Positions 1 through 64,000 of a DNA stretch of 64,000 nt are shown one piece after another (the stretch's first letter is position 1; each line of letters opens with the position of its first letter). The position numbers and the translations under genes were made by a program. The stretch lies in NCBI GenBank assembly GCA_026419785.1, contig JAODTK010002121.1:1-64000 (forward strand), written 5' to 3'. Source of the stretch: Sclerodactyla briareus. Taxonomy: Eukaryota; Echinodermata; Holothuroidea; Dendrochirotida; Sclerodactylidae. The notes beneath the pieces are model-generated. The model was given only the letters and a program-made list of their open reading frames with translations. It ran no database searches and was not told the DNA's origin.

Positions 1-147
1 GAAGGGCTTTCGCACTATGAATCACCACGTTTCCTAGGAGAGACCAATTAGGACATGCATAAGATACAAATCTTTCATTTATAATCTGAGCCAGTTCCCC
101 CCCCCCCCCCCCTCCCGCCCTCTCTCCCACTCTTCAAACTAGCCAAC

Positions 148-18588
<18,441 letters not shown>

Positions 18589-18599
18589 CTGAAATGACA

Positions 18600-19500
18600 G
18601 CAATCCAGGATAACATTGAAACAATGAGAATCCACAGTACTACGTGGCAAGTACCAAACAGGAAATGACAGCTGTGCCTAGGAAGTACACTTATTTCAAA
18701 AGCACAGATTTGCTACAGCCATACTATTTCAGGTTTCACCACCAAATGTACATTTGTACTTTAGAATCAGTGCATGTCAACTTGTCAAGCGAGGATGGGG
18801 AGGATAACACCTCCCAACTTCTTGGCGATGCTCCCATTGACCTCAACATTTTCACACAGTAATTAATGATTTGCAAAGGCCTGTCAGCCCCCTCTCTTTC
18901 ACATGTCAAGGCAAAATGTATATTCCCAGCCAGTCACAGTTCAAATGGCACAGACAATTTCTCAGAAGTACAGAATGAACTTTTCCTATAGGTACTCACT
19001 GCCACAATCACTGCATACCAGAAGCGCCATCTACATGCGATAATCAATGGTACAGTACTTCCTCCTCCCCTGCTAGAGATATCACAATGATGGCGAATAC
19101 CCAACTCCACAAACACATGTGCACAGTCGCCCACCTGGCACCCACCAATTTCGTGTGGTAAAATCCAACGAAGTAAGAAAAATCATGATTTATTTCACAA
19201 ATTTGACCTCCAGTGACCTTGAAATCAGTGCAAATCACCATCAGAACCATCAGAAGTCTACACTGACCACATTATCAGAATATAAACTGCAGATGTCACC
19301 TGGCCACTCTTACAGTATATCATGTGACGTCACAGTACGCAAGTGCGGATACAGCGGGGGGTTGCTTTTCTGGCTTCAGCCCCCTTCTTTTAAAATAGTC
19401 AGGGGAATATATCGCCTTCGACCTGATCATATCTTATACTTTTCACCTATTTAGATTTTAATTCCGGATTCTTTGCAATACAACAGTTGGGTAGACCTGT
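18600..19500. other. Upstream flank of LARS1, no gene recognised
   Basis: This stretch lies 5' of the LARS1 coding start and should hold the promoter and any 5' non-coding exon. No TATA box or other core promoter element is convincing. Short TGACCT-containing repeat phrases (cctccagtgaccttg) occur near 19200. Confidence 0.4.
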
Positions 19501-19529
19501 GCTAATGTCAACTCCATAGACGTATGTTC

Positions 19530-19900
19530 TATATGCAAAATCATATGAGTCGCCTTAATAATTTTATAGAACCTTGTCAACCAAAATCATGATAAAATGC
19601 TCCTAAATGAGCCTTGAGCAGATTGCACTAGCATCTAGAGTAATACAGCTTGGTATGGCAATACAGAAGTTATTCCCACTGCATCCTAAGGGTGACATAA
19701 CTTCACCTAGGCCTATCAATATTTCCAGACGTCTGTTTTATTATGGCCAGAATTAGATGATCGTCTTGAAAATTTCCAAAATCATGTTAACTGAAATCAT
19801 GATAAAATGTTCCCAAATGACCTCAGAAGTCAGATTGCACTAGTCAGCATCTAGAATCCTATAGCTCCCAGGGCCTTGCAGCAGGCCCTTGACCCACGAC
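19530..19900. repeat. Tandem ~220-bp repeat, two diverged monomers
   Basis: The phrases aaatcatgataaaatg and cagattgcactag...catctaga appear near 19586-19645 and again near 19796-19860, about 210-220 bases apart, in the same order. The second copy continues into ctcccagggccttg. No coding content is seen. Confidence 0.65.
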
Positions 19901-22900
19901 GAAGGGACTTCGTGCTACAGTATGTGCTCATGATGAGCTAGATTCACAGCACCTCCTCTTTGGGGAAAACCTGTATTCAAGCCTGCGTAGGCTATATGCC
20001 GTTGGAGATTTCACAGCTACGAAAAAATCCAGGTGAATGATGACCCTCTCCCAGTGGCCTGGAGGAGTGGAGGTGGTGATTACAAATGTGTCATTTGAAA
20101 TGACAGCTGGGCATGATCGCATAATGTATGTACCCATTAGCCTTCTCGCAAATACATGTAGCTTCTCGCATGCATTGTGGTCTACCTCAGGGGGCAAAGT
20201 AGGCAATCTATGGAACGCCAAATCGGAATTTCAGCGGATGAAATTGATTTTCTTGGCGAAAATTAGCACATTCTATTTCTAGTCAGATTTGTCACGATAA
20301 AGATGTAAATATTGATCGGGGACAACTACCAAATTTTTTTGAGAGATGCACAGAGAATGAGGAAGATAATTGAAATTTACAAGTTTTTTCAATACATGCA
20401 GAACACAAAACTGACCCCTGAAGTATCCCAACATGCATCAAAACTATCCCACAGTGCACCGCCACATGCCAACTGCGAAAAGGTCTGTAGCGATTCCAAA
20501 TGATGCTAGGGTGGCCGCGCAGGCTGCACAGTATTCCATGATGTGCTATAATCTCTCGCTAGCTTCTTTTCGTTTCAGCTTTGGGAGTAAGAAGACCACA
20601 GACTCCTGTCGCCTGCATTTCTTATTGTGTGAGTGTTATAATTGCTCACTGGGATCAGCGTACATTCAGCTGCTTTAATTACACAACATCTTTACATTTT
20701 ATGTGTCTGCAAATTCTGAGATTCATTTCTTGCATTTGCGTCATATTATTGATCAGCTTCCCTATCATGCCAATGTTATTTTGCCTCTGTACTACCACTA
20801 ATGCTTGCTGCTGTTACGCTGTATGTACTTGCGACACGCGAGCTTGGTATTGGGGGGGGGGGGGGGGGGGGGTTCTCTGATTCAACAACTGTGATTCTAT
20901 CGGTTGTAGGACTTGTCTCTTGAGACGTGGTATTTGCCCGTACTCTGCGGCTTACTGTTCTGATGTCTACATTCCTTGAGCCTTCTTTTGAGAGGTTCCT
21001 TTTCAGTGGCAAGCGGCCAGCTCCTACCAGTTGTTACTTTGCTTTGGCCTTGATTCTTTATGCCATTATGTTATGGTGTGTTTTCGGTGTTAGGCTACTC
21101 GTTTATTTTCAGCCCTCCACTGTTGTGTATGAGCTTTAATGGGGTAAGCTCATTACCTTGACTTGTTCCATCAACTCGCTGTGTCTTCTTTGCCTTGCCA
21201 CTCGGGGATTTTGTTATATAACCCTTTAGTGACTGTACACATATTCGTTCCTGTCCCGAATTTCGTTCCCCGCGCGTGTTCGCAGAACCGATCCCAACAG
21301 CGCGTGCAAATACTAACAATACGCGATGGAATCTTTTCAAAACACGCTCAAGAAATGTCTACACATACATGTGTAGAGCTGATTGGGTGATGGAATATGG
21401 CGATGATTCGCGGAATATTACTAGCAGTTATATTCTATTAGTATTCAACTCAGAATAAGGCAAACATAAAAATTTTACACTTACGACTGCTTTCACGGCC
21501 TCGTTGTCGACAGATGTGTTAGGCAGATACAGAAAAAGACATACAGCATGTGCTTCCTATGCACATATGCAACGCACATACTAACAACGTTTTATGTATG
21601 TATGCTTGATGCACATAAGTCAGGCCCATGGTGTTCTATTGTTCCATAAAGCCGCCCGGTTAATTGTAACGTCGGTTGCGGCTCTTGGGTAAATTAGGGT
21701 TTTGGGTCTGGTCCTCCGTGTACTCCGTGCCCGAGTTTTTTTTTGTTTTTTAGACCGAGCTTAGCCAGTGGGTAGACTCTATGGGGGAAGGGGATGCTAA
21801 GGTATATTGCAGAAAGTGGCGGGGAGGGGAAGGGAGATGATGGGGCAGTTGCTCAAAAGATGAAATGATTCAACCGACTAAAGAACAGCTTGCAAAGCTG
21901 CGGATAGCCAAGCACAGAAACTGGGTCTGAAAGGGCACATGCCATAAGTTCAGAAAAGACTGTTAGGGAGGTATTTTGAAAGACCTCTAAAATATTTTCA
22001 TCAAATACCATCTTACTGATTAACCTAATTGTATTCACAATGTGGATGAATCTGGATTTCATACTGAGCATTAGCTTAGGTTTGTTGTTGATGGACGCTA
22101 CAGCAGGTTGCGGAACTCAACAATATCAGAGCGAGGAGCTTTACTTATGAGCACGTTTCATCCAGTCATGCTCTACAACCTCTCCACGTTGGTCTATTCC
22201 AGTCCGATGAATGTCATTTCCACCAAGAGTGCCAAATGAAAATGAGGAACATGGCAGGCTGGGCAGCAGACAAATTAAAGATATGATAGGAAGGCTTATT
22301 ACAAAATCTCTCCTAATTAAGTGCCTTCACGCCTCAATTTGATCCAATCATCAAAATCAACCGGTGTCTTCCCTTTCAATCCTGATATCATCGAATGCAA
22401 ATTTGAACCTGCAAAGCACCTATCTAAACCTCAACAATGGTTGGAAAAAACGCTCAACAAGCAATGGAACAGCTAGGTGGATACTTCCCTGAACTCAAAA
22501 GCCACTGTTAATGTAACAACAATGGCTGTGAGAAACATGGAGATGCTGCGATTCAGACAGGATCATCCTTGAAATGTGAAAAAGTTCATGAGGAAGAAGA
22601 ACAGGAGGAAGCAGTCCTCAACAGAGCCAACCCCATTGAGCCTGCGTCTGTCATCAGCCAGCTGAACAACCTGTAGCGATGGCAAACATCATAGATGACA
22701 ATGACGAGCAAGACATTTCATGCTGTGTATTTTGGAGAGTTCGCATACCTGGCATGGTTACAAAGACTGAAATGTTTTGAAGAATGTGACTGACCAAGTA
22801 CAGTCCCTGGGTCCACTTGAGTTTTTGTGACCACTTGACTGATGATATGACCGCCATGATTCAGTCTGCTGCCATATTGCAATGGGCAAGAGGAATGGTG

Positions 22901-24900
22901 TAATCCGGAGAGGAGCAAATAGAACACGTCTAAACTGGACACCATGGAAACTTTGTTTTGAAAATGGAATAGGAAGTTGTTTTTGTTGTCAAATTTAAAC
23001 TTCCGTGAATACAAATACGCCACCAAAGGAGAACGAAATTCGGTGCATTTTTGTGGATTTTCGATTTTCTGACGTTTTGTTTTTGCACGTAAACGCCACT
23101 GCATTATGATGATGCTGGTTTGAAAGCAGGGGTTGTTTATAGGACTCGCAACAGATGAAGGCTAATAAAAACAGAACTGTAAGTTATTCAAAGTTTTATT
23201 CAGAATAATACAGAGGAAAATAGAAATGGTGAACAAAGTTCGGTACAACCATGATTCCGAGTGTGGTGTTGTTACTTTTGCCGATTTTCTGTTGTTGTAG
23301 CGGTTAGACCACGAGGCACTTGTTTCGCCAATTCGGCAAGTTAGGAACAGGGCGTTATTCATTTGGTTGTTCTCGTTCTTCCGCCTTCCGCGACATTGAT
23401 TGCGTTACCTCTTGACTAGGCTGAGTGATATTAGTAGCCTAGCTACTTCTCAATTAATGTGCAGTTAAGTTATTATTCTATCATGTTTTATAACACTGTC
23501 ACATCATCCTTTAGGTCACGCTGTTCCAGGTGGTTTTCTTATTGCTGTTCTCCACAGATCCGCAGGACGCAGTGAGGGACTCTTGGACGTCCACTGGGCA
23601 AGCACTGGTATGATTTTTTCTCTGGAAGTAAGAGTCCAGGTGCTGGCCACGTCCTGGTAAAAACCCTTCAGGTCCAGGCCTAGGCCTAGGCTATTCCTAT
23701 TTGTACCTGGATGCATGAGATTAGTGTCTGTCAGGGATTAGGGGTTGAGTAAGGGTCATGGGTTACTGTAGGTACGACAAGAATTTGGTTAATTGGTAAT
23801 TTGGTAATTGGAAACTGACCCTAACCCCACCCCCTATAAGTGACTAAGTAACTATTCAGTAGCACTGTACTGTAGCCTGCAGGCTACAGACTGAGTCTGA
23901 ATTTCAACAATCACTGTCATTCATTGTGTCACAGTGGAGGAGGCTAGTCAGTGTTCATTTTTAGCAATTTGGTCTGACTCTAAGTTAGATGGAATGAAAT
24001 AGAATGGAGGCAGTCTTAGGTTAGACCTATTCATGAAAACCATAACACGCAACAGACAGTTAATTTACATACGATAATCGTGAGGGGATTGTTTCTGAGA
24101 ACACCGCTGATCACCTCAATCCAGCAGGACAAACATGTTTTGAAATTTTGGGTTTCACTCAAAATTTTCCCTCCAGTTACCAGTATCAGCCAAGAGATGT
24201 TTTTATTTCTATCGATGCCACAACAATGCTCCGAGTTATTGTCGTAAATGAACATGGATTTTTTCTCAGATCTCTGTATGGAAATGAGGGAGCCTGTGAA
24301 GATTAAGTAACTTTATCTCTGAATATGGATTACAGAGCATCGAAGAGAACCGTGCTTCGGCAACCCAGTTCCGACATATGTCGCAATCGTGGAAGTCTAA
24401 ATATTGGACAACAGTGCAGTATTATCAGCTGGGGAACCAGAATGCAGTGCATTCACGATCGCGATGAAATGAATTTCGATGAGGAAAGAATCTACTTGAG
24501 AGTGAATTTTAAGAAGTGGAATGGGTTACGTTGTCTTTGATTGTAATGGCCTCATACACTTCTTTTCAGTAGTTACATCCTATTTTACAAGATGTTCCAC
24601 TTTGATCTCTGCCTATAGGCTACCTATATACCAAGTATATGGCCAACACATTTTCGTTCACTAGTTGCCATGTCACACGGTGTTGATTCTCTCATTTTAC
24701 AATGGCACGAGCGAGACACACTCTACATACCTTAACACTGCACATGTGTGGCGCCATATCGAAGAACGTTACTTTTGGTTGTTGTAAGGAATACATTTTT
24801 TCCCTAGGCCTATAAAGTGCTTCTCCAAGATTTCTACCTTTGGAACCCCATTGATCAAAGAATATTCATAAATGTTACAACACAAACCAATATGTGGGGT
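19900..24900. other. Gene-poor stretch, nothing recognised
   Basis: No exon, RNA gene or complete mobile element could be named. A 21-base G run is at 20852-20872. One acidic open stretch on the plus strand (22513-22676, containing HEEEEQEEAVLNRANPIE) ends in a stop and has no recognised family; it may be an exon fragment or chance. Confidence 0.5.
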
Positions 24901-24931
24901 GAATTGTTTAATGTAGAAGGGAACATACGCC

Positions 24932-25196
24932 TTAGTGGCGTACCCACGGGGAGGGGTCAGAACCCCCCCCCCCCTTATGACCCACGTGCAATAATTTTTT
25001 AACACAAAACCTGATTTTTTGCAGTTCAGTAGAGATTTTGCAGTTGTTATTTAGCAAACATTGCAGCAGCATGTGCCTAGGGGCCCATGAATCTGGTACT
25101 TGTTTTACAATCAGGGAGGGTGGGGCCATTTATGAGGGCGCACTTTCCTTGGGTTCCGACCTCAACCCCCAAGACAAATCTCTCGTACGCGCCTGA
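24932..25196 (-). mobile_element. Short non-autonomous element, copy A
   Basis: Read on the minus strand, this block aligns with copy B at about 40621-40904: shared phrases include gcgccctcataaatggcc, accctccct, atgggcccct, tgctgcaatgtttgctaa and tctactgaactgc, ending in a run of G, ttctgacccc and gggtacgccact. The ends are roughly inverted (GGCGTACCCA against GGCGCGTACGAGA). A C run lies at one end. No transposase is present, and the superfamily is unknown. Confidence 0.65.
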
Positions 25197-25199
25197 ATT

Positions 25200-26020
25200 A
25201 CGCTCATTGTTTTAGGGTCTGTTCTAATGTTCTCTGTTGAAAACAGAGGACATTTTGTGGAAAGTTGGACTGTCATAACATGTTTCTAACATCAGAGGTC
25301 ATCAGAAGTGCTAACAGGCAATGACTAGACATGTGCTGTTGGGTACCCTGGCATTATATCCTCGCAGAATATGGACCTCGTTTAGAGGAGCACATTAAAA
25401 TTATGTTTATTTGACCTTCGGTTACTTTTAATTGCCCTATCTGTTGTTCAGGACCCAGTTTAGTCCATATTCTCATTTTTTGTATGAATATGACAAAGTT
25501 AGAAAAATGACATGATTTATGGCAATGTGACCTCAAAATTTGACCTCTGGTGTAATCAACCGTCATGTTTTTCAGGATCAACTTTTTTCCCCATCCACCA
25601 CGTTTCGTATAAATTTGGACCACTCTATATTTTCGCAAAAATCTCACACTTTACCTTCGTTAACCTGAAAGGAACGTCATGATCCTTCGGACCAACGGTT
25701 GTCCCTACCCCCGATTTACGTGTGGAATCTGCGAAATAGAGGGCCGCAGACATGCAGTGATCTCAATTTTGAACTCATCCGAGTTTTCACTGGGGCGGAC
25801 AAGTGTACCATGTTGTAGATCAATCTGATGAAAAGTTAAAGAGTTATTGCGCTAATTGCCAAGTTTCTAGCGGCGCGGCGGAGACGACAACGACACCCCC
25901 AAAACCATATCCCCGAACACTTGTAACCTTTGAAGTGTTGCGGGGATGTAGTTATGTCGTTTGATTGCAAACCACGTGTGTAGGTGACAGGCAGGTGTCA
26001 CAATTGGGGATCCTGTGTTT
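25200..26020. other. Intergenic, TGACCT-type repeat fragments only
   Basis: Phrases such as aaatttgacctctggtgtaa (25540) match the dispersed repeats seen elsewhere in the window. No gene was recognised. Confidence 0.5.
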
Positions 26021-26028
26021 ACAGCATA

Positions 26029-27052
26029 TTAGCCGCGTTTTCCATGCCGCGGGCCGGGCCGGGCGGGCGTCTAAAAGCGCTCATCGTTATTTTCAATGGA
26101 GCCGTTTCCATGCACGCGGACGGGCGGGCGGGCGGCGGGCGGGCGGCGGGCGGGCGGCGGGCGGGCGTTTTCGCGAAATCGGTCAGTGTAGCGCTTTTTT
26201 CCGCGTGGCCGCGTGGTATTTCGCAATCAATTCCGGGATTTCCCTGCAATAACGGCTTGAGCCGATAATGAGAGTAGAGGGCAGTTTTAGGTTCAAATAA
26301 TGTTCCAACAAAATTCATAAATGTTCAACACTAGGGATGAGTTTTAGATTGTGTCTATTTCAACGGCTCGTCACCTTTTGACACATGTACATGTTAAACC
26401 GATGATATTGTCAAGTATTTGCTAATTAAATATCCAAAAACCTGTCAAATTGTGAAGTTTTAATGGTGGGCCGAACGCGTTGACATCAGAACAATGGTTT
26501 TCAGAAATGAACACCGGTGTTTAGGTTTTAAACACTAGGATGCGTCCGGTTGTTTGACAACAACGTCAACGACAACAACGACAATGACAACAATGACAAC
26601 AACGACAAACGACGACAACGACGACAACGACGACAACGACAACAAAACGGCAAACAACAACAACAACAACAACAACAACGGCAACGACAAGGACAACGAC
26701 AACACAACAACAAAACAACAATAATAATAAAACAATAATAAACATTAAATAATACATTAATAATACACAATAATAACAATAATACCAATAATAACACTAA
26801 TAATATAAAAACAATATTAATATAGTAAGGTACAATCGGTTCTTATATAGCGGCATATACACCTTAAGTGGAGAGAGGTGCGTGATTCGAGAAAACGGCC
26901 CGCCCGCCCCCCGCCGTGCATGGAAACGAGTCTTCCAAACGCCCGCCCGCCCGCCCGCGTGCATGGAAACGAGTCTTCCAAACGCCCGCCCGCCCGCCCG
27001 CCCGCCCGCCCGCCCGCCCGCCCGCCCGCCCGCGTGCATGGAAACGCAGCTT
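26029..27052. mobile_element. 1-kb element with GC-rich inverted arms and a CAAC-repeat core
   Basis: The outer ends are inverted copies: AGCCGCGTTTTCCATGCCGC (26029) against GCGTGCATGGAAACGCAGCT (ending 27052). Inside the left arm are GGGC/GGC runs to about 26170, closing with GCGTTTTCGCG. The right arm opens with CGAGAAAACGGCCCGCCCG (26887) and CCCG runs, with three copies of GTGCATGGAAAC at about 26915, 26959 and 27033. The core from 26550 to 26800 is built of GACAAC and AAC units that grade into AATA units. No transposase is visible. Nearby TTA trinucleotides at both edges would fit a PIF/Harbinger-type duplication, but this is weak. Confidence 0.6.
26555..26810. repeat. CAAC/GACAAC microsatellite grading into AATA
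   Basis: Repeated acaacgac, caacaacaac and aataataat units fill this stretch. Long open frames on both strands here are only Val/Leu/Cys or Asn/Asp/Gln runs, produced by the repeat. It forms the core of the inverted-arm element. Confidence 0.9.
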
Positions 27053-27169
27053 TAGTCATACCAAATAATTGCATCTGGAGCTGCACTGGGTGTACAGCTA
27101 GTACATCAATGGGTGAAGGGAGTGGGGGAAATAAGGGGGTTGCTAGGAGAATTCAGGAAATTTCACTTT

Positions 27170-28320
27170 CTGTGACCTCAGATGGACTTGGATCAGACCT
27201 AAAACAATAGGGATCACATACTCGATATGGCCAGCCCCCATACAAGTATGAAGGTGATTGTACGTTGGCATTTGGTAGTTATGAGATTTAGAAGGTGTTC
27301 AGATTTTGACTTCTACTGACCTCAGATAACCTTGACCAGACCCAAAAACCAGAGCACCATGCCAACCAATGGTGCTGTAGCTGAACGACGAATGTACCGA
27401 GACGAATGTACAATTATGTTATAAATCTTCAAGATTCAGAGACCAAGGAGGCAGTTTCAAACAGTGGCTTATTGTGCCCCTGAAACAAAAGATTTTGACC
27501 TTGATTTTCATATGGCCAAAGATGTCTTAGCAGTCATTGAACATTCCACATGATGGCCCAGGTTCCACACTGGGCTCGGGTCCTCAATCCCTGGCCACCT
27601 GAAAGAACTGCTATTGACATCATTTATGATCGAACCTCAACAATGTGCCACAATTGTAGGAGCTACAAGATTTTGTGCTAACCCTTCATGGGCCCTAGAT
27701 TCCCGAACTCCCCCAATGGCTCTCTGCCCAAGATAACACAGTACTTTTGCATGTTACTTCGGGCCGAATTGGAGACCTTTGGACCAAAAATTCTGACACC
27801 CCGAATGTACGGCCTGCTAGACCATCGTTTAATTACCGTGTCAGCACTGTGCCAACATCGTAGATGAGAACATCTTGTCATAATTTACATATATGGGCCC
27901 CAGCGCCCACACTGGGTCTTGAATCCCTGGCACCTTGACAGGTCACTGCCTGTCAGACCGTCATTATGCATGACTGAAGTTAGTACTGTGCAACAATTTG
28001 TAGGAAGAACAAGATTTGGGGTATTTCATATATGGGCCCTGGGGCCCACCTGGGCCCGAGCCCACTTCCCCGAACACCCCATTTGCCCCCGGATCATCAA
28101 ATTAGCTTGGGTAAAAATCAACTGAAGCCTGTAGAAGGATCATGGCAGATACCATATTTTGGGAAATTCCACAAATTGGACCTGGAACCAAGTGGGACTT
28201 TGGACCAAGAATTCCTGGATATCCCGAAGGTACGGCTCTTAGACCATCCTTTGATCGACATCAGCACTGTGCAGCTAACATTTGTAAGAGGAGATAACAT
28301 TTTGAAATTTTACCCATGAA
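27170..28320. repeat. Diverged tandem repeat with GGGCCC-rich units
   Basis: Units recur with the order atatgggcccc, cccacactgggt, aatccctgg..cc, then cagcactgtgc, aatttgtagga, aacaagattt. Clear starts are near 27550, 27893 and 28030, with the cactgtgc phrase near 27640, 27846, 27985 and 28265. Spacing is irregular, from about 140 to 340 bp. The first 180 bases relate to the repeat at 2325-2720. No coding content is seen. Confidence 0.6.
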
Positions 28321-29654
28321 TGTTTGATGACATTCCTATGAGTCATAACTATACCGAATGTCAGCACGATGCACGCAAAAGTCGAAGAGGAAAGCATTTG
28401 CATAACTATACCCTTGTGGGGGCCGCTGGCTAAATCTGGGTCCTATCTCTGGGCAACTTGACGAAAACGACTGGAAACGAAAATAAGATTATCCCCTTGA
28501 AGAAAGTATCTCACCAGTTGAAAAAAAAGACTATCGACCGATTACTAATAGTGGTCATTATGGAATATTTTGAAAAGTTAGTCGTCTTCATGCTGAAGTT
28601 CATAAATAGTATTCCATATTAGAGAAGTACATTGCATACCGCAGTGAAAGATCAACTGTAGATGCTTGTTTGTTGGTTATAGACAGTGCTCGCCAAGTAA
28701 GTGGGACACTATGATAATATGCAGAGTTTGCTTCGTAGTCTCCGCTCTGCATTCAGTACTATGACAACTCCAAAACCACTTTACTGCCCATCGTGAATCA
28801 GCAACATCACATCACGGCTCTACACTTCTCTATGACAGAAAATCAATAGTACTACTTCGTTTCACGATAGGTCTAAACCAAAGGACATATGTTGACTTTC
28901 GCCTATGCAGATGCATGATCCTCATATAGTCAAAACGCTGTCAGGTTTGTGAAAGCATCACGAATTGAAGTAGTATTTGGGACTTGTTTTTACCATAACT
29001 TGGGGACTCTCATATATTCACACTTTCTAAAGCCAAAGCAGAGAGGATTGTACTGTAGTTATAGGCGGGGGAGGGGGGGGGGGGGGGGGGGTTCGGCCTA
29101 TAATTGATGGAAACAACTATGATTGTCGTTCAAATGGTTCTTTCTCTTTTGTAATTGTGCTCCTGTGTAGCTCTCGTCGTGTTTCACACTCAACACAGTG
29201 TAAGTAAACAGACACTCAGGAAAGTTTATTCTATAGAGGTCGGCATATGAAGAAGGGTTTCACATCACGCAAGGGGTATTTTAGCTGATCTGCCCATGAC
29301 CTTCACTCAGTATCATTTTCCCCTCGTGAGGTATTACTCTACTCGTATGTGTACTGATAACGTTTAGACATGTTTTTTCCAAGGAGTATGAAACATTTGA
29401 CTCGAACATAACTAGTAATTTCTTTTAGATAGTGATTGTATATTTTATGCTGCAGAATCCTTAGTATATCTTCATTTTCTGGATGATATCAATTAAATGT
29501 GTACACTTACTTTTTTACTTACTTAATTGTGTCAGTTGGTCGGACATTCATCACAGAATGTCTGTTTGCGGCAAAATGGCACTGTGCCACATGGATATAG
29601 TAATGAGTGACATGCAGATTCCGATAGCTCAACAGATAGCAGGTCCCACAGCTG

Positions 29655-29940
29655 CCCATTTCTAATCCAGCATGTTCGCCACCAGTGAGCCTGCTCGATG
29701 AATTCATGGCCCTATGATTGTTTTACAGGTCACACACGGACCAATTTCTAATCGTAACATGTTCGACCCCAGTAAGCCATGCTCTATGAATTCATACCCC
29801 ATATGATTGCTTTACAGGTACCACTGCCAATTTCTAGTCATGCTGTCCGATCCACAGAGCACTGCTCTATGAATTCATAGACCATATGATTGCTTTACAG
29901 GTTTCACTGCCAATTTTTAATACATGCATGATTCGATCCC
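29655..29940 (+). repeat. ~85-bp minisatellite, about 3.3 copies
   Basis: A unit containing caatttctaatc, tgctctatgaattcata and catatgattgctttacaggt repeats starting near 29657, 29737, 29826 and 29909. Copies differ at scattered sites. Each unit carries a pyrimidine-rich TTGCTTTACAG followed by GT or TT, which would look like a splice acceptor to gene finders. Confidence 0.8.
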
Positions 29941-29999
29941 TATTGTGCGCCACCCCAAACAATGCACACCCTTGTACCTTTACAGGTCCACTCTTGCCC

Positions 30000-32900
30000 A
30001 GGAGTCCATGCCAGCACTATGTGCTGCCACTCTAAGCAGTAAAAGGCAGGGCATGACCTCGGCTTTACATCCACACCATCATACACACAACCGCCCCTCT
30101 ACTACTAATGTTGTGCTGGAGATGTTAAGCAGAGTTTATTCTACTTCCCTCCCGTCACACTTCAGTAATTCTTCATGACATCCTACCATCAAAGTCGGGC
30201 CATTTTATGTTGTTGAAAAACCTGTGTCTCAAGCTCGCAATTAGACTGATTATGGACTCTTCCTTCAAAATGTCTAGTCATGTGAAAACCATTTGTAAAG
30301 CTGACCTGCATGCAATTTTTGCGAAGTTTTCCGGTTGTGCAGGAACCAATGCTGAGTGGATGGACAAAAAATCGGTAAAAGGTTTGGTTATCCTAATCAG
30401 AATCTTTATTAGGTAAGTGGTCCTACTATGTGAGTAAAAAACCTCATTTCATCACTGTAATAGTTGTCTAACAAATGTAGACTTATAGGGGTGAAACCAT
30501 GATACTAGTTCTCCTAGGTTTGGAACCGGAAAATATTTGGCGAAAATTGAAAAGTATGTTAGTGCGTTAGCATTGAGAGTCGCAACCTCATATTACTCAT
30601 ATTAATTGATTCTCACTCAGTTTGTCCTGCTAGAAGTTGACCTGCATTGACCAATGTTATACTGTGAATTACTAAGTGTTGTCAATACTACTAATAACTG
30701 AGGAACCAACACTGGATGGAACATGCTAAATCAGCCGGAATGTCATTGCAGAGAATGTGTAAATATTCTTTAGCTCAAACCAGCTGTGCTGCCATTCATT
30801 CTCTCTATCACAACGTTTCTGTTAACCCCTTACTAAGGGTCTCAGACTCCTGAAAACTGCCCAGGACCCTTGAGTTTTAAAGACAAAGATTCAAGAAGTT
30901 TTGACCTTTGGATTTGGATGCTCGGGAACTACCTGTATCATATTAATTAAGTCTGTCAATCGATGATTTATACACGGGTCCACTAACTCCTGCAGAGAGA
31001 CAAAAGTTAAGTCACTACGACAAATATCATAGCTATTGCAGGCTGTACTTTTGAGATGTGGTTACTTTTGTGTGTAGAATGTCATACGTTCCTTGAGTAA
31101 TGATCCTATAGCATATCACAGATTGTGATAGGCTACATAGTCATCTAATGTCTCAGAGAGATGACAAGGATATGACAGCCTCACCATTAGATCGAGACCA
31201 ATCTGGACACCCTGTTATTGACCGGTAGGCCACTTGCCAATAGCGAAACCACTATAAGTCGCTGACAACAAGTTGGGGGGACCTGATAAGAAGAGGCGTA
31301 TTAAAATATGGGAAAGTGATACCCTCTGTGATACCCTCTGTGAAACTGAGTCGATCTCTCAGCACAATATGGCTGTGTGGTCGGCCCGTGGATGATCTCA
31401 CTAAATAGCTGTCACATGAAAATAAGTCCTTCCCCAAGAAGGCAGGGTTGGTCCTGAAACTGTTTTTCCTGTGCCTAATGGAAGCACATTGAAGCAGTTG
31501 TCGCAATTTTAATAATTTCGGTTGATCAGATGACCAATAATTGGGAGCCCTGTCACATTAATTGCGGGTACTCTCATGTTTGTGTCAGATTTCTGCAACC
31601 GATTAATTTCGTTAGTACAATGTGCCTTTGACACATGCGTATTAATTTATAACGCTCGTTCTTCTTAAACGATTTTCTAATAAAGTCTTGTCATGCTCAA
31701 AGATTGCAATTCAACCCAGTGCGCGTCTATTGTAATGATACTGTATCGCTCTCCTGTAAGGTATATTCGCCAGCCATTGTGCAAGAAATCTTATTTTCTG
31801 CAAATGCAAATTATTGTTGGTAAAAAAGAGGTGGACAATGCTTACGTTGAGCTTCAGCACTTGTGCCCGAGACTTAGCTATGGAGGGTAGGGGGATCACA
31901 GACACACACCCCACGCGGTAGGCCAGTCGGCAAATCAACTGGTCCCGATCGCCATCCGAGATGGGAGATGAGAGGAGAGAAACATACCAGTAGTCACAGT
32001 GAAAACCACGGAGTCTTCACACTACCGTTCTGATGGAACTTCCTCTGCTTTGAACGGGAATAACATCGAGTAAAATCGGTGATAATTCAATATTACAACT
32101 TAGTCAGCAACCACATGAATTACGCTCAATACCCGACTTTTTTCTTTTTTCTTAAATATAGGCTATCGTACAAACGTTTGAGCTGCAAGTTCCGTAAATC
32201 AATCAGATCAAGCTAATACGGTGGTAGGAAGAGCTCGCACATTAGCTCGTTTATCATCTCTTTACCTGGGTACAAGACCTATAATTCAGTATTCCCTGTG
32301 GGTTTGCCAAAGTGTTTATAATTGTTATCCACAATTCGCCAATCAGAGAGCACTTCTCGAAAATTTATAACATCATGGCTGTGCGCTACGGGGGACACGG
32401 AGCCACCCCCTACCCCAAGAATTTTTGGAGATGACTTTGTATCACTGTATTTTGAGTGAAAGATTGGTAAGAGAGTGGTATCTGTGACCCATTGCAAGCA
32501 AATGTTCCGGGTTCGATGCAACAGTCCCCTGCGTTTTTTCCCTAGGTGGCTGTACTCGCAGTTGAGATGAGCGAGGTTTGGTCTTCACTCTCATGTTCGC
32601 TCGGGTGGCAGAAATGTAGTGGAATTTCTGGATTACTGGGGTTTGCTCGCCCTCTGGGGCCGGCCTGTGAGCCGTCAACGGTTTAACTTGTACATCCGCT
32701 CCACTTCATTTCCAAGAAAGTGGTATGGTCCTGAGTTCACAGATCGTTCTCTGCCGTATGGGACGTACAATGGTGTTCCCGGGAGCAGGTTGGGATGGTT
32801 GAAACCCCTGTCTCGATATCATCTGACACTTCGAGAAGAGAAGGCTATTTATCGCCGGTGCTCATATCCACTATCATACGACAGGGTCCTTGTAGGCCCG

Positions 32901-34650
32901 TCAATTGTCTTCCTGAACCCGTATAAATCAATCTAAGCGAATGTTGGACAAATTATTTTATGTGCAAGGCAGAACATAATTCTTTACACCCCTCTCATTT
33001 AGTTGCTCCATAAAACCAAATTGTTTGTTGCCTCCACCCTCCAATTCGAGTTTAGTCACCCATCTGGTGCCGCCCATTATTCTTACCTTTCAGTTTTTTG
33101 TTTTTGTTTTTATTATTTCGCGTCGAATTTGCCGGTAAAACACAGGAGGTGCCCATGCTGAACTCAGAGAGGTTCTGAGTGAGGGTTCCTACACACAATG
33201 TCGGCCCATAGGACCAACACAGTCGTTGAGCATGGTTGCGACAGATTGTGCAAGGGTACAGAAACTGATCAGCATATGCTAGGTTGTACGTCTTCTTTCT
33301 GGGAGCACGGAACGCCTGCTTCTCTGACTACTGCGCATGAGAGAAATGAATAGGGGCGCATAAATCTGCGCAATCCCTCGCATAAATGGACAGCCAGATC
33401 TAAATCTCTCCATTCCTGTGTTGGATCGTGTCGAAGCCACATGCGTCATTCGATATGTTATGCCTTAGTCCACTCCATCTGACGAGAAGAAAAAAACATA
33501 TTCAAAGGACAGTGCACTCTTTAAGAAGATGCACATGGCAACTTGATGGGCTTCGCCGTCTCCTTATGTCCAAAGACATCATGATGGAAACATGAAGCTC
33601 ACAGCGATGGCTACAAAATGATGAGCGCTGACTCACAAAGACAATCATAAAGTTACTGGAGAGAATGTCAAGGATGATGAAGAGATGACGCACGGTAACA
33701 GCAGCATGCGCTTTTCGTCATGGGCACATAGGGTTCAGCTCCCCTGAAGACGGATTGATTATAATACAGGAACGGCAACAGTCATCACTCCTATCAGTTC
33801 TATATACCAGAAGAGAAAAATCCGACTTGTATCAGACACACAGTCGCTCAGTTGAAGACAAAATGCAATGCCAACACTGGTATCATGTTTTAAGTAGAAA
33901 GGGGGTGCTTATGCATACCCTTCCAATTCTTTCAAAGCCCGGGGAAGTCGTATGCTTACTATATGAGGTGAGGTGAATGTCGTACTGACAGCAGAGTTGG
34001 GGCTGTTCGACTCATTGAGAATGCAGTAGGCGCAATCTATGGCGTACCTGACGCTGAACGCCTGGCAGGCAACAGGCTCCTGGTCGACAGCAACGATCAC
34101 GGTGGGTAAAGACGCGAGAATCACCAGGCAATGTGAGTTGTTAAGACTGCTCATTGTTTGACGATGAGAGATCAGAGACTAGATGAGTTAGTACCGGTTC
34201 TTAAGTACTTACTGCTCTGACCTTGTGCATCGGATGAACTGAGCGACGTACGTTCTCCCATTTTCCTGAAGCCCAAAAATTCCAACAAGGGCAATCGAAT
34301 TCTCCCATTTACATCAATAGCCGAAGCATGAGAATGCTTGGTGGCGCTCCGCTTAGATAGTCGGCGAACTGCATGTGAACTCACATCACGAGTAGTAATG
34401 TAGCCATAGCCTACGTCCCCGATGAGTCCCTCAGTTAATATGATAACAACCTTCGTGGGCAATTCCTAGCATACCTGGTCATTGCATAAACCCAGCCACA
34501 CTTCTACCAGGGCAAACCTGCTATTGCATCCCATTACTGCTTATGCAAACAAACTGCAGTGCTCTGAACGCAGGGGGGAAACCTCATGTCCACAGAAGAA
34601 GGCATCTTGCCTTAAATGACAAGTAATAACATGAATCATATCAGTCCTAC
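30000..34650. other. Gene-poor stretch, nothing recognised
   Basis: No gene family could be named. An open plus-strand stretch at 32619-32936 is unmatched. A tRNA-like A/B-box pair may lie near 32470-32520 (gtaagagagtgg and gggttcgatgc), too weak to call. A CxxC...H...C stretch near 33230-33290 (RLCKGTETDQHMLGC) resembles the tail of non-LTR reverse transcriptases but stands alone. Confidence 0.45.
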
Positions 34651-34689
34651 AGTTCTTTGAAGAGTCAATTTCACTTTTCAGACTTTTAA

Positions 34690-35330
34690 TGATCTTTGAT
34701 GACCCTCAATTCCTGAACCCCCTAATTGCCCATGCGCTTTTATTAGAATGAATCTGATAACATCCTATATGCCCCTTCGATGACCTTTGACCCAAAATCT
34801 ATGGACACCCCATAATAGGTATCATTACACTGACAAATTATCATAGGGATTCAACCTAATCCGTGGAAAGATTTTCCACATAATAGCTCAGTATTTCCTT
34901 TCAATTACTTGTACCATCATCACAGGTACCATAAGCGTATGATGACACCGTCCAAAGTATGATAGTTGTCCAACCTAATATGTAGGAGAAGAAGGAGTAT
35001 TTCTCATATTTTTACAGTTTTTCCATCGAACTTGACCTGAAATCCTCTGAACACCCAATAGGGTAGCACTAGTCCATGATAACACCGACCAATTGTCATT
35101 AAAATCCACCATAATCTGTAGTAGCATTTTTTTTAGATTTCCACAGTTTCAACATAATTGTTTATGCCATTTTAATGACGGTGACCTAAATCCCGGAACA
35201 CTTGATCTTGACCTCGGAGAGGTCAAAGATGTCACATGGCAAAATAAAACATTAATGGTTCAGTGGTCAACATCGAGGGAGGATGGAAGAACGGATGACG
35301 ACGGACGGAAAAACAAAGGAACAGACAGAC
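34690..35330. repeat. Tandem TGACCT-type repeat ending in a GACGGACGG tail
   Basis: Units of about 130-190 bp share the phrases gaccc.aaatc, aacacccaatagggta, tgataacaccgaccaat and ccaacctaatatgtaggag. They occur near 34785, 34925, 35035 and 35185. The block ends in acggatgacgacggacggaa and acagacagac, a tail seen in similar repeats of marine invertebrates. Apparent reading frames across it are not coding. Confidence 0.6.
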
Positions 35331-35529
35331 AGAAAAACTTTACAGAAGACCAGTCACAAATCGACAGTTCATCCATTTATTCATTGCGAAATATAGGACT
35401 AGGTACACGAATAAAAGAAACCATTAAGAATCTTTGTTTCCTGCATGCAACAGTTTTTATTACTGCGTTAAAAATAAATCACACAAACCAGAAAGCTAGT
35501 CTAGAAGGAGAAAGATTGTTTTGAATCCG

Positions 35530-36440
35530 TTATCGAATAATTTAGAATAATTAGGATATTTGAAATCAATGTAATCGGTTATACCTGTTACGCTCGAGCA
35601 TCAACATGCAGCCTGACAATAACATTTTAGGGGTATGTCAATGTTTTTTGCGTCTGTGAAGATTCCGGTTGATTTGAGTTTAGGAAACATGATAAAATTC
35701 ACAGTGTATTCTGACTGTGAGCTGACTCATTTTTCATGTTTGCTCTTCGAACAGGGGGTCGGTGGTTTAGGGGGGGAAGGGAAGTTAATAAGATGACAAT
35801 GACAAAAAAACAATTCTGTTTGAGGTCCCAATAGTATGCCTTTTCTCCCCAAAGGAGGCCAGTGGATATACAATTTTTTAAGAGCTTACATCTCTAATCG
35901 GGACGTCGTATTCACTTTTCTTATTTTCAGGAACTACTCCAAAGTTCCTGCGTTTGGAAAAAAAAATTGCTTCATGCTGAACCCGAGTAGAGCTACAAGG
36001 TCATAGGACTCAGCTAGAGTAATGCAATTATACTACTCAGATTCTGAGACTGTTAGTTCTGGGTGCCACTCCCACCTTAACATTTGTTGTTAGGGCATCA
36101 CATGCACCTGGACAAATAGAATGGTAGGACTTGTACCCTATTACGAACTCTCTGAACGCACCCAATAAAAACATAACCCTTTGCCAATTTAATTATCCTA
36201 ATGGTGAACCACTTAAGTTAGGTATTGCTTCACACAACAAATTTCACCCCAATGGTGCATCATTGGTGAATAATTTGATTTGAATGTGTATTGGGTGGTC
36301 AGTGGAGTGGTCATTAACGGGTCCAGTTTGCACAACATATGCAAATTGTAAGGTTCGTTGAACATTCCTATGACATTAGGGATGTGATCTCTTTTGGTAC
36401 TGGGATACCATCTAAAGTGTCAGAAGGGGTCCACTGGAGA
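35530..36440. other. Intergenic, nothing recognised
   Basis: No exon, RNA gene or complete mobile element was recognised. Pieces such as tatgcaaattgtaaggttcg echo the dispersed repeats. Confidence 0.45.
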
Positions 36441-36447
36441 TAACCTG

Positions 36448-36728
36448 GCTGCGTTTTAGTCGTCCTGTTAGTGTAGATAATTAGTATCTTCGCCTCCAAT
36501 AGAGGCACCTGATTGGCTGACTAGTCATGTGACACCCTTAAATCATCTAACAGAACTTAACAGTCCGGGGAGACGATTGAGTTAGGCCACGCCAATTCTA
36601 GCACTGGTTTTGTACACAAAATGATAACTTACACGTGAAACACCGCGATTACTGATCACGTGAATCACTTGCGTTCGAGTCGCCGTTGCAAAAAGGCTAT
36701 CACTAACAGCGACTAAAACGCACCCCTG
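36448..36728. repeat. Inverted pair of tRNA-like (SINE-like) segments
   Basis: GCGTTTTAGTCGTCCTGTTA on the plus strand (36452) is mirrored on the minus strand by GCGTTTTAGTCGCTGTTAGT (from 36722 downwards). The plus copy continues GTAGATAATTAGTATC and a GCCT-7 nt-AGGC stem, resembling the D arm and anticodon arm of a tRNA. The minus copy carries GGCGACTCGAACGC, a possible B box. I infer two degenerate tRNA-derived segments head to head, not functional tRNA genes. Confidence 0.45.
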
Positions 36729-37734
36729 ATATTTTTTATAGAAAAGTTTTTTTGGGTTGTTCGTGTGGACATACATCGACCTTGCAGTTACGATCTTATT
36801 ATTTCTAAAAAACTATTGGTCTTGGATAGGGGTCTCCACTGTCAAGAGAAAATATACCTGGTGAAGCAATTTTTTTTTACCTTATTTCAGCAGAATTGTT
36901 GCCCCAACGTGGCGCCACAAACCGATGCTTTTTAAGTGCAACGTTTAATTTTATGTCGAGGGTAATGAGTATTTGTCTGTGTTCCAGTAGTGTGTATCAT
37001 GATACAATGGTATAACACAAGTGCATAATTCGGCATGGAAATTATATGGAGTTTGGGGGGCATGAAAAAATAATTAGATAATCAATCCGACAATATCGTT
37101 AGATCGGTTAGGCCAAACGATTTCTGGTTACTGCTAGGAAACAAAGTGATGAATGGAAGTATATAGAAGAGAAAACAGTACGTTACATTAATGCGGATAA
37201 CCAAAAAAAAATGATCCCTTCACCAATAAAGCATACCGAAAACAATGATTGGAGTCTGAAGAATAGTTAATCAGTTCATTGTTGTCTCAGTTTCCGGTAG
37301 GAAATCTTCGGACATGATTCGTCCCTAGTCCAGTGTTTCTCTTCTCCTCGGGCACTCCTCGCAGTATGTCCTACCCTCTCCTGGCTGGTAGTAGAACCCG
37401 ATATCCCACACTGGATGCAATACCCATTCCCACTTTGTAGGACCTTCATCGCAGCACTGCTAATAAATTAATTAACCAGCTACGATGCGAACAATATGGA
37501 ATTTAATGTATATAACAATAAAAACAGAAAATTTTGAAAAATGAGCACTCTAAGGCTCACGGGAAAAGGCCTTTCCCAGGTGCGAAAGGGCATTGGATAG
37601 TCGTCTTATTTATTATATTCAAAATTACTTTACAATACTATTATTCTTTTTGTTTTCTTTGGGGGGGGGGGGGGCTTTATTTTGGGGGGGAGGCGAAGGC
37701 TGGAAGCTAGCTGAAACAGAGGTGCGGACAGTGT

Positions 37735-38460
37735 GTCAGGGGCGGGGCGAATCTAGGAATTTCGGTTAGAGGGGCGCAGAAAAAAAATTTGACAGAGATG
37801 GGGTTCAGGATAACCTTGCACTATCTGAGCGGAGCGCACCACCGGTTGGCGAGCAGCAGTGTACAAACATTGGCGCCCCGACGAAAACCCGGACGGAGGC
37901 GGGTGTTAGTGGGGGGGGAGGTCCCCACCAATATTCGAGATGCTTCATGGCTTGTGTTTTCCACACACTATTTTTTTGTGCAAATCGGGCCATGTCCCCC
38001 CAAACCGCCAATGGCATACAAGAAACAATTTGTTGGCTTCACAAACCCTCCAAAGGCCGGAAACGGCACTTACTGGGGGTCTAAAGTTCATGACCCAGGA
38101 TATTCGGGAAGGTGTCTAAGAAAATTTTTGCTCTAGGTAGTCTGAACGTGGTTAGAGCAAAAACAATGAACAAAAATTCCCAACAAATTTTCATGTCATG
38201 CCTCTAGGATCGGTATCGTAATGAACGACAATTTCATCAAATACCTCCGTCACATGCATGCCAAGGTCATGCTGCACCAGTTCATTTGTCCATTCTCTCA
38301 AATAAAAATGAGTTGCAAAAGAGGTGCCTTGGGAATTGGTATCACCAGACTTTTCAACTTTTCATTCTGGGGCACAAGGGGGGCACAGACATTTGACGAG
38401 GGGGGGGGGGACACATTGATCATCTACGCGGAGCGCCACCATCGGTTGGCGCGGATCGTA
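37735..38460. mobile_element. Possible DNA-transposon remnant with repeated GGAGCGC module
   Basis: The block begins CAGGGGCGGGGCGAATCTAG, close to a common transposon end, followed by a GGGGCGCAGAAAAA phrase. The module GAGCGGAGCGCACCACCGGT plus TGGCG at 37827 is repeated at 38427 as CGCGGAGCGCCACCATCGGT plus TGGCG. A matching right end was not found, so the boundary is a guess. There is no coding potential. Confidence 0.4.
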
Positions 38461-38890
38461 CCAGGAAAGTGTGAAAAAGCTGCCATGTTCCAAGCTTCAG
38501 ATACGTCTTAAAATAAAATCTTAAAATATCTTAAATAAATCCTTTTATATTTTTCATGTGGCGCGCGCCGGGTGCAAGATCCTCGCCTAGTGTTGTGTTA
38601 GTTAGGACATTTTTAACATGTCGTACATACCGTACATGGCGCGGGGTCCTTTTAATTACGCTCTAGATAGCTATGTGCCAGTATCAGGTATTGTGTGTTC
38701 CAGTGTTTGTCCATGGCATATACCGCTGACCAGAAGTAGCGTAATCATTCAGCTAAGCTAAAAAAATTGTATGCTGCCGTTTCCAGCACGAAATTTCGTG
38801 GGGCGCTGTACATATGTAGGCCTACTCATAGTGCCCTAGATGTCGGACACAGGCTTGATACATGGAATTATGATTACAATAGAGTAACAC

Positions 38891-39286
38891 TTATGATTCC
38901 CACTTCCGAGGCAGGGGCGGCATTTTCCTGGATTGGGTGTGCGCAAATCCCACCCACCTCGTGAAGGGGGGAACGGCACTAGTTGCCCCGCTGTAATCTG
39001 CCACTGGTTTAGCTGCCCGATTCGCCATAGTAACAGTACTTTCTGGAATTCCTCGATACTCTTCTGCACTGATGCAGGTAATATGTCTATGTAACATTGG
39101 GTAGGGTGAAATGATCGCACTAGCATTTTCAACTTCACATGCTTGCTTCACATACACTATGATCTCGCTGTGTACATTTCTAGTACCGGGATCCGGAGAA
39201 ATATTGACAATTGGTTTCATTTTGTGGCTGTGTTGTGTTTTTTCGCTTCTATAATTTATCTGAAACACGTCATTAACATATAACAT
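38891..39286 (-). other. Unidentified open reading stretch, 131 codons
   Basis: One of the longest open frames in the window outside low complexity. A possible acceptor gtgtttcag lies near 39258, followed by INYRSEKTQHSHKMKPIVNI, then SEIIVYVKQACEVENASAII and CISAEEYRGIPEST. Composition is balanced and not repeat-like until about 38990, after which it runs into sequence resembling a transposon end (CCGCCCCTGCC). No family was recognised. It could be a real exon or chance. Confidence 0.3.
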
Positions 39287-40620
39287 TCAGAATCTTTTCA
39301 TTTGTTCCGCCAGTATTTCTACTTGAACCAACCTGAACTGAATAAACAATGAACTAACGAAGACGTAGTCTTCATTGGTTGTTTAAAGGAGGATACTGTT
39401 CAGAACCGTGGATTTTCTCACCCAACCTTGGGGCGATAGTTGGGGCACGTGAGGAACCTGTTCATAACCTGTGTAGAACGCACTTCGGTGAAAAGGAGTT
39501 TTATAATGCCTTATATTGTTACTACAAGGTTAAAGAATGCAATCCAGAATCCTGCTCGAAGCTTAAGCTCGCTGCGCAGTACAGAAAGGAACTGATGTCC
39601 TCACAGATAGGGTCTGGTAGAAACGGTCGCCTCATAAATAGGGTAGGGGTATAAATGGGTGTCAGGTTGGGATCCTATAACTCTTTTGGGGAAATAATCG
39701 TCATTGCCCATAGCGTAAATTTACAAATTCCTGAAGATCCGTTTACCCTATCTGTATTCGTTTTAGAAAGGAAAATTGGTATGTTGGATAAAATCGTCAC
39801 AGTTTCGGCAGTGCCAGCCTGCAAAATCAGGCAGTGAGCAGTGTGTTCCCTGGGCATCCTCACAGAGCTGAATCTACATTGACTCATTTAACAAGTCTGA
39901 AAGAATTTGGGAGTTAGAAGTTGCCCATTCTGATGAAAAGTTGCAAAGACATGAAATGATTTCAATGTAGAGTATAAAACGACTCGACATTTTGACATGA
40001 TTTGGTAATCTCTTGATATCTCCTGAACATGATAGGTCTTTCTCCCATAGAATCTCTCCTGTAGATTCGAAACGAAAATCGCCTTTGCGTTCATTCAAGG
40101 ACTGTCTGAGCACTTATCCGTTTTCTGCGGACCTAAACTTACCACAAGGGTGAAGTTTCGTTGATCCGGCACTGACCCAGCTTGGGAAAGGCAGCACAGG
40201 AAGGAGGTAACCGAGCTCAGGTCAGGGATCATAACTGTGTCCCGAGGCTGAACATCCGAAGGGCTCTCCATTCTTGACCTTCGATAACGATTATCGGACG
40301 AGGCGTTTCCCCCCTAAATTCGTGATGGTCTGTACGGTTGCAGTTTGTCCATAACTGAACGATAAGGGACAATTATGAGTTTTATGCTAGCAGGCAGCAG
40401 TGGTGAGATATGATCACAGAATCTGACCGCCAGCTCTATCTTAAATTGTTGTTTTTTGGGAAAGAACGTCACCTGACTTGATTATGCTAGGGACCCAAGA
40501 GCGTTAATTATTTGTGGTGTGTGGGGTGGGGTGGGAACTATATTGCAATGAAAACTGGGCCTGAACACAACCAGCGCGATTCCTAATCATGCAGTAAATT
40601 TCGTATTCTATAGTAATGTA

Positions 40621-40904
40621 CCCTGCATGCGCTTTACCGAGGAGATTGTCTTGGAGGGGGGGGGGGGGGGTGAGGTCAAACCAAGTGAAGTGCACCCTCA
40701 TAAGTGGCCACACCCTCCCTATTAGCAAATAGTACAATTTATGGGCCCCTATACACCTGCGCTGCAACATTTGCTAATAACAGCTGCAAACCTCCACTGA
40801 ACTGCGAAGAAACAGTTGTTGTGTTGAACAGTTATGCTCAGTTTGGTCATGAGGGGGGTTCTGACCACCCCACACGCCCCGTCGGGTCCCCACTGTACGC
40901 CAGA
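40621..40904 (+). mobile_element. Short non-autonomous element, copy B
   Basis: This is the opposite-strand relative of the element at 24932-25196. Shared phrases include gattgtcttgg, a G run, gtgcaccctcataagtggcc, accctccct, atgggcccct, tgcaacatttgctaa, ctccactgaactgc and ttctgaccacccc, ending near gtacgcc. Both copies carry long G runs at the same place (40656-40670 here). No transposase is present. Confidence 0.65.
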
Positions 40905-41399
40905 TATTAGGAAGGGGTACGTGTTGGTCAACCAACGTCTGTGATTCGTCCTGTGAAATCAATTTGTAAGCAATCACAGCCAGTGATTAAGTTTTTCTAA
41001 GGGAGAACTGTTTATTCAGATTTCCCCACAAACGGCGCATTCCGTATTTACGAATATCTAGTCTTATTGTTGAACTGTTAACAAGGGTTGTTAGAATGCA
41101 GGAGGGAACCATTAGTTTTGGTTTATTGCCGCCTACAAATCGAATTTAAAATATCCCTTTGCAATAAACAGAATACTATTGGGGGCAGGCGATTCAGTGT
41201 CGTTGTATGGTTTTAGTTTTATGTCTCATTATAACTCCTCTGCGAGGAAAAATATTCAGGATGTTCAACTCAGCGTTTGCCACGAAGCTTGAGGCCCATT
41301 ACCCCTTATTGGTGGTAACTCTGAAATCCTCGGAGAATAATGGGGAGGAAAGGCCCTCTAATCCAGAACAATTTTGAAACCTTAACAAATAATCTCGAA

Positions 41400-41640
41400 C
41401 CCAACCCCGAGGCTACCCTGAAATTTTGTCGCCATTGCACTTACCGTTCGAAAAATATCATCCTGCTAACGAGAAGTGTGACACAACCACACACATACAT
41501 CAGACACACGCACACACACACACACACAACACATACACATCACATACACCATACACACACAGTGTCACACACGTCCATAGTGACCACTAATCGCGTCCTG
41601 AATTTCATTCAGGCGACAAAAATGAATAACTCCCGAGATC
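41400..41640. repeat. Dispersed repeat copy with CA microsatellite
   Basis: The phrases tgctaacgagaagtgtgaca, an interrupted (CA)n run at about 41505-41562, tagtgaccactaatc and cattcaggcgaca follow the order seen at 5380-5640 and 61540-61660. The long plus frame with TH repeats here is a product of the CA run. Confidence 0.6.
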
Positions 41641-41679
41641 CTGTTTCTCTGAATTCCAACCGATGAATATTTGACCATT

Positions 41680-43060
41680 CAACTTGACGGTACAGCGTTG
41701 CAATTGTGGAAACTAACATGCACTTTGCACTTATCGACATTGAAAACATTAGCCAAATCGAAAGTCCATTTGGAGATTATATCAAATCCTTGTATACGGT
41801 CACTTTCCCTGTGTCGCTACAATTTTGTTGCATTTGGGACCGATGATGACGTCATTACAAAGGCCATAAATCCGACTGAAAGGCGAGGGGTTGGCAACGA
41901 CAGTCAGATGGCCAAGGGACGGCCGAACCACTTGTTTTGTCGCTTTCATAAATACATCCTATAAAGTAATCATAAAATATGAAAAAAACTTAAACATATA
42001 TATAATGTATTGTTCAATAAATCCTTCGCTCTAATTATGTCCGTCGCATCATAACGGAGAACCCTTAGATTTGACATAGAGTAACAGGACGCGATATAAT
42101 TTCAGACGAAAAAATGATGTTGCTACATTAGCAGAAAAGCAAATGCCTTAGAATTCCTGGACTAGCCTTTATTTTCGAGGCCCCAGATGACTTTGCCCTT
42201 GATTCAGAGCAATATGTTCAATGTACTATTATGAGAGGAACCCAAGATATACCAACTGTGAACTTGTTGCATCCAGGTGAGATCGGGTTATCGTGTCACA
42301 AGCCAAAAATGCAAAAAATATTCAATTTGCCAAAAGTTACATCATATACACTAAAAATGATAGGATTCTTGTCTACCACTAGGGAACTGGATGAGTACCC
42401 ATTCTAAGCTCATCAGCGTCTTAAAAAGCTATTTCAAAAACTTACTTGTTCACACAAGGCTTTTCAGATACGACTGTATGTTGACCTCATACAAACAAAG
42501 GGTTCATGTACTCATTTTGGGGAAACTCAACACACCAACTGGACTGTTACTTTTCATTTGATAGAAACATTTTTGATTCAGTTAGGCCATTGTTATTACC
42601 AAGAGGAAATAGTGAAGAAATCGCCTGAAATGCCTATTCTTATAATGGTTTTGAATTGTTTGGTGGAACATATGACCAATTAGTATGTGTTTGGTGACAA
42701 TTCATCCTTGTGAAAATTTGAAATGTGTTAACATTCCAAAGTAGAGGTTCTGTACAAAGGCCACACAGACCAGTATGAAACAGAATTTGGTCGACTATGT
42801 GATGAAAATTACCTTGATTGCATGTTACAAAAACTAAAACAGATGGTTATCGATTTTAGGACAAAATACCATAATCCTATCAGGGGCAGGTCCTGTTGGA
42901 CGAGCTCAGCAATATTATATCTCTTGGTGTGGTAGTCGATTATATGTTGAGCTGGAAAGACCATGTTCAATGTTGAGAAGCGCTTAGATGACTTCTTACA
43001 GTCTTCGTGAATTACATTCTTCGATGTTAGCCCTGAGATCCTGGGACATTATTTTGTAAT
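41680..43060. other. Intergenic, repeat fragments only
   Basis: Near 42440-42540 the phrases cacacaaggcttttcagata and ggttcatgtactcatt relate to the repeat at 2325-2720. No exon was recognised. Confidence 0.45.
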
Positions 43061-43164
43061 GCCAATAATCTGTCTGTGTGGACCATATGTAGTAATGCCG
43101 GTGGACAAACACCGTTACCTATTCATCCATCCCATCCACCATCATCAATCTATTTGTCATTGTG

Positions 43165-43212
43165 TCTATCTATTCTATCTATCTATCTATCATCTATCTA
43201 TCTATCTATCAT
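43165..43212. repeat. TCTA tetranucleotide microsatellite
   Basis: Near-perfect TCTA units with one interruption (atcatctatc). The Ser/Tyr/Leu-rich frames through it are artefacts. Confidence 0.92.
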
Positions 43213-43743
43213 TTCTGGGCCGACTTTCGATATTACGAGTAATGAACTCTACTACTGGTACATGGTGCACGTACTAGAATAGGTTAACTATAACTACGTC
43301 TCTCAGTCACTGCCGCCTTCAAGCTATAGCTGAACCAGAATCCTCCGACGAAGTGGTGTCAATGTAACACTCACTCCACGTATTGACGGACCTATACAAG
43401 TTGCTGATAATGTTACTACTTGGGCCTAATGACAAATCGTAACTTTGTTTTCCAAACATCTGCAGATTAATATGGCCAGGTCCACACGAGAACGGAATCG
43501 CTACAATTGCTGGCTGAATTATCACTGCATTCAAGATAAGTCATTGAAGGAATATTCTTTACAAAATAATTGAGTTAATGTCAATTGGCCAAAAATAGAA
43601 TGCGTGGCTCGCCGGGGTCATCCACGGACTACACAACATTGTTCCTAGATAGACTTTAAAGTGTTCCTTATTGATCAAGGTCAATTCTACGAAGACACGG
43701 ACACAAGTTGTTACATAGAGCAAACAACTCGACTCAAACTTAC

Positions 43744-43930
43744 CGACAGATGCATCTGTGTAGTTAGCATCAGTCGCATAATTGACTGCTCCACAACAAT
43801 CTCCACGGTAACTTGGTTTAGCGATGGACGACGCATGAGCCGGCCGTTTAGAGCATCCACCCACAGTAACTGACCCGAATTGTTTACACCTTCCTCGCCA
43901 GACTCTTGACTGGCTCGCTGTCGCTGGAAT
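43744..43930 (-). CDS. Possible HYR-like exon of extracellular mosaic gene
   Basis: The stretch reads GGCSKRPAHASSIAKPSY, then RGDCCGAVNYATDANYTDAS, and stops at a consensus donor gtaagt. The spacing of cysteines before AVNY.T.A..TDAS loosely recalls HYR domains (C...AVVTYPTPTATDAS), which often sit beside CCP domains. The acceptor was not fixed, so the right edge is approximate. Domain identity is an inference of low certainty; an exon is likelier than the domain call. Confidence 0.35.
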
Positions 43931-44806
43931 AAGGACCATGCTCCGCTCAACGCCACTGCTCGTTTATGCGTCAGAGAACCACAGGTCATCGATGTGAGGT
44001 GTAGCGCATGTTGTTGCTATATGTCGTAAGCCGATCGCAATGCTAAGGGGGAGATTAAAGGTATATTCTGCCAATATAACACTGTATTCAATATCACTGA
44101 ACAATCTTAGAAAGTTATCAGCATAAGAGATAAGACTAATAGTCTATTAGTCAGCGCTTATTAGTCTATAAAATAATTGGCTTGAGACTCGAGAAAGCCA
44201 AAGGGTTAGAGTTCCGTTACTGCTTCTGATAGCCCCTGACTGACAAAAGAACATTTATCATCCTTATTGAGCTGAGCAATTTTGATAAATCATGTTTGCG
44301 AGGGTTTATAAGCCTGACCCATGATGACTCGTGACCAAACACAAAACCAATCGGTTCAATGGTACTAATGCATAGGGAACGCAATAATGTCATGTATGAG
44401 CTTCATTCTACCAGTCATGTTTATCATGGTTGACATTCCTGTGTTCGAATGCTAAAATTGCTTGGAATACTATTACTTCATAAAAATTCCCATTTTCCTC
44501 AAAATTATAGGTTCTACCATGGCCCTCAAGCTAGTTCTTAGAGTTCTTGTAATAAAAACATTGTACACAAAAATTTCATCTTTATCTGACCAAACATACA
44601 AAGGAGTCTGAATTTGAACTCTACTGATTTGACACCTGAACCAGCAGCCCCATATATAGCAAACCGCACACTCAATTACGGGGAATAAACATACCGAGTA
44701 TAACCTGTCTTATTGGGTAGCTGAATGAAAACAACGACTTGTCTTTGTGTTGCTCCGGTCAAGGCCAAATCGATGATATGATGTAGTTCCAAAATGAGAA
44801 ACTTAC

Positions 44807-44985
44807 CCCGTCGTTTTGATTTGTAACCATAGGTCCACACCAATATTGTTCACGTGTGTAAGTGCATTCAATGGCAGTACTACAGGTTACAAAGCTAATA
44901 GTCTTTCTTGTTTGGGGTAACTGGTGGTAGCCTACCGACGTTAATTGTTTGAACCCAGTTGTTGTGGAGGAGTTGAAAAAACAGG
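44807..44985 (-). CDS. Possible CCP-like exon
   Basis: The frame reads QLTSVGYHQLPQ, then VTCSTAIEC, REQYWCGPMVTNQNDG and stops at a consensus donor gtaagt. The ending YWCGP.. resembles YRCGPSTN of the CCP exon at 46765-46946 about 2 kb upstream on the same strand, suggesting a related domain. The acceptor was not determined. The call is tentative. Confidence 0.4.
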
Positions 44986-45059
44986 TGTGAGCCTTATACA
45001 TACATGCGATTGATGCGCAGCAAATATTTGGGACACCCCCTGGTGGGGGTTGTACCATT

Positions 45060-45510
45060 ATATTACGATGTTGTTTATATTGTTTGTCATGAAGTGAAGG
45101 AAGAAAAAGCCGGGAAGAGAGAAAAGAAACAAATAAATGAAATGAAAAATAATGTTTGCAATATTCGTGAAAAAGAACTGGAGAGCCGACGAACCATTGC
45201 AAGACTCGAAAGGATCTTTATACCACGAAGGTGTCAAAACTGCCGGCAGACGGCCGGGATCAGCCAATCGTTGGGTCACAACGCTGGTGGTGGCGCATGG
45301 AAGCAGGTCATTTGCCAGGCGTTGCAGGCAGGCCGGGTGTTTAGTCATTACCTGGCTCTGTGCGCGTTTCCTCCAAACTCCTACTTTGTGTCTCTTATTG
45401 CTTGCAAAATGCATTGATGGGGAGTTCCCAGCAAGTCTTAGAACGCGACCATCAGTGTATCTTCCAAAAGTGGTCAAGCGAGCGAAGTAGCCGTTGAGTG
45501 AGCCGAGCAA
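45060..45510. other. Unexplained segment open on both strands
   Basis: The minus strand has a 150-codon frame and the plus strand 137- and 112-codon frames across the same bases. Composition is more GC-rich than the flanks between 45180 and 45480. No family was recognised. It is not a simple repeat; it may be part of an unrecognised transposon, a structured RNA or a real exon. Confidence 0.35.
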
Positions 45511-46764
45511 ACAAACACGACAGGGACATGCTTGGTATCCCGATTCTTCCTGGACGCATCCTGGTAATATACCAAGGACATCGTACTGGCCTAGTAAGTT
45601 GTTAAACGTCTATATGGGCATGACAAGCGCGAACCAGCCTTTCGAGTCGGGGGGAGAGGGAGGTGGGGGAGAACGATTTTCCCGATTTGGACATGTCTTT
45701 CCGGGTTTCACTCTGAGACAGAAGTGATGAGAGGGGAGAGAGGAAGAGGGTGGTGGGGGGTGATGGCTGACCACCCACTTTATGGGGGCGCCGGAGAAGC
45801 ATGGCTCCATCATACCTCATCCTTACCCCCATCACCCCCAATGCAACTTTGAGCCCACGTTCTTCCCAATTATATTTCCCAACTATTTCCTATTCACCTC
45901 ATCCTTCATTCTCATTTTAGTTAGATTTTGCCCTCTCGATCTTATGTCAGTGAAGGACAGCTCGACTTTACTAGGCTACACTAGCCTACGTGGCTCTGCC
46001 TAGCTTGCATAGAGCAGGCAACAGCTTGGAACATCGCATTTATGGCGTTCGGTGTGAATAGTCTACTACAGTTTTATTCAGGCCTGGCCCCTAAGTAGAA
46101 GTTGTTGGAGGAGATAATGAAGGCATGGTAGGCAATGTCCTTTTACCACTTCCAAGATCCAAGGCGCTGATTCAGATGGTTAGAAAGCTGCTGTCTATCC
46201 CGACCATGATGCTTGTCTTCATAAGACTGCTGCACTCTAAAAAAAAACAAAAAATAGAGGTGTTGAATCGACAATTATAGCACTTCGGGGAAGTTGTCCT
46301 AGCCAGAAATTGTTGTTCAACACCTGATTTTTACAGGGTGGTATGGATCTCTATATGCACGCGGGGGAAGGAAGCAGCTTATCAGTTGCTGTAGTAGAGT
46401 TGTTCCAAAGAAGAGCAGTAGAGCAGGGCTTGAGAGGGATTATATCGCTTTCTGTGTAGAGGCACCACAAATTGAATCTTGCTGGCTATCTGCAAGGGTT
46501 GTGAAAGTGTGTGTGACAGTAGCAGAAATGGGTGGGAGCCAAAGATTGGAACAAGCACACAACCATATTTTGAACTGCGTTCGCTTAGGATCGAGGCGAG
46601 ACCCCATTATGAAGTGTCTACTACTACCCATCTACCTAACCGGGAAAAATACCATTTCCATATAATATATGGCTTTTCTTCTTATTCGAATGACGTACAT
46701 TTTACTCAAAAAAAAAAAAAACTAATCACACAAGTTGCGTAACTTGACAGTCAGTACACGTAAC

Positions 46765-46946
46765 TTGGGATTGGTGGATGATTCGTGGTTCCAGACAAAT
46801 TTGTGGACGGTCCACAACGATAAGACTCTAAGGGTGAGGGTGTGAACTCAAAGCCTGGATCAACACGACACTGTGCACGCCTTCTCCGGAATAGTCTGCC
46901 TGCATCTCGAAGCGCCCGTTACGTGGTTTGTTAAATCGCCGGCAAG
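46765..46946 (-). CDS. Sushi/CCP domain exon
   Basis: Between the acceptor ttctccactag and a gttacg donor the exon reads LACRRFNKPRNGRFEMQADY, then, after two small shifts, CTVSC, DPGFEFTPSP, ESYRCGPSTNLSG and PPIPS. A Cys, then P.NG, then CTVSC.PGFEF, then a late Cys before a Pro-rich end is the CCP pattern. Such domains bind complement components or other proteins outside the cell. It shares strand and spacing with the TSR and EGF exons upstream, so it is probably the same gene. Confidence 0.68.
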
Positions 46947-48131
46947 CTAGTGGAGAACGAAGGAAAAGCATAGGACCGTATAAGGCACGAGAAAGGACTG
47001 CAATAAATTTTGAGAGATAGAGATACTGGGATGGGAAACTACAAGAGATGATGCTGGAGTGAGAAAAAAAAAGTGCCTCGAATGCTACTGAGGAGTGTGA
47101 TGTGCCATCGAATATGTATAAGCAAGAGGGTAACAATATTGCGAGGTGGTTCTTATTAACACGATAATGCACTCCAAAACGGGAATACGTAATATGTGTA
47201 ACGCCAATTTTCAAGTCTAAATACAACTTTTACCTTTTGTGAACTTGAAATTTTCGGACCCTCCTGTTTAGGTTTCAGAGGGGTATTTATTGTTTCATTA
47301 ATAAGTTTCATAATGGCATCCTGAAGGGTGTTCGAATTTTTTTATGTAAAATTGTCGTTCCATATTTCAATAGGCGAAAACGAATAGGCTATGTTGACAA
47401 CCGTATTGCAAGAACTGTCCAAAAAAAAAAAAAAAAATCGGGGAGCCGGTTGTTAACTTATAAATTCCCTAAATCAAGATTAAAAACGGCAAGAAGTGTA
47501 AATTCGTTTGCTCCAATGTCCACAAACTCCTCAAGATCTCATTTAAGCAACGTATCATGAATTCTATAGGATAGGTTTCACTTGAGCTTCTTCGTGCCCT
47601 CTACTTTTAACCCCCTCTCCTCCTCGATACAATGAAAAGCACGATAACAGGGAAGCCTACCAAAACCCCTGTTCTTAGCTTCATCCTAACCCCTCATCCT
47701 ATCCTTCCCTTACAAAACATAAACACATAAATCACTAAAACAAATCTCGGCAGGACCAGAACTACTTATTTCTGTCCTCCAACTCAAGTCCGGTATAGAA
47801 TGTTGTATAATGTATTGTACTGCATCTTATTTGTTGTATTGATTGTCATCCTGTTTTTTGGTTTTTAGTATAATTTACTATGTAAATGATGTTAGAATGT
47901 ACATACTGGATAATGAGGTGAAAAAACTGGAAAACTGAAAAATAACAAATTAATTTCCTGCTACCCTAAAAATTAGTGTCCTGCACGGCATAGGCCAACG
48001 TTTATGAACGATAGTAGAGGCAAATGGCAGATTATACGGATAAGTAGACGGAAGACGGCTAGGGAAAAGGGTTTAGTAAATCTTCGGTTACCATCGCCAC
48101 CAATCGACAAGAAGCAACATCCATATATTAC

Positions 48132-48308
48132 CTGGACACTCTTGAGTATTGCAATTTTTCGTTTCCGTATGGTCGATGTAACATGATGGACCACCACTCT
48201 CGGGGGAAGGGTTATGCACCTCTCTTGTCTAGTATGTACCCCAGTTTTCCATCCTCGGGTACGTCTTGCTGCAAGGGACCAGTAGGACATTCATCCATCA
48301 TCCACCAA
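48132..48308 (-). CDS. Thrombospondin type-1 repeat (TSR) exon
   Basis: The exon lies between tttgtaatttcag and the donor gtaata. Across two or three small frame shifts the blocks are WSLA or PCSKT, GWKTGVHTRQERCITLPP, then ESGGPSCYIDHTETKNCNTQ and ECP. The end GGPSC...TE..NCNTQECP is the textbook TSR tail, and TRQERC fits the central TR.R.C strand. TSRs are extracellular and bind glycosaminoglycans or matrix proteins; some are C-mannosylated on their Trp. Exact residues near the start are uncertain. Confidence 0.8.
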
Positions 48309-48579
48309 CTGAAATTACAAAGCCAAATCGAAAGAGATTACTGTGATAGTCAAATAACACATGATCGAAAAGTACTGTGATTAGAAAACCACCAGAACTC
48401 GGGATCTCCAGTAAAGAGTGGAGTTGGTGGCGGTACCGAGTATAGAGTTGTTATATAGTACATCTGAATTATTGGAATGCAATTCAGACGCTTAAATATA
48501 GATATAGATATAAAGATAAATGCTGTAGTAAGTATATATATTAGTAGGGTTCTACTCAGAATAATAATATCGGACATAT

Positions 48580-48745
48580 ATGCAGTGTGCTCAGGTGCCT
48601 CACAGGTACCCCATTCGCCCCTGGATAGGGTGAGGCAATGTAGGTAATGTATCTGCCCAAGGACACACTGTGTTGGGGCTCGATCCGATCTAGAAGTACA
48701 AGTCCGAGCCTTACCACGAGGCTACCACGGACTCGGCCTATATAT
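48580..48745 (-). mobile_element. tRNA-derived SINE
   Basis: On the minus strand the head reads CGTGGTAGCCTCGTGGTAAG, like a tRNA A box, followed by GATCGGATCGAGCCCC, like a B box. The body continues GTGTCCTTGGGCAGATACAT and CATTGCCTCACCC, then GGTACCTGTGAGG. This phrase order is typical of SINEs in marine invertebrates and fishes. It would be transcribed by RNA polymerase III if active. It lies about 270 bases upstream (minus-strand sense) of the TSR exon. Confidence 0.7.
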
Positions 48746-49308
48746 TATTATTACTTAGAATAACAATGCCGTTCCCCCAATCAATGAATTTGTGTTTGAG
48801 AGTGCTGCTCCCAGAGGTGAGTGAATTTAAAATACACAGAGAAGGGTCACGTTCAACATTATCCCTTTAGGCTAAACATTTTGCCGCATTTGCCCCATTT
48901 TCTTAAACGAATATCATGTATGATGGCTCGACTATCAGTAGCGTTTTGCGCCAGCAGTGATGCTGACTTCCCACCTTTATGTAGACGAGAGGCCAAATGA
49001 CCATTTGATGGTTCACCCAATATACACAATAGAAAATACCCTGGGATCATTTTCCCAAGGGCACCAATGGTACAAGTTCTCTTATAATCGCTATTTCTCC
49101 GTCCTGAACCATATTCATATGTCAAATCGCCGTGACGCTTGAAATAGGTAATGTGGGGTGTTTTTGCTATCATTTCTTACTAATATTTTCAAAATTATGT
49201 ATTTGCGAAATTAAGGTACACAAGTGGCCACTACCATATCATATATATCGACAATTTAATCGGCTGGTGATTTACCATATCGAACCACACCTAGTTTCTC
49301 CAGCTCAC

Positions 49309-49540
49309 AAGTTCTCCGGTGAAAGCATCAGGACGGTGCCAGTCAATGCCCGCTAGTCCGGTCAACACACACTGCCGGCCCTGCCCCCCGTGTTGACCCA
49401 GCCATTGGCCACAATCAATCGGGTTTTCCTCACATCTAGAACCGGGTATCCCACCGTGGCATTCACAGGTGTAATGTGTAATTCCATCTACGCATGACCG
49501 CCGTTCAGGACATGACTCCCGGCACAAATCATTCTTAGAG
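49309..49540 (-). CDS. Exon with two EGF-like domains
   Basis: The exon is open throughout. It follows the acceptor ctctttcgttag and reads NDLCRESCPERRSCVDGITH, then YTCECHGGIPGSRCEE, a full EGF pattern with the C.C.GG..G..C end. The second domain starts NPIDCGQWLGQHGGQ, continues QCV and reaches DAFTGEL before the donor gtgagc, its last cysteines disturbed. EGF-like repeats mediate protein contacts outside the cell. It is on the same strand as the TSR exon 1 kb downstream. Confidence 0.8.
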
Positions 49541-50175
49541 CTAACGAAAGAGGCAGGGTATGAGACAACATTAAAACTTGGCAGCTTCATCTAGAAGAAA
49601 CATTTTGGTAAAAAGAGATACACAATCTAAGCACATGCATGCACAACCCATTTCTGGATTATTACTGAGATTGGTGAATCAATATTATGGCTCAGAATAC
49701 GTGAAAAACCTAATGAAGGTTTTGATCGACGTTGAATGGCCGTCTAAAATTGTGATTCCAAACATAGCTCCTAATTTAGTGACATAACTAACAGTCCTAT
49801 CAATTTGATGAAGACGGCTTTGAAGGATTATTATTTTTTATTTTATTGCATCTTTCACAATAATATACAATTTTATTTAAAAGTAACCAGATAGGTTTTG
49901 GTCACATGTGCCGGTTCGCACATTTAACAGTATTGCTCCATTTATGTGCCAACGGTTGTTGTTTTTTTTTTTTTTTCACTATTAGTAATCGGACCATGCA
50001 CCAATAGCGTAGAATCTGAACATTTACCAGCAGACATGATAGCATCCCGATCAAATGACATATTTAGTCACTTTAAGACGTGACAAATTCCATACATAAG
50101 TATCGTAGCAGCACATAGTCAATCATATAATATTTATACACATTCCGGACCTGCTATATCTCCATACATAAAGAA

Positions 50176-50312
50176 ATATATGATATATATATATATATAT
50201 TATATATATATATTATATATATATATTATATATTATATATATATATATAATATATATAAGATATAGATATATATAATCTATATTATATATATATATAATA
50301 TATATAATAGAT
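50176..50312. repeat. AT dinucleotide microsatellite
   Basis: About 135 bases of almost pure TA units with short breaks. It can fold on itself. Confidence 0.95.
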
Positions 50313-50532
50313 CATTATTCAGTCTCAAGCGCTTGGCAGATAAAATTACAACAGTAAAAGCTAAATCAGCCCAAGTACACCATACCAGTTTGGATCCAAC
50401 AAACTTCACAAAGACCTAATTTGCAGTGACCACCAAAATAAACAACCGTGTTATTCACTCGCGGTTTTAGTGTAGCGTGGGCTGACACATTATTACATGC
50501 TTGTTTTATAGTGTCGTTAAGAACTATAAAGC

Positions 50533-50710
50533 GAGTAGTTGGCGGCACTATTAGAGCGTCGGCCTTCCACCCGTAGACCCGGGTTCCGTATCGGGTCATA
50601 CAACGACTTTGGAACTGGTACCTGATGTTTTCCACTGGGCGCTCAGCATAAGAGATTGAAGCAGGGACGCAGAGGGCAGGCAAGAGGCGTCTGGGTGTGA
50701 ATTACTCCAC
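50533..50710 (+). mobile_element. SINE with tRNA-Gly-like head
   Basis: The head reads TTGGCGGCACTATTAGAGCG, then TCGGCCTTCCACCCGTAGAC and CCGGGTTCCGTATCGGG. This resembles tRNA-Gly with a TCC anticodon loop (CTTCCACC), but the acceptor ends do not pair well and the B box is altered. It is followed by GTACCTGATGTTTTCCACTG and GGCGCTCAGCATAAG, a SINE-type body. It is probably a SINE copy rather than a working tRNA gene. Confidence 0.6.
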
Positions 50711-50909
50711 CCCCACATTACCTGGTGAGGGATTCCAGCTGACAACAAGATGCATATCCAGGACGGTAAGCTTGCTGTGCCTTGGAAATGTCAATGCTCG
50801 GCAATTATACCATAAAAAAAACCAAATAAACCGCCTGCTGCACACACGCGCACACACCCAGTTCAATTAATATGATGACTTATCATTACTTTCACTTCCC
50901 TTGTTTTAC

Positions 50910-51110
50910 CTTCACATAAGGATGGGTCACGGAAAATAACTTCTCCAACTTTCCTCCGTCCAGAAAACCGTTGGTGGCAATTACATTCCCGGGGATTACA
51001 TTACTGCATGCTACGTGACCGCTTCTTCCGAATCTGTCCGGATCCCTAGCGTCGTTCCATATATTGAATCCGACTCAGTGCACCAGAAAGCTGGATGATA
51101 TTCTAAATGC
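50910..51110 (-). CDS. Exon-like stretch, family unknown
   Basis: Between a pyrimidine-rich acceptor near 51112 (tttttgcatttag) and the donor gtaaaa at 50909 the frame reads WNDARDPDRFGRSGHVACSN, then VIPGNVIATNGFLDGGKLEK and LFSVTHPYVK. Spacing and splice sites suggest a real exon, but I do not recognise the domain. It lies between the membrane-spanning exon and the EGF exon on the same strand. Confidence 0.4.
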
Positions 51111-51681
51111 AAAAAAGCGAAAAATCTATCTCTTTTTCAATATGATACTTATGTAATAAATTAACTTTAAATTTATATTGAGATATCATTGCTGCCAGTC
51201 CTTTGAAATAGTATTCATTAAAGGGCCGAAAAGCAATAAAAAAGATTTATTCTTCCTACTTGTATATTAAAACCGCCGACTGGCAGAAACAATAGTTTTT
51301 GCTTCAGCTAATTTTGTAACCCAAACTTCTAACCGAACCTTATATTGAACTCCAGATATTGAGGTTCGTTCCACTAGAAAATGTCACCATCTTTTAAGGT
51401 CGTACAATTTGGTCGACATTATATGGCATTATGACATTTCAGCGACCAGCGGAATTTTTTTAAAGGTACAAATACTAGGCGGAATACGGTACCCAGACAT
51501 GCAGTTCCACGACTTGTCCACAATAAGACATAGAGTTTAAATTTTTCCTGAATCTCGAGTTGAATTGCCACCAGATTTGAACCTGAGTTGGGTAAATAAT
51601 TAATTTGGGGTCGTTTTGGGCTTCTTCTAATTTCTACATGGGGAAAAAATTGCGCTCCGCGCTGGTGCCGTGTGTCCCTGC

Positions 51682-51740
51682 ATATAATAATAATAATAAT
51701 ATAATAATACTAATAATAATAATATAATAACTAATATTAA
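51682..51740. repeat. AAT trinucleotide microsatellite
   Basis: TAATAA units with short interruptions. The poly-Leu/Tyr frame on the minus strand is an artefact. Confidence 0.92.
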
Positions 51741-51990
51741 TACCCAGGCACCATATCGCATTTTCCACATGCCCAAAAGGCCTTCCCAGATATTACCCCT
51801 GATCATCATCAGTGGCTTGTCACACCCGTACTAGACAACCTGCATTTCTGGCTTGTTCATTTTCCGAACGCATCATTCCAATGGGCAAGCCACATTCCAG
51901 CGCAAGGTCCCCACCTATAATTCAGGGGTTAGGTAATGAATCCGTTTTTATAGGAATTCTGTGAGATGCCGCTACTGGGTCTTTATTTAC

Positions 51991-52105
51991 CTGGACCCAG
52001 AAAAATGTCATATACTCTTTTATTAAGAAAAGAATGAGAATTCCAACTATAATTGACACTCCGTAGCCTGAACCATTAACGTGATTGTAACTTTGAACCA
52101 TTTTC
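51991..52105 (-). CDS. Possible membrane-spanning exon
   Basis: The frame reads SYNHVNGSGYGVSIIVGILI, then LFLIKEYMTFFWVQ up to a gtaaat donor. A hydrophobic stretch VSIIVGILILFLI of about 13-16 residues is preceded by a Gly/Ser linker and followed by Lys-Glu, as in single-pass receptors. The acceptor was not fixed. If it belongs with the EGF exons upstream (59-62 kb), those would form the outer part of a membrane protein and the exons at 43-51 kb would be another gene; this is inference. Confidence 0.4.
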
Positions 52106-52929
52106 TTCGTCGCAAAAATGCATCGCGCAATTCCGTCGACGGCTCTGTTAGTAAATCAGGAATTATAGACTAGTACCAACGCTTGTGAAAGAAGGTTCCG
52201 GGCTAAATCACCCTAGACATATTTAAGGCTCTAGTTTCAAATTTCAGAAAAACCAGGTTTTTCCTAGAGAAATTCCCAATAAATTGCCACCTCTTGTAAC
52301 TGGAACGAGAAACCTGGGGTGCCTATCGGACGGTAACATCACAGATTTCTGCAATATTTCTAGTTGGGGCCATAATAATCAATGCCTCTCCCAAGGGACC
52401 CGTAGGTCCTGGCAAATATTTTCCTAATCCCGACTCAAATGGGCCTATTCCGTACACCCATGAGGTGATACAATTCTTTGCCATAGGGCGAACCACAAAA
52501 ATGGTCCGAATTATGATCTCATGCCACTTCACATGCACAAATCGACACGCTTACTCTGATTTCGGGCGTGCTATGTTCAACATTCTTTTGGACGCGGCGA
52601 TTTGAATAGAAACAGTTCATGGCACAATGTAGCAGAAAGATCCCTTGTGACGTCACGAAGGTGGCCCTTTCGTACAGGTAAAAAAAAACTTTTTCATCAC
52701 ACTGACTTTGAAAGTCAGTTTTTTTGGGCAATTAAAAGTGACTATTCGTATTTCTGTTAACATCCCTAACAAAACTAACTCGCCTGGCGGGTAAAACCGC
52801 CAACATGTTATATCCCCACTTTCGATCAAACCGAGAGTGACATTGTTGGCCTTGTTTTTTTTCAATCAGAAGGGGAATTTAACCAGGGAAGTGGGATGTT
52901 GGTCCGAATCACACATGTAGCCCGAATAT

Positions 52930-53485
52930 GAAATTCCATGGGCCGCCGGTTGGTTCGTATGGGGCGAAAACAAACGTTTTGGTCTCAAATGATCGCCATG
53001 CTTCGACCGCACAAATAAGCGAAAAACTCAGTTTCGCATGAAAACCAAAAATGGCCGCCGTCAGAGCGTTCGGGCGACCACACTGTTTCACCCATTCAAA
53101 GTTTTCATTACGCGATCATGTGTTCACGTTTAAAAAAAAAACAATGTCACAGCTTCGTAAAAATTATTTCAGTAAAAAAAAATCAAAATGGCCGGCCAAA
53201 ATTGCCGCCGTGTGTGGTGGTATGGGGCGAAAACAAGTTGGTCCTTTCTCACAAGATCGCCATGCTTCAATACACGTAAATCACAAAAACAACTCATTCT
53301 CGTTCCTCAAAAACACTCCAACAGTGCCGCCGTCAAAGCAGTTGGGCGACGCCCACTTAAGATTTTATTAGACGATCATCGTAGGGTGCAAAGTTTCTAT
53401 ATGGATCCGACAAGGCACTAGGGATGTTATTATAAACAAAAATTATTCATTCATTTCGATGAATCCAAGATGGCCGCCGCCAAAT
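52930..53485 (+). repeat. ~265-bp tandem repeat with ATGGCCGCC motifs
   Basis: The phrase gtatggggcgaaaacaa followed by gatcgccatgcttc occurs at 52957 and again at 53220, about 263 bases apart, each followed by aaaactca or aacaactca and then gccgccgtcaaagcgttcggg-like sequence. AAAATGGCCGCC or AAGATGGCCGCC appears near 53049 and 53469, with related GGCCGCC/GCCGCC pieces between. Reading frames through it begin at these ATGs but match nothing known. Confidence 0.6.
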
Positions 53486-54599
53486 AGTCTGCGCACTGCG
53501 GGACGCCTACATCGAACTCGACCGAATCTTTAAGGGTCGAACAGCGTGCAAGTTTTGTGTCAATCGGCGTAAGAGAGTTAATGCGTGCACCATACACGAA
53601 AATACCCCTGAAGTGGGGATATAATTATGAAAAGTTGACTATTGTAATGTTAATAGGTTATTTCTTTGTACAAATTTGTTATTGTAATTTACGTTCTTTG
53701 AAGCAATCGCTGGCTATTCCAGCCATGGAAGGTCCTTGTATCAGTTGACTCCGATTTTTCCATTATCAGGATCTAAACGCATTTTACTAGCATTTGGGGG
53801 AATAAATTACCACGATAATTTTGGTAATCTATTGCAACCATAGAGTGAGGTCGCTCCACCTTCCCGGCTCCTGGGAATAGCACTATTTAATTTCTAACCG
53901 ACTATCAGTGTCAAAATCTACCTTCTTTTTCCCCCCCCCCAAGGTTGGGGCTTCCTTATTTCTTTCTGTAGTCCGGAGGAGTGGAGAGCACAAACATATC
54001 TCCACTGCTCACTCGAAAAAGTAGTGGAGGGCGGGTGGGGGGGGCTTCTAACTGTTCTAACGCCACGTTCATTACTCACCATCTGCCTCAGTTGACCGAG
54101 AAGAATTTGGTACTGGGGGTTGTATGACATCAACTGCCTTTACTACTCCGCTGGACCTCTCTGTTCCGTCGACAAATAACTGCCACCGCTGGTCACATGG
54201 TTCAAAGGGGTAAAGCTCATGTGCCAATGTCGTCATTCATCTCGACCCCGGATGATATTTGGTCCTGATATTATAGGAACAGAGATAATTCCAGGTATCA
54301 ATTAGGCAGATCCGGTACATCGATTTGGGAGATGACGGCATAGTTGAGTCTTCTGCAATTCAGCCATTACTACCCCGGCTGAGATATTTCCACATATTTC
54401 CAAACGTGCAGCCGGACCTACAAGAATTACTGTCAGTACTAGGAAATTATAGATAATCCACTGAGGAACACCAACTTAATCAGCCGGGCAGATGAACATT
54501 GTACTATTAAGCGTCCACCACTCATTAAAAGACCTTGGCTGGAAGGCTTAGTAGATGCACCCACCGCTTTCAATCACCCGGCCGCTATTGGGCAAGCGA

Positions 54600-55130
54600 C
54601 TGAACCTACCAAAATGTTGGATCACCTACTGCCAAAACAACTCATTGGCCCTAGACATAGCGATTCGTGGCGTAATACATTTCCACCCCCCCCCGACAAG
54701 GTGGATACGACAGTGATGCGGTCCCATATCCAACATTGTGTGGGGAGGGGAGTTCATCTATCGCTTTACGGTATGGGACGGGATGTTCCACACGAATTTG
54801 TCTCCAGATGTCTACGAAATTTCGTGCTCAAGTTGAGGCTATTTTTGAAAAGGTTCAATTTTGCCATCTTCTGTGGAAGCTGTTCAAGAGCTGGGTATTG
54901 AACAGTTGATACATTCGTGACATGGATCCCGGTGTTTTCAAATGGCATGTGTACATTGGGGTGGCAACCTCGACATGGGAATACTCTCAGAGTGGGCAGG
55001 GTGGTCCATTGGACCCATCGGCTCTCCCTGATTCCTACAGAACGGTGGAAGGAAGACGCGATACTGAACTGCAGTACTGGAATAGCTCCCGGGCAAGGGT
55101 TATCGGCGGAAGCTTTGTTCGGAAATATAT
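54600..55130 (+). repeat. Duplicated ~500-bp block, copy 1
   Basis: The phrases ttggatcacctactgcca, agcgattcgtggcgtaa, catttccacccccccccg, tgatgcggtccc, atctatcgcttta, ttttgccatcttctgtgga, tggcatgtgtacattgggg and ctgaatagctcc-like sequence recur in the same order in copy 2 at 56083-56590. Open frames in it are not shared cleanly between copies. The source is unknown; it may be part of a LINE. Confidence 0.75.
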
Positions 55131-56082
55131 TCTTCTTAGTCACTGGACTGTTGACCGTGGAACATTTCAATTTTCTTTTAGATTGTGAAGCCAAGGTGTA
55201 TTATGTTAATCACAAACGTCTTATCCATGTAAAACAGTTGTTGACGGTATTTGCATCTATATTCCTTATCGACATTCTTTCACTGGGCGGAATGAATACA
55301 ATATGTGAATCGTGTTCTTCGTAGCGTAGCCCCTGTCTATACAATTGTAATTAGTTATGAGATGGTCAAAATATATGTGTAGATTATTTAAGCGTGCCCA
55401 AATTTCCCCTGATTTTCAGAATGAAAACGTAGGGGTTTGCGCACTCGGCCATCGGTGTGGCAACCTATTCCACACTGATGGCCGCTGGAAGTGCGTCCCC
55501 CCCCCCCACCCCCCACCCCCCCGATCTGGCACTGGTCTGAGTTCGGAATGCATCGAACATAATTTTCAATGAAGTGCGCTTTCGCGCGCGTTTTCTCTGG
55601 AGCGACCTGACAATACGTGACCAAGTACACCTGGCGAACACGTTATTTCGCCACAAATTCACTTCCGCCATTACATGGATATTATTTCTTGATTTTTGTA
55701 ATGTAAGGCGAGTACTAGTGACTATTGAAATGGTTATTTAATTGGGGATAGATATATCTAATCCCGGGGCTGTTTTCGTGCTGTCATCTTCCGTGGCCGC
55801 GCCAAGGGGGCCAGCGGTCCTAGGCTACATATATACCTATCAGCATAACATGTTCAGATGTAAAAGATCATAGACTTCACAATTCAGCTCAATTTAGCAT
55901 AGTGGCACCGCTGAGGGGGGTCCCTGGTCATTACTTCCTTGTGATTGTTTTAATGGGGAGTGGTCATCAATAATATATGCTGCAGCCTTCAAACTATGTC
56001 TGAGTGTCCAGTCGCCTTGTTTCTGTGCGTCCCTACACCGCCCGGAGAAGTGAAAAGCTCATCAACAATTTCCTCAGACAAT

Positions 56083-56590
56083 CTCTTGGCCAAAATTGTT
56101 GGATCACCCTGCCACACACGACTCATGGCTCTAGAAATAGCGATTCGTGCGTAAACATTTCCACCCCCCCCCCGTAAATGTTGGATACTACAGTGTTGCG
56201 GTCCCCTATCCCATTTTTTGGGTGAGCGGGGGTTTCTACTATCTATCGCTTTAGGTATCGCTTTAGGGGTGTTCCAACGAATTTTGTCTCAAGATTGTCG
56301 GAGAAATGTCGGCTCAGTTGAGGCCACTTTGTGAGTAATGGTTCAATTTTTGGCATCTTCCGTGGGAGAGCGTCAAAAAGCGGGTGTATGAACAGTTGAT
56401 TACATTCGTGAGTCTTCAATGGTTTTTCACCTGGCATGTATACATTGGGGGGCCAACTCGAGGCCTGGGGGATACTCTAAGATTGCAGGGTCGGTCCAGG
56501 ATCATCGATCTCCTGATCAGAAGAACGGAGGAAGAGGCCCGATACCGAACTGCCGTACTGAATAGCTCCAGGACTCTACCATGGTAATAG
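56083..56590 (+). repeat. Duplicated ~500-bp block, copy 2
   Basis: This is a diverged direct copy of 54600-55130, about 1.48 kb downstream, with shared phrases such as agcgattcgtgcgtaa, catttccacccccccccc, gttgcggtcccc, tggcatgtatacattgggg and taccgaactgc. It runs directly into the LINE reverse-transcriptase tail that follows, which suggests that the block belongs to that element or was copied with it. Confidence 0.75.
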
Positions 56591-57075
56591 GAGGAGAGTG
56601 TGGAAACATTGTAAATATCTGAGGAGAAATTGGACCCAGGACGATATGAAGCGACGGAAATGTATGGCGATGGCAGCATTTCAAAACATTACCAGATAAA
56701 TCTTACGAGTAAATTGGAAATCAAAATGAAAATTACAATATCGAGGCTACAAGCGTGTTATGTATAACAGCACAGTGTGGACTCTGAACAAACAAGCTGG
56801 AGGAAAACAGGAAATAGATGTCTTCCAATGGAAAAGCTATGAGGAAAATACTGCAAGTCAAATAGCCACACACAATCTCAAGCGAGAACTGTTGGGAGCA
56901 TGAGTGCCAAAATAGCGAAAAAACGACCGAGTGGCTGGGTCACCTTTAATGAGACTTCCAGAAATAATACCGCGAAACAGCTAGGAGTGAAGTCCTAAGC
57001 CAGTGAAGAGACCAGGAGGAGACCCAGAAAAGACAAAGGAACCTGAAGATGAAGAAGGATGTAGGACGTCACAAA
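56590..57075 (+). mobile_element. LINE (non-LTR retrotransposon) fragment, C-terminal end of RT protein
   Basis: Across several frame shifts the plus strand gives AMAAFQNITR, KSKMKITIYRGYK-like residues, LYNSTVWTLNKQAGGKQ, EIDVFQWKSYEEN, then ATHNLKRELLGA, a GHLMRLPE-like stretch (seen as PLMRLPEIIPRNS) and KPVKRPGGDPEKTKE. The series AAF..L...K, LYG.E.WTL, ...D.FQ.K.LRR, ..WLGHL.RLP and RPRGRPK is the usual C-terminal end of non-LTR retrotransposon proteins. The upstream RT core was not found. The fragment has stops in every frame. Confidence 0.7.
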
Positions 57076-57079
57076 ATTC

Positions 57080-58440
57080 AGCTTTTGTTCTTTTTACGGC
57101 GCGCATTCCAAGGAATGTATATCTCAATGACCTTCAAATTTTCCCCAGAATGGACCGGTAAACCTAGACAAATACCCGAATCGTGATCTTCGACTGAGTC
57201 AACTTCAGCATAAGAGCGTTTCTCTAATCGGGATCTTAGAACTTCCTCGAGTCACACCGGAGATGATTAATTCCTCGCAGCTCGACAACCACTTCATCCT
57301 TGTTCCTCAACGTCCTATCCCCCCTCCCCCGACTGACGACCTTAACCCCAGCACCAGGTGAATATATCGCGTTCGCTTCGTGAGTTGACCGCCTTTACTA
57401 AATCCAAATCCACGATAGACCCGACAATAGCATTCTTAACAGTAGGTACTTACCTCTCTTTTTGCCTTCACACACAACCTACATTATCCCTCTTATCCGC
57501 ATTGCAACTACCACTACCTCTGTCTTCAGGATCACCCCTGCCCTTCCTCCCTCTCCGCACCGAAACTGCCTCCACGCTCCATATGCACCCTGAACTACCT
57601 CCTCAAATCGCATCTCACTTAGGAATCACTAGTACTAATTCTGCAATCCCCCGACTGTATAACATCCTGACCTGCAGTAGCCCTCCTCAATGATCACTTC
57701 TCCTTGTTTTCCACTCAGATCATTCTACGCATTCCGAAACTTATGGTGCGAACCCATCCCTAGTTCCTCAAACTAACTCCCTTTAATCACCCACATTTCA
57801 CATCTCTAACATACTACTGCTTGCCTCTCAATCCCATGAACAGGCGTAGCCCTTACCAGAGCTGACACACCCAAGCAACACCAGTGACAAGACAATTTTA
57901 AATATTCTGGAGTCCACTGTATTATGTTCCAGGTGTGTTAGTCAAACCGATAAATACAATTATTCCTACTATTAAAAGGAAATTGGAAGGCAATAGCACG
58001 GCCCACGGAGTTGACAACAGAAACGGATCAATACACAACATGGGACAGCGAGAACCCAGGTACTAGACAACAGTGTAGCAATAGCTTCCAAACGAAGCAT
58101 ACTCCAACGCCAGGAACAAACAGCCGACACAAAACCCATCCACAATATCCAAAGTAAATACATAATTAAATAGAAACTTTGGGGTCATGTCAAGTCGTAC
58201 GGTTCCACACGGCGGTGTTGCCGGCTAAGGAACTAAGGGTAGTAACCTTTTGAGCTAGCTTGACCGCTGTGGTATGTCCGGAACCTGGAGTAGCCGTATG
58301 TGGGCCACGAAGTGAGCCTTCTCACGGAGATCGGCCCGTGCGGCGTGCGAGCATGATGATCAGCCGCGAAGTCCCCGGATTCCCGTAGAGGAGGGATAAA
58401 TTAACTGGATGGGAGAAGCATGCAATGGCAATGTGCAGCG
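57080..58440. other. Intergenic, nothing recognised
   Basis: A plus frame at 57358-57693 is rich in Pro, Ser, Leu and Thr and runs through a pyrimidine-rich stretch; it matches no family. No other feature was seen. Confidence 0.45.
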
Positions 58441-58444
58441 TACT

Positions 58445-58578
58445 AATGACCTTACTTTGGGATGCTGTTTAACTTCGGCATGCTCTGTCCTCCTACGGGG
58501 CTTATAGTATTTTCGACTTTGACTTTGAAGAGTCCTATCGTCAACAAACTTTTTGTCCAACATAGAGCTGTTTGAGCT
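58445..58578 (-). CDS. Exon-like basic stretch, family unknown
   Basis: After a possible acceptor tagctcaaacag the frame reads LDKKFVDDRTLQSQSRKYYK, then PRRRTEHAEVKQHPK at a gtaagg donor. The composition is basic and polar. It is on the strand of the EGF exons and just downstream of them. The domain is not recognised, and the exon is plausible rather than certain. Confidence 0.3.
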
Positions 58579-58929
58579 AAAAAACTAATTATAATGAAAA
58601 TGTCTGACACATAAACTACCCTTTGATGTGCCAGTGGCGATTTCGTGGATTGTGTAGGATAATGTTCGCTGGGACGACCTGTTTTCCTCAGAAATGTGAG
58701 AAAAGATGGCTGCTCGGATATTACTTGTTCGTTCGGATCCATAATGCTAGAGTAAACTCTCAACGGTGACTTCGGATAAATCCTCAACGAAGAAGTACTG
58801 CTTTTTGGAATGACTCCTCGAATCAGAGTCAAAATTACTCTCAGCTATCTGTGATTAGAATTGCAGAGGAAGTGATTGGTACATCATGGGCAGAATATTA
58901 CATGTGAGCATAAAGGCACAGAGGATCAT

Positions 58930-59080
58930 ACCTGTTACCGTAAAGAAAAAAACCTGCTAATAAACCGAGATAACCGATATCCTCGTTGTTTGAACCTGCA
59001 CTGAACTTGAGCAACTTTTCATGGATCAAATTTCCTGTTAGATTGAAGTAAAACGTCTGCTGCACCGTATTATCTAACAC
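58930..59080 (-). CDS. Exon-like stretch, family unknown
   Basis: The frame reads VLDNTVQQTFYFNLTGNLIH, then EKLLKFSAGSNNEDIGYLGL and LAGFFLYGN before a gtatga or gtaaca donor. The acceptor may be the cttttaag just upstream. It contains an N-glycosylation site (NLT) and ends in a hydrophobic stretch. It lies 140 bases downstream of an EGF exon on the same strand. I do not recognise it. Confidence 0.35.
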
Positions 59081-59219
59081 CACTTAAAAGCCGCAGACAC
59101 AATTTGCAATAGTTCAATAACGTAATTTTCTTTCTTTGCGATGTGACTCACATTTCTACCACCTAACACAGAGTTCTATATTTATACCAGTTATGTACAA
59201 TCATTTTTATTATTGCTAC

Positions 59220-59450
59220 CTGTATCACACAGCCGTCCATAGAATCCATGCCTACAGATACAGTGAGGCTAGCCACCCCATCCTGGCATCTGCTGAACCC
59301 AAAAAGTCGCAATCACTCTCCAGGCATTCGTCAATTTCTTCTTCACAAAGATTCGCCGCTTCACAGGAGTGAGCAAGAGACATGATGTACTTGCACCTAC
59401 ACATGTATCCCTTTGTTTCATAACAGAAACGTCAATCGATTCCCAAATTA
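59220..59450 (-). CDS. EGF-like exon
   Basis: The frame gives CYETKGYMCRCKYIM, then CEAANLCEEEIDECLESDC, with IDEC typical of calcium-binding EGF starts, and after one shift CQDGVAS and CICRHGFYGRLCDT at a gtagca donor. C.DGV...C.C..GF.G..C is the second half of an EGF domain. The acceptor was not placed, so the right edge is approximate. It may belong with the EGF exons at 60.1 and 62.0 kb. Confidence 0.72.
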
Positions 59451-59992
59451 TTGCAAAAATCCTATACCACTGAATACGCACAACACAATACTTCGGGGCC
59501 ATTTTTGTCATGTGGCACGAGTGGTTTGAACAGTTAATAGAGCGTTCAATGGTTCCATATTCCCATACCGAAGACGTTGGACAATGTTACCTATGGTTTC
59601 TCGCCGGCGCTCAGCATGAATACTGGAAGAGGGAGGGAAGGGAGGGGGGTGGGCAATTCGAATGTTGCCTCCTGCGTCTCAAGTACGCCCACCTCTACAC
59701 GAGGTATCACCACGAGCATCATTTGGTTCCTTAACTGGTACAGACTCACAGCTGACCGTCACTGCAGTGTTTCAGGTCTACATTCTGCCGCGCCTTCGAT
59801 TGGTTCCATCTATTTCTGGCGATCCTACCCATAAAATTAATTTGCAACTCTCATTCTTAATGGGTTATACAATATAGTCCTAACATACGATATCATACAC
59901 CCACAAGTAATGACGGTAGTACATATTTCAAGCCCACACCGATTGGTTGATTTGGTCTAACAGATGGTATGGACACGATATATTTCTTGTCT

Positions 59993-60138
59993 ATCCACAA
60001 AACCCAACCCTGTATCCCGCTGGGCACTGCTGGCAAATGAACTCGTTCAGTCCGTCAGTACAAACGCCTTCATGTAGGCAAGGATTCGAACTGCAGTCGG
60101 CTTCATATTCCTCCTCACACAGCGACACCGTCATAAAC
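59993..60138 (-). CDS. EGF-like exon
   Basis: After the acceptor tttcctttctttag the frame reads SLCEEEYEADCSSNPCLHEG, then VCTDGLNEFICQ and, after a two-base disturbance, CPAGYRVGFCG. C..NPC..G.C.DG...F.C.C..GY.G..C is the full EGF-like pattern. The donor was not obvious; the left edge is set where the pattern ends. The preceding EEEYEADC resembles EEEIDEC of the exon 0.7 kb downstream. Confidence 0.8.
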
Positions 60139-60439
60139 CTAAAGAAAGGAAAAAAACATCTTCATGCCAGTGTAAGTAATAGAGGGATAGATTCGGTACA
60201 AGTTTTCACATAGAGGGAAATATGGACTTGCAAGAGTTGCAAACAATACCGCGACAAGAACTTTAGTATAATAACCGCCCATACAAATAGATTGTAGATG
60301 GGTAGAAAAAAAAGATACGTTGATTTAGAACTAAGCTGAAGCGAGGCAAAATCCGAAAATAAGTCTCTTTTGTTCCAGATATTATACTTCAAAACTGTTG
60401 AATGTTCTACAGCCGTCATTGCATGATTCAAAATAGTGC

Positions 60440-61160
60440 TTCATTCGCTGGCATGAGTCGGATACAGGGGAGCGGGGGTTCTCCAGAAACATTTTTATAA
60501 TGTCATGAATGAAACACTAGTTAAAATATTGGTAGCATTGGAGAAAAGGGAAACGGGTTGGGTTATTTTTTTTTAAGGTGGTGTTTTTTTTTTGTACTGT
60601 TGCTTTACCCCGAAATGATTACACATTACATGTGCTTCATAGTGGTTGTTCATTCATATCACTTTGTTGTTTTTCTTTATACATTGTATAAAAATTAATT
60701 GACGAAAGCAATAAATAAACGAGGTGATTTTCGTTGGCATGAACCGCTAAGTCTTGGCCTTCTTGTATGTTATTTATTATGTTTCAACCAACTCGATCTT
60801 AGAGGTGCGATTAAAGAGAAATTACAGTAGCAGATAATAATAGCGAAATCTAAAACCATACGGAAGTGGCTATGGTTGCTAGGTCCTTAAGGGACAATAC
60901 CTATAAAAGGACACAATCAATGACTAAATCCAAAATTATGGAATGATTGTTGACACGTCTACTAAACGTTTTGTTGAAATGCACTTTAAATTGGCTAAAA
61001 TGGGAACATTACTTGACTTCGATGACACATTCTCTATCTCAGGTGGATTTGGATCAGGTGGACCCCACAGGCGTTTCAAGGAGATCCAACAACAACTCAA
61101 AAGGTTAGTTACATAAATAATTGAACAAAATTAGCCACATAAATAACCCTCCAGTGACGG
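60440..61160. other. Intergenic or intronic, nothing firmly recognised
   Basis: A short plus-strand stretch at 61041-61102, between ctctatctcag and gttagt, reads VDLDQVDPTGVSRRSNNNSK. It is compatible with a small exon but too short to name. Confidence 0.4.
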
Positions 61161-61189
61161 AAATCTGTGTTAAAAAATTTTTGGACCAC

Positions 61190-61680
61190 AGTAAAACACC
61201 ACCCACCAAGGCATGAAAGTTCTACAAACTTAACAGTTCGCATGTTATATTCGAATTCCCAATGGATGACCTCCAGTGGACCAAATAATCTTGGTAAAAA
61301 AACGGAAGAAGTGTTGGACCATAATCACCAAGTTTCGGTAAAAATCCGACGGGAAAATATGCAAATTAGACGACTTATTAATCACCTAGTGTACGCCTGA
61401 ATCTAATCTGATCTTGAAAACTGGAGATTCATCAACCTATATCCGGTACCTAGTGTTAAACCGCATAACCATAGCTCCTACGGTTCGTCAGAACATGCTA
61501 ACCAAGCTTAAACAAGAATTACATAAAATTCATCAACATTTACCGTTTTGAAGAAATCCTGCTAATGAGAAAGTGTGACTACGCACGCGCGCCACACGAA
61601 TACCACACACGGCGGGCCACAAGTCCCCTTCTGAACTTGTTCGGACGAGACGAAAACAAACAGAACCCAACTATCACCAA
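61190..61680. repeat. Dispersed TGACCT-type repeat copy
   Basis: The phrases gacctccagtgga, tatgcaaattagacgactta, tcctacggttcgtcaga, tgctaatgagaaagtgtgac and cacacgaataccacaca follow the same order as in 4730-5680. No coding content is seen. Confidence 0.5.
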
Positions 61681-61896
61681 ATCGCTTTCAGGGATAAAAT
61701 TCACGAAAATACTTTGTACCGGTGGCATGTTTCCCATCTAAAAATATGTGTCGCCAAGTTCGAGAAAGCTGGATGGTATGGTGAAATACCTCGTTCTCGT
61801 AAATTTGGAAGGTTTTTGTAGAAACAAGAATTATGTTTTGCGTGGAAGATTGAATACATCCAAGGAATATTCGCGAGGTAACAATGAGACTCTTAC

Positions 61897-62057
61897 CGCT
61901 AAGACAAAGTACACTCGACATCGTTTCCAACTACATACACTGTGCCTCCATTTTCACAGGGATATAACGAACATAGGTCCACCACAACTTCGAGAATTGT
62001 CCACCGAAGCCTGGGGCACACAGACAGGTATAGCGTTGATCTTACCACGTGATTGAA
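61897..62057 (-). CDS. EGF-like exon
   Basis: The stretch ends at a consensus gtaaga donor. In order it reads YTCLCAPGFGGQF-like residues (broken frame), then VDLCSLYPCENGG, VYVVGNDVECT and LS. The end of one EGF domain (C.C.PGF.G) is followed by the start of the next (D.C....PCENGGT). One expected Cys after GGT seems lost to a small indel. The acceptor may be the gtggtaag near 62057. Confidence 0.65.
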
Positions 62058-62099
62058 CGAGAATAAAAAATAAGCAGCCCAAAACATAAAAATTGTAGT

Positions 62100-64000
62100 A
62101 TTGTAATATTTTAGATATATAGATATTTTTCATAGCCCACATATCTTCGGTGATGGAACGTGCCGTCGGAGGTACTGCATTCCGCCCACCCAGCCATAAA
62201 CTATAACCATATTAATGGGGCCATGTCTCAGCAAGGCTCAAGAGGCAAACCAGCACATTACTCAAACTAGAGCACTAATGGTACTGAAGCTCAAACCACA
62301 CAAGTGGCCACTTATTTGCACTGCAGATAAACTTTACCAGGATTCGGAATGACACATAAGTGAAACCGCCTCAAATAATCACATCATAAGCTTACTAAGC
62401 GCTCCTAAGAGTTCAGCCACACACCACCCGAAACTCCACATTCTCTGAACAGCCAAATCTGAGAAATATGATTCTGCAATGACCAAATGAGCCAGAATTT
62501 TATTTCTATGAAGCTACAAACAACTTCATTGATGTAGACAGGGGAGGAGGAAGTCATGTGGAGTACGGTATGTGAGTGGAAGCGGTCATGCGGGAGGAGG
62601 ATATGATGGGTGGATCTAGCCTAACATCAGTATAATAGGTTATTCAGCCCCCATGGACGCATTTTGTACAGTGTTGCTAGGTGTGTTCATGACATGGTAA
62701 ATCAGTGACGACACTTGTGTGGGACTGGACTTAGCCAATTCACCAAAGGTGTGATGCCCTACAGAACCACAGATATTCCATTTTTGGGGTTCCTGTAACT
62801 TTTGAAGAACGGATCATGTCATGCATCAACGTTACATTTTTCGCCTGTGCAACATGGCACATGCTTTGTTTTTCAAGGTGAAGCACAATAAGAAAGAGAA
62901 ATGAAACCGAGCTGCAAATCAAAAACAATGACAAAAATTCCCTCCCCAACATCTCCGACGGCATGTGGTCAAGCAAAGTAGAACTGGTTCCTGGTAGTTG
63001 CTCGAGTGTGGAGATATGACCTCTATCGACATTGACTATTTATCTCGGATCCGGAGGTTGTATCAGGGAACGTTTTGGTATTTCAAACATTCGGGCTTCA
63101 ATTTCCACAGTCACCGGACGTTCCCCAAGGGGACATTACTTGCATGCAGTTGCGATTAAACGGGGGTCTTACGTCAGGTTCGATTGTATTTAATTTGGCG
63201 GGGAATCGGGCTTGTTAAGGGAATATTTGCAGAGTCTCGTGGTCGCTAAACTGGGGGAAAGCAGTCACATGGAACTTGAACTCCCGCTCCTCGGGTTCCA
63301 AGGAAGTGGTGGGATCCTAGAAGTCAAGAACGATCATAGTGGAAGGGAGGTCCCAGCAGCAGGCTGGGAATGATTATACCTCTGCCTCGATATCAATTTT
63401 CGGAGAAATCAAAAGAAAAATAAAATTAAATCAGAGCTGAGTATCGATTGGATAATCAACTTCGTTGAAGTTAAAAGTAATAATCTAATTTGAAGTGAAA
63501 TTGGGTGGGAGGCATAAGGATAAACATTAAATTTCAGTATGTGATTGCAATTGTGGGGCGGCGGGGGGGGGCGCGGGGGAATTCAGGCGCGCATAAACTA
63601 TGAAATAGGGAAAACTGGAATAAAAACAATCCGCATTTTCTTCTTTACATGGACTTTAGTGCGTTCGCGTTTTTCCAGTAACCTTATCAATGTAGGATAC
63701 CTTTGAATTGCGTCAACTGTTTTTTTTTTCAACAATGACTGGCGTGTGAGCAACGCAGGCAGTGTTTAAGAGGAACAATCAAACAGGGCGTCTGCTTTAA
63801 AGAGAAGTTATGACATCACAATGTCGATGCGTCTATTTTGCGTTTGGATCACTCATGGATCTGTAGGAAATTGTAGACAAATAATATGGTCAAGATTCTA
63901 AACAAGCACGTCATTTACACACTCTGATGACATTTTTTCCCTCGATGTTTTACAACTATACATACGGTGGTTTCAAGTGACCCTCACTGTCCCTCGACCT
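62100..64000. other. Right end of window, nothing recognised
   Basis: No exon, RNA gene or complete element was identified here. A G-rich stretch lies near 63555-63580. If the EGF gene continues upstream, its 5' exons would be here or beyond the window, but none was visible. Confidence 0.4.

Follow-up and report, generated by a model that had tools for sequence, protein, structure and literature searches.

The locus and its parts

The window, meaning the whole 64-kb stretch of DNA analysed here, carries at positions 26029-27052 a mirrored GC-rich locus in which inverted ends, GGGC runs, an inner GTTTTC/GAAAAC pair, a CAAC-rich core and a right arm with three GTGCATGGAAAC units are all present, as the original prediction had described them. 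The longest and best arm pair joins 26103-26135 to 27014-27046 (33 nt, complementarity 97%). Fitting to the ends of the family described below moved the bounds of the element from 26029-27052 to 26031-27051 (1021 bp, no strand assigned; an alignment of 36 copies gives a consensus of 926 bp); this copy is locus L001 on contig C1956. The right flank, at 27052-27054, reads TTA and represents one half of a target duplication, judging from the sequence and the fitted ends, and the left target-site remnant, at 26028-26031, reads either as ATT before AGCC or as TTA with the first base of the terminal inverted repeat (TIR) lost, by comparison with TTA-AGCC in other copies. Because its left side reads ATT-AGCC, or TTA-GCC minus one TIR base, the window copy taken alone lacks a clean duplication.

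On the plus strand, the left arm comprises an outer unit at 26031-26069, formed by AGCCGCGTTTTCCATGC and a GC-rich run (sequence, arm pairing), a linker at 26070-26102 that is unlike the right linker (sequence, 36-copy alignment), and an inner unit at 26103-26182, formed by CGTTTCCATGCACGC, a GGGC/GGC run and GTTTTCGCGAAATCGG (sequence, arm pairing, repeats). The arm is followed by an internal non-coding region common to the copies (26183-26556, alignment and divergence) and by a microsatellite core of variable length within the element, first CAA/CAAC and then AAT (26557-26822, repeats, alignment and end probes). On the minus strand, the right arm contains an inner unit at 26886-26929 (TTCGAGAAAACGG...GTGCATGGAAACG; sequence, arm pairing), an extra unit with its linker at 26930-26972, which is a 43-bp tandem duplication in the window copy (arm pairing, repeats), and, at 26973-27051, the right linker and the outer unit with a (CCCG)n run and the TIR GCATGGAAACGCAGCT (sequence, end counts). 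The only open reading frame of at least 150 aa in the window lies outside the element, at 45058-45510, and scans of the window with Rfam (gathering scores) and for tRNAs gave no match.

A dispersed family with common ends

The genome searched comprises 319.5 Mb in 3171 contigs. A search with the element returned at least 193 matches; since 40 of the 1467 first-look candidates were scored, the copy counts from this search are lower bounds. The family ends, AGCYGCGTTTCCATGC, were counted with patterns in which one base is Y (C or T): genome-wide, there are 61+83 exact matches to the 30-base end and 151+177 (328) to the 20-base end, with TWA (TTA or TAA) preceding 110+131 of the latter (241/328), while the control patterns read backwards gave 0 occurrences every time. 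All 20 of the exact ends that were probed enter the same non-coding family, one of them as a 72% relative. At L103, positions 69-700 belong to a diverged relative with the same outer end and 72-78% identity to the family interior in two main matches; its right end was not seen in the 2 kb read downstream, which holds 13 stop-to-stop frames of at least 60 aa.

The low-complexity arms could expand through slippage, which would suit an immobile locus: a palindrome of chance or structural origin, or GC-rich sequence duplicated locally. This explanation has practically no probability left in view of the copies on many contigs, their sharp ends, the target duplications and an empty site (see below); chance, specifically, is excluded because this architecture is found again at many loci. 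The window locus is one copy of a dispersed non-coding DNA transposon of about 0.93 kb, and the earlier proposal of a non-autonomous transposon with subterminal repeats is largely upheld by the dispersed copies, their common ends and the lack of any open reading frame of at least 150 aa in the element. An abundant repeat family is thereby annotated, and a striking mirrored GC-rich locus is explained as a mobile element.

Target-site duplication and empty site

The flanks were compared in 42 elements, namely 36 bounded copies (L001-L030, L057-L062) and six from end fragments. The three flanking bases are identical in 27 of them (18 TTA, 8 TAA, 1 TCA), whereas random re-pairing of the ends gave a mean of 16.3 identical pairs and reached the observed 27 in 1 of 20000 shuffles (p = 5e-5). 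TWA stands on both sides in 31 elements, and in 26 of these the two sides agree (Fisher p = 7e-4). The flanks were scored non-identical in 15/42 elements: L001, L006, L011, which another copy directly adjoins, L013, L016, L017, L018, L019, L020, L025, L026, L028, L058 and the copies on C2031 and C2821. Further analysis gave TAA on both sides of L026; the remaining cases may reflect decay or sequence error. On C2643, the abutting copies L024 and L027 have one TTA in common, as if the newer copy had used the flanking TWA of the older one.

Moreover, C is found directly outside TWA in 28 of 60 flanks (30 elements, both sides collapsed), compared with a background value of 0.21 (p = 7.8e-6, the best of ten positions tested), the other flank positions being weak (best p = 0.009). 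This excess indicates a preference for CTWAG targets (C-TWA-G), similar to the maize PIF site.

The flanks of L026 were joined with one of the two TAA copies left out. The listing of empty sites took in 25 of 30 copies, and the sequence compared with them was the window together with a set of collected loci. The joined flanks match the window from 2026 to 1576 on the minus strand with 394/472 identical positions and no gap at the junction, and 1576-2026 (minus strand) is an empty-site paralogue of the L026 insertion, that is, the same repeat without the element. The junction in this relative carries a single TAA where the insertion carries two; therefore, this insertion duplicated three bases. 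Multiple copies with a constant target duplication, the check that had been proposed for the locus, are thus provided by the 328 exact 20-base ends, the 27/42 identical flanks and the L026 empty site. As an observation on the window itself, 1576-2026 is a dispersed repeat related to the repeat that holds the L026 copy. A second candidate empty site, for L016 at window positions 10977-11209, gave a match of 69% only, with a junction that was not cleanly aligned, and is not counted.

Probable superfamily and possible mechanism

The family is a dispersed non-autonomous DNA transposon with terminal inverted repeats that most probably belongs to the PIF/Harbinger type, on account of the TWA duplication and the C-TWA-G preference; the GTT at TIR positions 7-9 may point the same way. 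In the text available from the cited papers, a TTA/TAA duplication (PMC2213677), a 3-bp duplication with an extended site preference (PMC2836001) and, for teleost elements, 3-bp duplications (PMC9179366) are attributed to PIF/Harbinger or Harbinger transposons, and the plant TIR motif G(N)5GTT is used as a search condition (PMC2213677, in the portion available). Against the assignment stand the first TIR base, which is A and not the G of plant TIRs, the 15/42 non-identical flanks, a left outer TIR that exceeds the interior in conservation by a small margin only, and the failure to find a transposase with the family ends.

The search for such a source covered the DDE_Tnp_4 profile, which gave 14 matches in the genome, and the surroundings of these matches in 12 stretches of 8-10 kb (about 5 kb on each side; the C204 and C2112 stretches begin at the contig start). 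Within the 12 stretches, the 13-base TIR core with one edit allowed accompanied none of the 14 matches. At four edits, the longer end motif produced five weak, unpaired matches spread over L050, L052, L053 and L056, with no pair enclosing a DDE_Tnp_4 match; inverted ends of any kind flanked by TWA gave six weak candidates in five of the transposase stretches; and blastn gave a 25-base match of one copy to L048 (E 0.007). Myb_DNA-bind_5 and Myb_DNA-bind_4 had two matches and one match, respectively, none of the three near family ends among the ends listed, each list giving the first 100 places. The Plant_tran search gave no match, and its controls were likewise silent. The expectation that the copies would reveal the transposase family was therefore borne out as far as PIF/Harbinger can be inferred, but its coding partner was not found; since the probed ends, too, all belong to the non-coding family, the source may be lost, diverged, hidden by a gap in the assembly or overlooked in a search made exon by exon.

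The same negative result near the 14 DDE_Tnp_4 matches, together with a left outside that often reads TTAA, would suit a non-autonomous transposon of another superfamily (piggyBac or Kolobok with TTAA, Tc1/mariner with TA, or a lesser-known 3-bp group) whose duplication merely looks Harbinger-like. This is unlikely, as the right ends read GGCT-TTA or GGCT-TAA, the agreement of the middle base in 26/31 elements is predicted by neither a TTAA nor a TA duplication, and the L026 empty site has one TAA. With regard to piggyBac, the domain has three matches, none near copies among those listed: the one on C2031 is about 550 kb and the one on C3088 about 49 kb away from such copies, and the third is on C2515, which has no copies among those listed. 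A piggyBac TTAA target duplication was rejected on the fitted ends, the paired flanks and the L026 empty site.

Under the PIF/Harbinger assignment, a Harbinger transposase and a Myb-like partner would act in trans on the element, recognising the TIR together with the subterminal GTTTCCATGCACGC repeats; the element would be cut out and then inserted at CTWAG-like sites, while the GGGC runs and the CAAC/AAT core would change length through slippage or gap repair. The GTTTCCATGCACGC units are natural candidates for the binding sites because, in the text available from PMC9710019, the Myb-like protein of the zebrafish Harbinger3_DR recognises a 9-bp subterminal motif.

Arm units, core and divergence

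In the consensus, AGCCGC is followed by GTTTCCATGCACGC(GGGC)n, a linker and a second GTTTCCATGCACGC(GGGC)n ending in GTTTTCTCGA, and the right side mirrors this order with another linker. The left arm has two units in 31/36 copies and one in 5; the right arm has two in 29/36, one in 4 and three in the two copies L001 and L018, and one further copy has no recognisable right unit. The core of the copies is a CAA-type and then an AAT-type repeat, and in four right-side reads among the 20 end probes (L092, L095, L097, L101) the CAAC part is absent and the AAT repeats lead to the interior. The CAAC/AAT core is part of the element and varies, and the suggestion that the locus is prone to expansion fits the length variation between copies. 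With their flanking duplications, these copies provide naturally occurring variants in arm units and microsatellite length, through which the evolution of subterminal binding sites and simple repeats inside transposons can be followed.

Divergence was measured over consensus positions 126-540 in the 35 of 36 copies with enough sequence. The interior has a mean Kimura distance of 0.067; per 100 bases, substitutions number 6.35 and indel events 2.45. Separately, transversions exceed transitions in 27 of the 35 copies (L001-L030, L057-L059, L061, L062), an odd excess that may stem from alignment or assembly error, and short indels are frequent.

The G-quadruplex-like tracts in both arms, as judged by motif counts, the sole measure applied to the suggested folding, are the family's most unusual trait: the motif is found in 33 left arms, 30 right arms and both arms of 27/36 copies, compared with 2.9% of trials with base-shuffled arms. 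As an addition to the PIF/Harbinger reading, the GGGC tracts might form G-quadruplexes active in the transposition or replication of the element, and the excess over shuffled arms would agree with such a role. The role is nonetheless improbable, as simple GGGC slippage explains the motif and the arm segments, with 4.0-6.6 substitutions per 100 bases against 6.35 in the interior, reveal no strong extra conservation in substitution rates; the left outer TIR has the lowest rate. A more elaborate proposal, rather improbable, is a Harbinger-like family in whose arms repeated binding sites for proteins are combined with G-quadruplex tracts; at both ends, these tracts are G-rich on the 5' strand. The quadruplexes would aid excision or copy gain, and the source transposase would be lost from the genome or unrecognisable.

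Relation to known elements

The family shares with Tourist-like MITEs a non-coding sequence, a common TIR and many copies. MITEs are usually under 500 bp, and the 36 copies measure 350-1035 bp (median 930.5), so the family is filed as a non-autonomous transposon and not as a strict MITE. MITEs with internal microsatellites or tandem repeats have reportedly been described by Coates (2011) and Hikosaka (2004); there, as here, the simple repeat inside the element spreads along with it, although the repeat unit differs.

In the text available from PMC2213677, the number of subterminal tandem repeats varies in the Medicago PIF/Harbinger subfamily MtPH-A6-4, which offers a close structural parallel. 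MtPH-A6-4 has 2-35 copies of a 60-bp unit (PMC2213677), whereas the unit of the GC-armed family is GTTTCCATGCACGC-(GGGC)n and each arm usually contains two; moreover, the TIR of the latter begins with A, and a coding relative was not found here. As far as the available part of PMC2836001 goes, the Tourist-like MITE mPing likewise has a 3-bp TAA/TTA duplication and an extended target preference, and it was moved in trans, as would be the case here. In contrast to mPing, the GC-armed family is larger (926-bp consensus), with long GC-rich arms and an internal microsatellite, and its source transposase was not found. The pineapple Ac-mMITEs, according to the available text of PMC8449440, are likewise non-coding and microsatellite-associated, with adjacent insertions; they are Mutator-related, insert into (TA)n and have 9/10-bp duplications, whereas the microsatellite of the GC-armed family is internal. 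Finally, the coral CMITE, in the portion of PMC2872659 available, is likewise a short non-coding family with tandem arrays of copies, but it is piggyBac-related, whereas the GC-armed family has a TWA duplication.

The literature search returned no title or abstract opening describing this GC-armed family, and in full-text literature the end letters occurred as lone 13-base terms, in papers whose titles concern muscle atrophy or a carbonic anhydrase and not transposons. Judged by these titles and abstract openings, the family is putatively new, and the kind of element is ordinary.

Other features of the window

Elsewhere in the window, an 83-bp unit is repeated in about 3.2 tandem copies at 29652-29921 (77% matches), a run of 26 C occupies 7519-7544, and a long (AT)n tract extends over 50176-50306.
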